Source: Amnibacterium kyonggiense
GTDB lineage: Bacteria > Actinomycetota > Actinomycetes > Actinomycetales > Microbacteriaceae
Direction of reading: 5' to 3'
DNA: 64,000 nt
NCBI RefSeq assembly: GCF_004364555.1
Contig: NZ_SOAM01000003.1
Span: forward strand, 248,001 to 312,000
Below, piece by piece: positions 1 through 64,000 of this stretch; the first letter of the stretch is position 1; every line of letters begins with the position of its first letter. A model generated the notes under the pieces. The model was not told where the DNA came from and searched no databases. It saw nothing but the letters and a program-made list of their open reading frames with translations. The position numbers and the translations under genes were made by a program.

Positions 1-137
1 TACCGATTCCCGCTCCAGCAGCCCGCGAGCGGCACCGATCCGTCCTGAAGCACCTTCGGCGACGGATCATGTTCGGATCAGGTCGGTCGATCTGCGGTCG
101 CCGACACTGAGCGGTCACCGGGTTCGACGAGAAGGGG

Positions 138-326
138 ATGCACATGGTGCGCGACCAGGCGGATGAGACCGAGGACGTCCACGTCTTCGATCAGACGAAC
201 GGCATCGTCGACCTCGAGGGCGACGACAGCACGCAGACGAAGACCGACGACGACATGACGGATGCGGACCGTCGCCGCGTCGTCGGCGGCATCGCGATGC
301 TGTCGGCCAACCGCCCGAACGGCTGA
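138..326 (+). CDS. Small acidic hypothetical protein
   Basis: 62-residue protein rich in Asp, Glu and Thr, with no membrane segment and no family I recognise. The start ATG follows GAGAAGGGG, a plausible ribosome binding site, and the third codon positions are GC-rich as in neighbouring genes. It stands alone, about 100 bases before the next gene. Its first 137 upstream bases, up to the window edge, show no gene. It could be a small soluble stress or regulatory protein, but nothing in the sequence points to a specific role. Confidence 0.5.
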   Translation: MHMVRDQADETEDVHVFDQTNGIVDLEGDDSTQTKTDDDMTDADRRRVVGGIAMLSANRPNG

Positions 327-426
327 CCGGCCCGGAAGCGTCCACCGGCCCCGCCTCGGTAGGGCCTGGATCCGTTGTGGTCGACGCGCACTGGTCACCC
401 GCCCCTTCCGGTTCTACGGTGGAGCG

Positions 427-690
427 ATGGCTGATGACCAGCAGATCACCGACGAGCTCGTGCCGCGGGACCTGCCCGGCAAGCTGGCGATCCTCGTCTT
501 CGCCGTCGCGACGCTCGCGCTCCTGCGGGAGCTCGTCGGCATCCTCGCTCCCGGCATCTCGTACGTCCGCCCACTGGCGGACCTCGACCTCGGCGACATC
601 GCGGGCGTCGGCCTGTTCACGGCCGGCTGGTTCGGGCTCCTCGTCGGCCTGCTGGTGCTGCGCCACCGGCGCGACGCCTCGTCCGACTGA
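427..690 (+). CDS. Small two-helix membrane protein
   Basis: 87-residue protein of unknown function with two clear hydrophobic segments (about residues 18-38 and 54-76), a polar start and a short basic C-terminus. The frame stays open further upstream, but ATG 427 is chosen because a TACGGT -10 box at 415-420 lies exactly six bases before it, the spacing of a leaderless actinobacterial transcript. Inferred to be a small integral inner-membrane protein; no partner is evident. Confidence 0.65.
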   Translation: MADDQQITDELVPRDLPGKLAILVFAVATLALLRELVGILAPGISYVRPLADLDLGDIAGVGLFTAGWFGLLVGLLVLRHRRDASSD

Positions 691-758
691 CTCCACGGGC
701 TCGTCGCCGCGCTCCATCCGAGCGGCGCACAGCACGGCGGCGTGACGGAAGGCGGACG

Positions 759-1616
759 GTGACTCCACGATCCGCCCAGGCCCGGCTGCGCGCGGCGGCG
801 GTCGCGGCGCTGCTCGTCTGCTCGGGGCTGGGCGTCAGCGGGTGCACCTCCGGCGCGGCTCCCGCCGTCCCGGACGCTGCGCCTTCGATCATGACGCCGC
901 CGGTCCAGGGCCGCTTCGACTACCAGCTCGGCGGGGCGTACCCGCCCGCGTCGACGGTCCGGATCGTCGACCGGGACCGCACCGCCTCCCCTGCGGCCGG
1001 CACGTACACCATCTGCTACGTCAACGGGTTCCAGACCCAGGAGAGCGAAGCGGACCTCTGGACGGAGCGGCACCCCGACCTGCTGGTCGAGGACTCCGCC
1101 GGCGAGTTCGTCAAGGACCCGGACTGGCCGGAGTACGTCCTCGACATCTCGACTCCGGCGAAGCGGTCCGCGCTGCTGCGCATCGTCGGACCCTGGATCG
1201 ACGGCTGCGCCGCCGCGGGCTTCCGGGGGCTCGAGATCGACAACCTGGACTCGTACACGAGGTCGGCGGGACGGCTGACCCTGCACGACGCCGTCGAGTT
1301 CGCGACCGCGCTCGTCGCGCGCGCCCACGCCCGAGGGCTCGCGGTCGGGCAGAAGAACACGGCCGAGCTGGCAGCGACGGGGAGGAAGCGGATCGGCTTC
1401 GACTTCGCCGTCACGGAGGAGTGCCAGCGCTACGCCGAGTGCAGCGCCTACACGCGCGTCTACGGCGACCACGTGATCGAGATCGAGTACACCGACTACT
1501 CCCGCAGCGTCTTCCGCGCCGCGTGCGCGGCGCGAGGCGGACGCATCTCCGTGATCCTGCGGGACCGCGACGTCGTCACGCCGGCCAGCAGGGCCTACCG
1601 CTCCGAGACCTGCTGA
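759..1616 (+). CDS. GH114-like secreted glycosidase lipoprotein (endo-alpha-1,4-polygalactosaminidase family)
   Basis: 285 residues. A basic, hydrophobic leader ends in a lipobox VSGC with Cys29, so the protein should be lipid-anchored outside the membrane. The mature part carries features of the GH114/DUF297 TIM barrel: an early FDYQLGG segment, a TYTICYVNGFQ strand, GFRGLEIDNLDSY around residue 160, and VGQKNTAEL. GH114 enzymes cleave galactosaminogalactan-type alpha-1,4-galactosamine polymers, so a role on extracellular amino-sugar polymers is likely but unproven. GTG 759 is preceded by GGAAGGCGG. A strong hairpin follows at 1649-1690. Confidence 0.8.
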   Translation: MTPRSAQARLRAAAVAALLVCSGLGVSGCTSGAAPAVPDAAPSIMTPPVQGRFDYQLGGAYPPASTVRIVDRDRTASPAAGTYTICYVNGFQTQESEADLWTERHPDLLVEDSAGEFVKDPDWPEYVLDISTPAKRSALLRIVGPWIDGCAAAGFRGLEIDNLDSYTRSAGRLTLHDAVEFATALVARAHARGLAVGQKNTAELAATGRKRIGFDFAVTEECQRYAECSAYTRVYGDHVIEIEYTDYSRSVFRAACAARGGRISVILRDRDVVTPASRAYRSETC

Positions 1617-1648
1617 ACCCGCGGCGGCTCCGCACCGGCCTGTCCCGC

Positions 1649-1690
1649 TGTCCTCCGGGAGGCCGCACTCGGTCGGCCGCCCGGAGGACA
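1649..1690. terminator. Bidirectional hairpin terminator between convergent genes
   Basis: Long inverted repeat: TGTCCTCCGGG pairs with CCCGGAGGACA, and an inner GGCCG pairs with CGGCC. There is one internal A/G mismatch and an 8-base loop. It sits between a plus-strand gene ending at 1616 and a minus-strand gene ending at 1743, where a shared terminator is expected. There is no T-run, as is common in high-GC actinobacteria. Confidence 0.7.
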
Positions 1691-1742
1691 CGGCGAGCAC
1701 GCGACGCGTCCAGCCTCACGGCTGAGGACGCGCCCGCGCGCA

Positions 1743-2798
1743 TCACCGGCCGACGATCTGCTTCGGGGTGCTGCCGGGGTTGCTGATCGTGACCAGGTGC
1801 CGCTGCGTCGAGGTGGCGACGACGAGCTTCCCGAATGCCGACACCGGTTCCTGCAGCCGGGAGTAGCGGCGGGTGGAGACGCTCAGCTTCCCGGAGTTCG
1901 TCCGCTGCTCCACGCGCCCGGCCTTGCAGCCGCCCGTGCTCGTCCGGTCGGTCCAGGCGATCGCCGCGGTGCGGACGGCCGGGGAGGTCGCGCACTTCTC
2001 GCGGATCACCTTCGACTTGGAACCGTCGAGCGGGATCAGCCGACGCGTCGTGCCCTCGTCCATCCCGACGACGCAGCGGACCTGCGTGCTGGAGCTGTCG
2101 CCGCACGAGACCGGCACGCCGATCTGCGGCGCCGTGCCCGTCGCCGGGTAGATCTGCGTGTAGGAACCGGGCTTCGACCAGGGCATGAACTGCAGCGTCC
2201 CGGCCGAGGCGTTGTCGCCGCCGTCGGTCGGGTCGCTGATCAGCAGCCCGGTCCGGGCGGCCTGCACGGTGAAGTATTCGCCGTCGGGGCGCGGGGCGCC
2301 GAGTTCGGTCATCCTGCCGTCGGTCGTGACGCGCCGCAGTTCGACGGCCTGCCGCCCGTCGGTGCCGCCCTCGATCTGCGTCTCGATGATCCAGCCGTTC
2401 GGCGCCGGCGCGACGATCGAGGACGCCTCGGGGATGCTCCACCGGCCCGAGGTGTGCTTCTCGGGACGGATCCACAGCACGTCGGTGACGCCGTCCTCCA
2501 CGAGGACCTCCTTGCGGAACAGCGGCTCGTCGCCGACCAGGTAGGCGTCGTAGCCCTTGGGCACCGTGATGCGGTGCTGCTTCGCGTCGAGGACGTACCG
2601 CGTGCCGCCGGAGCCGTCGAACGCCTTCGCGGTCTTCTTCGCCGCGTAGAGCAGGTGCGATCCGGACCCGTCCAGCGCGAAGTACTTCGTCACCGCCTTC
2701 GGCGCCGCGGTCGGCGCGGCCGATGCCGGGGCAGCGAGCCCGGCGACCAGCAGCGCGGCTCCGCAGACTCCGGCCGCCACCCGATTCCGTCGCTTCAT
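1743..2798 (-). CDS. Secreted protein of unknown function, Sec signal peptide
   Basis: 351 residues. A classic signal peptide (MKRRNR, then a hydrophobic core, then an ASA-A cleavage region near residue 28) shows export; no lipobox Cys, so it is probably released or wall-associated. The mature protein is a series of short beta-rich segments with few Cys, perhaps a propeller-like fold, but I recognise no family. The start is fixed by AAGGAG seven bases before the ATG; the frame is open further upstream but has no such signal. It converges on the GH114 gene. Confidence 0.75.
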   Translation of the reverse strand: MKRRNRVAAGVCGAALLVAGLAAPASAAPTAAPKAVTKYFALDGSGSHLLYAAKKTAKAFDGSGGTRYVLDAKQHRITVPKGYDAYLVGDEPLFRKEVLVEDGVTDVLWIRPEKHTSGRWSIPEASSIVAPAPNGWIIETQIEGGTDGRQAVELRRVTTDGRMTELGAPRPDGEYFTVQAARTGLLISDPTDGGDNASAGTLQFMPWSKPGSYTQIYPATGTAPQIGVPVSCGDSSSTQVRCVVGMDEGTTRRLIPLDGSKSKVIREKCATSPAVRTAAIAWTDRTSTGGCKAGRVEQRTNSGKLSVSTRRYSRLQEPVSAFGKLVVATSTQRHLVTISNPGSTPKQIVGR

Positions 2799-3024
2799 GA
2801 CTTGCTCCTTCGCTCCGGCGCCGGGTCCCACCGATCCGGCCGCACATCCAGGGAGTGTCCGAGCGGTGCCGATCGGTTCCCGGTCCCCGGCGATCGATCC
2901 GCGCGAGGCTGTTCGCAGGACGGCGCACACGGCCGGCCGCGCTGTTCCGCCGCTCCGTGGCGCTGCCTCCGGAACGCTCGGATGGCGCACGCTGCCCCGA
3001 CCACGGCGATGGCGGGGGCCGACC

Positions 3025-3453
3025 TCACATCGGGCTGGTCCCGACACGGCTCGCCGCGCTGAAGAGCTCGGGCAGCCCGACGCTCAGCTCGACCGCCGCG
3101 AAGACGACGCCCGCGAGCACCTCGATCACGCCGAGGGTCAGTCGCCACCCGGCTCGCGGCGCACTCGTCGCGCCGACGAGTCCGACTGCCGCGACGAATG
3201 CCGAGTAGATGACGGCCACGACGATCATCGACGCCCTGGTGTCCCGCTGCATGGCCCAGTAGTCCCCGGGGTAGTGGCGAGGGTTCAGCACGAAGCCGGC
3301 GGACATCATCGCCACGTGGGCGACGGGCATGAGCAGGACGGCGACCCCCGCGAGCACCAGGCAGACGTCCCGGGGACGGACGCCGTCGTTCCAGCCCGAC
3401 AGGCAGATCGCGAGCAGCACCGCGGCGCAGCAGACGCCCCCGACCAGGATCAT
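3025..3453 (-). CDS. Four-helix membrane protein, hypothetical
   Basis: 142 residues with about four transmembrane segments (residues 2-20, 30-52, 74-95 and 103-125) separated by short loops, one carrying a Pro/Tyr-rich NPRHYPGDYW stretch. No family is recognised. ATG 3453 is the first start consistent with the hydrophobic N-terminus; the frame continues upstream in Arg/Ala-rich sequence that looks non-coding. The ribosome binding site is weak (GATCGAAAG). No operon partner: the next gene on this strand ends at 1743. Confidence 0.6.
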   Translation of the reverse strand: MILVGGVCCAAVLLAICLSGWNDGVRPRDVCLVLAGVAVLLMPVAHVAMMSAGFVLNPRHYPGDYWAMQRDTRASMIVVAVIYSAFVAAVGLVGATSAPRAGWRLTLGVIEVLAGVVFAAVELSVGLPELFSAASRVGTSPM

Positions 3454-3521
3454 CTTTCGATCCCAGTGGACGGGCCGACCGCGCGCCTCGCCCGAGGGAG
3501 CGAAGCCGCTTCGCCCGGAGG

Positions 3522-3733
3522 ATGATCCCGCTGTCCAGGGGCGCCTGGCGGCCGCGACCCGTCGCGATCGACGGCGAGCTGTTCGCGCTCTCCGTGACCG
3601 AGGTCGCGGTGCGACGGCCGCCGTGGCCGACATCGGGCCGAGCCGCCTCCTGATCCACGGCGAGCGCCTCGAGCCCGATCTGACGCTGCGCCTCGTCCCG
3701 GTCGCCGCGCTCCGACTCCCGCCGACCGGCTGA
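3522..3733 (+). pseudogene. Possible frameshifted small gene in the 3454-3800 gap
   Basis: This gap has no intact gene, but two overlapping plus-strand frames join into a protein-like reading of about 70 residues. Frame 1 runs from ATG 3522 and reads PVAIDGELFALSVTEVAV before diverging and stopping near 3651. Frame 2 is coding-like from about 3610 (VADIGPSRLLIHGERL) to the TGA at 3733. Both pieces have strong GC bias at third positions, and a single base change around 3600-3620 would unite them. It may be a decayed gene, a sequencing error or chance. Confidence 0.3.
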
Positions 3734-3800
3734 CGGGCCGGACGCGCAGTCCCCGCTCCCGGGCCTTGACCCCGCGGTTCTCCGGGGCCAGTGTTCGCAC

Positions 3801-4001
3801 ATGGACCTGCTCTGGCTCGCGCTCGGCGGCTTCGCGATGATCGCCGTCGTCTTCACCGTCGGCGTGGTGATCCAGGTGCTCTTCGATCGCCGCTTCGGCG
3901 TCCCGCATCGCCGCCCCGATCGCGGTGGCGAGCAGCTGACGCACCACGCCAGCCGGAGTGCCCTCGGCGGCTTCGGGCCCGGCGGAGGCGCCGGCAGCTG
4001 A
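3801..4001 (+). CDS. Small single-pass membrane protein
   Basis: 66 residues: one N-terminal hydrophobic helix (about residues 3-28), then a short basic cytoplasmic tail ending in a Gly-rich stretch. The ATG lies six bases after a CAGTGT hexamer that could act as a leaderless -10 box. No family is recognised. It ends 25 bases before the P-loop kinase gene and may be cotranscribed with it. Confidence 0.5.
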   Translation: MDLLWLALGGFAMIAVVFTVGVVIQVLFDRRFGVPHRRPDRGGEQLTHHASRSALGGFGPGGGAGS

Positions 4002-4026
4002 CCGCGCGCGGCGCGGACGTGCGAGC

Positions 4027-4563
4027 GTGGGCGCCGTGCTCGACTTCGTGGTGATCGTGAACGGCGTGCCCGGCGCGGGCAAGACGACCCTCGCCGCCCC
4101 GCTGGCCGCCGCGCTCGGGATGCCCCTGCTCGCGAAGGACGCCATCAAGGAGGCGCTGTTCGAAGCGGCGGGTGGCGCCGCCCCTCGGGGACGGATCGGC
4201 GTCCTCGCGAGCGAGACACAGTGGACGATCGCCGGGTTCCTCAGCGGCTCGGCTGTCCTCGAGTCCTTCTACGCCAGCGGACGGGACGAGCCGCACGTCG
4301 AGCGCGGACTCGACGCGCTCGGCCGACCTCCTGGGGTCGAGATCTGGTGCGAGCTGCCGCTCGACGTCGCGTTCGAGCGGTACCGGACCCGCCCTCGCCA
4401 CCGGGCGCATGCCGATGCGTCGCGGCTCGACGAGTGGTGGACGCTGGCGTCAGCGGCTGGTCCGATCACGGGGCTGCCCGTGATCCGCGTCGACACGGGA
4501 GGCGCGGTCGACGTCACCGTCGTTACCGCACAGGTGCTGCGAGCGCGGGACGACGCCGCCTGA
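4027..4563 (+). CDS. P-loop ATP-binding kinase-like protein
   Basis: 178 residues. A strand, then a Walker A motif NGVPGAGKTT near residues 13-22, and AKDAIKEALFEA typical of AAA_33 small-molecule or nucleic-acid-end kinases. A basic stretch RYRTRPRHRAH at mid-length fits the mobile lid arginines of such kinases. The substrate is unknown. The start may be GTG 4027 or GTG 4036; neither has a clear ribosome binding site. It is convergent with the tyrosine-phosphatase gene and close to a second, unrelated-looking P-loop kinase at 5419. Confidence 0.7.
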   Translation: MGAVLDFVVIVNGVPGAGKTTLAAPLAAALGMPLLAKDAIKEALFEAAGGAAPRGRIGVLASETQWTIAGFLSGSAVLESFYASGRDEPHVERGLDALGRPPGVEIWCELPLDVAFERYRTRPRHRAHADASRLDEWWTLASAAGPITGLPVIRVDTGGAVDVTVVTAQVLRARDDAA

Positions 4564-4667
4564 CCGCGTGGAGGTCCTGCACGCGGGACAGAGGTCACCG
4601 CGGCATACGCGGCGTCGAGCGTGCTCCCGTCGGCCGCGCTGGAGTACCCGGTTGCTCCGGCGGTCGT

Positions 4668-5369
4668 TCACAGCAGACCGCCTCGCCACGTGCGGAGCGC
4701 CTCAGCGCGGGCGGGGGTGACCGCGTCGAGCACCGCGTCCACGTCGAGACCCGCCAGGAATGCCCTGAACGACTTCTCGGTGCTCGTGCCGCGGTCCGCG
4801 AGCAGCCGGCTCACGTTCGGCTCCCAGTTCGGCACCCCCTGCAGCGCAGCGAGGGCCGGCGCGTTCCGAACGCTCTCGAGGTAGTCGTCGACGATGGCCT
4901 CGGTCTCGACGCCCACGATGGCGAGCAGGAGCGCTGAGACGAGCCCGGTCCGGTCGCGACCCCCGACGCAGTGCACGAGGACTGCCCCGGGCTCCGCGTC
5001 CGCGATCGTCTCCAGCACGGCGGCGATCGGCGGTTCCAGGAGGAACTCGAGATAGTGCAGCGCGGTACCGACGAGCCCGTCGTCCCAGTGCCGCTCGTCG
5101 AACGCGGCGTCGTGCAGATCCACGGTGACAACGGCCGCCCAGTGCGGTCTGGTGCCCCGGTCTCCGGCCCGTTCATCGGCGCGGCGCAGGTCGACGATGG
5201 TCCGCACTCCGTAGTCCCGGAGGCGTTCCCATGATGCCGGCGGGAGCAGATCCGGACTCTCCGAGCGGAGGAACACGCGCCTCGGCGTCACTCCTCCGCC
5301 GCTCAGCGGCAACCCACCGAGCTCCCGCGCGTTGGCGTAGCCCTCGAGCCGCACCGAACGATCGACCAC
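4668..5369 (-). CDS. Tyrosine-phosphatase-like protein (Tyr_phosphatase3 / PtpB type)
   Basis: 233 residues. The active-site loop HCVGGRDRTG carries Cys134 and Arg140 in the CX5R pattern of protein tyrosine and phosphoinositide phosphatases. The N-terminal NARELGGLP segment and the TIVDLRRADE segment are typical of the Tyr_phosphatase3 family that includes mycobacterial PtpB. It should dephosphorylate phosphotyrosine/serine or a phospholipid, probably in the cytoplasm since no signal peptide is seen. Leaderless start: TACGGT (plus-strand 5376-5381) lies six bases before GTG 5369. Divergent from the kinase at 5419. Confidence 0.85.
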   Translation of the reverse strand: MVDRSVRLEGYANARELGGLPLSGGGVTPRRVFLRSESPDLLPPASWERLRDYGVRTIVDLRRADERAGDRGTRPHWAAVVTVDLHDAAFDERHWDDGLVGTALHYLEFLLEPPIAAVLETIADAEPGAVLVHCVGGRDRTGLVSALLLAIVGVETEAIVDDYLESVRNAPALAALQGVPNWEPNVSRLLADRGTSTEKSFRAFLAGLDVDAVLDAVTPARAEALRTWRGGLL

Positions 5370-5375
5370 GGCTTC

Positions 5376-5411
5376 ACCGTAGGTCGTCCCTCTCCCAGCG
5401 GCGGGCTACCG
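5376..5411. promoter_or_regulatory. Divergent leaderless promoters
   Basis: Two back-to-back -10 boxes. TACGGT on the minus strand (5376-5381) is six bases from the phosphatase GTG, and TACCGT on the plus strand (5406-5411) is six bases from the kinase ATG at 5419. The 49-base spacer leaves no room for ribosome binding sites, so both mRNAs should begin at or next to the start codon. Confidence 0.6.
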
Positions 5412-5418
5412 TCCCCGG

Positions 5419-5964
5419 ATGACCGTGTACCTCCTCGTCGGCCTTCCGGGCGCCGGCAAGACGACGCGGGCGAAGGAGCTGGAGGCGAGCGGACCGGCGC
5501 TCCGCCTCACACCCGACGAGTGGCAGACGGCGATCTTCGACACCGACCCGCCGGACGGGTGGCGGTCGCCCGATCGCGCTGCGCACCGGGCGCGCATCGA
5601 GGGCAAGCTGCTCGAGACCGGGATGCGCGCGGCCCGGCTCGGCCTGGACGTCGTCCTCGACTTCGGGCTCTGGAGCCGCGACGAGCGCTCCGCGCTGCGC
5701 TGGATCGCGGCGTCGCACGGTCTGACGTCGGAGGTCCTCCACCTGCCGGTCACGATCGCGGAGCAGCGCGAACGCATCGCGGGTCGATCGGCGCAGCCCG
5801 GGCAGTTCGCCATGACCGAGGCCGACTTCGTCGCGTGGCAGGCCCGGTTCGAGGCGCCGCAGCCGGAGGAGCTGGATGGCGCGGCGATCCCGCCGTCCCC
5901 GCCGGGCTTCGCGGACTGGTCGCACTGGGCGGCCGAGCGGTGGCCGTCCTGGTCGGGTCGCTGA
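5419..5964 (+). CDS. AAA_33-type P-loop kinase
   Basis: 181 residues. It opens directly with a strand and Walker A LVGLPGAGKTT (residues 5-15), then LTPDEWQTAIF, an Asp-containing motif for the phosphoryl acceptor or metal, and VVLDFGLWSRDER, the Walker B-like strand and loop typical of chloramphenicol-phosphotransferase/zeta-like and tRNA-kinase-like small kinases. The substrate cannot be told from sequence. The start is set by a TACCGT -10 box six bases upstream. It is divergent from the phosphatase at 4668-5369, a suggestive but unproven pairing. Confidence 0.8.
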   Translation: MTVYLLVGLPGAGKTTRAKELEASGPALRLTPDEWQTAIFDTDPPDGWRSPDRAAHRARIEGKLLETGMRAARLGLDVVLDFGLWSRDERSALRWIAASHGLTSEVLHLPVTIAEQRERIAGRSAQPGQFAMTEADFVAWQARFEAPQPEELDGAAIPPSPPGFADWSHWAAERWPSWSGR

Positions 5965-6091
5965 GTCGAGCCTCGTCCACGGACGTGCCCGACGGTCGTC
6001 TCCGGCCGGGGCACGAGAGCCACTCGGAGGTGCGTGTGGCGATCCGGGGCTAGCGTGCACTCATCCACCTCCGACGAAGGAGCAGCCGTCC

Positions 6092-6274
6092 ATGGCAGCA
6101 GAACTGCGCAGAGACCCGGGCCACGTCTTCGTCGTGGACGTCGAGTGCGGCATCGAGGAGGACTGGGGCGAGGACCTGACCGGAGCCGGCGTCCGCCTCG
6201 ACGAGCACAACGAGGCCGTCCACCCGCTGCAGGCCGCCGGCACGCTGGCCCCGGAGGGGACCGAGAGCCCCTGA
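6092..6274 (+). CDS. Small acidic hypothetical protein
   Basis: 60 residues, rich in Glu and Asp, with no membrane segment. The ATG is preceded by GAAGGAG at good distance, and third positions are almost all G or C, so the frame looks real despite its size. The motif VVDVECGIEEDWGEDLTGAG recalls no family I can name. It ends before the structured intergenic region at 6318-6394. Confidence 0.6.
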   Translation: MAAELRRDPGHVFVVDVECGIEEDWGEDLTGAGVRLDEHNEAVHPLQAAGTLAPEGTESP

Positions 6275-6317
6275 TCACGGTCCGCTTCAGCCATGGGCGA
6301 GTCGGCCGCCGAGAGCA

Positions 6318-6394
6318 CTTCGGCAGGCCCGGCGCAGTCCAGCAGGCTGCGGTGACGGCCTCCGGCCTGCTGGAGGGAGAACGGCCTGCCGAAG
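6318..6394. repeat. Nested inverted repeat (cruciform-like)
   Basis: Two nested perfect inverted repeats. The outer arms CTTCGGCAGGCC (6318-6329) and GGCCTGCCGAAG (6383-6394) enclose inner arms CCAGCAGGC (6339-6347) and GCCTGCTGG (6365-6373). It lies between convergent genes ending at 6274 and 6442, so termination is the simplest role. Fragments with the same words (CGGCAGGCC with AGCCTGCT or its complement) recur near 61735-61790, and CGGCAGGCC alone recurs near 9535. Confidence 0.65.
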
Positions 6395-6441
6395 CGCGAG
6401 CCCGAAGGCGGTCGGGGCGGCGCGCTCGGTGCAGGAGGACG

Positions 6442-7575
6442 TCAGGAGCCGTCGAGGGAGGCGCGTGCGAGCGCCACCGTCCACCGGACGCCCTTCGTCG
6501 CGCGCACGTCGACGAAGAAGGTCTCGTCGGGAGCGCCGTCGCTGCGTTCGAGGTGGTCGGTCGCGCGCTCCGTGCAGAAGAACGTGCGACTCGTGTTCCG
6601 TAGCGACACCGTGACCGTGCCCACGCCCTCGCACCGCACGCCGACCCAGATGCCGCTGCTCTTCCACAGGTTCGGCGCGTGCCGGACGGGTCCGTCCGCG
6701 CTGCTCCAGCTGGCCACCGTCATGCCGGGCGTCTCGGGCAGCGGGAGGCGACCGGTCCCCTCCGTCCGGTAGTTCGTGACCGCGCGCGCCAGCGCCTCCA
6801 CGGCGTCCGCGGTCCAGTGCTGGCGCAGCGAGTCGTCCGCCAGGAGCGTGATCGTCTGCCGCCCGTTCGGCGTCCACTGCACCTGCCAGCGCGCGGAGCC
6901 ACCGCCCGTGCTGTACACGGTCGCCGGTGCGCCATCGATGGTGGACCGGCGGACGATCCGGCCGTACGCCGCGTCCTCGCGGACAGCGGCCGGGGTCGTC
7001 GTCCGAAGCGCGAGCGCCCGGCCGTCCTCCGCCCGCCAGGTCTGCGTCACGGTCGGCTGGCCCGCGATCCCGCCGAAGGGCTGCGCGACGAATCCCGCGG
7101 GCGCGACGAGCTGCGGGTGGTCGGACGCGACGAGCAATGCGCGGGCCTTCCCCGTGCTCGCGTCGACGATGCGACGATCACCGATCGGGGCGCGGAGGAC
7201 GACGGGCTGCGGCACGGGGGCGTGCCCGATCGCGGTGCACGCCAGATCGGCACCACGCGGCTCCTGGTAGGCCGCGACGGAGATCCGCACCGTCGTCGCG
7301 GACTCCTCCGCGAGCACCCGGACGACCGGCGACCCGCAGGGACTCCCACCGGTGTCGGAACCGATCGCGAAGACGGAGAGCCGGGTCGCGTCCCGGCTCG
7401 GGACCGACGCCTGCGTCCAGCTCTCGAGGTCGTCGTACGGGATCACGCGGCCGTGCACGGTGACCGTCGGCGCGATGGCCCGATCCGACGGCATGGGCGC
7501 GCTCGCACAGCCGACGAGCGCGAGCAGGGCGGCACCGAGCCCGACAGCGCTCCCCCACCGCCCCGCACGTCGCAC
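6442..7575 (-). CDS. Lipoprotein of unknown function
   Basis: 377 residues. The leader RRAGRWGS, a hydrophobic core and the lipobox LVGC (Cys near residue 23) predict a surface lipoprotein. The mature part has scattered Cys pairs (for example SPCGSP, ADLACTA, GVRCEG and TFFCTE), suggesting disulfides, and a beta-rich pattern. No family is recognised. GTG 7575 is chosen over an upstream ATG because a good promoter (TTGAGA, 17 bases, CACACT at 7583-7611) ends seven bases before it. Divergent from the M15 peptidase lipoprotein at 7745. Confidence 0.75.
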   Translation of the reverse strand: MRRAGRWGSAVGLGAALLALVGCASAPMPSDRAIAPTVTVHGRVIPYDDLESWTQASVPSRDATRLSVFAIGSDTGGSPCGSPVVRVLAEESATTVRISVAAYQEPRGADLACTAIGHAPVPQPVVLRAPIGDRRIVDASTGKARALLVASDHPQLVAPAGFVAQPFGGIAGQPTVTQTWRAEDGRALALRTTTPAAVREDAAYGRIVRRSTIDGAPATVYSTGGGSARWQVQWTPNGRQTITLLADDSLRQHWTADAVEALARAVTNYRTEGTGRLPLPETPGMTVASWSSADGPVRHAPNLWKSSGIWVGVRCEGVGTVTVSLRNTSRTFFCTERATDHLERSDGAPDETFFVDVRATKGVRWTVALARASLDGS

Positions 7576-7582
7576 GTCCGGG

Positions 7583-7611
7583 AGTGTGCAGGGGTGAGCG
7601 CTCCGTCTCAA
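7583..7611 (-). promoter_or_regulatory. Promoter of the 6442-7575 lipoprotein
   Basis: On the minus strand, -35 TTGAGA (plus coordinates 7606-7611) and -10 CACACT (7583-7588) are separated by exactly 17 bases. The -10 box lies seven bases before GTG 7575, implying a leaderless mRNA. Confidence 0.6.
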
Positions 7612-7744
7612 GGTCCACGACCGGTCAGCACTCCCGTCGACCACGTGCAGGGCGAGCGCACGGGGCATGGAGACAACGTGGACGGCGCTCCGCGAGTGCT
7701 CCGCGCCGCCCGTCGATGCCGCGCCTCCCGCATACGGTCGCGAC

Positions 7745-8497
7745 GTGAGCATCACCTCCAGTCGGCGCGGCGCGCTCCTGCTGGCGGGCGCCGGCCTCCT
7801 GACCCTCTCGGGCTGCACGGCCTCGGCGCCGGGCCGATCGACCGCCGGGCAGCAGGCGGCCGAGCCGGCGCCCAGCCGGACGCCCTCCCCCGCCCCGTTC
7901 GACCGGACCGCCCACTCCGTCGACGCGCCGGACAGCATCTGGCTCGTCGTGAACAAGCGCCGGCCGCTCGGGGGCGGCTACGTCCCCGCGGTGATCTCCG
8001 TGGCCGTCGCGCACACGAACCCGCCGCTGCTCCGACGAGAGGCCGGCGCCGCGGTCGTCGCGCTCTTCGCCGCGGCCCGGCGCGACGGCATCGAGCTGGC
8101 CTCGAACAGCACCTACCGCGGCTACGCGGAGCAGCAGTCGATCTACGACCGCAACCTCCGGCAGCTCGGCCGGGCGACCGCGGATCACCTCACGGCCCAT
8201 CCGGGCTGCAGCGAGCACCAGACGGGGCTCGCCATCGACATCGGTGCCGCGAGCGGCCGCTGCTCCCTCGCGACCTGCATGGGCGAGATGCCGGAGGGGA
8301 AGTGGCTGGCGGAGCACGCCTGGCGGTACGGCTTCCTGCTGCGCTACCCGAGCGACGAGGTCGCCATCACGGGCTACCAGTACGAGCCCTGGCACTTCCG
8401 CTACCTCGGCGTGCCCCTCGCGGTCGAGCTGCACCGCACCGGCATCAGCACGCTCGAGGAGTTCTTCCACCTCCCCGCCGCGCCCGACTACGCCTAG
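7745..8497 (+). CDS. M15-family D-alanyl-D-alanine carboxypeptidase (VanY-like) lipoprotein
   Basis: 250 residues. A signal peptide with Ser/Arg start and lipobox LSGC (Cys24) anchors it outside the membrane. A Ser/Pro/Thr linker is followed by the VanY-type peptidase domain: zinc ligands in SEHQTGLAID (His158, Asp165) and in EPWHFRY (His217 with the catalytic Glu214), plus SNSTYRGYAEQQ. It should trim the terminal D-Ala from peptidoglycan stems. GTG 7745 has TACGGT six bases upstream (leaderless); the frame's earlier start would mask the signal peptide. UppP follows downstream, consistent with envelope work. Confidence 0.88.
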   Translation: MSITSSRRGALLLAGAGLLTLSGCTASAPGRSTAGQQAAEPAPSRTPSPAPFDRTAHSVDAPDSIWLVVNKRRPLGGGYVPAVISVAVAHTNPPLLRREAGAAVVALFAAARRDGIELASNSTYRGYAEQQSIYDRNLRQLGRATADHLTAHPGCSEHQTGLAIDIGAASGRCSLATCMGEMPEGKWLAEHAWRYGFLLRYPSDEVAITGYQYEPWHFRYLGVPLAVELHRTGISTLEEFFHLPAAPDYA

Positions 8498-8614
8498 CGC
8501 CGCTCATCGCGGCCCCGGCCCCGGCGCCTCGCGCTCGCCTTGGTCGTTCCTTGCGCGCCGCTCCCTACCGTCCTCGACGCCGCATCCGCCCCTCGCAGAA
8601 AGGCGCGCTGACGC

Positions 8615-9526
8615 ATGCCCCACATCACCTACCTCGAAGCCGTCGTGCTCGGCGCCGTCCAGGGGATCTCGGAGCTGTTCCCCGTGTCCAGCCTCGGCCA
8701 CGCCATCCTCCTGCCTGCCGTGATCGGCGGCGCGTGGGCCCGCGACCTCGACGTGACCGCGCCGCACTCCCCGTATCTCGCGTTCATCGTGGCGCTCCAC
8801 GTCGCGACGGCGCTGGCGCTGATCGTCTACTACCGGCGGGACTGGCTCGCGCTCCTCCGTGGCTTCGTCGACTCGATCCGCACGCGGCGGATCCGCACCC
8901 TCGAGGCGCGACTCGTCTGGCTGCTGATCCTCGCCACGATCCCGGTCGCGATCGTCGGGCTCGCGTTCGACCACCTCCTCCGCGCCGCACTCGGCTCACC
9001 GACCCCCACGGCCGCCTTCCTCGTCGTCAACGGCTTCCTCCTCATCGCCGTCCACCTCGTCACGCGGACCGGGCGCGGGCGCCACGGGCCGGAGGAGACG
9101 CCTCCGCACGGCGGCGGAGTCGAGTCGGTGGTGTCCGACCAGCACATCGCGCGGCTCACCCCGCTGCGCGCCGTCGCCGTCGGTGCGGCCCAGATCGCGG
9201 CGCTGTTCCCCGGCATCAGCCGGTCGGGATCGACGATCATCGCCGGTCGGCTCGCGGGGCTGCCGAACCGCAGTGCCGCCCGCTTCGCCTTCCTCCTCGC
9301 GACGCCCGCGATCCTCGCCGCCGGGGTGCTGGAGATCCCCACCCTGCTCACGCCCGCCGAGCGACCGGTGCTCGGCCCGACCGGTGTCGGAGCGATCGTC
9401 GCCTTCGTCGCCGCGCTCCTCGCGGTCTCGTTCCTCGACCGGTACTTCGCCAGGCGCAGCGTCTGGCCCTTCGGCGTCTACTGCATCGTCGCCGGCATCG
9501 GCGCGCTCGTCCTCCTGCACGGCTGA
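8615..9526 (+). CDS. uppP: Undecaprenyl-diphosphatase UppP (BacA)
   Basis: 303 residues, about eight transmembrane helices. The two family signatures are present: GAVQGISELFPVSSLGHA (Glu20, His29) near the N-terminus, and FPGISRSGST about two thirds along, both lining the active site. It removes a phosphate from undecaprenyl diphosphate to recycle the lipid carrier for peptidoglycan and other polymers; the family is also linked to bacitracin resistance. Length is slightly above the usual 265-280, with a longer hydrophilic loop around residues 150-180. AGAAAGG precedes ATG 8615. Confidence 0.93.
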   Translation: MPHITYLEAVVLGAVQGISELFPVSSLGHAILLPAVIGGAWARDLDVTAPHSPYLAFIVALHVATALALIVYYRRDWLALLRGFVDSIRTRRIRTLEARLVWLLILATIPVAIVGLAFDHLLRAALGSPTPTAAFLVVNGFLLIAVHLVTRTGRGRHGPEETPPHGGGVESVVSDQHIARLTPLRAVAVGAAQIAALFPGISRSGSTIIAGRLAGLPNRSAARFAFLLATPAILAAGVLEIPTLLTPAERPVLGPTGVGAIVAFVAALLAVSFLDRYFARRSVWPFGVYCIVAGIGALVLLHG

Positions 9527-9586
9527 GCCGCACGTCGGCAGGCCGAGCGCGCTGCGGCAAGCCGCTGCGCCGCGGCGTGCTGCACG

Positions 9587-10435
9587 ATGGACGACGTGCT
9601 GTGGCCCGTGTCCGCGAAGGCCGTGATCGTGCGCGACGGCGCCGTGCTCCTCGGGCGCAACGATCGCGGCGAGTGGGAGCTGCCGGGAGGCCGAGTCGAA
9701 GCCGAGGAGGAGCCGGCGGACGCGGTCGTCCGCGAGGTCGCCGAGGAGACCGGGCTGCGGGTCGCGGTGACGGCGCCGCTCGGCGTCCGGCTGCTCGAGG
9801 TCCTCCCCGGCCGGTCCGTCCTGATCGCGGCGTACGCGTGCGCGATCGCTGAGGACCGGGAGCTCGTCGTGTCCTCCGAGCACGAGGCCCTGCAGTGGCA
9901 CGCGATCGCGGACCTCGAGGGCCTCCCGCTGCCGCAGGTGTACCGCGACCTCGTCGCGCTCCGTGCGGCGCCGGGCGTCGACCCGGCTGGGCGCCGCCCC
10001 GGGGCCCGGCCGACGACCTCCACGGAGGGGCCGCACCGGCAGCTCGATCAACGCGCATCGCCCGCGCTCTGGGGCCGGCTGGTCGCGGCCGTGTTCGCGC
10101 TGCCGGACGTCGAGGAGGGCCGGAGCCAGGTCTCGCCGATCTCCTCCCGAGCGGTGTTCCTGACCGACCGGGAGGTGGAGCGCTCCCCCGAGACCTCGCT
10201 CGCGCCGGGCCGGCGGCTCGAGCCCGTCCACCTGCACGGCGTCGACGACACGAGCGTCCACCTCTGCCTGCCCGCCGAACGCGGGCGGGCGCTCGTCGAC
10301 CTCGGCTGGGCCGAGCCGCACCAGTACGAGGACTTCGGCACCGAGTTCATGGTCTACGGGCCGCGCACGGACGCGGAGCTGGGCGTCGTGCTCGCGATCG
10401 TGCGCGAGAGCATCGAGTTCGCGCGCGGAGCGTGA
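9587..10435 (+). CDS. Nudix hydrolase fused to a luciferase-like (DUF5519) domain
   Basis: 282 residues in two domains. Residues 1-125 are a Nudix hydrolase with a full Nudix box (GGRVEAEEEPADAV then REVAEETGL). After a Pro/Arg-rich linker (about 125-150), residues 155-280 match the luciferase-domain/DUF5519 family (PISSRAVFLTDREV, HLHGVDDTSVHLCL, VYGPRTDAEL), small proteins usually free-standing. The Nudix part should cleave a nucleoside diphosphate linked to another group; the second domain's role is unknown. The stop is followed by a terminator hairpin at 10492. No clear ribosome binding site before ATG 9587. Confidence 0.75.
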   Translation: MDDVLWPVSAKAVIVRDGAVLLGRNDRGEWELPGGRVEAEEEPADAVVREVAEETGLRVAVTAPLGVRLLEVLPGRSVLIAAYACAIAEDRELVVSSEHEALQWHAIADLEGLPLPQVYRDLVALRAAPGVDPAGRRPGARPTTSTEGPHRQLDQRASPALWGRLVAAVFALPDVEEGRSQVSPISSRAVFLTDREVERSPETSLAPGRRLEPVHLHGVDDTSVHLCLPAERGRALVDLGWAEPHQYEDFGTEFMVYGPRTDAELGVVLAIVRESIEFARGA

Positions 10436-10491
10436 GCGCGACCGACTCGCTCGGCCCGCTCCGTCGGCGGATGCGGGCGGAATGCGACAGC

Positions 10492-10537
10492 ACGGGCGTC
10501 CTGGGACGCCCGTTTCGTCGCGAAGCGCCCGGGAACG
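10492..10537. repeat. Repeat family C, copy 1 with terminator hairpin
   Basis: A perfect hairpin, ACGGGCGTC / GACGCCCGT with loop CTGG (10492-10513), is followed by TTCG and then the block CGTCGCGAAGCGCCCGGG. The block from GACGCCCG at 10505 through 10537 recurs almost unchanged at 28551-28584. Both copies lie between convergent genes (here the Nudix fusion and the kinase), so a bidirectional terminator role is likely. Confidence 0.65.
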
Positions 10538-10623
10538 CGGACACTCGGGGCCTGCTTGAGGTCTTCCTCCGGCGCCGGCTTCGAGCCGCCGGAGTTCCAG
10601 CCTGATCGGCGCCTCCGGCAGGG

Positions 10624-12018
10624 TCAGGGAGCGACCGGGCCGACGCCGCCGGGCGCGGGCGCGGCGCCACCGGCCTCCGGCGCCGACGGGCGCGGCGGTC
10701 CGGCGGCGACGGCGCCGTCCGCGGGACGGGACTGCGGGTCCGGTGGCGCGGCCGCGACGTCCGCGCTCGACGGCGCCGTATCCGCCGCCGCGGAGTCCTC
10801 CGGGGTGGTCGCGGACGCGCTCGGCGCCGGGGAAGAGGGTCGGAGCGTCACGACCGCGGGACGGCCCGCGGCGTCGGCGTGCGCCAGGAGGTGCGACCCG
10901 ATGAGCGCCGCCGTCCCGATCGTCGCGCCTCCTCCGAGGACCACGGCGGAGGCGACGACCAGCACCGCGACCAGGCTGCGCCGACGCGGCTGCAGCGGCA
11001 CCGCGAGTTCCGCCGTCCGCGACGACGCCGGGAGCACCCCCGTGGACCGCTGCACGGCCGGGAGGACGGCCGTCGCGCGCTGCGGCACGGTGTCCGTCGC
11101 CGTCGTCCGCTCGACATCGCCGCCCGCGACGTCCCCCGGGGCCCGTATCGAGCCCGGCTGCACCGTCCTCGGCGCGGGTCGGACGCCGGCGTCCTCCGGC
11201 AGCTCGAGGACCGCAGCGAGGAACGCGATCGCATCGGGACGCTCCGCGGGCTCCATCGAGGTGGCGGCGACGAGCAGGTCGCGCCAGGCCGGCGCCAGCT
11301 CCGCAGGCAGCGTGGGAGGACGCAGCACTCGGCTCGTCGCGGACTCGATCGGGCTGCCGGGGAACGGAGCGACGCCGGTCAGCGCCTCCACCGCGACGAG
11401 CGCGAGGGCGTACACGTCGGTCGCCGGGCCGACGTCGCCGCCGACCACCTGCTCCGGGCTCAGATACGCGGCGGTGCCGACGACCCGGCCGACGTCCGTG
11501 AGCGGTGCGGAGCGCGCCCGGCGAGCGATGCCCAGGTCGGTGAGCTTCGCCTCCCACCGGGCGAAGGGCGGCGCGGTGAGGAGGATGTTCGACGGCGTGA
11601 CGTCGCGGTGGACGAGGCCCGCCTCGTGCATCGCCGCGAGCGCGCCGAGCACGCCGGCGAGCAGCCGTCGCACCCCGGCACCGTCGACGGGGCCGCGCTC
11701 GCGGAGGAGCGTCCCGAGGTCCGGACCGGCGACCAGCTCCATCGCGAACCACGCGACGCCGCGCCGCCCGCGCGGCCCGTCGTCCGCGTCCGCGCCGCCG
11801 TCGAGGACCGCCACGAGGTTCGGGTGCTGGACCGCGCGGAGGTACTCGACCTCCCGACGGAGGCGCTCGCAGTCCGCAGCGGCCGCGTCCGCTCGCAGCA
11901 CCTTCACCGCGACGTCGCGCCCCAGGCGCTCGTCGCGGGCGCGGTGCACCGTACCGGTCCCGCCGGTGCCGATCACGGGTCCGAGCCGGTAGCGGCCGCC
12001 GAGCAGCTTCGATCGCAT
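10624..12018 (-). CDS. Membrane-anchored Ser/Thr protein kinase (PknB type)
   Basis: 464 residues. The N-terminal kinase domain (8-270) has a glycine loop IGTGGTGTVHRA, Lys39 in AVKV, a catalytic loop HRDVTPSN (Asp139, Asn144) and Asp161 in TDLG, where DFG is usual. A linker leads to one transmembrane helix (about 325-350) and a Pro/Ala/Ser-rich extracellular tail without PASTA repeats. It should phosphorylate Ser/Thr in response to an envelope cue. ATG 12018 lies seven bases from a TACCGT -10 box (12026-12031), so this start is preferred to the GTG three codons upstream. Divergent from the CvpA-like gene. Confidence 0.88.
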   Translation of the reverse strand: MRSKLLGGRYRLGPVIGTGGTGTVHRARDERLGRDVAVKVLRADAAAADCERLRREVEYLRAVQHPNLVAVLDGGADADDGPRGRRGVAWFAMELVAGPDLGTLLRERGPVDGAGVRRLLAGVLGALAAMHEAGLVHRDVTPSNILLTAPPFARWEAKLTDLGIARRARSAPLTDVGRVVGTAAYLSPEQVVGGDVGPATDVYALALVAVEALTGVAPFPGSPIESATSRVLRPPTLPAELAPAWRDLLVAATSMEPAERPDAIAFLAAVLELPEDAGVRPAPRTVQPGSIRAPGDVAGGDVERTTATDTVPQRATAVLPAVQRSTGVLPASSRTAELAVPLQPRRRSLVAVLVVASAVVLGGGATIGTAALIGSHLLAHADAAGRPAVVTLRPSSPAPSASATTPEDSAAADTAPSSADVAAAPPDPQSRPADGAVAAGPPRPSAPEAGGAAPAPGGVGPVAP

Positions 12019-12194
12019 GCGGGGCACGGTAGGCGGGCGGCGCTGCCGAGCGTCAACCGGGCCCCGAATCCTCCGCTCCGCTTCAGGAACCGGGCAGCGG
12101 CGCTGAGCCGAAGCTGAAGAACGCGGCCCGCGGACGTCGGCGCGCGGGCATCGTCCGTAACGTCCTCGGTCCGACGAGGAGAGGACGGCGCATC

Positions 12195-12737
12195 GTGTCC
12201 GTGGTGGTCGACATCGTGATCGTGCTGGTGCTGGTGGGCTGCCTGGTGCAGGGCTTCCGGCGCGGCTTCCTCGGGAGCGCGGGCTCCATCGCCGGGCTGG
12301 TCGCCGGCGGGGTGGCCGCCGCGTTCGTCGCGCCGCCCGTCGGCGCGCTGGTGCCGGACGGGACGGTGCGGATCGTGCTGACCCTCGTGATCGCCGTGGT
12401 GCTGCTGCTCGCCGGCGTGAGCATCGGCGTCCGGCTCGGGTCGCTGATCGGGCGCCCGATCCGCCGCTCCCCGCTCGGTCCGCTCGACCGCGTGCTCGGC
12501 GCGGGCCTGCAGCTGGTCGCGGGCGCGCTCGCGGTGTCGGTGATCGCGTCGCTCGCCCTGACCCTCGGCACCCCGGAGGTCGCGGAGGCGATCTCCGGCT
12601 CGGCCCTCAGCGAGCGGATCGCGGCGCTCACGCCCGCCCCGCTCGCGCAGGCGATGCACGGCCTGGAGGCCGGCGTCGTCGCGGCCGGGGTGCAGGTCAC
12701 CGGCGGCGCGCTGCTCCCGTCCCTCGAGATGCGCTGA
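12195..12737 (+). CDS. CvpA-family membrane protein
   Basis: 180 residues with four transmembrane helices (about 5-25, 32-50, 63-83 and 100-122), the CvpA (colicin V production) arrangement with the motif QGFRRGFLGSAGSIAGLVAG at the first loop. In many actinobacteria this module is the membrane half of a MarP-like serine protease, but here it ends with a short tail and has no protease domain. The start GTG 12195 has GAGGAGAGGA upstream. Divergent from the Ser/Thr kinase; the function is not established. Confidence 0.75.
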   Translation: MSVVVDIVIVLVLVGCLVQGFRRGFLGSAGSIAGLVAGGVAAAFVAPPVGALVPDGTVRIVLTLVIAVVLLLAGVSIGVRLGSLIGRPIRRSPLGPLDRVLGAGLQLVAGALAVSVIASLALTLGTPEVAEAISGSALSERIAALTPAPLAQAMHGLEAGVVAAGVQVTGGALLPSLEMR

Positions 12738-12756
12738 GACCCGGGGCGGCCGGCGG

Positions 12757-13266
12757 TCAGCTCGTGCTCACGCGCGAAGCCGCCCCCGCGGTGCGCCGGC
12801 GCGCGAGAGCGAGCGCGACGAAGGCCAGCACGCCGCCGACCAGCGCGCCGAGCGCGTTCGTCAGCAGGTCGCTCGTGTCGCAGGCGCGCCCGATCGCCGG
12901 CACGAGGGCCTGGGTCGCTTCGACGATCGCGGACACGGCGATCGCGCCCGCGGCGCCGGCGACAGGCCGCCGCAGCAGCACCCCGGCGAGCAACGCGGTC
13001 GGGGCGAGCAGCAGCACGTTCGAGAGCGACTCCACCGAGGTCAGGCTCAGGTACGGCAGGCCGACCGCGCAGGCGACGGCGGTCGACGGATCGCCGTCGG
13101 GGACGAGGGTGAGACCGAGCACCGTGCACACCGAGGCCGCGAGGAGCACGATCGTGATCCGGCGACGGTGGACCAGCCGGGCGCCGACCAGCGGGCCGAC
13201 GACGGCGAAGCCGACGAGCGCGATGATCGGCAGCCAGCGCGCGCTGACGAGCATCGTGGAGAGCAC
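12757..13266 (-). CDS. VanZ-family membrane protein
   Basis: 169 residues with about five hydrophobic segments. The VanZ pattern is visible in LTLVPDG, then SVESLSNVLLLAPTALLAGVLL, IVEATQALVPAIGRACDTSDLLTNALGALVGG. VanZ-like proteins are small envelope proteins, one of which gives teicoplanin resistance; the molecular role is unknown. A TATCCT box five bases before GTG 13266 supports a leaderless start there; ATG 13254 is the alternative. It is convergent with the CvpA-like gene. Confidence 0.75.
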   Translation of the reverse strand: MLSTMLVSARWLPIIALVGFAVVGPLVGARLVHRRRITIVLLAASVCTVLGLTLVPDGDPSTAVACAVGLPYLSLTSVESLSNVLLLAPTALLAGVLLRRPVAGAAGAIAVSAIVEATQALVPAIGRACDTSDLLTNALGALVGGVLAFVALALARRRTAGAASRVSTS

Positions 13267-13305
13267 AGCGGAGGATATCGAGTCGGCGGTCGGCCTTCCG
13301 AGGGC

Positions 13306-14520
13306 CTAGCGCTCGCCGAGCGCGCCGTGCGCCGTCCGGCCGCGCGCCACGACGGCGACGATCGCGGAGGGCCGGAGGTCCTCGATCCGCTCCCATGGGC
13401 GCCCGCGGACGACGAGCAGGTCCGCCGGGCCGCCCTCCGCGATCCGGCCGAGGTCGTCGCGGCGGATCGCCCGCGCGGCCCGCGACGTCGCCGCCTCGAG
13501 CGCGCGCTGCGCCGACCAGCCGAACGTCCGCGCCATCGCGCGGACCTCGTCCATCTGCTCGCCGAACCGCACGTGGAAGCCGTTCGCATCGGTGCCGAGC
13601 ACGAAGTCGACGCCGAGGTCGGCGGCGGCGCGGAGGAGCGCGTCGCGGCGCTCGACGAGCTCGGCGGCCTTCTCGGCCTGCTCCGCGTTCGCGCCGATCC
13701 CGGCCGCGATCCGGTCGTTGATCAGGAGCGTCGGTGCGACCGTGAGCCCCGCGTCGACGATGCGACGGGCCTGCGGCTCCTCGAGCAGGGTGGCGTGCTC
13801 GATCGAGTCGACGCCGTGGTCGAGCGCCACGTCGATGCCCGCCGCCGTGTGGGCGTGCGCGGCGACCGGCATGGCGAGCGCGTGCGCCTCGTCGACGATC
13901 GCGGCGATCTCCTCCGGCGTGTGGTTGCGCCAGGCGGCCTTGTCGCCGACCGAGAGCACGCCGCCGCTCGTCGCGATCTTGATGCCGTCGGCACCGGCGC
14001 GCGCCCAGTGCCGGACGAGCGCGCGGCAGGCGTCCGGCCCGTCCGCAACCGGCGGGCGAGCGGCGACGGCCGCCGGCGTGAACAGGTCGCCGTGGCCACC
14101 GGTCATGCTCACCATGCCGTGCGCCAGCACGCGCGGCCCGGTCACGACCCCGGCGTCGAGTCCACGCCGGAGCGAGAACTGGATGTCGTCCGCGGAGAGG
14201 TCGCGCACCGTGGTGACACCCGCGGCGAGCGCCCGCTGCGCGTGGGCGAGACCGTGGAGGACGCGCTCCTCCGGCCGGGTCACGAGCGGCCAGGTGAGGA
14301 ACCCGGCCGAGCCGCCCGCGGCGTCGCCGACGAGGTGGACGTGCGTGTCGATCAGCCCCGGGATCACGGCCAGCTCCTCGGTCGCCGACGGGTCCGCGGC
14401 CGGTGCGATCGCGACGACGACGCCGTCCTGGCCCTCGGGCGCGAAGGTCAGGTCGACCGGGCCGCGGTCCTCCGTCCCGTCCCACAGCCGGACGTTCCGC
14501 AGGGTCGTCTGCTCGCTCAT
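13306..14520 (-). CDS. Metal-dependent amidohydrolase (imidazolonepropionase/prolidase-like)
   Basis: 404 residues of the amidohydrolase superfamily. Metal ligands are seen in PGLIDTHVHLVGD (HxH) and in AAHAHTAAGID and SIEHATLL further on, with LGTDANGF supplying the late catalytic Asp. The order fits cyclic-amide or dipeptide hydrolases annotated as imidazolonepropionase-like or Xaa-Pro dipeptidase-like. The substrate is unknown. GAAGGA precedes ATG 14520. It is divergent, with under 50 bases between, from a creatininase-family gene, which hints at consecutive hydrolysis of a cyclic amide. Confidence 0.82.
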   Translation of the reverse strand: MSEQTTLRNVRLWDGTEDRGPVDLTFAPEGQDGVVVAIAPAADPSATEELAVIPGLIDTHVHLVGDAAGGSAGFLTWPLVTRPEERVLHGLAHAQRALAAGVTTVRDLSADDIQFSLRRGLDAGVVTGPRVLAHGMVSMTGGHGDLFTPAAVAARPPVADGPDACRALVRHWARAGADGIKIATSGGVLSVGDKAAWRNHTPEEIAAIVDEAHALAMPVAAHAHTAAGIDVALDHGVDSIEHATLLEEPQARRIVDAGLTVAPTLLINDRIAAGIGANAEQAEKAAELVERRDALLRAAADLGVDFVLGTDANGFHVRFGEQMDEVRAMARTFGWSAQRALEAATSRAARAIRRDDLGRIAEGGPADLLVVRGRPWERIEDLRPSAIVAVVARGRTAHGALGER

Positions 14521-14564
14521 GCGCCCATCCTTCCCGCTTCGCCGGGGTCGATATCGTGACGAGG

Positions 14565-15293
14565 GTGCTGGACGCCTACCGCTCCTCCTGGACCGACGTC
14601 GCCGCCCACCTCGAGCGCGTGCCCGTCGCGGTGCTGCCGTTCGGCGCCCTGGAGCAGCACGGACCGCAGCTGCCGCTCGGCACCGACACCGCGACGGCGG
14701 CAGAGGTCGCGCGCCGGATCGCGGAGGCCCTCGACGCCGTGCTGCTGCCGCCCGTGCACTACGGCGACACCTGGAACACCGCCGGCTACCCGGGCACGGT
14801 CTCGCTCCGGCCATCGACGGTGACGGCGATCGCGGAGGACGTCGGGCGCGCGATCGCGGCCTCCGGCGCCCGCCTGCTCGTCGTCGTGAACGGGGACTGG
14901 GGCAACCGGAACCCGCTCGCGGCGGCGATGCGGACGCTCGAGACGGAGGGCGCGCTGCGCGCGCTCACCCTCGACCACCCCGGCATGGACGCCGCGATCG
15001 CCGCGGTGCGCGAGAGCGCGCCGGCCGCGCCCGGACTGAACCACGCCGAGGAGGTCGAGACGTCGATCATGCTCGCGATCGCCCCGGAGGACGTCCACCC
15101 GGACCGCTACGAGGCGACCTACCCGACGTTCCCCTCCGACTTCGGCACCCGGCCGATGCAGCTGCACCCGTTCTCGGCGAGCGGCGTCTTCGGCGACCCG
15201 TCGAGCGCCACCGCGGAGAAGGGCGAGCGAATCATCGCGGCGACCGTCGCGGCGTCGCTCGCCCTCCTGGAGGACGCCCTCCCCCGCGACTGA
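14565..15293 (+). CDS. Creatininase-family amidohydrolase
   Basis: 242 residues. The family motif PFGALEQHGPQLPLGTD carries the metal-binding Glu and His, followed by the Asp of the GTDT segment; NGDWGNRN and HAEEVETS complete the site (HAGE is more usual). Members hydrolyse cyclic amides such as creatinine or 3-dehydro-carboxypyrrolidine-type compounds, or act in cofactor maturation. GTG 14565 is chosen over GTG 14556 because TATCGT (14552-14557) is seven bases upstream and overlaps the earlier GTG. Divergent from the amidohydrolase at 13306-14520. Confidence 0.82.
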   Translation: MLDAYRSSWTDVAAHLERVPVAVLPFGALEQHGPQLPLGTDTATAAEVARRIAEALDAVLLPPVHYGDTWNTAGYPGTVSLRPSTVTAIAEDVGRAIAASGARLLVVVNGDWGNRNPLAAAMRTLETEGALRALTLDHPGMDAAIAAVRESAPAAPGLNHAEEVETSIMLAIAPEDVHPDRYEATYPTFPSDFGTRPMQLHPFSASGVFGDPSSATAEKGERIIAATVAASLALLEDALPRD

Positions 15294-15325
15294 TGCGGCG
15301 TCCGCGCCCAGGCGGCCGCACCGGC

Positions 15326-15387
15326 GCGGACTTGCCACTTGTCGGCCACGACACGCCGACCGCGGGGCCGAGAAGTGGCAAGTCCGC
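15326..15387. repeat. Palindromic repeat family B, copy 1
   Basis: 62 bases: a 22-base arm starting GCGGACTTGCCACTT, an 18-base loop starting ACGACACGCCG, and a complementary 22-base arm ending AGTGGCAAGTCCGC, with one mismatch. Located between the creatininase gene and the ABC permease operon, both on the plus strand. The same 62-base element occurs at 22856 and 45707. Confidence 0.85.
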
Positions 15388-15489
15388 GCTGCTGCGCGGC
15401 GGTGGACCGGAGAAGGGGGTGCGGCGTCGGCTGTCGGGCGGCCGCGCGGCCGGGCGGGCATCTCGGCCGCCCCATAGGATCGCCGAAGG

Positions 15490-18400
15490 ATGCCGCCGTG
15501 GTCACTGGTCGTCGCGCAGCGGGGTGCGCGACGGCACGCCCGGCTCGTCGCCCTCGTGCTCGTCGTGCAGGTCGTCGCGGTGGCCCTGGCCTCCGCCTTC
15601 CCCGCGCTCCTCGCCGCCACCGAGCAGGGCGGGGTGCGGGAGGCGCTCGCCGGCGCGTCCGGCACCGGGATCACGATCGTCGCGGATCGCCCGACCGGCA
15701 CCGTCGCGCGCTCCGTCGACGCCGCGGGCCGGGCGGTCGACCGGCTGCTCGGGGACGCGGCGCACCCCTCCCCCGCGGTGGTGTCCGCGACCTCCGTGCT
15801 CGGCGAGGGGGCCGGCCCGCGCGGGACCGCCCGGCCGTACCTCGGCGAGGTGCCCGTCGGGACGATCCGCGTCGCCTCCGGCGCCTGGCCGTCGACGTCC
15901 ACGGCGGCCGGGGTCGTCGCGGTCGCGGTGCCGCGGAGCGCGGCGTCGTCGCTCGGCGTCGCTGTGGGCTCGACGCTGCCGCTCGAGGTGGACGGCACCG
16001 CGGTCCGGACCCGCGTGGCCGCGTTCTACGACGCGGTCGACCGCGGCGGCGAGACCTGGTCCGCCGACCTCCTGAGCGGCGCCGGCGAGGACCCGCAGCA
16101 CGTCGACCCCGCGAAGCCGTACGGCGCCCTGATCGACGTCGTCGGCCCGGTGCTGGTCCCCGCCGGCACGATCGACCGCCTCGGCGTCACGCCGAGCCGC
16201 GTCACGACGACCTCCGTGCCGAGCTTCACCGCGACGACGGTCGCCGGTTCGGAGGCGCTCGCGGGCCGCCTCGGCTCGATCGATCAGATCGTCGCCGTCG
16301 ACGCCGGGAGCGCCGCAGAGAACGTCACCGCGCGCACCCGGATCAGCCAGGCCGTCGACGGGGTGCTCGCGCAGGTGCTCATCACCCGGTCGGTCGCGGC
16401 GGTCGCCGGGCTCCTGCTGGTCGTCCTCGCCGTCGCCGTGCTGCTCCAGGCGGCCCTGCTGCTCGACGCGGCGCGCGACGCCGAGCGCGAGCTGCTCGTC
16501 GCGCGCGGTGCGACGCGGTCGCAGCTCGTCGGGCTCGCGACGTGGGAGGCCGTCGGCACCGCGGTCGTCGACGTCGCGCTCGGGGTGCCGCTCGGCGCGG
16601 TCGTCGCCTCCGTCGTCCGGGGCGCGCCGACCCCGCCGGCGGCCGGCTCGTGGGCGGCGGGCGTCGCGGTGGCGCTCGTCATCGTCGCCGTGCGGCTGCT
16701 CCCCCGGCTCCGGAACGAGGAGCGGGCGACGGGCCGCCAGGCGCGCACGACCGGGCTCATGCGCGCGGGCGGCGACCTCGTGCTCGTCGCGCTCGCCGCA
16801 GTGCTCGGCTGGCAGCTCGTCGTCCGGCGGGTCGACCCGACCGCCGGCATCGACCCGGTGCTCGTCGCGGCGCCGGCCGCGCTCGTGCTCGCCGGGGCGC
16901 TCGTCGCCGTCCGCCTCGTCCCCGTCGTCGGCCGTGTCGGGGAGGTCGCCGCGGCCCGGTCGCGCGGCGCGGTCGGCGGCCTCGTCGGGTGGGAGGTCAG
17001 CCGGCGCTCCTCCCGAGCGGTCGCCGCCGTGCTGCTCGTCGTGCTCGCCGTCGCCACGGGCGCGTTCGGCGCCATCGGCGAGGCGACGTGGCTGCAGTCA
17101 CAGCGCGACCAGGCCGCGCTCGCTGTCGGTGCACCCGTCCGCGTCCCCGCGTCCGGCGCTTCCGCAGCGCAGGCGGCGCTGCTGGCCCGCGGCGCTGCAG
17201 GGACGCCGCAGCCGTCCCTCCGCCGCCCGGCGGACGTCGGGCAGCGCGGCGCGGGCACGCAGGACTCGACGGCCGCGCTGAGCAGCGCGACCGTGCTCGG
17301 GCTCACCCCGACGGCCCGCGCGATGCTCGAGCGCGGCCCGCGCGCCGGGGAAGGCGGCGCCGCGGTCGAGCGGCTGCGCGCCGACCGCTCCCCCGCCGTC
17401 GGCGTCGCCCTGTCGGGGGCCGGGTTGACGCTGCGCGCGGTCGTCCGCGTCGGCGACGCGTCGACACCGATCGCCGGCGCGGAGGTCGCGGTGCGCGCGG
17501 TCCTCGAGGGCGGGGGCGACCTGCTCACGACGATCGCCCTCGGCTCGGCACCCGTCGACGGGGCGCCGCACGGCGTCGGCGCCCGCCTCCCTGCGAGCGG
17601 GCTCCGCCTCGTCGGGTTCCAGCTCGACGTGCTCGTCGCGGACCCCACCCGGTACCGCGGCAACGAGGCGGGGCTGCTGCCGCTCCGCGTGCTCCGCGTC
17701 GAGTCGGGTGACGCGGCGGTGGCGCTCCCGGCGGGATGGACGACCTCGGGCGCCACGGGCGACCTCCGGCGACGCCTGCAGATCCCGATCGAGGAGGACC
17801 TCCGCGAGAACCCCGTGTCGGCCACCGTCCTCGGCTGGGCACCGGTGACCGGAGTGCGGAGCGTGTGGACCCGCGGACTCGTGGACGAGGTGCAGGCGGA
17901 GCAGGGCGGCCTCTACGCCATCGTGGTCGGCGGGACCACCGTGCCGTGCGAGCTCACCGCCGTGACCACCCGCGTGCCCGGCAGCGGTGCGGGCCCGGCG
18001 AGCGCGCCCGCGGCAGACGTCGTGGTCGTCGACCAGCTCGCGCTCACCCGGTTCCTCGTCCAGTCCGGCGATGCGCAGCCGCTCGCCGATCAGTGGTGGG
18101 TCGACGTGGCGCCCGACCGGGCCGACGCCTACCTGGCCGCTCACCGCAGCAGCGGCGGCCGCGGCGCGGACGGCGCCGTCGCCCTCGCCGAGCGGCTGTC
18201 GACGGGTCCGCTGCGGCTCGCGACGACGCAGACCCTCCACCTGCTGCTCGTGGCGGCTGCGGCGCTCGGGCTGCTGGGGTTCGGCGTGGACGTCGCCGCC
18301 ACGCTCGGGGCGCGGCGGCGGGAGGCGGCGCAGCTGCGGGCGATCGGCCTGCGCCGCGGCGTGCTCGAGCGCCTGCTCGCGGTCGAGGCGACTGCGCGCG

Positions 18401-18645
18401 CGGCGCTCGGGGCGCTCGTCGGCGTCGTGCTCGGGATCGGGCTCGGCGCCCTCGCCGCACCGCGTCTCGTCGTCGGCCAGGACGGCGGGAGGCCGGTGCC
18501 GTCACCCGTCGTCGTCCTGCCGACGGTCGAGCTCCTCGTGCTCGCGGTCGGCCTCGTCGTCGTCGCCGGAGTCGGGGCGCTGCTGATCGTCCGCACCTCC
18601 CGCGGTCTCGACCCCGCCGGGATCCTGCGGGAGGGCGACGCATGA
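15490..18645 (+). CDS. FtsX-type ABC exporter permease, large
   Basis: 1051 residues. An N-terminal helix (about 20-42), a long extracellular domain (to about 295), then a first FtsX-like block of helices (about 300-480), a second extracellular domain, and a C-terminal FtsX-like three-helix block (about 915-1045, with RRREAAQLRAIGLRRG, the typical FtsX coupling segment). This is the duplicated layout of LolC/MacB-like exporters. It likely extrudes or releases envelope molecules, such as lipoproteins or peptides, powered by the ATPases downstream. GAAGG precedes ATG 15490. Its stop overlaps the next start by four bases (ATGA). Confidence 0.85.
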   Translation: MPPWSLVVAQRGARRHARLVALVLVVQVVAVALASAFPALLAATEQGGVREALAGASGTGITIVADRPTGTVARSVDAAGRAVDRLLGDAAHPSPAVVSATSVLGEGAGPRGTARPYLGEVPVGTIRVASGAWPSTSTAAGVVAVAVPRSAASSLGVAVGSTLPLEVDGTAVRTRVAAFYDAVDRGGETWSADLLSGAGEDPQHVDPAKPYGALIDVVGPVLVPAGTIDRLGVTPSRVTTTSVPSFTATTVAGSEALAGRLGSIDQIVAVDAGSAAENVTARTRISQAVDGVLAQVLITRSVAAVAGLLLVVLAVAVLLQAALLLDAARDAERELLVARGATRSQLVGLATWEAVGTAVVDVALGVPLGAVVASVVRGAPTPPAAGSWAAGVAVALVIVAVRLLPRLRNEERATGRQARTTGLMRAGGDLVLVALAAVLGWQLVVRRVDPTAGIDPVLVAAPAALVLAGALVAVRLVPVVGRVGEVAAARSRGAVGGLVGWEVSRRSSRAVAAVLLVVLAVATGAFGAIGEATWLQSQRDQAALAVGAPVRVPASGASAAQAALLARGAAGTPQPSLRRPADVGQRGAGTQDSTAALSSATVLGLTPTARAMLERGPRAGEGGAAVERLRADRSPAVGVALSGAGLTLRAVVRVGDASTPIAGAEVAVRAVLEGGGDLLTTIALGSAPVDGAPHGVGARLPASGLRLVGFQLDVLVADPTRYRGNEAGLLPLRVLRVESGDAAVALPAGWTTSGATGDLRRRLQIPIEEDLRENPVSATVLGWAPVTGVRSVWTRGLVDEVQAEQGGLYAIVVGGTTVPCELTAVTTRVPGSGAGPASAPAADVVVVDQLALTRFLVQSGDAQPLADQWWVDVAPDRADAYLAAHRSSGGRGADGAVALAERLSTGPLRLATTQTLHLLLVAAAALGLLGFGVDVAATLGARRREAAQLRAIGLRRGVLERLLAVEATARAALGALVGVVLGIGLGALAAPRLVVGQDGGRPVPSPVVVLPTVELLVLAVGLVVVAGVGALLIVRTSRGLDPAGILREGDA

Positions 18646-21296
18646 CGAACCTCCGGTTCCTCCTGCGGCTCCAGGGGCGCCTCGTCCGGCGCGACGCCCC
18701 CGTGCTGGTCGCGTTCGCGCTGCTCGCGCTCGTCGCGCTGCTCTGCGCGTCGGCGGGTCCGCAGCTCCTCACCGCCGAGCTCGACGCCGCGACCCGGCAC
18801 GCCCTCGCCGCCGGCTCGAGCACGGACGTCGTCGTGCGGACGGGGGTCGGGAACGCGGCGCGCGGCACCGGTCGGTTCCTCGTCGCGCCGGAGCAGGTCG
18901 ACGCCCGCGCGGACGACCTCCGGTCCCGCTTGCCGGGCGCGCTCCGCGCCGCGACGCGGCCGCCGACCGCGGCCGTCGTCGGGCCCGACCAGCGCATCAC
19001 CGCCGACGACGCGCGACCGGCGCTGCAGAACGGTCCGGTCGGGGTGTCGATCGCCCTGATCCCCGACGCGCGGGCGATCCGCCTGCGGTCCGGCGCCCTC
19101 CCTGGTGCCGCAGCGCCCGGCGTCGTCGACGTCGTGCTCTCGCAGGCGGCCGCGGACGCCTCGTCGCTGCGGGTCGGCAGTGTCGCGGACCTCCCGCCGT
19201 CGTCGGAGCTGCTTCCCGGCGAGCGGCTGCGGATCCGCGTGACCGGCATCATCGACCGGGTCGGCGGCACGGCAGCATGGGCCGATCTCGGCCCGGTGTG
19301 GGAGCCGCGGCGGAACCGGAACGGCACCGCCGCGCCGCTGCAGATCGTCGCGCTCACGGATGCGGCGGGGCTCGGCAGCGCGACCGACGCGCTCGGGCCC
19401 TTCCCTGCGGTGCTCCGGCTCCGCGTACGGGCCGAGCGCCTGACCGCCGCCGAGGCGCACGTCGTCGCCCGGCAGGTCCGGGCGCTGCGGGCGAACCCGG
19501 ACCCGATCGTCGTGAGCGGTCAGGAGGCGCTCCGGGTCACGTCCTCCCTGCCCGAGGCGATCGCGCAGGCCGAGCAGGAGGCGCGGTCCGCGCGCGCCCA
19601 GTTCCTGCTGCTCACCGCGGGCGTGCTCGGCACCGCCGCCGTCGCCCTCGTGCTGCTCGGCGGGCTCGTCGCGGCGCGCCGGCGCGAGGTCGTCGACCTC
19701 CAGCGCGCGCGTGGCGCCTCGGTGCTCGGCGTCGCCCTGCCCGCCCTGCTCGAGTCCGCCGTCGTCGTCCTCGCCGCCGCGGTCGTCGCGGCGCTCGTCA
19801 CCCGCGCCGTCGGCGTCCCGGAGACGGCGGTGATCGGCGTGGTCGCGCTGCTCGCGACGCCCGTCGCGCTCGCGGCGCTCGCGGCGCGGGGTGCGGTCCG
19901 GCGCGCGCCCGCGAACCGCAGCGACCGGACGCGCGTCCGTCGCCTCCGCCGGACCCGCCGGGCGGCGTCGGAGGTCGGGCTGGTCGCGATCGCCGTCGTC
20001 GCGCTCCTCGTCCTCGACGCCGGCGCTGGCCTCGGCGGCGCGCAGCCGAACCCGCTCCTGCTCGTCGCCCCGCTGCTCCTCGCCGCCGCGACGACCCTGG
20101 TCGTCCTCCGGCTCGTGCCGCCGGTGCTGCGCGGGGTCGCGCTGCTCGCCAGGCGGTCCCGCGGCGTCGCGGGGATCCTCGTGAGCGCGCGGGCGGGGCG
20201 CCGCGGCGCCGCGCTGCCCGTGCTGGCGCTCTGCCTCGCCACCGGACTCGCGCTGAACGACGGCATGCTGCTCGCCTCCGTCGCCGCCGGGCAGGAGGCC
20301 GCTGCATGGGAGCGCATCGGCGCCGACGCCCGGACGAACGCGGCGGTGGACGTCGACCGCCTGCGCGCGCAGCCCGGGGTCCGGGCCGCGGCGGAGGTCG
20401 TGGAGATCCGCGGTACGAGCGTCGACCTGGCCACGACGAGCACGACCGCGACGCTGCTCGCCGTCGATCAGGGATTCTCCGCCGTCGTGGCGGCGGTCCC
20501 CGGCACGGCCGGCACGAACGCCCCGGTCCTGCGGCGGCTCGACGGGGCGACCGTCCTGCCCGTCGTGGTCGACCGGACGCTCGCGCGGCTCATGGTCGGC
20601 CGGACGCTGCGCCTGCGACTCGACTCCGGCACCGTCGCCGCGCGAGCCGTCGGCGTCCTCCCCGCCGACCTGCCCGGTGTCGCGCCCGGCCAGACGGTGG
20701 TCGCGGACCTCGCCGCCCTCCGGAGCCGCAGCGCCGACCCGGGGTCGACGCGGACGCTCGCCGTCGGACCCGGTGCGGGCGCCGCGCTGGCTGCCGCGAG
20801 CGCGTCCGGCTCGACCGTCACGACGCGGACCCGCCTGCTCGCCGAGCAGCGCGCGGCGCCGCTCGTCGCCGGGACGCGGCAGGCCACCCTGCTGGCCGCC
20901 GGCGCGCTGGCGCTCCTCGCCGCGGTCGCGCTCTCGACGGCGGTGCTCGCGGGTGCGCCGGAACGGCGGCGGACGCTCGCCCTGCTCCGGACGCTGGGCA
21001 TGCCGCGCCAGGCCGGGTGGTGGCTGCTGCTCGCGGACCTCCTGCCGCTCGTGCTCGGCGGCGTCGTCGGCGGTGCGGCGGTCGGCGTGCTCGCCGCGGC
21101 GGTGTTCGATCCGGTGCTGTCGCTCGCCGCGCTGACCGGCGGCCGCGCGGACCCGCCGGTCGTGCTGTCCGCCGGCGTCGCGGCGCTCGTGCTCGCCGGC
21201 CTGCTCGCCGTGCTCGGCGCGACGGTGGGCATCGAGCGGCTGACCTGGCGGCGCGACCGGTTCGACGAGGTGCTGCGAGCGGGAGGACGAGGATGA
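18642..21296 (+). CDS. FtsX-type ABC exporter permease, second
   Basis: 884 residues, related in layout to the preceding permease: N-terminal helix, extracellular domain, FtsX-like helices (about 320-480, with ARRREVVDLQRARGASVLGV), second extracellular domain, and C-terminal helices (about 750-870, with PERRRTLALLRTLGMPRQ). The pair probably forms a heterodimeric membrane core. ATG overlaps the stop of the first permease and its own stop overlaps the ATPase start, so the three genes are translationally coupled. Confidence 0.85.
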   Translation: MTNLRFLLRLQGRLVRRDAPVLVAFALLALVALLCASAGPQLLTAELDAATRHALAAGSSTDVVVRTGVGNAARGTGRFLVAPEQVDARADDLRSRLPGALRAATRPPTAAVVGPDQRITADDARPALQNGPVGVSIALIPDARAIRLRSGALPGAAAPGVVDVVLSQAAADASSLRVGSVADLPPSSELLPGERLRIRVTGIIDRVGGTAAWADLGPVWEPRRNRNGTAAPLQIVALTDAAGLGSATDALGPFPAVLRLRVRAERLTAAEAHVVARQVRALRANPDPIVVSGQEALRVTSSLPEAIAQAEQEARSARAQFLLLTAGVLGTAAVALVLLGGLVAARRREVVDLQRARGASVLGVALPALLESAVVVLAAAVVAALVTRAVGVPETAVIGVVALLATPVALAALAARGAVRRAPANRSDRTRVRRLRRTRRAASEVGLVAIAVVALLVLDAGAGLGGAQPNPLLLVAPLLLAAATTLVVLRLVPPVLRGVALLARRSRGVAGILVSARAGRRGAALPVLALCLATGLALNDGMLLASVAAGQEAAAWERIGADARTNAAVDVDRLRAQPGVRAAAEVVEIRGTSVDLATTSTTATLLAVDQGFSAVVAAVPGTAGTNAPVLRRLDGATVLPVVVDRTLARLMVGRTLRLRLDSGTVAARAVGVLPADLPGVAPGQTVVADLAALRSRSADPGSTRTLAVGPGAGAALAAASASGSTVTTRTRLLAEQRAAPLVAGTRQATLLAAGALALLAAVALSTAVLAGAPERRRTLALLRTLGMPRQAGWWLLLADLLPLVLGGVVGGAAVGVLAAAVFDPVLSLAALTGGRADPPVVLSAGVAALVLAGLLAVLGATVGIERLTWRRDRFDEVLRAGGRG

Positions 21297-22171
21297 CGGC
21301 GGAGTACGGCGCGGGAGCGCTGATCGTGTGCGACAGCCTGGTGCGGATCTACCAGACCGAGGACGTCGAGGTGCAGGCGCTGCAGGGCCTCGACCTGCTC
21401 GTCGACGAGGGCGAGCTCGTGGCGATCGTCGGGGCCTCGGGGTCCGGCAAGTCGACGCTCCTCGGGGTGCTGTCCGGGCTGGACGCCCCCACGGCCGGCC
21501 GCGCGCGGGTGGCGGACTGGGACCTGCTCGCGATGACCCCGAGGCAGCGGCTGCAGTACCGGCGCACGACGGTCGGGTTCGTGTGGCAGCAGACGGCGCG
21601 GAACCTCCTGCCCTTCCTCACGGCCGCCGAGAACGTCGAGCTGCCGATGGCGGTCGTCGGCGTGCGGCGCGGCGAGCGCGCCGGGCGGCCGATGGAGCTG
21701 CTCGACGCGCTGGGACTCGCGGACCGGGCGCACCGGCGGCCGGCGGAGCTCTCCGGCGGCGAGCAGCAGCGGGTCGCGATCGCGACGGCTCTCGCGAACC
21801 GACCGCGAGTCGTCTTCGCCGACGAGCCGACCGGCGAGCTCGACCGGGCGACGGGCGACGAGGTGTTCGCGGCGATCCGCGACGTGAACCGGACGCTCGG
21901 CACGACCGTCGTCATCGTGACCCACGACGCCGGCGTCGCGTCGCAGGTCCGGCGCACGGTGTCGATCCGCGACGGCCGCACCTCCACCGAGGTGCTGCGG
22001 ACCGATGCGGGCGACGCGGGTCGTGAGTACGCGCTGATCGACCGCGTCGGCCGCATGCAGGTCCCCGCCGCGTACCGCCGCGCGCTCGGCCTGCACGAGC
22101 GGGTGCGGCTCGAGCTCGAACCGGACCACCTCGGGGTCTGGGCGGACGACCGCGAGGAGGAGCGCCCGTGA
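21293..22171 (+). CDS. ABC exporter ATPase with AbrB-like C-terminal tail
   Basis: 292 residues. Residues 10-235 form a MacB/LolD-type ATPase: Walker A GASGSGKST, Q-loop WQQ, signature LSGGEQQRVAIA, Walker B VVFADEPTGELD and H-loop THD. Residues about 248-285 add IDRVGRMQVPAAYRRALGL and RVRLELEPD, which resemble a SpoVT/AbrB swapped-hairpin fold (the GR..P pattern followed by Leu-Gly and a beta strand). Such a tail is unusual on an exporter ATPase and may dimerise or bind DNA or partner. Overlaps both neighbours by four bases. Confidence 0.85.
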   Translation: MTAEYGAGALIVCDSLVRIYQTEDVEVQALQGLDLLVDEGELVAIVGASGSGKSTLLGVLSGLDAPTAGRARVADWDLLAMTPRQRLQYRRTTVGFVWQQTARNLLPFLTAAENVELPMAVVGVRRGERAGRPMELLDALGLADRAHRRPAELSGGEQQRVAIATALANRPRVVFADEPTGELDRATGDEVFAAIRDVNRTLGTTVVIVTHDAGVASQVRRTVSIRDGRTSTEVLRTDAGDAGREYALIDRVGRMQVPAAYRRALGLHERVRLELEPDHLGVWADDREEERP

Positions 22172-22839
22172 GCGTGATCGAGGTCGACGGGCTCAGCCGC
22201 ACGCTCGAGTCGCCGTCCGGCGCCGTGCACGCGCTCCAGGACGTGTCGTTCCGGGTGGAGGCCGGCGAGTTCGTCGCGCTGATCGGCCGCTCCGGCTCGG
22301 GCAAGACGACACTCTTGAACTGCCTCGGCGGCCTCGACCGGCCGACCGCTGGGAGGGTCGTCGTCGACGGCCGCGACCTCACCGAGCTCGACGACGACGG
22401 CCGCACCGACCTCCGCCGGGACGTCTTGGCGTTCGTGTTCCAGACCTTCGGCCTCGTCCCCGTGCTGTCGGCCGCGGAGAACGTGGAGCTGCCGCTCCGC
22501 CTCCGACGGGTCGCCGTCGCCGAGCGGCGCGACCGGGTCGCGGAGCTGCTCGAGCTCGTCGGCCTCGCGGACCACGCCCGCCAGCGCCCCGGCGAGCTCT
22601 CCGGCGGCCAGCAGCAGCGCGTCGCGATCGCCCGGGCGCTGGCCGCGTCGCCGGCCGTCCTCCTCGCGGACGAGCCGACCGGGCAGCTCGACGCGGAGAC
22701 CGGCGCGCAGATCCTCGCGCTCCTCCGCGACCTGTCCCGCTCGACCGGGATGACGATGCTCGTCTCGACCCACGACCCGAGCGTGCGCGACCGCGCGGAC
22801 CGCGTCCTCGAGCTCCAGGACGGCCGCCTCCTGGCCTGA
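22168..22839 (+). CDS. ABC exporter ATPase, LolD/MacB type
   Basis: 223 residues, a compact ATPase with all motifs: Walker A GRSGSGKTT, Q-loop FQTFGL, signature LSGGQQQRVAIARAL, Walker B VLLADEPTGQLD, and H-loop STHDPS. It lacks the extra tail of its neighbour. GTG 22168 overlaps the preceding stop (GTGA). With the preceding ATPase it could make a heterodimer matching the two permeases, or two exporters could share one operon. Family-B palindrome follows its stop. Confidence 0.9.
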   Translation: MSVIEVDGLSRTLESPSGAVHALQDVSFRVEAGEFVALIGRSGSGKTTLLNCLGGLDRPTAGRVVVDGRDLTELDDDGRTDLRRDVLAFVFQTFGLVPVLSAAENVELPLRLRRVAVAERRDRVAELLELVGLADHARQRPGELSGGQQQRVAIARALAASPAVLLADEPTGQLDAETGAQILALLRDLSRSTGMTMLVSTHDPSVRDRADRVLELQDGRLLA

Positions 22840-22855
22840 CGCGCTCGTGCGGGGC

Positions 22856-22917
22856 GCGGACTTGCCACTTCTCGGCCACGACACGCCGCGCGTGGGGCCC
22901 AGAAGTGGCAAGGCCGC
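22856..22917. repeat. Palindromic repeat family B, copy 2
   Basis: 62 bases, same arms as copy 1 (GCGGACTTGCCACTTCTCGG start) and the same GACACGCCG loop core; two mismatches between arms. Sits between the ABC operon (ends 22839) and the convergent GH31 gene (ends 22940), where it could also terminate transcription from both sides. Confidence 0.85.
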
Positions 22918-22939
22918 GCTGTGAGCCGATGGGCGCGGG

Positions 22940-24958
22940 TCAGAGCGCGCCGATCAGCTCCGGGAGGGCGCCGTCGCGGGCGAAGACCGGGATCGAGTCG
23001 AGCGGCGCGGGCACGGTCACGGTCCGGCCGCCCTCGTGCTGCTCGCCCGAGCGGAGGTCGACCCAGGTCGCACCGGCGGGCAGGTGGACCTCCCGCTCGC
23101 GCGCGCCGAGCGCGGTGACCGGCGCGACGAGCAGGTCCGGCCCGAAGAGGTACTGATCGACCGCGGTCCACGCTGCGGGGTCCTCCGGGAACTCGTGGAA
23201 GAGGCCGCGCACCACGGGCTGGCCGGCGTCGTGCGCCTCCGCCATCAGCCCGCGCGTGACGGGCCGCAGCCGCTCGCGGAGGTGCAGGAGGCCCTCGAGG
23301 ATCCCGGTCGCCTCGTCGCCGAAGCTCCACACCTCGTTGTCGGCGCCGGTCGCGACCCGCCACGAGCCGTCCGCGGCGGTGACCGGCGATGACGGCTGCC
23401 GGTCGCCGTGCAGCCGCATGACCGGTGAGAACGCGCCGAACTGGAACCAGCGGATCAGCAGCTCGACGAAGTCGGGGTCCGAGCCGTCGCCGCCGTGGAA
23501 GCCGCCGATGTCGGTCGTGAACCACGGGATCCCGGCGACCCCGACGTGGATCGCAGCGGCGATCTGCCGCCGGAGGTCCGCGAAGGTCGAGTGGATGTCG
23601 CCCGACCACACGAGCGCGCCGTACCGCTGGCTGCCCGCCCAGGCGGTGCGCACGAGGTTGACGACGTCCTCCTGGCCCGCCGCCGACATCCCGTCGTGGA
23701 AGGCGCGTGAGAACAGCTGCGGGTAGACGTTGCCGACCCGCGCATTCGCACCGAGGTGGTACCGGTAGGCGTCGAAGTCGTAGACGCCGTACTCCGGCTC
23801 CGCCTCGTCCAGCCAGAACAGGCGCACGCCGCGATCGTGGTAGTTCCGCTTGCAGAGCGCCCAGACCGCCTCCCGCGCGCCCGGGTGGGTGACGTCGAGG
23901 TACATGGAGGGGCCGCCGAACGTCATCTGCACGTCCGTCCCTCGGTCCGCGGAGACGAGGTGGTTCGCCCGGCGGAAGGCGGCGAAGTTCTCCGAGTCGA
24001 CCGAGACCTGCGGCCACACCGACACCATCAGCTCGACGCCGAGCTCGTGGAGCTCCGCGATCATCGCGTCCGGATCCGGCCAGAACTCCTCGTCGAACCG
24101 GTAGTCGCCCATCTTCGGCCAGTGGAAGAAGTCCGCGACGATCACGTCGAGCGGCAGCCCGCGGCGGCGGTGCTCCCGCGCGACCTCGAGCAGCTGCTCC
24201 TGGTTCCAGTACCGCAGCTTGCACTGCCAGAACCCGAGCCCGTACTCCGGCATCATCGGCGCGTGCCCGGTCGCGTCCGCGTACGCGCTCGCGATCGCAC
24301 GCGGTGAGCCCGCCGCGGTGATCCAGTAGTCGATCTGGCCGGTCGTCTCCGCGGTCCACTCGGTGCGGTTGCGGCCGAACACGACCCTGCCGATCGCGGG
24401 CACGTGCCAGAGGAAGCCGTAGCCGGCGCTCGAGAGCACGAACGGCACGGAGGACTGCGAGTTGCGGTGCGCGAGCTCGAGCACGCGCCCCTTCAGGTCG
24501 AGAGCGTCCTGCTGGTAGACGCCCATGCCGACGAGCCGCTCGTCCGGGTCGGACTCGAACGAGGCGGTCGCGCGGAAGGAGTCGGTGCCGAGGACCGGAC
24601 GGAGGTCGCGGGCGCGCAGCTTCAGCGCTCCACCGGCGTCCAGCTCCTTGAGGAGCAGCCGTCCGTCCACGTCGAGGAAGGCGATGTCGCAGGTCGAGAC
24701 GGTGTACCCGAGCTGCCAGTCGAGGCCCTCGCGCTGCGTGACCACGACCCGGATCCGGCCGTTCTCGAGGGTCGCGACGTCCCCGTCGACCACGACGGCG
24801 GGCGTGCTCGGCGTCGGGTCGAGCAGCGCGAAGCGCGTGTCCTCCACGTCGCCCGCGGCGCTCGCGCGCACCCGCACGCTGTGCTCGCCCCAGGCGTCGA
24901 TCTGCACGACCTCGCCGTCCCCGGTCCAGCGGATCGAGGTCGGGGTGCTCGTGAACAT
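22940..24958 (-). CDS. Glycoside hydrolase family 31 (alpha-glucosidase/alpha-xylosidase)
   Basis: 672 residues. GH31 core: an N-terminal beta domain, the (beta/alpha)8 barrel from about 235 with VIVADFFHW, catalytic nucleophile Asp384 in FWLDEAEPE and acid/base Asp454 in WSGDIHSTF, then IPWFTTDIGGFHGG and RWFQFGAFSPVMRLHG, and a C-terminal beta domain. No signal peptide, so it is cytoplasmic and would act on imported oligosaccharides. The sub-specificity (glucosidase, xylosidase or sulfoquinovosidase-like) is not decidable by eye. GGAAGGA precedes ATG 24958. No sugar transporter is adjacent. Confidence 0.9.
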   Translation of the reverse strand: MFTSTPTSIRWTGDGEVVQIDAWGEHSVRVRASAAGDVEDTRFALLDPTPSTPAVVVDGDVATLENGRIRVVVTQREGLDWQLGYTVSTCDIAFLDVDGRLLLKELDAGGALKLRARDLRPVLGTDSFRATASFESDPDERLVGMGVYQQDALDLKGRVLELAHRNSQSSVPFVLSSAGYGFLWHVPAIGRVVFGRNRTEWTAETTGQIDYWITAAGSPRAIASAYADATGHAPMMPEYGLGFWQCKLRYWNQEQLLEVAREHRRRGLPLDVIVADFFHWPKMGDYRFDEEFWPDPDAMIAELHELGVELMVSVWPQVSVDSENFAAFRRANHLVSADRGTDVQMTFGGPSMYLDVTHPGAREAVWALCKRNYHDRGVRLFWLDEAEPEYGVYDFDAYRYHLGANARVGNVYPQLFSRAFHDGMSAAGQEDVVNLVRTAWAGSQRYGALVWSGDIHSTFADLRRQIAAAIHVGVAGIPWFTTDIGGFHGGDGSDPDFVELLIRWFQFGAFSPVMRLHGDRQPSSPVTAADGSWRVATGADNEVWSFGDEATGILEGLLHLRERLRPVTRGLMAEAHDAGQPVVRGLFHEFPEDPAAWTAVDQYLFGPDLLVAPVTALGAREREVHLPAGATWVDLRSGEQHEGGRTVTVPAPLDSIPVFARDGALPELIGAL

Positions 24959-25132
24959 CGGTGTCCTTCCGGCCGGAGGTCGTGGCGGGCCGCGGGTGTG
25001 ATGCGCGCTGCGCGATCCGGAGCGGTTCGAGCGTAGGGGTGGGATCGGACGCCCGACCTCCGACGGTCGCCCGCGGTGCCCGCGATCCCGACTCCCGGGC
25101 TGATCCAGCGGCCCGGCGTAGCGTGGCGACCC

Positions 25133-26485
25133 GTGCGCTACGAGCTGATGGAGACCACCAGGCGGACCCTCGACCGGGCGGCGGTGGAGGCGCAGCGCGC
25201 GAGCCGCACGCCCGCCCTCGCCGCCGGCGTCGCGCACCGCGGCGACCCGCTGTGGACCGCCGGCGTCGGCGCCGCGGACCTCGCGGACCCGTCCGTGCCG
25301 CTCGGGCCGGACACGCAGTTCCTCATCGCGTCCAACACGAAGACCTTCACGGCGACGATGGTGCTGCAGCTGCGCGACGAGGGCCGCCTCCGGCTGGACG
25401 ACCCGGTCGACGACCACCCGCCCGGCAGCACCCACCCGGGCGTGACCGTCCGGCAGCTGCTCGCGCACGCGAGCGGCATGCAGCGCGAGCCGGTCTCGCC
25501 CGAGTTCTGGGACACCCTCGAGGTCCCGGACGCCGAGCGGTTCGTGGAGGACTGGAACGCGACCGAGCGCGTCCTCGAGCCGCACACCGCCTGGCACTAC
25601 AGCAACCTCGGATACCTCGTGCTCGGCGAGATCGTCGCGCACGCGGACGGGCGGTCGTGGGCGGAGAGCCTCCGCGCGCGCCTCCTCGATCCGCTCGGCC
25701 TCCGCCGCACGACCCTCGAGCTGCAGGCGCCTGCCGCCGGGCTGTACTACGTGCCCCCGTTCACCGACGCGCCGGTCGACGAGCACGTGCTCTTCACCGG
25801 GATCCTCGCCGCCGCGGGCGGGCTCGCGAGCACCGTCGCGGACCTCGTGCGCTGGCACGCCTTCCTGCTCGATCCGGACGAAGCGATCCTCCGCAAGGAC
25901 ACGGTGAGCGAGATGCTCGAGCCGCACGCCGTCCCGGACCCCGGACTGAACGTCGCGTGGGGTCTCGGCTTCGGGATCATGCGCCGGGAGGGCCGCTCGT
26001 GGTTCGGCCACACGGGCGGTGCGCCGGGCGGCATCACCGGCGTGTTCTCCGACCGGGAGTCCGGCCTCACCGGCGTCGTGCTGATGAACAACACCGGCGC
26101 GAAGGACCCGGCCGCCACCGCGATCGGCTTCGGCGAGGAGGTCGCCACGAACGACGCCCCGCCGCTCGAGCCGTGGACGCCCGGCGCGGCGCCCGCTCCC
26201 GAGCTGCTGCCGCTGCTCGGCGTCTGGTACTCGGAGGGCTCCGCGTTCGAGTTCCGCGTGCAGGGCGGCCGGTTGCAGGCGGTCGCCGCCGGTGCCGACC
26301 CGTCGACCCCGCCCGCGGTGTTCACCGAGCTGGGGCCGGACGAGTACCGCACCGTCTCCGGTCGCGAGCGCGGCGAGCGCCTGCTCGTCCGACGGCGGGA
26401 GGACGGCTCCGTGCGGATGCTGCACTGGGCGACCTACCGCTTCACCCGCGAACCGCTCGGCTTCAGCGAGCGCGCCGCGGACTGA
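25133..26485 (+). CDS. Serine hydrolase, beta-lactamase/class C-like
   Basis: 450 residues. Serine hydrolase fold of the beta-lactamase (Pfam Beta-lactamase) family: SxxK in IASNTKTF with Ser near residue 66, YSN in WHYSNLGY as the second motif, and HTGGAPGG as the KTG-like third. A C-terminal beta-rich domain (about 360-450) follows, as in esterases and D-aminopeptidase-like enzymes. No signal peptide is evident, so a beta-lactamase role is less likely than an esterase or peptidase. GTG 25133 has TAGCGT eight bases upstream, a leaderless start. Divergent from GH31. Confidence 0.82.
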   Translation: MRYELMETTRRTLDRAAVEAQRASRTPALAAGVAHRGDPLWTAGVGAADLADPSVPLGPDTQFLIASNTKTFTATMVLQLRDEGRLRLDDPVDDHPPGSTHPGVTVRQLLAHASGMQREPVSPEFWDTLEVPDAERFVEDWNATERVLEPHTAWHYSNLGYLVLGEIVAHADGRSWAESLRARLLDPLGLRRTTLELQAPAAGLYYVPPFTDAPVDEHVLFTGILAAAGGLASTVADLVRWHAFLLDPDEAILRKDTVSEMLEPHAVPDPGLNVAWGLGFGIMRREGRSWFGHTGGAPGGITGVFSDRESGLTGVVLMNNTGAKDPAATAIGFGEEVATNDAPPLEPWTPGAAPAPELLPLLGVWYSEGSAFEFRVQGGRLQAVAAGADPSTPPAVFTELGPDEYRTVSGRERGERLLVRRREDGSVRMLHWATYRFTREPLGFSERAAD

Positions 26486-26511
26486 GGCCGGAGGGCGGGC
26501 GCCCCCGCTCC

Positions 26512-26550
26512 GCTGGTTGAGCACGGGCGCCCCGCGCCCGTGCCGGAACC
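26512..26550. repeat. GCTGGTTGAG-type hairpin element
   Basis: GCTGGTTGAG is followed at once by a perfect hairpin GCACGGGCG / CGCCCGTGC (26521-26543), then CGGAACC. From memory, the order GGTTGAG, hairpin, GAAACC is a common intergenic element in Microbacteriaceae-type genomes. A looser mirror of it (TCGAAACG to CCTGCTCAAGC) lies at about 26578-26630. Next to the truncated DUF222 gene. Confidence 0.45.
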
Positions 26551-26677
26551 ACGCCCGGACGATGGTCGACCTGCTCGTCGAAACGCCCTCGAATCGCTCG
26601 GACGACGAACTCGTTCCTCCTGCTCAAGCGCTGATTTGCCCCGATGCGCTGTCGGTGCCCCGTGGTGTGATGCAGGC

Positions 26678-27130
26678 ATGGACGGAGCCCCTGACCTCGT
26701 CGCCGCACTCGCGGCGCTGCGGTCGGTCGAGCCCCGGTTCTGGTCGTCCTCGGCGGACGAGCTGATCGCCGATGCGCGGCTCGTGGAGGACCTCGGGCGG
26801 CTCGTCGACCGACTCCGGATCGACGTCGCCGCCGAGCTCGAGCGTCGCTCCCGCCCCGCGCTCGGCGCGGAGGGACTGGCCTTCGTCTCGGGCGCCCGCG
26901 ACGGCGTCGAGCTGGTCCAGCACGTCGCCCGGATCAGCCACCGCGAGGCCGGCCGCCGGGTCGGCCTCGGCACCGCCGTCGCTCCGCGGACCGGCCTCCG
27001 GGGCGAGACCCTCCCGGGCCGGCTCCCCGCCGTCGCCGATGCGCTGGCCGCCGGCGGCGGTCAGCCGTCCTCGCGCACGACCCCCGATGCACGGAATCGC
27101 TGCTGCGCGCCCTGCTTGCTGAGCCCGTAG
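26678..27130 (+). pseudogene. Truncated DUF222/HNH-endonuclease-family gene (N-terminal remnant)
   Basis: The frame from ATG 26678 encodes about 125 residues like the start of actinobacterial DUF222 (13E12-type) proteins: LVAALAALRSVEPRFW, then LRIDVAAELERRS, and HREAGRRVGLGTA up to ADALAAGGG at about 27058. Full proteins run 400-500 residues and usually end in an HNH nuclease; here similarity stops and the frame runs into the antisense HTH gene before a TAG at 27130. No HNH part is seen nearby. Probably a remnant, with its end removed by deletion. Confidence 0.6.
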
Positions 27131-27312
27131 AGCGCGCCGATCGCCTTCCACGTCGCTCCCTCGGACCGGGCGCTGCGGACCGCCTCGGCCTCGAGGGACT
27201 CCAGCTCCTCGCGCGCGGCGCGCACCGCGTCGAGCCGGCGGAGCGGGTCCGGGATCTGCCGCAGCGCCTCCACGCCGCGCTCGAAGCGCTTGCGCTCGGT
27301 CCCCTCGCTCAC
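27061..27312 (-). CDS. Small helix-turn-helix protein
   Basis: 83 residues, entirely alpha-helical. An N-terminal charged helical half (GVEALRQIPDPLRRLDAVRAAREELE) leads to a helix-turn-helix-like segment SEGATWKAIGALYGLSKQGAQQRF. Such small proteins likely bind DNA, but the target is unknown. GTG 27312 is leaderless: TAGCCT (plus 27319-27324) lies six bases away, with TTGACG (27341-27346) as -35. It overlaps the 3' end of the DUF222 remnant in antisense. Confidence 0.7.
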   Translation of the reverse strand: MSEGTERKRFERGVEALRQIPDPLRRLDAVRAAREELESLEAEAVRSARSEGATWKAIGALYGLSKQGAQQRFRASGVVREDG

Positions 27313-27318
27313 GGGACG

Positions 27319-27346
27319 AGGCTACTCAGCGGACCGATTCCGTCAA
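27319..27346 (-). promoter_or_regulatory. Promoter of the small HTH gene
   Basis: On the minus strand, TTGACG (plus 27341-27346), a 16-base spacer and TAGCCT (27319-27324) lead to GTG 27312 six bases on. Consensus-like and consistent with a leaderless mRNA. It is back to back with the promoter at 27359-27387. Confidence 0.6.
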
Positions 27347-27358
27347 CCGAGTGTTGCC

Positions 27359-27387
27359 TTGCCGGTCAAGAGATCGTTGACTACGCT
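27359..27387 (+). promoter_or_regulatory. Promoter of the lysine-rich peptide gene
   Basis: TTGCCG (27359-27364), 17 bases, and TACGCT (27382-27387). Transcription should start near 27394, giving a leader of about 40 bases that contains a short hairpin CCCGAG/CTCGGG and the ribosome binding site. Confidence 0.5.
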
Positions 27388-27432
27388 CTCCGCATCCCGA
27401 GACTCGGGCGGGGACGACGGAGGGAGGCGACC

Positions 27433-27492
27433 ATGGCGAAGAAGAAGGACAAGAAGAAGGACAAGAAGTCCAAGAAGAAGGGCAAGAAGTAG
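27433..27492 (+). CDS. 19-residue lysine-rich peptide
   Basis: ATG 27433 to TAG 27492 encodes MAKKKDKKKDKKSKKKGKK: 13 of 19 residues are Lys, every Lys codon is AAG, and all others are Ala, Asp, Ser, Gly or Met. The start has a strong ribosome binding site (GGAGGGAGG, 5-12 bases upstream), a promoter at 27359-27387 and a terminator hairpin at 27507-27544, so it looks like a real transcription unit despite its size. A highly basic peptide may bind nucleic acid, polyphosphate or ribosome; function is unknown. The 5'-3' exonuclease gene starts 90 bases downstream. Confidence 0.65.
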   Translation: MAKKKDKKKDKKSKKKGKK

Positions 27493-27506
27493 TCGTGCCC
27501 CAGGTC

Positions 27507-27544
27507 CGCACCCGCCGTGCCCGCAGTCGCGGGCGGCGGGTGCG
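27507..27544 (+). terminator. Hairpin terminator after the lysine-rich peptide gene
   Basis: CGCACCCGCCG (27507-27517) pairs perfectly with CGGCGGGTGCG (27534-27544), and an inner CCCGC/GCGGG pair with loop AGTC extends it. It lies 14 bases after the peptide stop and before the exonuclease gene. Confidence 0.65.
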
Positions 27545-27582
27545 CCGATGTCCCGGGCCCGCCGACGGAGGACACTGACGCC

Positions 27583-28509
27583 ATGACCGACCGGCGCCTC
27601 ATGCTCCTCGACACCGCCGCCCTGTACTTCCGAGCCTTCCACGGCATGCCCGACACGGTGCAGGCGCCCGACGGCACGCCGATCAACGCGGTCCGCGGGC
27701 TCCTCGACATCATCGGCCGGCTCGTCGGCGAGTTCGCACCCACCGACCTCGCCGCGTGCTGGGACGACGCCTGGCGCCCCCGCTGGCGCGTCGAGCTCGT
27801 CCCCTCCTACAAGGCGCACCGGGTCGAGCAGGCGGGCGACGCGACGCATCCGGACGTCGAGGTCGTCCCGGAGGCGCTCACCACGCAGATCCCGATCGTG
27901 CGGGAGGTGCTCGAGGCGCTCGGCATCGCGGCGATCGGCGCGCCGGACCACGAGGCCGACGACGTGATCGGCACGCTCGCGGCGACGGCCTCCATGCCGG
28001 TCGACGTGGTGACGAGCGACCGCGACCTGTTCCAGGTCGTCGACGACGCCCGGCACGTGCGCGTCATCTCGACGGCGCGCGGGATGAGCAACCTGGAGGT
28101 CGTCACCGACGAGGTGCTCCGCGCGAAGTACGGGGTGAGCGCGGCGCAGTACCCGGACTTCGCGACCCTGCGCGGCGACACCTCCGACGGCCTGCCGGGC
28201 GTCGCGGGCATCGGCGAGAAGACCGCGGCCTCCCTGCTCTCGCGCTTCGACGACCTCGACGGCGTGTTCCAGGCGGCGCGCACGATGGGCAGCGGCCTCT
28301 CTGCCGGCCAGGCCGCGAAGCTGCGAGACGGCGAGGAGTACGCGCGCCGCGCCCTGCCCGCGGTCCGCGTCGTCCGGGACCTCGACCTGCCGGACGTCGA
28401 CACGACGATCCGGCTGACGGACGAGCGACGAGCGACGGCCGTCGCCCTCAAGGAGCGGTACGGCCTCGGCGGCTCGATGGACCGGGCGCTCGCCGCACTC
28501 GGCGCCTGA
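27583..28509 (+). CDS. 5'-3' exonuclease (DNA polymerase I-type N-terminal domain)
   Basis: 308 residues, close to the usual length of stand-alone 5'-3' exonucleases. N-terminal LMLLDTAALYFRAFH, the helical-arch segment PSYKAHR, the acidic DHEADDVIGTLA cluster and VDVVTSDRDLFQVV metal ligands, and the H3TH segment TSDGLPGVAGIGEKTAASLL. It should trim 5' ends and flaps of DNA in repair. CGGAGG precedes ATG 27583, which is preferred to an earlier in-frame start that would lie in the terminator region. Convergent with the UbiB-like gene. Confidence 0.9.
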   Translation: MTDRRLMLLDTAALYFRAFHGMPDTVQAPDGTPINAVRGLLDIIGRLVGEFAPTDLAACWDDAWRPRWRVELVPSYKAHRVEQAGDATHPDVEVVPEALTTQIPIVREVLEALGIAAIGAPDHEADDVIGTLAATASMPVDVVTSDRDLFQVVDDARHVRVISTARGMSNLEVVTDEVLRAKYGVSAAQYPDFATLRGDTSDGLPGVAGIGEKTAASLLSRFDDLDGVFQAARTMGSGLSAGQAAKLRDGEEYARRALPAVRVVRDLDLPDVDTTIRLTDERRATAVALKERYGLGGSMDRALAALGA

Positions 28510-28538
28510 CCCCGTCCCCCGGGCGGGATCCGACGAGG

Positions 28539-28584
28539 CGGGCGCCCGAAGACGCCCGGATCGTCGCGAAGCGCCCGGGAACGG
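28539..28584. repeat. Repeat family C, copy 2
   Basis: CGGGCGC (28539-28545) pairs with GCGCCCG (28571-28577) around the block GACGCCCGGATCGTCGCGAA. From 28551 to 28584 it matches 10505-10537 with only a couple of changes. It sits between the convergent exonuclease and UbiB-like genes. Confidence 0.6.
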
Positions 28585-28594
28585 GCAGCGGAGG

Positions 28595-30289
28595 TCAGCG
28601 CCTCCGGCCCGAGAGCAGCGCGTGCAAGAGCGGGAGCACGGAGATGCTCATCAGCACGGTGCCGAACGTCGCGAGGTCGGTCCTCAGCACGGCGCCCGTG
28701 ATGAGGAGCGCAGCGAACAGGAGCGCGGAGACGACGCGACCGCTCTGCCGCTCGAGGCGGGCGACGCGGCGCTCGAGCACCGGGTTCGCGGCGACGACCG
28801 AGCCGGACTCGATCCGGTTCGTGAGCTCGTTCAGCCGGCGGGGCAGCTGGAGCGTGGACCGGGCGACGTCGACCGCCTGCTGCGCGAGGTCCTGCACGAT
28901 GTTGCCGCGCTCGTCGCGGATGAGCTTCTGCGCGTAGGGCTCCACGGAGTCCCAGATGTTGAACTGCGGATCGAGCGCGCTGCAGACGCCGGAGGTCAGC
29001 GAGACCGCGCGGATCACGAGCAGGAAGTGCTCCGGCAGCTGCAGCGGCAGGGCGCGGATGGTCTCGCCGAACTGCTCGCTGAACTCGAAGAACTCGCGCT
29101 GGTCGACCTCCCGCAGCTCCGCGAACCCCATGCCCCCGAAGCGGGCGAACAGCTGGGTCATCGCGTGCTCGAGCTCGCTCGTGTCCGCGGTCGGCAGCAG
29201 GATGCCGACGTCGCCGATGGCGTCGACCAGGCCCTTGCCGTTCCGCGAGGCGGCGGCGATGAGCAGCTTGCGCAGGCCGGTGCGCGTGGAGGCGGGGATC
29301 TCGCCCATCATCCCGAAGTCGATGAAGGTGAGCCGCCAACCCCGCTCGCCGTCCGTCGGCGTCACGAAGATGTTGCCGGGGTGCGGGTCGGCGTGGAAGA
29401 AGCCGTGCTCGAACAGCTGGTCGAACATCACGGCGGCGAACACGGGTGCGACCTCGGCCGGGTCGATGCCGGCCGCGACGAGCGCATCATGATCGGTGAT
29501 CTTGATGGCCGTGACGTCCTCGAGCGTCAGCACCTTGCGGGTCGAGCTCTCCCACACGACCTCCGGCACGGCGACCCGGTCGTCGCCGGCGAAGTCCTCC
29601 GCGAACCGCACGGAGCTCGCGGCCTCGTGCAGGTAGTCGACCTCCTCGAGGCTCGTCACCGCGAACTCCTCGACGAGCTGCGGCATGTCGACGCGGTCCG
29701 AGACGATCCGAACGTGGCTGAGCCACCGGCCGACCCTGCGGAGGGCCGCCAGGTCGACGTCGACGATCGTGTCGATGCCGGGCCGCTGCACCTTCACCAT
29801 CACGGCGTCGAGGCCGGTCTGCTCCGCGTCCTCCGGAGCGAGCCGCGCCCGGTGCGCCTGCCCGAGCGAGGCGGCCGCGACGGGCTGCTCGTCGATCGCC
29901 GCGAACGCCCGGCCGAGCGGCAGGTGCAGCTGCGCCTCAGCGAGCGCGCGGATCTGCCCGAACGGCACCGGCGGCACCTCGTCCTGCAACCCCTCGAGCT
30001 CCTTCGTGATCTCGGGCGGGAGGACGTCCAGGCGCGACGACATGTACTGGCCGACCTTGATCATGAGGCCGCCCAGGTCGACGGCGAGGTCGTGGAACCG
30101 GCGCGCGAGGCGCTGCATGCGGCGCGACCGCGTCCGTGCAGCGATGCGCCGGAGGCCGATCCGGGGCAGGAGCAGCTCGAACCACCAGGTGACGGCGAGG
30201 TTCAGCGCGGCGAAGCGGAGGATGCGCCGGTAGCGCGAGCGGGCGGTGCCCGTGAGCGGCGCGTCCCGCCGCAGCTCGGTGGACGGCAC
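28595..30289 (-). CDS. UbiB/ABC1-family atypical kinase-like membrane protein
   Basis: 564 residues. ABC1 (AarF/UbiB) core: KxGQ motif in GLMIKVGQY (Lys78, Gln81), Ala-rich loop in AAASLGQAH, ATP-site Lys in VMVKVQRPG, and HADPHPGN, the catalytic-loop equivalent. Two C-terminal transmembrane helices (about 515-555) anchor it. UbiB-like proteins support quinone or lipid handling by ATPase activity; whether actinobacterial ones do so is uncertain. GTG 30289 lacks a ribosome binding site, but the frame upstream has ATG 30322 with a strong site, closed by an in-frame TGA (see 30293-30322). Confidence 0.88.
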   Translation of the reverse strand: MPSTELRRDAPLTGTARSRYRRILRFAALNLAVTWWFELLLPRIGLRRIAARTRSRRMQRLARRFHDLAVDLGGLMIKVGQYMSSRLDVLPPEITKELEGLQDEVPPVPFGQIRALAEAQLHLPLGRAFAAIDEQPVAAASLGQAHRARLAPEDAEQTGLDAVMVKVQRPGIDTIVDVDLAALRRVGRWLSHVRIVSDRVDMPQLVEEFAVTSLEEVDYLHEAASSVRFAEDFAGDDRVAVPEVVWESSTRKVLTLEDVTAIKITDHDALVAAGIDPAEVAPVFAAVMFDQLFEHGFFHADPHPGNIFVTPTDGERGWRLTFIDFGMMGEIPASTRTGLRKLLIAAASRNGKGLVDAIGDVGILLPTADTSELEHAMTQLFARFGGMGFAELREVDQREFFEFSEQFGETIRALPLQLPEHFLLVIRAVSLTSGVCSALDPQFNIWDSVEPYAQKLIRDERGNIVQDLAQQAVDVARSTLQLPRRLNELTNRIESGSVVAANPVLERRVARLERQSGRVVSALLFAALLITGAVLRTDLATFGTVLMSISVLPLLHALLSGRRR

Positions 30290-30292
30290 CGA

Positions 30293-30322
30293 TCAGCTCG
30301 CGGCGTTCGACGGACCGGTCAT
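30293..30322 (-). other. Nine-codon upstream frame before the UbiB-like gene
   Basis: ATG 30322 with GGAGG seven bases upstream opens a nine-codon frame (MTGPSNAAS) ending TGA, one codon before GTG 30289 and in the same frame. Either this is a leader ORF that couples translation to the main gene, or the TGA is a nonsense change in a longer N-terminus. The main GTG has no ribosome binding site of its own. Confidence 0.45.
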
Positions 30323-30440
30323 GACTGCGCCTCCAGGCTGAGCGACATCCGACGATAGTGCGGTGCGCCGCGGAGCCCGCGCGCGGAGGCGGATCCGCTC
30401 GGACCCGTCGCAGTGGTCCGATCCGCGGACCGGCGCGCGC

Positions 30441-30692
30441 TCAGGCCGCGTCGTCCCAGGTGTCACGCGGCGGGCAGATCATCCGCGTCGGGCGGGACGG
30501 ATCGGCGCTCCGATCGAGGGCGTGCAGAGCCATCGGGCCGCCGCAGATCGGGCAGCGCGGGTCGTCGGGCAGGCGGTAGGGCTCCTCCGGATGGCCCGCC
30601 CCGACCTGCGCCGGCCCCATGAACGGCAGGAGGTTCTTGTCCAGGCCCCGCGCGCCGCCGAAGAGCCGCTCCCGAAGAGATCGCCCACTCAT
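30441..30692 (-). CDS. Small zinc-ribbon-like protein
   Basis: 83 residues. Middle segment RCPICGGPMALHALD holds a CxxC pair, and a lone Cys follows in MICPPRDTW near the end, so a partial zinc ribbon is possible. No family is recognised. ATG 30692 is leaderless: TAGTAT (plus 30700-30705) lies seven bases upstream. It is divergent, 39 bases apart, from the OhrR-like regulator, which may therefore control it. Confidence 0.6.
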   Translation of the reverse strand: MSGRSLRERLFGGARGLDKNLLPFMGPAQVGAGHPEEPYRLPDDPRCPICGGPMALHALDRSADPSRPTRMICPPRDTWDDAA

Positions 30693-30731
30693 GATTCGTA
30701 TACTAACAGTTCGTGCGACTAGACTCGCGGC
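30693..30731. promoter_or_regulatory. Divergent leaderless promoters, likely OhrR-type regulator site
   Basis: An AT-rich 39-base gap between two genes. It carries the minus-strand -10 TAGTAT (30700-30705, for the zinc-ribbon gene) and the plus-strand -10 TAGACT (30720-30725, six bases before ATG 30732). A MarR-type repressor dimer would naturally bind this overlap and shut both genes; a clear palindrome is not resolved. Confidence 0.5.
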
Positions 30732-31199
30732 ATGACCGACGATCCGCTCGCCCTCGACCGGCAGGTGTGCTTCGCGCTCGCGGCGACGAGCCGCAGCGTG
30801 ATCGGCCTCTACCGGCCGGTGCTCGAGCCGCTCGGCCTGACGCATCCGCAGTACCTGGTGATGCTCGCGCTGTGGGAGCGCAGCCCGCGCACCGCCCGCG
30901 ACATCGCCGACGCGCTGTACCTCGAGCCGCCCACGCTGTCTCCGCTGCTGAAGCGCCTGGAGGCCATCGGGTACCTCACCCGCGAGCGGAACCCCGAGAA
31001 CGAGCGGGAGCTCCAGGTCGAGCTCACCGAGCGGGGCCGAGCCCTCCGGCGTCAGGCGGAGGAGGTGCCCGGTCGGATCGTCGAGCGCCTCGGCGTCCCC
31101 CTCGCGATGCTCGAGGAGACGCGGGACCGGCTCACGGACCTCCTGGCCGCCACCCGCCGCATCGACGGCGACCCGCGCGGCGACGACGCCGCGGCCTGA
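30732..31199 (+). CDS. MarR-family regulator, OhrR-like
   Basis: 155 residues. N-terminus DRQVCFALAATSRS then YRPVLEPLGLTHPQYLVMLALWE closely follows OhrR, and Cys13 sits where OhrR has its peroxide-reactive Cys. The winged-helix core has LEPPTLSPLLKRLEAIGYLTRER. OhrR represses organic hydroperoxide resistance genes until its Cys is oxidised. No ohr gene is adjacent; the divergent neighbour is the small zinc-ribbon protein, and msrB-msrA lie 5 kb away. Start by a TAGACT -10 box six bases upstream. Confidence 0.85.
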   Translation: MTDDPLALDRQVCFALAATSRSVIGLYRPVLEPLGLTHPQYLVMLALWERSPRTARDIADALYLEPPTLSPLLKRLEAIGYLTRERNPENERELQVELTERGRALRRQAEEVPGRIVERLGVPLAMLEETRDRLTDLLAATRRIDGDPRGDDAAA

Positions 31200-31260
31200 G
31201 CCGCGACGCGACGTCCAGGGTCGGGCGGGCAGGCTCGACGGGATCCCGGAAGGACCGCGC

Positions 31261-32043
31261 ATGACCGACTCCCCCGCCTACTTCGCCCGCGAGAGCGGTG
31301 CCCGCTTCCGGCCGACGGCGCTCGTCGGCGGCGCGTGGAGCAGCGACGAGCAGCACATCGCGCCGGCGATCGGGCTGCTCGCGCACGCGATCGAGCGGGA
31401 CCGGGACGCCCGGCGGGGCGACGACCTGCGCCTCACCCGCCTCAGCTGCGACATCCTCGGCGTGGTGGCGATCGAACCGGTCGACGTCCACGTCGAGGTG
31501 CTCCGCCCCGGGCGGACGATCGAGCTCGTCGAGGCGCGCCTCACCGCCGGCGCCCGCACGATCGTGGTCGCGCGGGCCTGGCTGGCGCAGCGAGCGGACA
31601 CGGCAGCCATCGCCGGCTCCCCGTTCCCCCGCCTGCCGGAGCCGTCGGCGATGCCCGTCGAGGACCTTGCGACCGTGTGGCCGGGCGCGTTCGTCGGCTC
31701 GCTCTCGGCGCGGCGGCAGCAGGCGGAGCCCGGGCGCGCGGTCGCCTGGATGAGCACGCCGATCCCGCTGCTGCGGGACGAGCCGGTGAGCACGACCGCG
31801 GCCGTCCTCGGCCTCATCGACACGACGAACGGCACCAGTCCGCGCCTGCCGCCCGACCAGGTCGCGTTCCCGAACCTCGACCTCACCGCGCACCTGTTCC
31901 GCGAGCCCGTCGCCGGTCCCGTCGGCTACGACGTGAGCGTGTCGTTCGGTCCGGACGGCGCCGGGCTGACGCAGGCGGTCCTGCACGACGCGGAAGGCCC
32001 GTTCGGCACGTCCGCGCAGACGCTCACGCTCCGGCAGCGGTAG
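31261..32043 (+). CDS. Acyl-CoA thioesterase-like (4HBT_3/TesB type)
   Basis: 260 residues in two hot-dog halves, as in TesB-like thioesterases: N half with DDLRLTRLSCDILGVV and VDVHVEVLRPGRTIELVEA, C half with TTAAVLGLIDTTNG (the region of the catalytic Asp), then PNLDLTAHLFREP. It should hydrolyse acyl-CoA, with unknown chain specificity. GGAAGGA precedes ATG 31261. It follows the OhrR-like gene by 61 bases on the same strand and may share its transcript. Confidence 0.75.
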   Translation: MTDSPAYFARESGARFRPTALVGGAWSSDEQHIAPAIGLLAHAIERDRDARRGDDLRLTRLSCDILGVVAIEPVDVHVEVLRPGRTIELVEARLTAGARTIVVARAWLAQRADTAAIAGSPFPRLPEPSAMPVEDLATVWPGAFVGSLSARRQQAEPGRAVAWMSTPIPLLRDEPVSTTAAVLGLIDTTNGTSPRLPPDQVAFPNLDLTAHLFREPVAGPVGYDVSVSFGPDGAGLTQAVLHDAEGPFGTSAQTLTLRQR

Positions 32044-32107
32044 GAACGCGCCGCCGGGCGGCGTCGACCACGAGGCAGCCGAGCGCAGCGGCGAGAGCGG
32101 GGTCGCC

Positions 32108-32245
32108 TCAGATGGCGATCTGCCGGCAGCGCGGGCACCGGCTGACGATCTCGCCGGAGGGCAGCCCGACGGGCATCATCAACGTGCCGCAGGCCGGGCA
32201 GTGGCGGTCCTCGGGGTCGACACCCGCTCCATCGCCGTCGCTCAC
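32108..32245 (-). CDS. 45-residue zinc-ribbon protein
   Basis: Short protein with two CxxC knuckles, CPACGTLMMP and CPRC, which would bind one zinc as a small rubredoxin-like ribbon. GTG 32245 has TATGCT (plus 32252-32257) six bases upstream, again a leaderless start. It resembles small actinobacterial zinc-ribbon proteins of unknown role. Convergent with the thioesterase and divergent from kup. Confidence 0.6.
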   Translation of the reverse strand: MSDGDGAGVDPEDRHCPACGTLMMPVGLPSGEIVSRCPRCRQIAI

Positions 32246-32422
32246 CTCGGCAGCATAGGCAAGCCGTGCAGTCGGGCCTTCAGGAGCTGCACGGATGCAG
32301 ATCGCGTGCAGGTGGTGACATCCGCCTGCGAGGCCTCGGAGCGGAAGCGTCGTAGCCTCGCGGAGCCGACCGCTCGCCGCCGAGCCGACCAGGGCCGGCC
32401 GAGCCTGGAGAGGAACGGCACG

Positions 32423-34441
32423 ATGGGTGCGTCAGCGGAGCCGGGGAACGGCGTCGTCGAACCGGCCGACCCGGAGGCGGCCGAGCCCGCCGAAGCCGAG
32501 CCCGCCGAGCAGGCCGACGAGCACGGTGCGGACGGGCCGGAGTCGCACGGCCGGGTCCGGGCCGGCGTCGTCGCCGCGGGTCTCGCCGCGCTCGGCGTCG
32601 TCTTCGGCGACATCGGCACGAGCCCGCTCTACGCCTTGAAGACGGTGTTCACCATCGACGGCGGCATCGTCAAGGCGGACGAGAGCGACGTCTACGGCGT
32701 CGTCTCCCTGATGTTCTGGAGCATCACGATCGTCGTGTCGCTGAAGTACGTCACGATCCTCATGCGCGCCGACAACGACGGCGAGGGCGGCGTCATGGCG
32801 CTCGCGGCCCTCGCGCAGCGCCTCTACAAGCACCGCGGCCGCTCGACCGCCGCGTTCATCCTCATCGGCATCGTCGGCGTCGCCCTCTTCTACGGCGACT
32901 CGATCATCACGCCCGCGGTCAGCGTCCTGTCCGCGGTGGAGGGACTGCAGGTCGCTGCCCCAGCCGTCGGGCACCTCACCGTGCCGATCGCGGCGGCGAT
33001 CCTCGCCGGCCTGTTCTTCGTGCAGCGGTACGGCACCGGGAAGGTCGGCAACCTCTTCGGGCCGGTCATGGTGCTCTGGTTCGCCGTCATCGCGGTCGCG
33101 GGCGTCGCCCAGGTGGTGCCGCACCCGTCCGTGCTCCAGGGCCTCTCCCCCTCGTGGGCGGTCGTGTTCGTCGTGGCGCACCCGGGGATCGCGTTCGTCG
33201 CGATGGGCGCGGTCGTGCTCGTGATCACCGGGGCGGAGGCCCTCTACGCCGACATGGGCCACTTCGGCCGCTCCCCCATCCGTCGGGCGTGGTTCTTCGT
33301 CGTGTTCCCCGCGCTCACGCTGAACTACCTCGGGCAGGCGTCCCTGGTCCTCCACGACCCCAGCGCGCGGAGCAACCCGTTCATCCTCCTGTTCCCCGAT
33401 CCGCTGCGGCTGCCCGTCGTCGTCCTCGCGACCGTCGCCACGATCATCGCGAGCCAGGCGGTGATTTCCGGCGCCTTCTCGCTGTCGCGGCAGGCGGTGC
33501 TGCTCGGGCTCCTGCCGCCGCTCACGATCCGGCAGACGTCGAAGGAGGAGAGCGGGCAGATCTACCTGCCCGTCGTGAACGGGATCCTGTTCATCGGCGT
33601 GCTCGCGATCATGCTGTCGTTCGGCTCGTCCGCGCGGCTCGCGACGGCGTACGGCGTCTCGGTCACCGGTGCACTCGTGGTCGACACGGTCCTGCTGCTC
33701 ACGGTCGCGCCGCTGCTCTGGCACTGGCGGCCGTGGAAGATCGTCCTCGCCGCGATCGCGTTCGGCGGCCTCGAGCTGACCTTCCTCTCCGGCAACCTCT
33801 CGAAGATCGTCCATGGCGGCTGGGTGCCGCTCCTCATCGCGTTCGCCGTGATCTTCGTCATGACGACGTGGCGTCGGGGGCGGCAGCTCGTCTCCGACGA
33901 CCGGCGGGAGAAGGAGGGGTCGCTGGCCGACTTCGTCGAGGAGGTGCGCTCGGACCACCTCGTCCGGGTGCCCGGCGTCGCCGTCTTCCCGCATCCGAAC
34001 CGCGACACGGTCCCGCTCGCGCTCCGCGCGAACGTGGACCACAACCACGTGCTCCACGAGCGCGTGGTCATCGTGTCGATCGAGGTCATCGGGATGCCGA
34101 CGGCACCCGAGCACAAGCGCTTCGCCCGCGACGAGCTCGGATACGGCGACGACGGGATCGAGCACCTCGCGATCCGGTTCGGGTTCTCGGAGACGCCGGA
34201 CGTGCCCGCGGCCCTCCGCTCCGCCTGCGTGACCGACGTGCTCGACATGGACGCCGCGACGATGGACTCGGCCTCGTTCTTCGTCTCCCGCGGGGCGATC
34301 CGGCGCACCCGGCGGACGGGGATGGCGGGCTGGCGCAAGTCGTTCTTCGTCGGCCTCTCCCACAACGCGGCCAATCCCACGGCGCGGTTCCAGCTGCCCT
34401 CCGACCGCACGGTGACGATGGGCAGCGACGTCGACATCTGA
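32423..34441 (+). CDS. kup: Low-affinity potassium transporter Kup
   Basis: 672 residues. After an acidic, Ala/Glu-rich 45-residue N-terminus come 12 transmembrane helices (first with VVFGDIGTSPLYALKTVF, the Kup signature) and a cytoplasmic C-terminal domain of about 150 residues. It imports potassium, probably by proton symport. GGAGAGGAACGG precedes ATG 32423. The upstream 178 bases show a weak -10 (TAGCCT at 32353-32358) but no recognisable c-di-AMP (ydaO) riboswitch. A family-A palindrome begins two bases after the stop. Confidence 0.93.
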   Translation: MGASAEPGNGVVEPADPEAAEPAEAEPAEQADEHGADGPESHGRVRAGVVAAGLAALGVVFGDIGTSPLYALKTVFTIDGGIVKADESDVYGVVSLMFWSITIVVSLKYVTILMRADNDGEGGVMALAALAQRLYKHRGRSTAAFILIGIVGVALFYGDSIITPAVSVLSAVEGLQVAAPAVGHLTVPIAAAILAGLFFVQRYGTGKVGNLFGPVMVLWFAVIAVAGVAQVVPHPSVLQGLSPSWAVVFVVAHPGIAFVAMGAVVLVITGAEALYADMGHFGRSPIRRAWFFVVFPALTLNYLGQASLVLHDPSARSNPFILLFPDPLRLPVVVLATVATIIASQAVISGAFSLSRQAVLLGLLPPLTIRQTSKEESGQIYLPVVNGILFIGVLAIMLSFGSSARLATAYGVSVTGALVVDTVLLLTVAPLLWHWRPWKIVLAAIAFGGLELTFLSGNLSKIVHGGWVPLLIAFAVIFVMTTWRRGRQLVSDDRREKEGSLADFVEEVRSDHLVRVPGVAVFPHPNRDTVPLALRANVDHNHVLHERVVIVSIEVIGMPTAPEHKRFARDELGYGDDGIEHLAIRFGFSETPDVPAALRSACVTDVLDMDAATMDSASFFVSRGAIRRTRRTGMAGWRKSFFVGLSHNAANPTARFQLPSDRTVTMGSDVDI

Positions 34442-34443
34442 TG

Positions 34444-34495
34444 CTGTTCACGGATACGGAGATCCGGCGAGCCGGATCTCCGTATCCGTGAACAG
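34444..34495. repeat. Palindromic repeat family A, copy 1
   Basis: A 52-base perfect palindrome with a two-base centre; half-site TGTTCACGGATACGGAGATC. It begins three bases after the kup stop, with the convergent YcaQ-like gene ending at 34508, so it can act as a shared terminator. Other copies at 56164 and 58242 have the same arms but a 15-base centre. Confidence 0.85.
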
Positions 34496-34507
34496 GGCGA
34501 CGACGCG

Positions 34508-35593
34508 TCAGACGTCGCTGATGTCGCTCAGGGGCAGGCCGAGCCAGCGTGCGAGATCGAGCACCTCCTGGCGGACCATCTCGCGCTCCTCCTCCTCGAA
34601 CGGGAGGAACTCGTGGACGGCCTGCACGTGGAGCACGCCCTCCTTGCGGTCGGCCGTCGCCTCGAGCATCCCGACGAAGCGGTCGCGCATCAGGATCGGA
34701 TGCGCGAACAGGCCGTACCGGCGCTCCGGTTTCGGCTTGAACTGCTCGAGGACGTACGCGAAGCCGAACACCGCCTCCAGCCGCGGCCGATCGAACAGCA
34801 TGGCGTCGTAGGGGTTGAGGAACGCGACGCGGCCGCCCGGATCGTCGTCGAGCGCCGCGAGCGCCTCCGGGTCCACCCGCCAGGTCCCCTTGACGCCCTC
34901 GATCTGGACCGGCTCGCCGGCGTCCTGCACCGGCGTCCACCCCGAGTGCTTCGCGACGCCTGCGGCGCGGAGACGGCGCTCCGCGATGGCACGCCGCGCC
35001 TCCTCGAGCGTGAGGTCCGGCATCGCGGGGTGGACGCGCTCGGCCAGGTCCCACACCTTGCTGCGCCCTTCCCGGCGCACGACCGCGACCTCGCCGCGGA
35101 GCGAGAGCAGCTCGAGCATCCGCGGCACCTGGTTGTCGCTCCACCACCCGCTGTCGTTCGAGCGCGCGACCTTCGCGGTGTCCGGGATCGCGGAGGCGAG
35201 GAGGGGGCCTTCGGCGCGGAGCCGGGCCAGCACCTCCTTCCGAAACCTGGTGTTCGCCGCCAGCCACTCCTTCGCCCGCGGATGCTCCGCGTGGCTCCGG
35301 AGGTGCACGAGGAGCGCCGGCAGCGCCGAGACGGGGTGGAACGCGCCGTCGAGCTCGACGAGCTGGCGGTCCCGCTCGACCGCCTTCCGCAGGTGGGCGG
35401 GGTCGTACGCCTCCCCGATCCGCGTCCAGAGCATCGTCTGCTCGCAGGGCGCGATCACGGCGGTCGGGTCGATCTTGATCCACCCGACCTGCTCCGCGAC
35501 CTCGACCGGATCGGCGGGCCGCTCCGCGTCGAGCAGCTGCGCGCGCACGGCGATGCGCCGCGCGTCGTCGCGCGAGAGCCGGTGCGGCGTCAT
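34508..35593 (-). CDS. AlkX/YcaQ-like winged-helix protein (HTH_42)
   Basis: 361 residues, aligning with YcaQ, a DNA glycosylase that removes alkylated and crosslinked bases: DARRIAVRAQLL at the start, then VGWIKIDPTAVI where YcaQ has VQID followed by ISVVERAHH, and LLVHLRSHAEHPRAKEWL and FLNPYDAMLFDRPRL further on. The catalytic Gln of the QxD motif is Lys40 here and the His-rich stretch is missing, so enzymatic activity is doubtful. TACGCT six bases upstream sets ATG 35593. Confidence 0.75.
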   Translation of the reverse strand: MTPHRLSRDDARRIAVRAQLLDAERPADPVEVAEQVGWIKIDPTAVIAPCEQTMLWTRIGEAYDPAHLRKAVERDRQLVELDGAFHPVSALPALLVHLRSHAEHPRAKEWLAANTRFRKEVLARLRAEGPLLASAIPDTAKVARSNDSGWWSDNQVPRMLELLSLRGEVAVVRREGRSKVWDLAERVHPAMPDLTLEEARRAIAERRLRAAGVAKHSGWTPVQDAGEPVQIEGVKGTWRVDPEALAALDDDPGGRVAFLNPYDAMLFDRPRLEAVFGFAYVLEQFKPKPERRYGLFAHPILMRDRFVGMLEATADRKEGVLHVQAVHEFLPFEEEEREMVRQEVLDLARWLGLPLSDISDV

Positions 35594-35636
35594 GCCGGGA
35601 GCGTAGGACCACCGTCCGACGCCCGTCGAGACGCGG

Positions 35637-35668
35637 CAGCGCCCGCCGGCCGGGGCCGACGGGCGCTG
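35637..35668 (-). terminator. Hairpin terminator after msrA
   Basis: CAGCGCCCG (35637-35645) pairs with CGGGCGCTG (35660-35668) around a 14-base loop. It begins 15 bases beyond the msrA stop in the direction of transcription, so it should end the msrB-msrA transcript. Confidence 0.6.
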
Positions 35669-35683
35669 CTGCGGGGGGCGTCC

Positions 35684-36199
35684 CTACGCGGGCTGCTGCT
35701 CGCGGTGCGGGAGCTTCCAGCCCGGCCGCACGAAGTGGCAGGTGTACCCGTGGGGGTGCTTCTCCAGGTAGTCCTGGTGCTCCTCCTCGGCCTGCCAGAA
35801 CGCGCCGGCGGGCTCGACCTCCGTGACGACCTTCCCGGGCCAGAGGCCGGAGGCGTCGACGTCGGCGATGGTGTCGAGCGCGACCTGCTTCTGCTGCTCG
35901 GAGGTGAAGAAGATCGCCGAGCGGTAGCTGCGGCCGATGTCGTTCCCCTGCCGGTTCCTCGTCGACGGGTCGTGGATCTGGAAGAAGAACTCGAGGATCT
36001 CCCGGTACGAGATCACCTCGGGGTCGAAGACGACCTCGACGGCCTCGGCGTGGTCGCCGTGGCGACGGTAGGTCGCGTTCGGCGTCGACTCGTCACCGGA
36101 GTAGCCGACGCGGGTGGAGACGATGCCCGGACGGCGCCGCAGCAGCTGCTGCGCGCCCCAGAAGCATCCGCCGGCGAGGATCGCGGTCTCGGTCGCCAT
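35684..36199 (-). CDS. msrA: Peptide methionine sulfoxide reductase A
   Basis: 171 residues, canonical size. The active site GGCFWG lies near residues 10-15, followed by RVGYSGD and the [11 protein letters not shown] strand. It reduces methionine-S-sulfoxide, free or in protein, with thioredoxin as electron donor. It follows msrB directly (ATG two bases after the msrB stop), so the two are one operon. Confidence 0.95.
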
Positions 36200-36201
36200 G
36201 G

Positions 36202-36675
<474 letters not shown>

Positions 36676-36743
36676 CGGCAGCTCCTCGACTCGTCGGGCC
36701 GCCGGCTGCGGCCCACGGTGATCACAACACCCGAGCGGGCCGG

Positions 36744-37541
36744 TCAGTTCCCCGATCCGAGGAAGTCCCGGACGGCTGCGAGGACCTCGTCGTACGCCTC
36801 CCGGTGCACGTTGTGCCCGGCGCCGGGGAAGCGGAGGAGGGCCGTCCCGGGGTGCAGCGCCGCGAACGCGGCGGCGGTCGAGGGCGTCACGATCGCGCCG
36901 CGGTCGGGGTCGCCGGTGACGAGGAGGACGGGCGCCTCGATCCGCTCGGCCGTCGCCCGCCAGTCGCCGCCGATGATCGGTTCGTCGAGCACCTGGTCGT
37001 CGAACTGCAGCTTCGACTCCACCCAGCCGGGCAGCTCGGCGGCGTCCCAGTCGGGGTTCGACGCCCGCGCGAGCCGGATGCGGTCGGCCGGCGCCGCCGC
37101 GCGCACCTCGGCGAGCATCCGGCCGATGCCGCCGCGCACCTCCTCGAGGGAGGGGCCGTCGTCGCCGTCCTCGCTGAACGGCGGGTCCTCGAGCACCACG
37201 CGGGAGACGAGCTCGGGATGCGCGGCGGCGAGCGCCGCCGCGGTCGCCGCACCCATCGAGTGCCCCCAGACCGCGACGGGCCCGTCGGCCGTCGCGCGGA
37301 GCACCGCGGCGGCGTCCTCGACCTGGTCCTCGACGCCGAAGCCCTGGCCGATCCGGGAGGACCGGCCGTGCCCGCGCGCGTCGGCCGCGACGACGGCGAA
37401 GCCGTCGGCGAGGTCCGCGGCGACGCGGCTCCAGCAGGCGCCGCTGTCCGTGACCCCGTGCAGCAGCAGGAGCGGCTCGCCGCTCCCCGTCCGCCGCACG
37501 CGCAGCTCCACGGATCCGGCACGGACGGTGGTCTCCTCCAT
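36744..37541 (-). CDS. Alpha/beta hydrolase
   Basis: 265 residues. Canonical fold: [10 protein letters not shown] oxyanion region, nucleophile Ser in GHSMGAATA, acid Asp likely in TGDPDRGAI, and His in [11 protein letters not shown]. Cytoplasmic, no signal peptide. The substrate is unknown; haloperoxidase- or esterase-like families fit. ATG 37541 is chosen because GAGGAGGAG sits six bases upstream; an earlier in-frame start at 37571 is less likely. Follows an MFS exporter gene on the same strand and may share its transcript. Confidence 0.85.
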
Positions 37542-37595
37542 GGGCTCCTCCTCGAGCGGTTCGACGACCATCTTCGTGCCGGACGCGCGGGCGGA

Positions 37596-38765
37596 TCAGG
37601 CCGGAGCGAGCCGCAGCGGCCCCCGGCGCCCCACGACCCAGACGGTGAGCGCGAAGCCGCTGAGCACGGCCGCACCGACGGTGACCGCCGTCCAGCCGCC
37701 CGCCGCCCACAGCAGCGACGTGACACCGGACCCGATCGCCCCGCAGACGAAGTTGTTCGTCACGAACGCGGTGTTGAGCCGGCTGCGCGCGGCGGGGTCG
37801 ACCTGGAACATCCGCGTCTGCACGGTGATGTTGTGGGCCTGCACCGCGACGTCGAGGAGCAGCACGGCGACGACCAGCACCACCACCGACCGGGCGCCGA
37901 GCCCAGCGACGACGAAGGCGACGAGCACGACGGACCAGGCGACGCCGATCGTCGGGAGGCCGAGCCCGCGGTCCTGCAGCCGGCCGGCGCGCTGCGCCGC
38001 GATCGCCCCGGCGAGGCCGACGAGGCCGAACAGGCCGATCGTCTCGACCGGGAAGGAGAACGGCGGTGCGCTGAGGAGGAACGTCAGCGCCGTCCAGAAC
38101 ATCGTGAAGACCGCGAAGGAGGTGCCGCCGAGGACGAGGCTCCAGCGCACCGTCCGCTCCCGCCGCACGATGGCGAAGACGGAGCCGATCAGCCGCGGAT
38201 ACGGGAGGCGGTCGCGGGGCGGGAGGTCCGGGATCACGCGGGAGAGCAGCACGGCGAGCACGAGCGCGACGACCGCCGCGACGACGTAGATCGCCCGCCA
38301 GCCGGCGACCGCGGCGACGAGGCCGCTGACGGTGCGGGACAGCAGGATGCCGATGAGGATGCCCGACACGACCGTCCCGACGACGCGACCCCGGTCGTGG
38401 TCGCTCGCGAGGTCGCCGGCGAGCGGGACGAGGATCTGACCCGAGACCGTCGTGAGCCCGACGAGCGCGAGCGTCGCGAGCAGCACGGGGAAGGTGGGCG
38501 CGAGCGCGCTCGCGGCCAGCGCGACGGCCGAGCACACCAGAGCGACGGGGACGAGGCGCCGTCGCGGCAGGAGGTCGCCGAGCGGCACGAACAGCAGCAC
38601 CCCGACCGCGTAGCCCAGCTGCGTCGCCGTCACGAGCCACCCGGCGGCCGCGGTCCCCGTCCTCAGGTCGCGGGCGATGAAGTCGAGCAGCGGCTGCGCC
38701 CAGTAGAGGTTGCCGACGGCGGCTCCGGAGGCGATCGCGAACAGGAGTGCGCGCGCCCGGGTCAT
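37596..38765 (-). CDS. MFS transporter (drug-export type)
   Basis: 389 residues, 12 transmembrane helices. Helix 2-3 loop has [13 protein letters not shown], the MFS motif A region; a [11 protein letters not shown] motif near the start is typical of the YfmO/YbcL-type multidrug branch of the family. Substrate unknown. A GGAGGA stretch lies about ten bases upstream of ATG 38765. Same strand as the alpha/beta hydrolase downstream (55 bases). Confidence 0.85.
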
Positions 38766-38816
38766 GAGGGGTCGATCCTCCCGCAGGCCGCCCGGACGGC
38801 TCCTGCGCCCGCGACC

Positions 38817-39026
38817 TCAGTCCTCCGGGGGCGCGTGCCGGGCCGCGTGGCGGACGAGCACCGCGATCCCGATCGCGATGATCACGGCACCGACGATCGA
38901 CACCGCGACCCAGATCGTCTCGGCCAGGCCGTCCGTGACCGCGAGCTGCGCGATGACCCCGACGAAGAGCACGAGCACGCCGCCGAGCAGGAGGGCGACG
39001 CCGGAGCGGGAGGGGCGACCGAGCAC
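38817..39026 (-). CDS. Small two-helix membrane protein
   Basis: 69 residues with two transmembrane segments (about 8-28 and 38-58). No family recognised. GTG 39026 has a TAGCGT -10 box six bases upstream; that box overlaps the stop codon of the preceding TRIC-like gene, so the two genes are close but separately promoted. Downstream is the MFS gene. Confidence 0.6.
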
Positions 39027-39035
39027 CCCGGAACG

Positions 39036-39734
39036 CTAGTTCCGATCCTCGGGCCGGCCGACCACGGGGAGGAGGCCCGTCTCGACGGCCACGCGGCGGC
39101 GGTGGAGGTTCCGCTGCTCCGGCAGCGACAGGTCGAACACGACCGCCAGCAGCCGGACGACCGCGGTGACGACGACGCCGACGACGGCCGCGACCGGCAG
39201 CTGCACCCCGACGGCGTGCAGGACCGCGAGGACGGCGGAGCCGCCCGCGGCCGCGACGGCGTAGAGCGAGCCGACGTGCATCACGGCGACGGGCAGGCCC
39301 ATGATCACGTCGCGGAGGACGCCTCCGCCGACGGCGGCGAGCACACCGACGAACACGGACGGGACCGCGGGCAGACCGAAGGCGAGCGCCTTGCTCGTGC
39401 CGAACGCGCCGAACATCCCGATGACGACGGCGTCGAGCCCGACGATCAGCCCGTTCAGGCGCTGCAGCAGAGGCGCGAGCAGCATGCCCGCGAGCGCCGA
39501 CACCGTGGCGGTGATCAGGTACCAGTCGCTCTGCAGCGTCGCCGGCGTGAGGCCGAGCAGCAGGTCGCGGATGAGGCCACCGCCCATGCCGATGAGGATG
39601 CCGATGGCGGCGACGCCGAGGAGGTCGAGGCGCCGCTGGCCGCGGAAGTTCGACGCGAAGAGCGCCCCCTGCACGCCGCCGAGGGCGACGGCCGTCAGAT
39701 CGGCCCACAGCGGGATGACGAATCCGGGTTGCAC
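39036..39734 (-). CDS. Trimeric intracellular cation channel-like protein (UPF0126/TRIC)
   Basis: 232 residues with seven transmembrane helices in the two-repeat TRIC pattern: [16 protein letters not shown] in the first repeat and [16 protein letters not shown] in the second, the paired Gly-rich helices that line the pore. Prokaryotic TRIC proteins conduct potassium or sodium. Its start is probably GTG 39734; upstream ATG frames disagree with the reading frame. No operon partner is certain. Confidence 0.8.
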
Positions 39735-39777
39735 CCCGGCATGGTGCCCGATCCGCGACCGGGATCGGCGCCGCCGG

Positions 39778-40560
39778 TCAGGCGCGCTGCAGCCGCGACG
39801 CGATGAGCCGCGCGGTCGCCTCCGGGTCGACGCCGTGGTCGTGCGACTCGGGCACGACGACGAGCTCGGCGGCCGGCATCGCGGCGGCGAGGCGCTCGAC
39901 CGCGCCGACGAGGAACGGGAAGGTGGGGTCACCCCGCAGGATCGTGGTGGGGACGGCGGTGCCGGTCATCGCGGCGGTCGGGGTGTCGAGCTCCGCCGCG
40001 AGCACCGCGTCGTAGACCACGGACTGGGCGAGCGGGACGAGGCCCGCGAACATCGGGCTGCTCCGGATCTGCTGCACGACCGGCTCCGGGAGCCCGACCG
40101 CCTCCCGCTGGAACAGCGTCACCGCGTCCTCGGGCCGACCGTCGTCGACGGCCGCCTGCAGCCGCGCGGGCAGGTCCGGCGCGGCGGAGTCGACCCCGAA
40201 GTGGAACGGCGGCTCGGAGAGGAAGAGGTGCGAGAAGGGGACGCCCTCCCCCGCCGCGAGCAGCGCGAGCACGGCCCCGGACGAGTGCCCGAGGACCGCC
40301 GCGCGGCCCCCGACCGCCTCGACCATTGCGGCGAGGTCCTCCGCCTCGCGGGCCGGCGCGTACGGCGGGGTGTCCCCGCTCGCGGCGCGGGCCCGCCGAT
40401 CGATCGCGACGCCCTGCAGGCCGAGCGCGGCGAGCGCGCCGGCCAGCGGAAGGCCGGCGTCCGAGGTCGAGAACGCGCCGCCGACCACGAGCACGGGCTC
40501 GCCCTCCCCCACCCGCGTGAACGCGATCCGGGTGCCGTCGGCGGACTCCACGTGCTCCAT
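39778..40560 (-). CDS. Alpha/beta hydrolase
   Basis: 260 residues, the alpha/beta fold with nucleophile Ser in LGHSSGAVLAL and a HDHGVDPEATA segment likely supplying the catalytic His. N-terminal MEHVESADGTRIAFTRVGEG and LVVGGAFST (the oxyanion region). Cytoplasmic. Substrate unknown. It is not closely similar to the hydrolase at 36744 by eye. Divergent from the small cysteine-rich gene at 40744. Confidence 0.82.
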   Translation of the reverse strand: MEHVESADGTRIAFTRVGEGEPVLVVGGAFSTSDAGLPLAGALAALGLQGVAIDRRARAASGDTPPYAPAREAEDLAAMVEAVGGRAAVLGHSSGAVLALLAAGEGVPFSHLFLSEPPFHFGVDSAAPDLPARLQAAVDDGRPEDAVTLFQREAVGLPEPVVQQIRSSPMFAGLVPLAQSVVYDAVLAAELDTPTAAMTGTAVPTTILRGDPTFPFLVGAVERLAAAMPAAELVVVPESHDHGVDPEATARLIASRLQRA

Positions 40561-40743
40561 GCCGCCATCCGAGCACCTGGCCGCGCGGAATGGAAGCCGT
40601 CGCTCGCCCGAACGGCGTCCGCCACGCCGCACTGCACGGAGGACGGGGACGATCTTCGCTTCCGCTCAGCGGACGGCGTTCGCCCACGGCGAACGCTCCG
40701 GGTGTGGCGCTGGGCCCCGCCGAGGGCCGGGCGACCGTAAGCC

Positions 40744-41091
40744 ATGGCCGAGCCCCGCACCACCTCGAACGTCGTCTCCGGCAGCCCCGTGCCGCTCGAC
40801 GCCGTGTGCCGTCGCTGCCGCCGGGAGGGCGTCTTCAGCGTCGCGCTGTTCGTGCTCACGATGGACGGACCCCGCCAGGTCGGGGAACGGATCTTCTGCG
40901 TCTGCGAGACGCGTCCCACCGCGAAGGCGACGATCACGAACGGCGACGCGAAGCGGACGGGCGAGACCTGCGACCGCTGCAACCGCGTCAGCATGTACGA
41001 GGTGCCGTTCTTCGCGATGACGCCCGCGGGCGTCTCGCCGCACTCCACCCGGGTCATCTGCCGGGAGTGCGACACGCGCCCCAAGCGCTGA
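40744..41091 (+). CDS. Cysteine-rich zinc-finger-like protein
   Basis: 115 residues with four cysteine pairs: AVCRRCR, FCVCE, TCDRCNR and ICRECDTR, enough for two zinc-binding knuckles. No family recognised. The Cys pairs fall in two halves of a repeat-like arrangement, each with a short beta strand. The start ATG 40744 lies five bases after GACCGT, a possible -10 box. A metal-binding or nucleic-acid role is plausible. Confidence 0.6.
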   Translation: MAEPRTTSNVVSGSPVPLDAVCRRCRREGVFSVALFVLTMDGPRQVGERIFCVCETRPTAKATITNGDAKRTGETCDRCNRVSMYEVPFFAMTPAGVSPHSTRVICRECDTRPKR

Positions 41092-41227
41092 CGCCCTCCT
41101 CGCGGATCCGCACCGCTCGCGCGACACGCCGGGTTCCGGGCGGGACTCCACGGCCTGTCGCGGAGGTTCTGCGGAACCGCGACGGATCTGCGGATCCGGG
41201 AGCCCGACCGTCCTAGGCTCCACTGCC

Positions 41228-42082
41228 ATGCCGGCCAGATTCGTGGTGGTCCCGCAGTGGCAGGGATCGTCGTCCAGTCGGGCGATGCGCCTGATCGACG
41301 GAGCGGAGGCGATCCGCGGCGACCTGCCGTCCTCCGCCACCACGACCGTCGAGGTGCCGCTCGGCGCCGGTGACGCCGTCGGCACGGGCGTGCACCGCTA
41401 CTCCGCCGTCGCGACGGTCCGCGAGCGCCTGCGGGACGCGCTCGCCGCCGTGCCGGAGGGCGACCTGCCCGTCGTCGTCGGCGGCGATTGCGGGGTCGAG
41501 CTGGCCGCCGTCGAGCGGGCGGCCGAGTCCGCCGCGGCCCGCGGGGCGCGGCTCGGGCTCGTCTGGTTCGACGCGCACCCCGACCTGAACACCCCGGACT
41601 CGAGCCCGAGCGGCGCGTTCTGCGGGATGGTCCTCCGCGCGCTGCTCGGCGAGGGGGCGGACGGGCTGACCGCGTCCACCCCGGTCGACCCGCGCCGGGT
41701 CGTGCTCGCGGGCACCCGGAACATGGACGACCAGGAGGCGGAGTTCGTCGCCGCGAGCGGCATCGCCGTCGTCGCGGCCGACGCGGTGGCCGAGGGGCTC
41801 GGCGCCGCCGTCGACGCGCTCGACGTGGACGAGGTGTACCTCCACGTCGACCTCGACGTGCTCGACCCGGGCGAGTTCGACGGGGTCACCGATCCGCAGC
41901 CCTTCGGCGCCTCCGTCGCGGCGGTCACCGCGGGCATCGCCGCCGCCTCCGCGGGGCGGCGCGTCATCGGCGCAGGGCTGACGATGTTCGCGCCCGCCTC
42001 GCCGGACGACGTCGTCGCGGACCAGGGCACGATCCTCCGCGTGGTGAGCGCCCTCACGGCGTCGACGCGCACCCCGCGCTGA
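41228..42082 (+). CDS. Arginase/agmatinase-family ureohydrolase
   Basis: 284 residues. Manganese ligands in the family pattern: GGDCGVE (one ligand, where GGDH is usual), FDAHPDLN with two Asp and one His, and HVDLDVLDP with two Asp. GGDC in place of GGDH is a change in the first metal site and may alter metal or substrate. It could act on arginine, agmatine, guanidinobutyrate or formiminoglutamate. TAGGCT (41214-41219) eight bases upstream implies a leaderless mRNA. Confidence 0.85.
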   Translation: MPARFVVVPQWQGSSSSRAMRLIDGAEAIRGDLPSSATTTVEVPLGAGDAVGTGVHRYSAVATVRERLRDALAAVPEGDLPVVVGGDCGVELAAVERAAESAAARGARLGLVWFDAHPDLNTPDSSPSGAFCGMVLRALLGEGADGLTASTPVDPRRVVLAGTRNMDDQEAEFVAASGIAVVAADAVAEGLGAAVDALDVDEVYLHVDLDVLDPGEFDGVTDPQPFGASVAAVTAGIAAASAGRRVIGAGLTMFAPASPDDVVADQGTILRVVSALTASTRTPR

Positions 42083-42191
42083 GCACCGGGGCGGGAGCCG
42101 CCCAGCACTCCTCCCGGCGGTTCCGGTTACCGTGCCGGTGACGTCGGCACGCGGGGCCGCCGTCGCTGCTGCGCGCATCGGAGGGAAGACC

Positions 42192-43622
42192 ATGGCGGAG
42201 ACCTACGACCTGATCGTCATCGGGGCGGGCGCGGTCGGCGAGAACGTCGCCGACTACGCGCACAAGGAGGGGCTCTCGACGGTGCTCGTGGAGAACGAGC
42301 TCGTCGGCGGCGAGTGCTCCTACTGGGCCTGCATGCCCTCGAAGGCGCTGCTGCGGCCCGGCACGGCGCTGCGGGCCGCGCAGCACGTCGCCGGGGCCGA
42401 GCAGGCGGTGACCGGCTCGATCGACCCCGCCGCCGTGCTCGCGCGGCGCACCACGACGGTCTCGAACTACGACGACGGCGGCCAGGTCGCGTGGATGCGG
42501 TCCGCCGGCATCGACCTCGTGCGCGGCACCGCACGGCTCGACGGCCCGAAGCGGGTCGTCGTGACGGCGCTGGACGGCACGGAGACGGTGCTGGAAGCCC
42601 GCGCGGCGGTCGCCGTGTCGACCGGCAGCTCCGCGCTCATCCCGCCGATCGAGGGGCTCGCCGAGGCGGAGCCGTGGACGTCCCGCGAGGCGACGTCGGC
42701 GACCGAGATCCCGCCGCGGCTGATCGTCCTCGGCGGCGGCGTGGTCGGCGCCGAGATGGCGACGGCGTACACCTCCCTCGGCTCGAAGGTCACGATGGTG
42801 GTCCGCGGCGGCCTCCTGGGCGGGATGGAGCCGTTCGCGGGCGAGATGGTCGCGAAGGCGCTCACCGAGGCGGGCGCGGACGTCCGCCTGAACGCCTCCA
42901 TCACGAAGGTCGCCCGGGAGGGCGGCGTCGTGACCGCGACGCTCGACGACGGCTCGACGATCGCGGCGGAGCAGATCCTCGTCGCGACCGGTCGCACGCC
43001 GAACACGCAGGGGCTCGGCCTCGCATCGGTCGGCCTGCAGGACGGCGACTGGCTGTCCGTCGACGACACCCTGCTCGTCGACGCCCCGACGAACGCCGAC
43101 GACCCCTGGCTGTACGCCACGGGCGACGTGAACCGCCGGGCGCTGCTGACGCACGAGGGCAAGTACCAGGCGCGCGCCGCGGGCCGCGTGATCGCGGCGC
43201 GGTTCAAGGACGAGTCGCCGGACACGGGCCGGTGGACGCGCTACACGGCGACCGCGGACCACGCGGCCGTGCCGCAGGTCACGTTCACGGATCCGGAGGT
43301 CGCCTCGGTCGGCCTGACGGAGGACGCCGCCCGCAAGGCGGGCACGAAGGTCCGCGTGGCGGAGTACGACATGGCCGCGCTCGCCGGCGCCAGCGTCTAC
43401 GACGACGCCTACGTCGGGCGGGCGAAGCTCGTGATCGACGACGAGCGCGACGTGCCGATCGGCGCGACGTTCGCCGGCTACGACGTCGGCGAGATGCTGC
43501 ACGCCGCGACGATCGCGATCGTCGGTGAGGTGCCGATCCAGCGGCTCTGGCACGCCGTGCCGTCCTACCCGACGCTGAGCGAGATCTGGCTCCGCCTGCT
43601 CGAGACCGACGGCCGCGCGTGA
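42192..43622 (+). CDS. Flavin disulfide oxidoreductase (dihydrolipoamide/mercuric reductase family)
   Basis: 476 residues. FAD-binding VIGAGAVGENVA, redox pair Cys42-Cys47 in GGECSYWACMPSK (the class I C-x4-C), NAD(P) site VLGGGVVGAEMA, second FAD motif YATGDVN, and C-terminal dimer segment HAVPSYPTLSE. The usual His-Thr-Glu is HAVPSYPTLSE, so the proton-relay His is present. Many such actinobacterial proteins are annotated as lipoamide or mycothione-like reductases; substrate unknown. GGAGGGAAG precedes ATG 42192. Overlaps the SDR gene (GTGA). Confidence 0.88.
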   Translation: MAETYDLIVIGAGAVGENVADYAHKEGLSTVLVENELVGGECSYWACMPSKALLRPGTALRAAQHVAGAEQAVTGSIDPAAVLARRTTTVSNYDDGGQVAWMRSAGIDLVRGTARLDGPKRVVVTALDGTETVLEARAAVAVSTGSSALIPPIEGLAEAEPWTSREATSATEIPPRLIVLGGGVVGAEMATAYTSLGSKVTMVVRGGLLGGMEPFAGEMVAKALTEAGADVRLNASITKVAREGGVVTATLDDGSTIAAEQILVATGRTPNTQGLGLASVGLQDGDWLSVDDTLLVDAPTNADDPWLYATGDVNRRALLTHEGKYQARAAGRVIAARFKDESPDTGRWTRYTATADHAAVPQVTFTDPEVASVGLTEDAARKAGTKVRVAEYDMAALAGASVYDDAYVGRAKLVIDDERDVPIGATFAGYDVGEMLHAATIAIVGEVPIQRLWHAVPSYPTLSEIWLRLLETDGRA

Positions 43623-44470
43623 GCGTCCGGCTGGGCGCCCCGGGCCGGATGGAGGGCCGCGTCGTCGTCGTGACCGGAGCGAGCTCCGGGATCGGCCGGG
43701 CCGCCGCGCGCGAGCTCGCGCTCCTCGGCGCCGAGGTCGCCGTCGTCGGCCGCAACCGCGAGCGGACGCACGCCGTCGCCGCGGAGACCGGCGGGCGCGC
43801 GTTCCTCGCCGACTTCGACCGCCTCGCGTCCGTCCGGGAGCTCGGCGCCGCCCTCCTCGACGCCTACCCGCGCATCCACGTCCTTGCGAACAACGCGGGC
43901 GGCATGGCCCCGCGCGGCACCACGGGCGACGGCTTCGGGATCACGTTCCAGCGCAACCACCTGGCCGGGTTCCTGCTCACCGACCTCCTGCGCGACCGGC
44001 TGCTCGCGACGGCGGCCGAGGAGCCGGGGACGGTGCGGGTGATCCAGACCTCGAGCGCCGCGAACACGTCGGGGAAGGTCCGCCTCGACGACCTCGACGA
44101 GCTGCGCGGGCCGTGGCTCGGCGGCTGGCGCGCGTACGGCACGGCGAAGCTCGAGAACGTCCTGTTCACGCGGGAGCTCGCGCGGCGGACCGTTGAAACC
44201 GGCATCGGCACCTGGTCCTTCCACCCGGGCTTCGTCGCGACGGGGTTCGGCGGCTCGAACCCGCTGATCGGTCTCGCGAAGCGGGCCGCGCTGTCGCCAG
44301 AGCAGGGCGCCCAGCCGCTCGTCCGGCTCGCGGCCTCCCCGGCCGTGCCGGCGCCGTCCGGCAACCACTTCAGCCGGCTCGCCGCGCCCGGATCGGTGGC
44401 GCGGCAGGCCGACGACGCCGGCCTCGCCCGGGCCCTGTGGGAGGCGAGCGCCGCGCGCGTCGGCGGCTGA
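43619..44470 (+). CDS. Short-chain dehydrogenase/reductase
   Basis: 283 residues. Rossmann motif VTGASSGIGRAAA, NNAGG, SSAAN and YGTAKLEN active-site Tyr/Lys pattern place it in the retinol-dehydrogenase-like SDR group. NADP is likely. GTG 43619 overlaps the stop of the flavin oxidoreductase (GTGA), a translationally coupled pair that suggests a shared redox pathway. The substrate cannot be told. Confidence 0.85.
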   Translation: MSVRLGAPGRMEGRVVVVTGASSGIGRAAARELALLGAEVAVVGRNRERTHAVAAETGGRAFLADFDRLASVRELGAALLDAYPRIHVLANNAGGMAPRGTTGDGFGITFQRNHLAGFLLTDLLRDRLLATAAEEPGTVRVIQTSSAANTSGKVRLDDLDELRGPWLGGWRAYGTAKLENVLFTRELARRTVETGIGTWSFHPGFVATGFGGSNPLIGLAKRAALSPEQGAQPLVRLAASPAVPAPSGNHFSRLAAPGSVARQADDAGLARALWEASAARVGG

Positions 44471-44528
44471 GGCCGCGGTCCGCGCGCGGATTGCGGGTTC
44501 CCGGCGGACACCCGATAGGTTCACCGCC

Positions 44529-45689
44529 GTGGTGCTGGCCGTGCTCGGTGGCGGCCTGCTCGTCCTGGGCCTGGTCGCGGTGGCGACCGGACTCCTGCCG
44601 GTCGCGGACGCCGTCGCGCTCGGCGATCGGATCGCGCCGGTGCTCGGGTTCGTGGTCGCCATCACGATCGTCGCCGCGATCGCCGCGGAGGCCGGCCTCT
44701 TCGACCGGCTGGCCGCGCTGGCGGCGCGGCTCGCCCGCGGGCGCGGCTCGGTGCTCTGGGTCCTCGTCGTCGTCGTGGCGGTCGCCTCGACGGTGTTCCT
44801 GTCGCTCGACACCACCGCGGTGCTGCTGACGCCGGTCGTCGTCACGCTCGCGCGGCGGGTCGGGCTCTCCCCGATCCCCTTCGCGATGACGACCGTGTGG
44901 CTCGCGAACACGGGCTCGCTGCTGCTGCCCGTGTCGAACCTGACGAACCTCCTCGCCGAGTCGGACCCGTCGTTCGGCAGCGCCTACGTCGCCCGCTCGT
45001 GGCTGCCCGCGACGGTCGCGATCCTCGTGCCGGTCGCGATCCTCGCCGTGATCTCCCGGCACGCCCTCGCGCACCGGTACGAGCCGCCCGCGCCGGAGCC
45101 GATCGGCGACCGCCCCCTCTTCGTCGTCGCCGCGGTCGTGGTCGGGCTGCTCGTCCCGGCGCTGGCGATCGGCGACCCGGTCCTCCACGTGCCCGTCTGG
45201 ATCCCCGCGACCGTCGGCGCGCTCGTCCTCGTCGTCGTCGCCGCGGTCCGGCGCCCGCGGGCGCTGTCCCTGCACCTGCTGCCGGTACCGCTCGTCCTCT
45301 TCGTGTGCGGGTTGTTCCTGGCCGTCACCGCGCTCGGCCGCCTCGGGCTGACGGAGGTGCTCGCCGCCGCGGCCGGCACCGGCACCGGGCCGCTCGACCT
45401 CCTCCGCCTCGCCGGGGTGGGCACCGTCACCGCGAACCTCGCCGACAACCTGCCGGCCTACCTGGCGCTCGAGCCAGTCGCGGGGAACGAGCAGCGCCTG
45501 CTCGCCCTGCTCATCGCGGTGAACGCGGGGCCGCTCATCACGCCGTGGGCGTCACTGGCGACCCTGCTGTGGCACGGCCGACTGACCGCGCAGGACGTCC
45601 ACATCTCCTGGACCCGGTTCGCCCTCCTGGGCCTGATCGCGGCGCCGCTGACGGTCGGCCTGAGCACGCTGGCGCTCACGCTCCTCTGA
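44529..45689 (+). CDS. ArsB/NhaD/SLC13-superfamily transporter
   Basis: 386 residues, about ten transmembrane helices in two repeats. SLDTTAVLLTPVVVTLARRVG and MTTVWLANTGSLLLPVSNLTNLL in the first half and LADNLPAYLALEP in the second are the paired re-entrant motifs of ArsB/NhaD-type carriers; they may move arsenite, citrate or sodium. TAGGTT (44516-44521) lies seven bases before GTG 44529 (leaderless); GTG 44532 is the alternative. Family-B palindrome follows the stop. Confidence 0.78.
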   Translation: MVLAVLGGGLLVLGLVAVATGLLPVADAVALGDRIAPVLGFVVAITIVAAIAAEAGLFDRLAALAARLARGRGSVLWVLVVVVAVASTVFLSLDTTAVLLTPVVVTLARRVGLSPIPFAMTTVWLANTGSLLLPVSNLTNLLAESDPSFGSAYVARSWLPATVAILVPVAILAVISRHALAHRYEPPAPEPIGDRPLFVVAAVVVGLLVPALAIGDPVLHVPVWIPATVGALVLVVVAAVRRPRALSLHLLPVPLVLFVCGLFLAVTALGRLGLTEVLAAAAGTGTGPLDLLRLAGVGTVTANLADNLPAYLALEPVAGNEQRLLALLIAVNAGPLITPWASLATLLWHGRLTAQDVHISWTRFALLGLIAAPLTVGLSTLALTLL

Positions 45690-45706
45690 CGCCGCCCTCC
45701 TGCAAC

Positions 45707-45768
45707 GCGGACTTGCCACTTCTCGGCCTCGACACGCCGGCGCCCGGGCCGAGAAGTGGCAAGGCCGC
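45707..45768. repeat. Palindromic repeat family B, copy 3
   Basis: 62 bases with the same arms and a GACACGCCG loop core; one mismatch between arms. It lies between convergent genes (transporter ending 45689, amidase ending 45789), so it may end both transcripts. Confidence 0.85.
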
Positions 45769-45788
45769 GCCTCGAGCCGAGCCCGTGG

Positions 45789-47219
45789 TCACCAGAAGCG
45801 CGGCGGATGCCGGCGCGACCACCCGAGTCGGCGCTCGAGCTGACGGCCGATCGCGAGCAGCGCGCGCTCCCCGCCCGGCCGGCCGATCAGCTGCACGCCC
45901 GCGGGGCGCCCGTCCCCCGGCGCACCGACCGGCAGCGTGATCGCCGGCAGCCCGGCCACGTTGACGAACGACGTGAACGGCGCGGCCTGCACCTGCCGGT
46001 CGAACACGGCGTCGGCGCCGTCCCCGCCCTCGTGGTGCCAGCCGATCGGGCGGGGCGGCAGCGCGACCGTCGGGCTCAGCACCGCGTCGAACGGCGCGAA
46101 CGTCGCGATGGTCCGCCGCTCGAACGCCGCGGCCGCGACCACCGCGGCGACGACGCGCTCGGCGGGGAGGGCGCGGCCGCGCTCGACGATCTCCCGCGTG
46201 TAGGGCTCGAGCAGCGCGAGCTCCTCCGGGGTCCGCGCGGGGACGGTCGCCGCGCCCGCCTGCCAGAGCACGCGGAACAGGTCCGGGTAGTCCTCCCCCG
46301 GCAGGCGGACGGGCTCCAGGCCGTGGCCGAGCCCGTCGAGCTCGCCGACGGTCCGCGCCACCGCGGCCGTCACCTCGTCGTCCACTGTCACGGCGACCGC
46401 GTCGTCCCAGACCGAGCCCTCGAGCACCCCGATCGCGAACCGCCCCTCACCGCGGACCGCGTCGCCGAGGAACGGCTCGTCGTCGCCGGGCACCGTCGCG
46501 TAGCCGGCGGACCGCGCACGGCCCTCGGGGCGCACGAGCGCGTCGAGCAGCATCGCCGCGTCGGCAACCGTGCGGGCGATCGGGCCTGCGGTGACGAGCC
46601 CCGCGAAGCCGCCCTGGCCGCCCTGTGCCGGCACCCGGCCACGGGAGGGCTTCAGCCCGACGAGGCCGCACCACGCGGCGGGGATCCGGATCGACCCACC
46701 GCCGTCGGACGCGACCGCGAAGGGCGCGAGCCCGGCCGCGACCGCGGCCGCCGCGCCGCCGCTCGAGCCGCCGGCGCCCGTGCTCGGGTCCCACGGGTTC
46801 CGCGCGGGCGGCCGCCCGGCCGGCTCGGTGAAGCCCGTGAGGCCGAACTCCGGCGCGGTCGTCGCCCCGAGCACCACTGCGCCCGTCGCGTCCGTCGCCC
46901 GCACGACCTCGTCGGAGGCCTCGACGACCCGGCCCGCGAACAACCGGGAGGCGCCCGAGACCGTGCCGGCGCGGCGGACGAGCTCCTTCTCCGCGATCGG
47001 CACGCCGGCCAGCGGCGCCGGTCCCTGCCCCGCCGCGTCGACCTCCGCCGCCCGAGCGAGGGCGCGGTCGGCGTCGATGCGCGCGTAGGCGCCGAGCTCG
47101 TCGTTCCAGCGCTCGATGCGGGCGAGGTAGTACTCGGTCAGCTCCGTCGACGTCGTGTCGCCGCGGCGGATCCAGTCCCACTGCTCCTGCGCGGTCAGCT
47201 GGTGCGGCTCGAAGGCCAT
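45789..47219 (-). CDS. Amidase signature family hydrolase
   Basis: 476 residues. Amidase signature with Ser-Ser-Lys triad: catalytic Lys in GVPIAEKEL, cis-Ser in GAGGSSGGAAAAVAAG, and nucleophile Ser in SDGGGSIRIPAAW. LKPSRGRVP follows. It should cleave an amide (perhaps a simple amide or aryl-amide) to acid and ammonia; substrate unknown. ATG 47219 lies 13 bases after the acetyltransferase stop, so the two genes form an operon. Confidence 0.9.
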   Translation of the reverse strand: MAFEPHQLTAQEQWDWIRRGDTTSTELTEYYLARIERWNDELGAYARIDADRALARAAEVDAAGQGPAPLAGVPIAEKELVRRAGTVSGASRLFAGRVVEASDEVVRATDATGAVVLGATTAPEFGLTGFTEPAGRPPARNPWDPSTGAGGSSGGAAAAVAAGLAPFAVASDGGGSIRIPAAWCGLVGLKPSRGRVPAQGGQGGFAGLVTAGPIARTVADAAMLLDALVRPEGRARSAGYATVPGDDEPFLGDAVRGEGRFAIGVLEGSVWDDAVAVTVDDEVTAAVARTVGELDGLGHGLEPVRLPGEDYPDLFRVLWQAGAATVPARTPEELALLEPYTREIVERGRALPAERVVAAVVAAAAFERRTIATFAPFDAVLSPTVALPPRPIGWHHEGGDGADAVFDRQVQAAPFTSFVNVAGLPAITLPVGAPGDGRPAGVQLIGRPGGERALLAIGRQLERRLGWSRRHPPRFW

Positions 47220-47232
47220 CCCGGTCCCCGTC

Positions 47233-47814
47233 CTACTTGATCGTCCGCTGCATCATCACGGTGCCGATCCAGCGGTCGAACTTGAACGCGACCTTGCCCA
47301 TCCGGCCCGTCTCCTTGAAGCCGAGCGACCGGTGGAGGGCGATGGAGGACTCCGCGCCCCCGTCGGCGATCACCGCGAGCAGCTGCTTCAGCCCCGCCTG
47401 CTTCCCCGCGTCGATGAGCGCGGTGAGCAGCGCCTTCCCGAGCCCCTTCCCGGTCGAGGCGGGGCGGAGGTAGATCGACTCCTCCGCCGTGAACCGGTAC
47501 GAGCGCTTCTGGATCCACGGCTCGGCGAGCGCGTAGCCGAGCACCTGCCCGGTCGGGGACACGGCGACGAGGAACGGCAGCCCGAGCTTCGTCAGGTACG
47601 CGAACTTCGACCGCCAGGTCCGCAGGGTGCGGGTCTCGGTGTCGAGCGTGACCATCGTGTTCGTCACGTAGTGGTTGTAGATCTGCCGCACGTCGGGCAG
47701 GTCCTTCGCGGTCGCGGGCCGGATCTCGTACGCGAACACCGGCTCCGGCGGGTCCAGCCGGCGGAGGTGGAACGGCTTGGCCAGCCTGCGCGGCTCGTAC
47801 TCCTCTTCCAGCAC
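47233..47814 (-). CDS. GNAT acetyltransferase, phosphinothricin-acetyltransferase-like
   Basis: 193 residues. N-terminal 25-residue extension then a GNAT domain: IRPATAKDLPDVRQIYNHYV resembles the start of Pat/Bar, with acetyl-CoA loop RPASTGKGLGKALL, and ADGGAESSIALHRSLGF typical of the family. It would acetylate an amine, perhaps of a phosphinate or related compound, or of an amino acid. GTG 47814 is the start of the open frame. Upstream of and coupled to the amidase. Confidence 0.8.
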   Translation of the reverse strand: MLEEEYEPRRLAKPFHLRRLDPPEPVFAYEIRPATAKDLPDVRQIYNHYVTNTMVTLDTETRTLRTWRSKFAYLTKLGLPFLVAVSPTGQVLGYALAEPWIQKRSYRFTAEESIYLRPASTGKGLGKALLTALIDAGKQAGLKQLLAVIADGGAESSIALHRSLGFKETGRMGKVAFKFDRWIGTVMMQRTIK

Positions 47815-47866
47815 GCGTTCATCTTTCAGGAGTTCCGGTCGACCGCGCTCCCGACGGACCGAACGC

Positions 47867-48565
47867 TCAGGCCGGGAGGGTCCAGTCGATGCCGTCGCCG
47901 CCCTGCTCGCGCAGCAGCGCGTCGGCGCGGCTGAACGGGCGGGAGCCGAAGAAGCCCCGCGACGCGGAGAGCGGACTCGGATGGGCGGACTCGATGCGCG
48001 GCACGTCGCCGAGCAGCGGCGCGAGGTCCTGCGCGTGCCGGCCCCAGAGGATCGCGACGAGCGGGCCGCCGCGTGCGGCGAGCGTCCGGATCGCGTGCTC
48101 CGTCACCCGCTCCCAGCCCTTGCCGCGGTGGGAGGCGGGCTCGCCGGGCCGCACCGTGAGCACCCGGTTGAGCAGCAGGACGCCGCGCTCCGTCCACGCC
48201 GTCAGGTCCCCGTGCGGCACGGGTGCGACGCCGAGGTCGCTCTGCAGCTCCTTGTAGATGTTCGTCAGGCTGCGCGGGATCGGCCGCACGTGCGGGTCGA
48301 CGGCGAAGCTGAGGCCGATCGGGTGCCCCGGGGTCGGGTACGGGTCCTGGCCGACGACGAGCACCCGCACGGCGGGCAGCGGCGTCCGGAACGCGCGGAG
48401 GACGTGGTCCGCCGCCGGCAGGTACGAGCGCCCCGCGGCGACCTCGTCGCGCAGGAAGTCGCCCATCGCGTGGACGTCCGCCTCCACGGGCGCGAGCGCT
48501 TCCGCCCAGGTCGGGTCGATGAGCCCGTCGCCGGCGAGCGCCGTGAGGGACCGGGGCCCCGTCAC
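47867..48565 (-). CDS. ung: Uracil-DNA glycosylase (UDG family 1)
   Basis: 232 residues, usual length. Motif A GQDPYP with catalytic Asp74, LLLNRVLTV, and motif [14 protein letters not shown] with the catalytic His. It removes uracil from DNA, starting base excision repair. GGGAGG precedes GTG 48565. It follows the phosphoribosyltransferase gene by about 50 bases on the same strand. Confidence 0.95.
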
Positions 48566-48619
48566 CGCGCGGCCTCCCGACGGACGCGGGAGTCGCCGTC
48601 GACGCGGTGGACGCCCACG

Positions 48620-49156
48620 TCAGTGCGCCGCGCCGCCGCCGACGACGGGCGGCTCCGCCGACCACGGGAACACGATCCAGCGGTCCGTGTCGCGCCACGA
48701 CCAGTCCGGCGCGAACACGGTCTGCGGCTTCGTGTAGAAGCACGCGCTGCGGACGTCCGCGCCCATCTTCGTGAGGATCTCGACCGCGAGCCGCAGCGTC
48801 AGCCCGGACTGGGAGACGTCGTCGGCGAGCAGCACCCGCTTGCCCGCGAGCGACGTGCCGTCGAGGTGCGGCGGGAGGAGCAGCGGCTCCGGCAGCGTCT
48901 CGTCGACGCCCGTGTAGAGCTCGACGTTGATGGAGCCGCAGCTCTTCACCCCGAGCGCGTAGGCGAGCGCGCCGCCGACGAGCAGGCCGCCGCGGGCGAT
49001 CGCGATGACGACCTCCGGCACGAAGCCGTCGTCGGCGATCCGCTGCGCGAGCTCGCGCGTGGCCGTGCCGACCTCGCCCCAGGGCAGGACCTCGCGCGCC
49101 TCGGCCGGGGCCGGATCGTCGTGGAGGGGTGCGGCGGTGGAGTCGGCCGCGCTCAC
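48620..49156 (-). CDS. Phosphoribosyltransferase
   Basis: 178 residues. Type I PRTase fold: EVVIAIARGGLLVGGALAYALGV (the loop before the catalytic core) and the PRPP-binding motif VLLADDVSQSGLTL. It resembles xanthine/hypoxanthine-guanine-type transferases. The final ARG.. Trp/Pro-rich tail (SWRDTDRWIVFPW) is as in the family's nucleobase-binding end. GTG 49156 overlaps the stop of the GntR gene (GTGA), so it is coupled to it, and ung follows. Confidence 0.85.
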   Translation of the reverse strand: MSAADSTAAPLHDDPAPAEAREVLPWGEVGTATRELAQRIADDGFVPEVVIAIARGGLLVGGALAYALGVKSCGSINVELYTGVDETLPEPLLLPPHLDGTSLAGKRVLLADDVSQSGLTLRLAVEILTKMGADVRSACFYTKPQTVFAPDWSWRDTDRWIVFPWSAEPPVVGGGAAH

Positions 49157-49896
49157 TCCCGCCCCTCCGGCGCCGCAGCGGCCCGCTCGGCGCGCTGGCG
49201 CGCGACCTCGAGCAGCTCGAGGTCGATGCGGGCGTGCTCCCGCGCGATCTCGTCGGCGTCGTCGGCCCGGCCCTCCACGATGGCGGCCACGAGCAGCTCG
49301 TGCTCGCGCAGCCCGCGGTCCTCGGCCGCGAGCATGCCGTCCGGCTCGCCCCACACGTGGAGGGGCGCCCCGATGGAGATCTCCTGTTCGAGCGTCAGCA
49401 GCATGGACTTCAGTGTGCCGTTCTTCGCCGCGTCCGAGATGGCGAGGTGCAGGGAGGCGTCCGCGATCTGCTTCCCGCGCCCGCTCGCGGCGTCCCGGTA
49501 CTCATCGAGCCGGCGCTGCAGCAGCGCGACGTCGTCGTCGCTCCGACTCTCCGCCGCGGCGCGGGCGATCGCGCCGTGCAGGCGGCGCATCGCCTCCAGC
49601 CGGTCCTGGATGTCGCTCCAGCGGCTCTGCAGGGTCCGCGCGACGGCCGCGTGCGAGTCCGGCGTCCACTGGACCCGGACGAACGAGCCGCCGCCGCGGC
49701 CGCGCTGGGTCTCGATCAGGCCGCGCTCGTGCAGCACCGCGAGCGCCGCGCGCACGCTGGTGCGGCCGACGTGCAGCAGGCCCGCCAGGTCCCGCTCCGC
49801 GGGCAGGCGGGAGCCTGGCAGGAACTCACCGGTCGCGATGGCCGTGATGAGGCGATCGGAGATCTGCGCCACCAGCGGGGTCGACTCCTTCGGCAC
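49153..49896 (-). CDS. GntR-family transcription regulator, FadR subfamily
   Basis: 247 residues. Winged helix at residues 5-70 with LPGSRLPAERDLAGLLHVGRTSVRAALAVLHERGLIE, then an all-helical FCD-type effector domain (about 90-235), where the His-containing HLAISDAAKN helix and the C-terminal REHARIDLEL helix fit metal/acid binding. It would respond to a carboxylate. GTG 49896 has AAGGAGG upstream. Divergent from phosphoketolase, so that gene is its likely target. Confidence 0.88.
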   Translation of the reverse strand: MPKESTPLVAQISDRLITAIATGEFLPGSRLPAERDLAGLLHVGRTSVRAALAVLHERGLIETQRGRGGGSFVRVQWTPDSHAAVARTLQSRWSDIQDRLEAMRRLHGAIARAAAESRSDDDVALLQRRLDEYRDAASGRGKQIADASLHLAISDAAKNGTLKSMLLTLEQEISIGAPLHVWGEPDGMLAAEDRGLREHELLVAAIVEGRADDADEIAREHARIDLELLEVARQRAERAAAAPEGRE

Positions 49897-50013
49897 CGCC
49901 GTCCTCCTTCTACGTAGTGGCGCCGCAGCGCCGTCGGAACATGGTAGGGGTAATGGAAAGGTTTGGATGACTCCATTTCCGAGGACCGATCAGGCGGCAC
50001 GGGGCGAGTGTTC
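49897..50013. promoter_or_regulatory. GntR/phosphoketolase divergent control region
   Basis: 117 bases separating the GntR-type gene and the phosphoketolase gene. It has an inverted repeat AATGGA (49952-49957) and TCCATT (49972-49977) with a further TGGATGACTCCA core inside (49964-49975), the best candidate operator. This AT-richer patch (49945-49978) stands out from its surroundings. Confidence 0.45.
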
Positions 50014-52425
50014 ATGTGCAGCGCGGATGGTTGTGCCGTGCCTGGAACCGCGACCGCCCCGAGCCTCCCGACCGACGACCAGCTCGCGCTGATCGACCGC
50101 TACTGGCGGGCGGCGAACTACCTCGCCGTCGGCCAGATCTACCTGCTCGACAACCCGCTGCTCGAGGAGCCGCTCGCCCCGGAGCACGTCAAGCCCCGCC
50201 TGCTCGGGCACTGGGGCACGACCCCCGGCCTGAACTTCGTCTACGCCCACTGCAACCGGGCGATCCGGGAGCGCGACCTCGACGCGATCTTCCTCGCGGG
50301 GCCCGGGCACGGCGGCCCCGCCGTCGTCGCGAACACCTACCTCGAGGGCACGTACAGCGAGACGTACCCGCACATCGGGCAGAACGGCGAGGGGCTCCGG
50401 CGCCTCTTCCGCCAGTTCTCCTTCCCCGGCGGCATCCCGAGCCACGCGGCTCCCGAGACGCCCGGGTCGATCAACGAGGGCGGCGAGCTCGGCTACTCGC
50501 TCATGCACGCGACGGGCGCGGTGTTCGACGACCCCGACCTCGTCGCCTTCTGCACGATCGGCGACGGGGAGGCGGAGACCGGGCCGCTCGCGACGAGCTG
50601 GCACGCGCCGGCGTTCCTCGACCCCGTGCGGGACGGCGCCGTGCTGCCGATCCTGCACCTGAACGGCTACAAGATCGCGAACCCGACGGTGCTCGCGCGA
50701 CTGCCCCGCGAGCAGCTCCGCTCGCTCATCCGCGGCTGGGGCTGGGAGCCGTTCGAGGTCGAGGTCACCGACTCCGACGACCGGATGCCCGCGCACCGCG
50801 CGTTCGCGGAGGTGCTCGACGCGGTGCTCGACCGGATCGCGGAGATCCAGACCGCGGCGCGGAACGGCACGGCCGCGAAGGGCGAGCCGCCGCTCTGGCC
50901 GATGATCGTGCTGCGCTCCCCCAAGGGCTGGACCGGACCGAAGGTCGTCGACGGCCAGCAGGTCGAGGGGACGTTCCGGGCCCACCAGGTCCCGCTGTCC
51001 GAGGTGCGCACGAACCCCGAGCACCTCGCCCAGCTCGAGACGTGGATGCGGAGCTACCGAACGGAGGAGCTCTTCGACGCGGACGGGGTCCTGCTCCCCG
51101 AGCTCGCGGCGCTCGCCCCCGAGGGCGAACGGCGGATGGGCGCGAACCCGGTGACGAACGGCGGGCTGCTGCTCAAGGCGCTCGAGCTGCCCGACTTCCG
51201 CGACTACGCGGTGCGGGTCGACGCGCCCGGCTCCGGGCAGACCTCGGCGACGACGGTGCTCGGCGACTGGCTGCGCGACGTGATGCACCTGAACCCGACC
51301 CGCTTCCGGCTCTTCGGGCCGGACGAGACGGCCTCCAACCGCCTCCAGGCAGTGTTCGGCGCGACCGACCGCGCCTGGCAGGAGCCGATCCTCGACACCG
51401 ACGACCACCTCGCGCCCGACGGCCGCGTCATGGAGGTGCTGTCCGAGCACCTGCTGCAGGGGTGGCTCGAGGGCTACCTGCTCACCGGCCGCCACGGGAT
51501 GCTGACCACCTACGAGGCGTTCGCGCACATCATCGACTCGATGGTGAACCAGCACGCGAAGTGGCTCCACGACATCAACCGGATCCCGTGGCGGCGCGAC
51601 ATCGCGAGCCTGAACTACCTGATCTCCAGTCACGTCTGGCGGCAGGACCACAACGGCTCGAGCCATCAGGACCCCGGCTTCATCGACCACGTCGTGAACA
51701 AGAAGGCGGAGCTCGCGCGCGTCTACCTGCCGCCGGACGCGAACTGCCTCCTGTCCGTCGCGGACCACGCGCTGCGCAGCCGGCAGTACATCAACGTGAT
51801 CGTGGCGGGGAAGCAGCCGCAGCTCGACTACCTCACGATGGACGAGGCCGTCGCCCACTGCACCCGGGGGCTCGGCATCTGGAGCTGGGCGTCGAGCACG
51901 GACGGCGAGCCGGACGTCGTGCTCGCCGCGGCCGGGGAGATCCCGACGATGGAGACCCTCGCGGCCGCCGACCTCCTCCGGCAGCACCTCCCCGACCTGC
52001 AGGTGCGGGTCGTGAACGTGGTCGACCTGATGCGCCTCCAGTCGCCGGACGAGCATCCGCACGGCCTCGACGACACCGAGTTCGACGCGGTCTTCACGAG
52101 CGACAAGCCGGTGGTCTTCGCCTTCCACGGCTACCCGACGCTCGTCCACCGGCTCACGTACAAGCGGGCGAACCACGGGCAGTTCCACGTCCACGGCTAC
52201 ATCGAGGAGGGCACCACCACGACGCCGTTCGACATGGTGATGATGAACCGGCTCGACCGCTTCTCGCTGGCGATGGACGTGATCGACCGCGTGCCGGCGC
52301 TCGGCTCGTCGCAGGCGGCGCTGCGGCAGCGGTTCGCCGACGCGCGCATCGCCGCCCGGGCGTACACGCGGGAGCACGGCGAGGACGACCCGGCCATCGC
52401 GAACTGGACATGGCCCCGCTCCTGA
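50014..52425 (+). CDS. xfp: Phosphoketolase (xylulose-5-phosphate/fructose-6-phosphate)
   Basis: 803 residues, normal size. Thiamine diphosphate site [14 protein letters not shown] (about residues 185-198), early [24 protein letters not shown], and [10 protein letters not shown] in the second half; C-terminal transketolase-like domain. It splits xylulose-5-P or fructose-6-P with phosphate to acetyl-P and an aldose-P, feeding the phosphoketolase bypass. ATG 50014 is preferred; GTG 50038 also gives a family-like N-terminus. Divergent from a GntR regulator that may control it. No acetate kinase gene is nearby. Confidence 0.93.
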
Positions 52426-52437
52426 GCGGCGGCCCGG

Positions 52438-52896
52438 TCAGGGCCTGCGGAGCGCCGGGTACGGAGACGCCCGGAAGCCGAGGTCGAGGTAGAGCGCCTC
52501 GCCGTCCGCCGTCGCGAACAGGTCGGTGCGCCCGACGCCGCGGCGGTCGAGCTCGGCGAGCAGCGCCGACAGGCAGGCGCGGGCGTGCCCGCGTCTGCGA
52601 TGACCGGGCAGGGTGCTGACCTGCGACAGGTGCGCGGCGAGGCCGGCCGGGTTCGTCGGCGAAGGGGCGCGGTGCTCCAGCACCGCCATCGCGCATGCGA
52701 CCGGCCCCGCCGAGGGCTCGTCGACGACCGCGACGAGCACGTCGTCGCCCGCGAGCGCAGCCTCGAACCAGCGCTGCGCCGCCGTGCGCCACCGCGGATC
52801 GGCGGTGTCCTGCCCCATCGCGTCGAACATCGCCGCGCGGAGCGCGACGAGCGCCGCCGCATCGGCGGCGACGGCGAGGCGAGCGGACGCGGTCAC
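52438..52896 (-). CDS. GNAT acetyltransferase
   Basis: 152 residues, single GNAT domain: PRWRTAAQRWFEAAL, then VDEPSAGPVACAMAV, the acetyl-CoA loop STLPGHRRRGHARACLSALL, and TADGEALYLDLGFR. Substrate unknown. GTG 52896 has CAGGAT six bases upstream (leaderless), and the divergent DUF2568 gene at 52945 has its own CAGGAT box (52933-52938), giving back-to-back leaderless promoters over about 48 bases. Confidence 0.8.
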   Translation of the reverse strand: MTASARLAVAADAAALVALRAAMFDAMGQDTADPRWRTAAQRWFEAALAGDDVLVAVVDEPSAGPVACAMAVLEHRAPSPTNPAGLAAHLSQVSTLPGHRRRGHARACLSALLAELDRRGVGRTDLFATADGEALYLDLGFRASPYPALRRP

Positions 52897-52944
52897 CGAA
52901 CCATCCTGGCCGCGCCGACCTCCGGGGTCCGGCAGGATGTCGCG

Positions 52945-53286
52945 GTGCGATCCCTGCTCGGCCTGAACGCGGCGCTCGCCTTCCTGCTCGAACTCGCGCT
53001 GCTCGTCGCAGCGGTCGCGATCGGCCTCCTCCTGCCCGCGCCGCTCGCCGTCCGCATCGTCGTCGCGGTGGTGCTGCCGGTGCTCGTCATCGCCTTCTGG
53101 GCGGTCGCCATGGCGCCGAGGGCGCCGCGCCGACTGGCGCCCTCGCGACGGCTGATCGCGCAGACGGTGCTGTTCGCCCTCGCCGTGGTCGGCCTGGCCG
53201 TCGTCGGCCAGGTGGTGTGGGCGCTGGTGCTCGCGGTGCTCGTCGCGGTGCGGATCGCGCTCGGCGTCCGCGTCGGCCGGATCTGA
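52945..53286 (+). CDS. DUF2568/YrdB-like membrane protein
   Basis: 113 residues, four hydrophobic helices with the NAALAFLLELALLVA start and the APRAPRRL loop typical of DUF2568. The function of the family is not known. CAGGAT at 52933-52938 lies six bases before GTG 52945. Divergent from the GNAT gene. Confidence 0.7.
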   Translation: MRSLLGLNAALAFLLELALLVAAVAIGLLLPAPLAVRIVVAVVLPVLVIAFWAVAMAPRAPRRLAPSRRLIAQTVLFALAVVGLAVVGQVVWALVLAVLVAVRIALGVRVGRI

Positions 53287-53301
53287 CGCGACCGGGTCCG
53301 A

Positions 53302-53421
53302 TCAGCCCTCGGGCTGCGCCTCCACGATCCGCAGGGTCGGCCGCGTCTGCGGCTCGCTGAGCAGTTCGCCGTCCGCGCCGCTGAAGACGAGCGCGGTGGC
53401 TGCCGGGACCTCGAAACGCAT
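53302..53421 (-). CDS. 39-residue conserved-looking small protein
   Basis: Start MRFEVPAATALVFSGADGEL and an ending in RIVEAQPEG with no Cys. GGAGAG sits six bases upstream of ATG 53421, a plausible ribosome binding site. No family recognised; soluble, probably beta-rich. It lies between two plus-strand genes in antisense orientation. Confidence 0.5.
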   Translation of the reverse strand: MRFEVPAATALVFSGADGELLSEPQTRPTLRIVEAQPEG

Positions 53422-53575
53422 GTGCTCTCCCTCCGAACAGGTGCCGGCGACGATGGAGGTCCCCAGGGGCCCGCGGAGGTGCGACACGCCGACCGGCCCC
53501 CGCTCTGGGGGCGGCCTCCGTCCCTCCACAGGCCGTTCCCCCGCGCGCACCGCTCCGACGGGCCAGGCTCCCCGC

Positions 53576-53980
53576 ATGTTCGATCCCCTGCTGCCGATCC
53601 CCACCGACGCCGACCTCCTCGCCGCGGCGGGCGAGCTCGTCGGGCCCGCCATCCGCCGCCAGACGTGGCTGCTCACCCTCGACGACGAGCAGCGCCTCGG
53701 ACCCGTGATCAGCCGGATCGACGACGTCCCCGTCGACGCGGATCCGGTCGCGATCGAGCAGCTCGCGCGCATGCTCCGCGCCCTGACGGACGAGATCGAC
53801 GAGGTCGCGTCGGTCGTGCTCGTCTGGGAGCGTCCCGGCGACGCCGAGGTGCGGATGCAGGAGGCGGACTGGATCGCCGGGCTCGCCGAGAGCGGCGCGC
53901 CCATCCGCGCGCAGCTGCTCTCCTCGGACGACAGCGTCCGGCTCGTCGATCCGGCGTTCGCGGCGCTCGTCGCCCGCTGA
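53576..53980 (+). CDS. Hypothetical protein
   Basis: 134 residues, alpha/beta, no membrane helix. Pro and Asp-rich start, then RIDDVPVDADPVAIEQLARMLRALTDEIDEVASVVLVWERPGDAEV and a final ESGAPIRAQLLSSDDSVRLVDP. No family recognised by eye; a hydrolase-less small cytosolic protein. ATG 53576 is chosen for CAGGCT six bases upstream. Confidence 0.6.
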   Translation: MFDPLLPIPTDADLLAAAGELVGPAIRRQTWLLTLDDEQRLGPVISRIDDVPVDADPVAIEQLARMLRALTDEIDEVASVVLVWERPGDAEVRMQEADWIAGLAESGAPIRAQLLSSDDSVRLVDPAFAALVAR

Positions 53981-53997
53981 GCCGCGGTCCGACCCGG

Positions 53998-54771
53998 TCA
54001 GCGCTTGACGCGGAGCTCGCCCTTCACCGTCTGCGAGCCGAGGCCCTGCGCCACGGGCTTCACCGTGATCAGGTCGAGGTTCACGTGCGCGGGCAGCTCG
54101 AGCGCGTGGACGATCGTCTCCGCGACGTCCTCCGCCGTGAGCGGGTCCGGCACCTCGGCGTACACCGCGTCCGCCCGCGCCCGGTCCCCACCGAAGCGGT
54201 TGAGCGAGAACTCCTCCGTCGCGACCATCCCGGGCGCGACCTCGATGACGCGGAGGGGCTCCCCGGCGAGCTCGATGCGCAGCACCGCGACGAGCGCGTG
54301 CTCGGCGAACTTCGCCGCGTTGTAGCCCGAGCCCCCGGCGTAGGCGATGTGTCCGGCGATCGAGGTGACCGTGACGATGTCGCCGCTGCCGGCGTCCTCG
54401 GCGCCGTCCCGCAACGCCGGCAGCAGGGCGGAGGTCACCTGCTTCGTCGCGATCACGTTCGCCTCGAACATCCACCGCCAGTCGTCGACGCTGCCGGCCT
54501 CCACCGAGTCGAGGCCGCGGGCGCCCCCCGCGTTGTTCACGAGCGCGTGGAGCGGGCCGGCCGAGCGGACGTGCTCCGCGAGCGCCGCGACCTGCGCGGC
54601 GTCGGTGAGGTCGGCGGCGAAGACGTCGCAGCCCGTCTCGGCGGCGAGGCGCTCGAGCCGCTCCGCGCGGCGCGCGACCGCGACGACCTCCCAGCCGTGC
54701 GACCGCAGCAGCGCCACCGTCGCCCAGCCGATGCCCGTGCTCGCTCCCGTGACCACCGCGCGTCTCGTCAT
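53998..54771 (-). CDS. Short-chain dehydrogenase/reductase
   Basis: 257 residues. TGASTGIGWATVALL, DVFAADLTD, NNAGGARG, SIAGHIAYAGGSGYNAAKFA (Tyr and Lys of the active site). C-terminal half ends with VNLDLITVKPVAQG, as in the YdfG/serine-3-dehydrogenase subgroup, so NADP-linked oxidation of hydroxy-acids is plausible. ATG 54771 is chosen over TTG 54783. Divergent from metY. Confidence 0.85.
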   Translation of the reverse strand: MTRRAVVTGASTGIGWATVALLRSHGWEVVAVARRAERLERLAAETGCDVFAADLTDAAQVAALAEHVRSAGPLHALVNNAGGARGLDSVEAGSVDDWRWMFEANVIATKQVTSALLPALRDGAEDAGSGDIVTVTSIAGHIAYAGGSGYNAAKFAEHALVAVLRIELAGEPLRVIEVAPGMVATEEFSLNRFGGDRARADAVYAEVPDPLTAEDVAETIVHALELPAHVNLDLITVKPVAQGLGSQTVKGELRVKR

Positions 54772-54843
54772 GCGGCCATTCAACCGTTACGTCCCATGGC
54801 GTCGGCCGTTGTGCGCGGCCGGGCGCGGTCCTACCGTCGCGCC

Positions 54844-56157
54844 ATGGCTGAGCACACCTGGCACTTCGAGACCGAGCAGATCCACGCCGGCGCCGCCCCC
54901 GACCCCGTCACCAACGCCCGGGCGACCCCGATCTACAAGACGACGTCCTACGTCTTCAACTCCGCCGACCACGCGAAGAACCTGTTCGCGCTGGCCGAGT
55001 TCGGCAACATCTACAACCGCATCCAGAACCCGACTCAGGCGGTCGTCGAGGAGCGCATCGCGGCGCTCGAGGGCGGCACGGCGGCACTGCTCCTCGCCTC
55101 GGGCCAGGCCGCGGAGACCTTCGCGGTCCTGAACATCGCGCAGGCGGGCGACCACATCGTGTCGTCGAGCTCGATCTACGGCGGCACCTACAACCTGTTC
55201 AAGTACACGCTGGCGAAGCTCGGCATCGAGACGACGTTCGTGGTGGACCAGGACGACCCGGAGGAGTGGGCCTCCGCCGTCCGCCCGAACACGAAGCTGT
55301 TCTTCGCCGAGACGATCGGCAACCCGAAGATCAACATCCTCGACATCGCCGCGGTCGCGGAGGTCGCGCACGCGAACGACCTGCCGCTCATCGTCGACAA
55401 CACGATCGCGACGCCGTACCTCATCCGCCCGCTCGAGCACGGGGCGGACATCGTCGTGCACTCGGCGACGAAGTTCCTCGGCGGCCACGGCACGGTCGTC
55501 GCCGGCGCGATCGTCGACGGCGGGAGGTTCCCGTGGTCGCAGCACGTGGAGAAGTTCCCGGGCCTCACCGAGCCCGACCCGTCGTACCACGGCGCCTCGT
55601 ACACGACCGCGGTCGGCGACGGCATCGCGTACATCATCAAGGCGCGCGTGCAGCTGCTCCGCGACATCGGCGCCGCCGTGTCACCCGACACCGCCTTCAG
55701 CCTGATCCAGGGCATCGAGACGCTGTCGCTGCGCATCGAGCGCCACGTCGAGAACACGCAGGCGATCGCCGAGTGGCTCGACGACCACGAGGACGTCGCG
55801 TCGGTGAACTACGCCGGCCTCCCGTCCTCCCCCTGGTACGCGGCCGCGAACCGGTACGCCCCGAAGGGCGTCGGTGCGGTGGTGTCGTTCGAGCTGAAGG
55901 GCGGGGTCGACGCGGGCCGGAAGTTCGTGGAGAGCCTGACGCTGTTCAGCCACCTCGCGAACATCGGCGACGTGCGCTCGCTCGTCATCCACCCGGCCTC
56001 GACGACGCATTCGCAGCTGACGCCGGAGCAGCAGCTCACGACCGGCGTGACGCCGGGTCTCGTGCGCCTCTCCGTCGGCCTGGAGCACGTCGACGACCTC
56101 AAGGCGGACCTGGAGTCCGGCCTCCGCGCCGCCCGCTCCCTCCGCGCCACCGCCTGA
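54844..56157 (+). CDS. metY: O-acetylhomoserine sulfhydrylase (MetY type)
   Basis: 437 residues. PLP-dependent Cys/Met metabolism fold: PLP Lys210 in [34 protein letters not shown], and SYTTAVGDG with the extra region typical of sulfhydrylases and of homologous length. It makes homocysteine from O-acetylhomoserine and sulfide, and metX just downstream provides that substrate. TACCGT six bases before ATG (54832-54837): leaderless. Only 72 bases separate it from the divergent SDR, too short for a SAM riboswitch. Confidence 0.92.
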
Positions 56158-56163
56158 CCCGCT

Positions 56164-56230
56164 GCGGGGTTCACGGATACGGAGATCCGCGGCGCGAAGC
56201 GTCCCGGATCTCCGTATCCGTGAACCCCGC
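56164..56230. repeat. Palindromic repeat family A, copy 2
   Basis: 67 bases: perfectly complementary 26-base arms, the core TTCACGGATACGGAGATCCG, around a 15-base centre containing GCGCGAAGCG. Lies between metY and metX on the same strand, where it may attenuate, terminate or stabilise the transcript. Confidence 0.85.
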
Positions 56231-56312
56231 TCCTCCAGCCCGCCGCAGGCGACCTCGGACATGACGTAACACAAGGACCCGCCGCTCCCCCGGCTGGGAT
56301 GCTGAGGGCGGC

Positions 56313-57518
56313 ATGGACTGGCAGACCTCGGAGGACACCGTCGCGGCGCGGCCCGTGACGGACGCCGACGCGCGGGCGCTCGTCGGGAAGCCGCCGGCGA
56401 GCGGCGCCTGGCGGGAGGGCGACCCGGTCGCGGACCGGTCGTTCGTCACGGGCGGGACGCTGACGACGGAGGCCGGCGCGCGCATCCCCGGGGTGCGCGT
56501 CGCCTACGAGTCCTGGGGCGAGCTCGACGCGGGCCGGAGCAACGCGGTCCTCGTCCTCCACGCGCTCACCGGTGACCCGCACCTCGTCGGATCGGCCGGC
56601 CCGGGCCAGCCGACGGACGGCTGGTGGGAGGGCGTGGTCGGCCCGGGACTCGCCCTCGACACCGACCGCTGGTTCGTCGTCGCACCGAACGTCCTCGGCG
56701 GCTGCGCCGGGACGACCGGACCCGCGTCGCTCGGGCCGGACCAGTCGGAGTGGGGCGGCCGCTTCCCGTACCTCACGATCCGCGACCAGGTCGCCGCGCA
56801 GCTCGCCTTCGCGGACGCGCTCGGGATCGACCGCTTCGCCGCGGTCGTCGGCGGGTCGATGGGCGGCATGCACGCGCTGGAATGGGCCGTGACCGCCCCG
56901 GATCGCGTCGGCGCCCTCGCGGTGCTCGCGGCGCCGGCCGCATCGAGCGCCGACCAGATCGCGCTGAACTCCGTCCAGACGGAGGCCGTCCGTGCCGACC
57001 CGCGCTTCCGCGGCGGCGACTACTACGGCGCCGTGGACGGCGACGGCCCCCACCGCGGCCTCGCGCTCGCCCGACGGATGGCGCTCCTCAACTACCGCAG
57101 CGGCTCCGAGCTGAACGACCGCTTCGGCCGGTCGTGGCAGTCCGGGGTCTCCCCGCTCGGCCACCACGGCCGCTTCGCCGTCGAGTCGTACCTCGACTTC
57201 CACGGCAACCGGTTCACGCGGCGGTTCGACGCGAACAGCTACATCCGGCTCGTGGACGCGATGAGCTCGCACGACGTCGGCCGCGACCGCGGCGGCGTCG
57301 AGGCGGCGCTCGCGACCTACGCAGGGCCCGCGCTCGTGCTCGGCATCGACTCGGACCGGCTCTACCCGGTCGCCGACCAGCGCCGCGTCGCCCGCGGCCT
57401 GCGGGGCGCGCTCGACGGACCCGAGCCCACGCTGCTCGAGTCGCCGTTCGGCCACGACGGCTTCCTGATCGAGCGCGAGGCGGTCGGCGCCGCGCTCCGG
57501 CGCCTGCTCGCGACCTGA
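56313..57518 (+). CDS. metX: Homoserine O-acetyltransferase
   Basis: 401 residues, alpha/beta fold. Nucleophile Ser182 in GGSMGGMHALEWA, oxyanion region LHALTGDPH, NVLGGCAGTTGP, and Asp/His of the triad in GIDSDRLYP and FGHDGFL. It acetylates homoserine with acetyl-CoA; the product is used by MetY. Upstream, metY is separated by 155 bases that hold palindrome A2; no obvious -10 box lies close to ATG 56313, so cotranscription with metY is possible. Confidence 0.95.
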   Translation: MDWQTSEDTVAARPVTDADARALVGKPPASGAWREGDPVADRSFVTGGTLTTEAGARIPGVRVAYESWGELDAGRSNAVLVLHALTGDPHLVGSAGPGQPTDGWWEGVVGPGLALDTDRWFVVAPNVLGGCAGTTGPASLGPDQSEWGGRFPYLTIRDQVAAQLAFADALGIDRFAAVVGGSMGGMHALEWAVTAPDRVGALAVLAAPAASSADQIALNSVQTEAVRADPRFRGGDYYGAVDGDGPHRGLALARRMALLNYRSGSELNDRFGRSWQSGVSPLGHHGRFAVESYLDFHGNRFTRRFDANSYIRLVDAMSSHDVGRDRGGVEAALATYAGPALVLGIDSDRLYPVADQRRVARGLRGALDGPEPTLLESPFGHDGFLIEREAVGAALRRLLAT

Positions 57519-57571
57519 TCCCGCGCCCCCGGGGTCGCTGGGCCCCCTAGCATCGGTGCCCGGGAGGTCCG

Positions 57572-58240
57572 ATGACGACAGCGGGTGCGGAGACGCGCCG
57601 TCGGCGGATCCGCGTCGCCCTGGTCGACGACCACCTCCTGCTCGTCGAGGGACTGGCCGCGCGGCTCTCGGCGCCGCGGGCGCGGATCGAGGTCGTCGCC
57701 GCGCTCACCGACTGGCAGCCGCTGCTCGACCACCCGGACTTCCCGGTCGACGTGGTCGTCGTCGAGTTCGGGCTCGAGGACGACGTGCCGTTCGAGACGA
57801 AGGTGCAGCAGCTCGGCGACCGGGGCATCGCCGCGGTCGCGCTCGCGCGCACGCGGGACGCCGCGACCGTCCACGCCGCGCTCACCGCCGGCGCCCTCAC
57901 CCTCGTGCCGAAGAGCGATCCCGCCGAGCACCTCGTCGCCGCCGTGCACGCCGCCGCCGACGGGCGGGCGCACCACTCGCCGTCGGTGCAGGAGGCGCTC
58001 GACGCGTGGGCGAACCGGGCCGACCCGACCCTCGGCCGGCAGGAGCTGACGGCCCTCCAGCTCTACGCGCAGGGCCGCAGCGTGCACGAGGTCGCCCTGC
58101 ACATGGCGACCACGGACCAGACCGCGAAGAGCTACATCAAGCGCGGGCGCCGCAAGTACCGCGCCGCCGGCGTCGACCTCGGCACGAAGCTGCTGCTGCG
58201 CCGCCACGCGATCCGCGAGGGCTGGATCCCGCCCGAGTGA
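57572..58240 (+). CDS. NarL/LuxR-type regulator with Glu in place of the phosphoacceptor Asp
   Basis: 222 residues: receiver (about 12-130) and LuxR-type HTH (about 150-220). Acidic pocket Asp19-Asp20 and switch Lys114 (VPKS) are kept, but the phosphoacceptor position reads VVVVEFGLED with Glu65, where the paralogue at 61005 has Asp59. A Glu there often mimics the phosphorylated state, so constitutive or phosphate-independent activity is likely. GGGAGG precedes ATG 57572. HTH contains TAKSYIKRGRRKYRAAG, close to the paralogue. Confidence 0.88.
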   Translation: MTTAGAETRRRRIRVALVDDHLLLVEGLAARLSAPRARIEVVAALTDWQPLLDHPDFPVDVVVVEFGLEDDVPFETKVQQLGDRGIAAVALARTRDAATVHAALTAGALTLVPKSDPAEHLVAAVHAAADGRAHHSPSVQEALDAWANRADPTLGRQELTALQLYAQGRSVHEVALHMATTDQTAKSYIKRGRRKYRAAGVDLGTKLLLRRHAIREGWIPPE

Positions 58241-58241
58241 C

Positions 58242-58298
58242 GTTCACCGATACGGAGATGCGCAGCGCGAAGCGGCCCGCATCTCCGTATCCGTGAAC
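58242..58298. repeat. Palindromic repeat family A, copy 3
   Basis: 57 bases: 21-base arms around the 15-base centre CAGCGCGAAGCGGCC. One arm pair is mismatched (C opposite C) but at another pair C-G is replaced by G-C (GATGCG against CGCATC), a compensatory change relative to copies 1 and 2. It begins at the base after the stop of the Glu-receiver regulator. Confidence 0.85.
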
Positions 58299-58451
58299 TC
58301 CGCACGACGGGTGATACCACTTCCACAGTTCCCAGGCGCGTCAAAACCTTCAACCGGTGTGGCAACCTTGCGCGCCGAATCCCCCGTGATTCCATGACCC
58401 GGCGCTCGCCCAGGACTCCTGCCGGGCGCCGGACACACGGCACGGGAAGTC

Positions 58452-59648
58452 ATGGAACGGATCCTCAAACAGCGCGATCGCCTGCTCGGCATCAGCGCGC
58501 GCCTGGTCGGGCTGGTCGGCACGGGCGCCTCGCTCGTGCTCCTGGCACTCTGCGATCCGCGGCCCGGTCTCCTGCTGCTCGTCGCTCCCGGCTACGCCGT
58601 GCTCGTCTTCGCCCTCGTCCGCATCGGCGCGACCCGCGCGATGCTCTGGCCCGCGCTCGCGGTCGGCGCCGGGCTCGTCAGCGCCGTGCTGGTCCGCTTC
58701 GGCACCGTCGGCGCGTTCGACGGCCTCATCGGCCAACCGGCGCCGTTCCCGGTCCCGACCGGCTCGGTCGACGCCGTGCGGCTGCTGCTCGCCGTCTCGA
58801 TCGCCGCCGTCTCCATCGTGCTCACGATCAGCCTCGGCCGGATGATCGTGCTCGTCGGGGCGTTCGGCGTCACCCTGATCACCACGATCGTGCTGTTCGC
58901 CGGGGACGCCGCGCTCGGCGTCGTCGGCGCCTCGGTGCTCGCATCCTGGTTCGGGCTCACCGTCTCCGGGTCGGTGCTCTCCGCCGCGCTGCTCCGCGCC
59001 GCCCGTCGCGTCTCCTCCATCGGCCGCGCGCACCGGAGCGAGCGGCAGGCGAGCGAGACCGAGGCGCAGCGCCGCCAGGGCGCGCGACTGCTCCACGACA
59101 CCGTGCTCGCCACCCTCACGTTGCTCGCCCACTCCGGGGTCGGCGTGAGCCGGGAGGCGCTGCGCCGCCAGGCGGGCGACGACGCACGCCTCCTGCGCCA
59201 GCTCCGCCTCTCCCCCACCCCGATCTCGATGAGCGGCACCAGCGACGGCGCGAAGACCGACGCCGACGGACTGAAGAGCGACAGCCTGCAGGCCGTCCGC
59301 GCCCGCTTCGAGCGCCTCGGCCTCGACGTCAGCTGGCACGGCGCCGGCACCGTCTCCCTGCGCCCGGACCGGCTCGACGCGTTCCTGCTCGCGCTCTCCG
59401 AGTGCCTCGAGAACGTCCGCCGCCACTCCGGCGTCGAGGAGGCCCACGTCACCATCACGGACGACGAGGCCAGCGTGCGCGCGCTCGTGACGGACAACGG
59501 CGTGGGCTTCGAGCCCGCGGCGGTCCCGGCGGGCAAACTCGGCTACCGCGAGTCCATCGTCGGCCGCATCGAGGAGGCCGGCGGCACCGCCCGGGTCTTC
59601 TCGGCGCAGGGCTCCGGCACCACCGTCGTCCTGGAGATGCCCCGATGA
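58452..59648 (+). CDS. Membrane sensor histidine kinase (HisKA_3-like)
   Basis: 398 residues. About six transmembrane helices (10-185), no obvious extracellular sensor domain, then a DHp region with phosphorylated His215 in ARLLHDTVLATL and a GHKL ATPase: N-box Asn321 in SECLENVRRHSG, G1 motif DNGVGF (Asp348-Phe353), and G2-like GSGTTVVLEMP at the end. The HDTV H-box is typical of NarX/DesK-like kinases. GGAAG precedes ATG 58452. ATGA overlap with the next gene and a regulator downstream define a three-gene operon. Confidence 0.88.
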   Translation: MERILKQRDRLLGISARLVGLVGTGASLVLLALCDPRPGLLLLVAPGYAVLVFALVRIGATRAMLWPALAVGAGLVSAVLVRFGTVGAFDGLIGQPAPFPVPTGSVDAVRLLLAVSIAAVSIVLTISLGRMIVLVGAFGVTLITTIVLFAGDAALGVVGASVLASWFGLTVSGSVLSAALLRAARRVSSIGRAHRSERQASETEAQRRQGARLLHDTVLATLTLLAHSGVGVSREALRRQAGDDARLLRQLRLSPTPISMSGTSDGAKTDADGLKSDSLQAVRARFERLGLDVSWHGAGTVSLRPDRLDAFLLALSECLENVRRHSGVEEAHVTITDDEASVRALVTDNGVGFEPAAVPAGKLGYRESIVGRIEEAGGTARVFSAQGSGTTVVLEMPR

Positions 59649-60952
59649 CCGTCGCCCCGGAGCGGGACGCAGCGCCGCAGACGCCGCACCGCAAGGACCT
59701 GCGCCTGCAGGCCCTCGTCGACGAGCCCCACCGCCGTCTCCCCGCGCTCCGGTTCCCGCACCTGCACTCCGAGCGGCTGCGCTCGTCGCGCACGAGCCTC
59801 GGCACCGGCTTCATCGGCATCGCGGCGACCCTCGTCGCCGTCCTGCTCCTGTCGTTCGACCTCGCGCGCTTCGTCGAGGAGTGGCGCGACCAGACCTACG
59901 CGGAGCCCGGGCTCGCGGCGCTCTCCTGGCTCCTGCTCGCGGGGCTCCTCGTGGTGCTCGCCGTCGCGGCCCGCACCGCCGGCGACGTGCTCGACTCGCT
60001 CGTGAGCCTCGGGATCGTCGGCGGCCTCGGCATCGTCGTCGCGCTCGATGCGGCGGCGGTGTGGGGCAACGGCGACCTCGGGCACGACCTCACCGCGGCG
60101 CCGGCCGCCGGCTACGTGCTGCTCGCCATGGTCGGCGTGCGCTCGAGCCGCAGCATCACCGCGGCGTCCGGCCTGCTCGGCGCCGCCCTCGTCGCCCTGC
60201 TGGCCGTCAACGCGCTCGACGCGACGGTGCCGCCCTCCGGCCTCGTGGACGGAGCCGCGATGATCGCGAAGGCCGTCGCGCCGCCCATCGTCGCCGCGTG
60301 GATCGTGCACGTGTTCCGGAACATCGTCTCCGCGGAGCTCGAGCGGGTGCTCGTCGCCTCGACCACGAGCGCGCCCCGGTTCTCCGTCGGCATGATGGCG
60401 TCCGTCGAGCTGGCCCGCCTCGACCTCGCCGCCGAGCAGCTGATGGACGGGATCGCCTCCGGCCGCACGCGCCTGCCGCTGAACCCCGCGACGGCGCAGG
60501 CGGCCGCGGAGCTCGCGACGGAGCTGCGCCTCCACCTCATCGAGGGCCGCAGGCAGACCTGGCTGTACCACGCAATCAGCGAGTCGGAGCTGCTGGGCCG
60601 CGCGGTCACGCTGTCCGACCCCGAGTCCCTCGCCGGCCTGCTCGACCCGTCGCAGCGCGACGGCCTCCTCTCCGCGGTGTGGCTGATGCTCGGCGACGCC
60701 CCCGAGCGGTCGCGCCGCTCCGCGACGCGCGTCGCCATCGAGATCACCGTGGGACCCGCGCGCCCGATCGAGGGCAAGGCCCGGACGATGCACGTCCCGA
60801 TCGTCGTGCAGACCACCGGCGTGGCGCGCAGCCGGGTGGACCCGGCCACATGGGACGCTATGCGCAAGGTCGGGCGGCACGCCGATTCGCAGCGCGGCGG
60901 CAGCCTCTGGGTGGAGATCGACTGCGTGGTCGATCGTCCCGCCGAGCGCTGA
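59645..60952 (+). CDS. Kinase-like membrane protein (degenerate sensor-kinase partner)
   Basis: 435 residues. About five transmembrane helices (55-240) follow a basic cytoplasmic N-terminus; the cytoplasmic C-terminus (about 250-435) shows a long helical pair (residues 255-310) and then helix-strand order similar to a GHKL ATPase but without N, G1 or G2 motifs or a phospho-His. I infer a pseudo-kinase partner or allosteric regulator of the kinase before it. ATG overlaps the kinase stop (ATGA). Followed by the canonical regulator. Confidence 0.6.
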   Translation: MTVAPERDAAPQTPHRKDLRLQALVDEPHRRLPALRFPHLHSERLRSSRTSLGTGFIGIAATLVAVLLLSFDLARFVEEWRDQTYAEPGLAALSWLLLAGLLVVLAVAARTAGDVLDSLVSLGIVGGLGIVVALDAAAVWGNGDLGHDLTAAPAAGYVLLAMVGVRSSRSITAASGLLGAALVALLAVNALDATVPPSGLVDGAAMIAKAVAPPIVAAWIVHVFRNIVSAELERVLVASTTSAPRFSVGMMASVELARLDLAAEQLMDGIASGRTRLPLNPATAQAAAELATELRLHLIEGRRQTWLYHAISESELLGRAVTLSDPESLAGLLDPSQRDGLLSAVWLMLGDAPERSRRSATRVAIEITVGPARPIEGKARTMHVPIVVQTTGVARSRVDPATWDAMRKVGRHADSQRGGSLWVEIDCVVDRPAER

Positions 60953-61004
60953 CCACGACTCCTCCACAACCGTTTTCTTCTCTCACCAAGACCGGAGCCC
61001 ACGA

Positions 61005-61658
61005 GTGACCATTGACACCCGGACCATCCGCCTCGCGATGGTCGACGACCACCGGATGCTGCTGGGCGGCCTCACCGAGTGGATCCGCGGCTACGAGGAC
61101 ATCGAGCTCGTGGCGGCCGTCACGACCTTCACCGAGCTGCTGACGCACCCGAAGTTCCCGGTCGACGTCGTCCTCATGGACGTCGACCTCAAGGACAACT
61201 CGCCGGTGTCGCTGCGCCTCGCGCAGCTGAAGCAGACCGGCGTCGCGACGGTGCTCATGTCGAGCTACTCGGAGCCGCAGATCGTCCGCGAGGCGCTCGC
61301 CTCCGGCGCGCTCGGCTACGTGCCGAAGTCCGAGGACATCTCCATGATCGTCAAGGCGATCCGCGCCGCCGGCCGGGGCGAGTCCTACATCTCGGCCGAG
61401 CTCGACCTCGCGATCAACTCGGGCGACGTCGGCGGCTCCCCGAAGCTCTCCGCGCAGGAGCGCCGCGTCATGGCCCTCTACGGCGGCGGCGAGCCCGTGA
61501 AGACGGTCGCCTACGAGCTCGGCATCTCGGAGGAGACGGCGAAGTCGTACCTCAAGCGCATCCGCGAGAAGTACCGCGTCGCGGGCTTCGACGTGGGCAC
61601 CAAGGTCGCGCTGCGGAAGCGCGCGATCCAGGACGGCATCCTGCTGCAGACGGACTGA
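61005..61658 (+). CDS. NarL/LuxR-type response regulator
   Basis: 217 residues. Receiver with acidic pocket Asp14-Asp15, phosphoacceptor Asp59 in VVLMDVDLKD, switch residues near SSYSE, and Lys108 in VPKSE. The C-terminal LuxR HTH contains TAKSYLKRIREKYRVAG. It is a close paralogue of the regulator at 57572, which carries Glu at the Asp59 position. GGAG lies about nine bases before GTG 61005. A strong hairpin terminator follows. Confidence 0.92.
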   Translation: MTIDTRTIRLAMVDDHRMLLGGLTEWIRGYEDIELVAAVTTFTELLTHPKFPVDVVLMDVDLKDNSPVSLRLAQLKQTGVATVLMSSYSEPQIVREALASGALGYVPKSEDISMIVKAIRAAGRGESYISAELDLAINSGDVGGSPKLSAQERRVMALYGGGEPVKTVAYELGISEETAKSYLKRIREKYRVAGFDVGTKVALRKRAIQDGILLQTD

Positions 61659-61671
61659 CCTCCGTCCGCCT

Positions 61672-61711
61672 CGAAGCGGCCGGTCCTCCTCCGGGAGGGC
61701 CGGCCGCTTCG
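61672..61711 (+). terminator. Intrinsic-type terminator after the regulator operon
   Basis: CGAAGCGGCCGG pairs with CCGGCCGCTTCG around a loop in which TCCTC and GAGGG also pair. It begins 14 bases after the regulator stop and should end the 58452-61658 operon. The next gene is convergent and ends at 61787. Confidence 0.75.
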
Positions 61712-61786
61712 GCGTTCACGGCGTGCCGGAGAACGTCGGCAGGCCGGACGCGCCCCGCGCAGCCTGCTGAAGCGGGACGAGCCTGC

Positions 61787-63043
61787 TCAGGTGCTGAGCG
61801 CTCGGCGGCGGAGGCCCCGCTGCTCGAGGCCGAACGCGACGGCGGCGATGCCGAGTCCGAGGGTCGTCACCGCGATCCCGACCGCGATCGGCGAAAGGTA
61901 CCCGAGGCCGGCCGCGATGACGACCGCACCGAGCGCCGCACCGAGCGAGTTGCCGATGTTCAGCGCGGAGTGCGTCGACGCGGCGGCGATCGTCGTCGAC
62001 CCGGCCGCGACGTCCATCAGCCGCACCTGGATCGCTGGGCCGAGCACCGACGCGAACACGCCGATCAGCAGGACGCCGGCGAACAGCCCGACCGGCGTCG
62101 CGGCGCCGACGAGCAGGACGACGAGCGCGACGAGCGTGCCCAGGAAGCCGACCAGCACGGCGCGGCGGACGCCGCGGTCGACGAACCGGCCGCCGGCGAC
62201 GTTGCCGATGGTCATCCCGACGCCGAACACGACGAGGACGATCGGGACGACGGAGGCGGGCAGGCGCGTCACGTCCGTCGTGATCGGCGCGACGTAGGTG
62301 TACGCGGCGAACAGCCCGCCGAAGCCGACGGCTCCGAGCGCGACCGCGAGCCAGACCTGGACCCGCGCGAAGGCGCGCAGCTCCGAGCGGACGGTCGCGG
62401 TCGGGTCGCCCGGCCCGTTCGGGACCGCGACGAGCACGGCGACGAAGGTGAGCGCGAACGCGACGGCGACGACGAGGTAGGCCGCCCGCCAGCCGAGCGC
62501 CTGCCCCACCGCGGTGACGGCGGGCACGCCCACGATGTTCGCGATGGTGAGCCCGAGCAGCACCGACGTCGCGGCCCGACCGCGCTTGCCCGGGCCCAGC
62601 AGCTCGGACGCGGCGACGGTCGCGACGCCGAAGTAGGCGCCGTGCGGGAGGCCCGCGACGAAGCGCGCCGCGACGACGAACCCGAAGCCGGGCAGCAGGG
62701 CCGTCGCCACGGTCGCGAGGACGAACACGACGAGGAGGCCGAGCAGCACCGTCTTCCGCGGCAGCCGCGCGCCGACCGCCGCGAGCACGGGCGCACCGAC
62801 GACGACGCCCGCGGCGTACGCGGACACGAGGACGCCGGCCTGCGCGATCGCGTCCTCGCTCGACGCGGCGTAGGCCTGCGGCAGCAGCTCGCGGGCGATG
62901 TCGGGCAGCAGTCCGGAGGCCACGAACTCGGTGGTGCCGATCGCGAATCCGCCGAGCGCCAGGGCGGCGAGCGCGAGCGCGACGACGGCGCGGGAGTGCT
63001 GCACCGGGTCCGCCGACGCCCGGTCGCGGACGTCGGGACCCAT
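61787..63043 (-). CDS. MFS transporter, DHA1/AraJ-type
   Basis: 418 residues, 12 transmembrane helices. IGTTEFVASGLLPDIARELL at helix 1 is the typical DHA1-family opening, with PRKTVLLGLLVVF motif A region and LPHGAYFGV (helix 5). Related to sugar- or drug-efflux carriers such as AraJ or YdeA; substrate unknown. ATG 63043 lies 12 bases from the GT87-like gene's stop, so the two may be an operon. Confidence 0.82.
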   Translation of the reverse strand: MGPDVRDRASADPVQHSRAVVALALAALALGGFAIGTTEFVASGLLPDIARELLPQAYAASSEDAIAQAGVLVSAYAAGVVVGAPVLAAVGARLPRKTVLLGLLVVFVLATVATALLPGFGFVVAARFVAGLPHGAYFGVATVAASELLGPGKRGRAATSVLLGLTIANIVGVPAVTAVGQALGWRAAYLVVAVAFALTFVAVLVAVPNGPGDPTATVRSELRAFARVQVWLAVALGAVGFGGLFAAYTYVAPITTDVTRLPASVVPIVLVVFGVGMTIGNVAGGRFVDRGVRRAVLVGFLGTLVALVVLLVGAATPVGLFAGVLLIGVFASVLGPAIQVRLMDVAAGSTTIAAASTHSALNIGNSLGAALGAVVIAAGLGYLSPIAVGIAVTTLGLGIAAVAFGLEQRGLRRRALST

Positions 63044-63054
63044 CGGGGACGAGC

Positions 63055-64000
63055 CTACGCGTGCTGGACGGTCCTCGTCGGACCCGTGATGGTCGACCGC
63101 CGGACCGGCTCGGCCTGCGCGGTCCGCAGCGCGATGAGGCACCAGGCGAGCACCGCGAGCTCGAGCGCGTTCCGCAGCGTCAGCACCGCGATCACCCACG
63201 GCGTCGGCGTCGTGACACCGCCGTAGAACCAGGGGTAGATCAGCTGGGTGAGGCCGGCGGCGACGAGCACGAGGACCGCGGGCACCCGGAACCGGCTGGG
63301 GGAGACGAGCAGCCCGAGGATCACCGGCGCGACGTACCAGGTCAGGTACTGCGGCGACCCGACCTTGTTCAGCGCGATCACCGCGCTGACGTAGCCGAGC
63401 GCGGTGACCGCGAGCAGCTCGGCGGCATCGACCCCGCGGAGGCGCGCGAGGAGGGCGAGCAGCGTGACGACGAGCACGCCGACCGCGAGCACCGGCGTCA
63501 TCGCGTCCGCGACGGTCTGCACGCCGTCCGCACGGATCTGGAAGGTCAGGATGCTCGTGTCGTAGTAGACGCCGACGCCCTGGTCGCCGAGCGCGGCCGA
63601 CCACAGCCACGGTGTCGCGATCGGCGCCTCCACCTGCAGGCCGCGCGTGGCCTGGGCACTGACGAACGAGAACACGGTCCCGCGGGCGCCCGCGAGCAGG
63701 GCGAGGCCGATGATCACGGCGGAGGTCAGTGCCGCCGCGGACACGACCGAGGCGAGCCGACGCCCCGTGAGCAGGACGGCGGCGACGATCGCGGCCGGCC
63801 AGACCTTCACCCAGGCGGCGACGGTGAGCAGCACCGTCGCCACCGCCGGCCGGTCCGCGAGGAGCAGCACACCGACGATCGCGATCGGCAGGGCGATCCC
63901 GTCGATGCGCGCGAGGGCGACCGGACCGATCAGGGCGGTGCAGAGCAGCCACCACCACGCGAGTCCGCGCCCGCGCCGGGCGACGAGCACGAGCGCGACC
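63055..64000 (-). CDS. GT87-like membrane glycosyltransferase (DUF2029), 5' end outside the window
   Basis: At least 315 residues remain, ending at 63055; the start lies beyond position 64000. Many transmembrane helices, with LARIDGIALPIAIVG, AAWVKVWPA, and GSPQYLTWYVAPVILG (a hallmark of GT87/polyprenyl-phosphate mannosyltransferase-like proteins), suggest a lipid-phosphate-mannose-using enzyme of cell-envelope glycan. As in family, catalytic loops face the outside. Donor and acceptor unknown. Confidence 0.75.
   Translation of the reverse strand, partial: VALVLVARRGRGLAWWWLLCTALIGPVALARIDGIALPIAIVGVLLLADRPAVATVLLTVAAWVKVWPAAIVAAVLLTGRRLASVVSAAALTSAVIIGLALLAGARGTVFSFVSAQATRGLQVEAPIATPWLWSAALGDQGVGVYYDTSILTFQIRADGVQTVADAMTPVLAVGVLVVTLLALLARLRGVDAAELLAVTALGYVSAVIALNKVGSPQYLTWYVAPVILGLLVSPSRFRVPAVLVLVAAGLTQLIYPWFYGGVTTPTPWVIAVLTLRNALELAVLAWCLIALRTAQAEPVRRSTITGPTRTVQHA

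Follow-up and report, generated by a model that had tools for sequence, protein, structure and literature searches.

A conserved polylysine microprotein gene and its divergent ClpC2/RelI-type HTH partner: a candidate regulatory module in Amnibacterium kyonggiense and other Actinomycetota

The mycobacterial autorepressor ClpC2 (Rv2667) has an operator, CGTCAAC-n5-GTTGACG, which is reported to be bound by ClpC2 in EMSA, to be repeated in many actinobacteria, and to overlap the -35 and -10 elements of a leaderless transcript (PMC10030653). RelI, the antitoxin of the RelS-RelI system (Rv2664, PDB 9SDC), is a short HTH protein which pairs in an operon with a 78-aa RNase toxin; the paper that describes it found no sign that it binds DNA, nor any upstream inverted repeats (PMC13284704). 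The lysine-repeat tails of actinobacterial TopA and HupB are described as Lys-rich, H1-like and linked to DNA binding (PMC7398561).

The locus described here lies in a 64,000-nucleotide stretch (the window) of the 3.71 Mb genome of Amnibacterium kyonggiense, a member of the Microbacteriaceae near the named records Amnibacterium setariae and Amnibacterium sp. CER49. As in ClpC2, a repeated operator lies over the -35 and -10 elements of a leaderless-looking transcript, but the HTH protein found here has no Clp-like C-terminal domain, and its partner is a polylysine peptide encoded by a gene of its own. The protein is short, as is RelI; however, its partner is a divergent peptide of 15–22 aa, with no RelS gene in the same operon. 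Whereas TopA and HupB carry their Lys-rich tails on folded proteins (PMC7398561), the tail-like sequence is here the whole protein. CrsL (PMC12709188) was also considered as a relative and rejected. With moderate confidence, we interpret the locus as an autoregulated two-gene module: a repressor of the ClpC2 type would control a polycationic microprotein, whose target would be nucleic acid or polyphosphate. The repressor and operator type would be of a kind already known, and the effector is apparently undescribed, no account of such a polylysine effector having been found in the open-access literature searched. The features of the locus are collected in Table 1.

Table 1. Features of the polylysine locus, in window positions.
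Feature	Positions	Strand	Basis or remark
Small HTH protein, 83 aa, GTG start; proposed repressor	27061-27312	-	Divergent partner conserved; profile matches; AlphaFold2
-10-like TAGCCT of HTH gene	27319-27324	-	6 nt upstream of GTG; leaderless-looking
Operator 1, GTCAAC-CGAGT-GTTGCC, 1 mismatch	27342-27358	.	Also gives -35-like TTGAC of HTH gene
Originally predicted -35/-10, TTGCCG (27359) -17- TACGCT (27387)	27359-27387	+	Overlaps operator 2
Operator 2, GTCAAG-AGATC-GTTGAC, 1 mismatch	27365-27381	.	Starts exactly 23 bp from operator 1
Shine-Dalgarno GGAGGGAGG	27419-27427	+	5 nt upstream of ATG; read directly in sequence
Polylysine microprotein, 19 aa + TAG	27433-27492	+	ORF translation; relatives in other genomes
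G+C hairpin, presumed terminator, no T tract	27507-27544	+	After stop; folding vs shuffles
5'-3' exonuclease, co-directional neighbour, outside conserved module	27583-28509	+	PF02739 4e-42, PF01367 3.6e-18

The polylysine ORF and its surroundings

Translation of the ORF gives MAKKKDKKKDKKSKKKGKK followed by a TAG stop, with Lys at 13 of the 19 positions and AAG as the only Lys codon, exactly as the original prediction had read it. The exclusive use of AAG is unremarkable, because five neighbouring genes use 28 AAG and 0 AAA codons and the GC content of the window is 74%. Within the 64 kb window, no second ORF of 12–40 aa has a Lys content of 35% or more, and 60 dinucleotide shuffles of the window gave no such ORF at all. 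The ribosome binding site that had been proposed is likewise present, and SD-like purine-rich stretches also precede the polylysine ORFs of relatives. Since the ORF is very short and of low complexity, a chance origin has to be weighed, but the shuffles speak against it and it is refuted by the conservation of the SD, the stop and the operators across two classes, which leaves it a practically negligible probability. The frame recurs in close relatives, a point on which the original prediction had staked its claim of a gene rather than chance, and on this sequence evidence the ORF is a real, conserved gene. It is easily overlooked by annotation, and the expectation that it is too short for most gene finders was borne out.

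The signals proposed to bracket the frame fared less well. Of the perfect terminator hairpin that had been claimed, the hairpin stands (z -3.05 for the first 70 nt, with 2 of 100 shuffles as good; z -1.93 for the 96-nt region), and in 12 of 15 loci no more than 5 shuffles in 100 matched the fold after the stop; as a terminator it is presumed, as there is no T tract and a terminator scan detected none. The -35/-10 pair with 17-base spacing proved to be the weakest part of the reading: TTGCCG/TACGCT was not recovered by a sigma-70 scan, the pair recurs only in the closest relative (G004), TACGCT is present only in G004 and the own genome (G000), and the pair overlaps the palindromes which are the conserved element proper. 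Because both scans were empty, the originally predicted promoter and terminator are to be taken as readings rather than detections. No promoter common to the family was found on the polylysine side among the 14 HTH loci with a Lys-rich gene, and an Rfam search of the window at the gathering threshold gave 0 matches.

A short ORF rich in Lys codons, with a hairpin after its stop, could also represent a leader peptide sensing lysyl-tRNA by ribosome-mediated attenuation, with the hairpin as terminator. This is highly improbable, as the downstream genes differ by genome (exonuclease, CYTH-CHAD, dodecin, or no Pfam match), the next called gene in G001 is convergent, there is no lysine gene among the scanned downstream genes, and a 75-aa protein stands in the peptide's place in G025.

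The original prediction had tentatively linked the peptide to the neighbouring exonuclease, beside which short Lys-rich ORFs were to be sought in related genomes. Among the 30 exonuclease loci read (out of 36 genomes matched), a Lys-rich ORF occurs in the flanks of only two, viz. those of the own genome and of its nearest relative G004 (peptide MAKKSKKDKKKGKKKGKK), and it is absent from the flanks of the other 28. The association is therefore local, holding for 2 of the 5 peptide-bearing Amnibacterium; in three further members of the genus (G001, G002 and G006) the polylysine ORF is located elsewhere, away from the exonuclease, which was rejected as the partner. What is conserved is a divergent HTH protein together with operators, both of which the original prediction had missed, and the true partner of the polylysine peptide appears to be this 83-residue HTH protein and not the exonuclease. 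The neighbours of the module in the window are a beta-lactamase-family protein and the exonuclease. One further DNA match within the own genome, L002, was dropped as a chance match due to G+C richness.

The divergent HTH protein and the tandem operators

At six loci, representing all mini-ORF genomes of the family sample except G023, the polylysine ORF is divergent from the same HTH protein of 81–94 aa, in which the core TWKxIGxxYGLSKQGAQQRF is nearly invariant. A profile search of the PDB with this protein matched RelI (9sdc, E 5.7e-10) and, weakly, the N-terminal part of Rv2667/ClpC2 (8ada, E 0.0042), and by this similarity of the HTH region it belongs with the ClpC2/RelI-type HTH proteins; Pfam gave HTH matches below threshold only. 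The AlphaFold2 model (mean pLDDT 88.3) has helices at residues 3-18, 23-50, 55-61 and 66-74. Fold comparison of the model gave weak HTH-like matches, the best being DosR (Z 5.9 over 47 residues) followed by Fis (Z 5 to 5.6), which prove nothing alone, and Foldseek returned no match at E<=0.001; that RelI 9SDC is not among the matches listed carries no weight. The protein is not a ClpC2, because at 83 aa it ends soon after the HTH and the ClpC-like C-terminal (cyclomarin-binding) domain is absent. We propose that it is a stand-alone distant relative of RelI and of the ClpC2 N-terminal region, probably acting as a repressor.

The intergenic region contains copies of a 17-bp palindrome, GTCAAC-N5-GTTGAC, mismatches being counted over its 12 palindrome bases. 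Two or three copies are present in all 14 loci that have both the HTH protein and a Lys-rich gene; the spacing from the first copy to the second is 23 bp in every one of them, and two third copies follow at 21-22 bp. Exact copies occur in G835 and G943, and the two window copies, with one mismatch each, overlap the promoter as is described for ClpC2. In the same 14 loci, TANNNT is found 6-8 nt upstream of a start codon, and in 11 of them the operator TTGAC can serve as the -35 of the HTH gene with a 15-16-nt spacer to TANNNT. The own genome has 6 sites with no more than one mismatch, versus 5 for a reversed control; single-mismatch sites are thus near the control level genome-wide and it is the paired sites that mark this locus. 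The sequence evidence and the analogy with ClpC2 give good support to regulation by a repressor of this stand-alone ClpC2 type, and published ClpC2 biochemistry suggests that the HTH protein would bind these operators and repress.

Distribution of the two genes among genomes

Matches to the HTH protein (10 of 299 genomes, 8 loci, 2 of 42 genomes and 7 of 249 genomes) came from 20 different genomes in total. In 13 of these the HTH gene has a divergent polylysine mini-ORF, one (G025) has a 75-aa protein, and six have neither. A divergent Lys-rich gene is present in 14 of 15 genomes with tandem operators versus 0 of 5 without, for which the Fisher P of 0.0004 is only indicative, because the genomes are related and not independent. 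The six genomes without a Lys-rich gene are G984 (one operator), G895 (two operators), and G342, G174, G230 and G270; these last four, counted among the five without tandem operators, are weak distant HTH matches in open frames of 163-282 aa with no tandem operators and no Lys ORF. In G895 the HTH protein and tandem operators (L143:1367-1406) stand without a Lys-rich ORF. The locus L112 has a single perfect operator (2482-2498) and an HTH protein (2521-2772), with no Lys-rich gene nearby. The polylysine ORFs of the 13 HTH loci have SD-like sites and vary in length in frame.

When the double-operator pattern alone was used in 396 genomes of the phylum, it matched the own genome, G603 and G638. 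The G638 locus, from another class and found blind by its operator, has both genes, viz. the peptide MAKKKDKKGKKGKKKK and an HTH protein with IGALYGLTKQGAQQRF. The G603 match (L131 ~1490-1600) is a minisatellite of 23-bp units with no HTH and no Lys ORF, and was rejected.

In the family sample of 398 genomes, polylysine mini-ORFs were found in seven, viz. G000, G001, G002, G004, G006, G355 (Naasia lichenicola) and G023, a count which leaves out Lys-rich frames of 63 aa (L042) and 30 aa (L049). Other matches to the polylysine pattern in this sample were parts of longer or low-complexity frames and were dropped. Two of the seven genus members, G003 and G005 (95% and 84% complete), gave no polylysine match in the family-wide search and no HTH match. 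The HTH/polylysine pair is thus patchy, and its genomic place changes between Amnibacterium species. A phage or plasmid origin was considered and rejected: phages and plasmids gave no HTH match, and IMG/VR contained neither the operator pair nor the polylysine pattern; there was one weak viral HTH match, outside the 20 genomes, which had neither operators nor polylysine.

A toxin-antitoxin-like pair, in which the polycation would inhibit growth by binding ribosomes or nucleic acid and the HTH protein would neutralise it as RelI does RelS, besides repressing it, draws on this patchiness and changing genomic place and on the homology of the HTH protein to the antitoxin RelI, described as such in PMC13284704. 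We consider it unlikely, because the genes are divergent and form no operon, the partner is not a RelS-like enzyme, polylysine mini-ORFs occur in six genomes with this HTH protein not nearby, and two of these genomes (G023 and G875) have no HTH match genome-wide.

Peptide composition, proposed mechanism and orphan copies

The 18 peptides compared are 15-22 aa long, with 60-75% Lys and a net side-chain charge of +9 to +15, the Lys-rich, low-complexity, disordered composition of H1-like sequences. Besides Lys they contain D, G, A, S, N and a single V, with no hydrophobics beyond M/A and that V. The longest Lys runs sum to 70 versus 118.8 expected from shuffled order, and 0 of 5000 shuffles were as low, the sequences being related; spacers cap the Lys runs, and the regular D/G/S spacing may ease translation. 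In G025 (L186:4892-5119) a 75-aa Lys/Ala-rich, histone H1-like protein replaces the peptide, with the same tandem operators and a divergent HTH protein.

The coding family, the divergent pairing and the operators can be read directly from the DNA. In the mechanism which we propose, the HTH protein would bind the tandem GTCAAC-N5-GTTGAC operators, which lie between the two genes with a phasing of 23 bp, and would repress its own leaderless transcript together with the divergent microprotein gene. A signal would lift the repression, and the cell would then make a disordered polycation of 15-22 residues and 60-75% lysine. This would most likely bind a cellular polyanion, either nucleoid DNA/RNA or polyphosphate, because it has almost no hydrophobic residues and no fold. 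The choice of target and any stress role are suggested by chemistry and neighbours, viz. the make-up of the peptide, the H1-like protein that takes its place in G025, and the adjacent genes. Against this reading count the G895 locus, which has HTH and tandem operators and lacks a Lys-rich ORF; the lack of DNA-binding evidence for RelI, the closest solved relative, in its own paper (PMC13284704); and the lack of a shared polylysine-side promoter along with the HTH-less mini-ORFs in six genomes.

Tight linkage and shared operators would also suit a peptide that binds the HTH protein as an anti-repressor or feedback ligand and so tunes its own control. However, the peptides drift in sequence but not in composition, a pattern that fits a role for charge better than one for a specific interface, and orphan polylysine copies exist, so that we hold this to be quite unlikely. 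A secreted or cell-killing cationic peptide, for which the high positive charge could be cited, is very unlikely, as there is no signal-peptide-like or amphipathic pattern and apparently no conserved export gene among the neighbours.

Returning to the two-gene module, it would imply that a protein of 15-22 residues, almost of a single amino acid, can be a conserved and specifically regulated gene. It would also add to the ClpC2/RelI family a regulator that stands alone and whose operator can be predicted, so that a DNA pattern suffices to find the module. Should the peptide prove to condense nucleic acid or polyphosphate, it would in our judgement be about the smallest chromatin-like bacterial protein. 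More tentatively, and at somewhat less than even probability, the near-pure-lysine microproteins of Actinomycetota may form an undescribed class of ‘free histone tails’ acting as switchable counter-ions of nucleic acid or polyphosphate. One branch of the class would have its own stand-alone repressor of the ClpC2 type along with the phased tandem operators, and another branch a copy linked to lsr2.

Among the pattern matches read, polylysine mini-ORFs without this HTH protein were counted in six genomes (G023, G875, G899, G908, G889 and G998), and the HTH is therefore not required for the peptide. Four of these (G875, G899, G908 and G889) are of one genus, with the mini-ORF in 4 of 4 species, and in all four the DNA upstream of it aligns with an opposite-strand lsr2 start; Pfam confirmed Lsr2 (PF11774 2e-22) in both proteins scanned. 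The lsr2 paralogue divergent from the polylysine mini-ORF lies at L176:4412-4942 and L179:4358-4852. In G006 and G355, of two genera, the polylysine ORF has a CYTH-CHAD gene on its downstream side (L058:2961-4487 and L059:3288-4874), and CHAD domains have been reported as polyphosphate binders (PMC6537752). These neighbours point to polyanions, although such hints are few (lsr2 in one genus, CHAD in two genomes), and with the H1-like replacement they make the nucleic-acid or polyphosphate idea plausible. In G023 (L060:5305-6006), a different HTH-like protein, recognised by eye, with a long Lys/Arg-rich tail lies beside the HTH-less polylysine ORF. In G998 (L191:3053-3160), a repeat-like KKKKD peptide of 35 aa, preceded by a strong SD, is located downstream of a ferritin-like frame, also named by eye.
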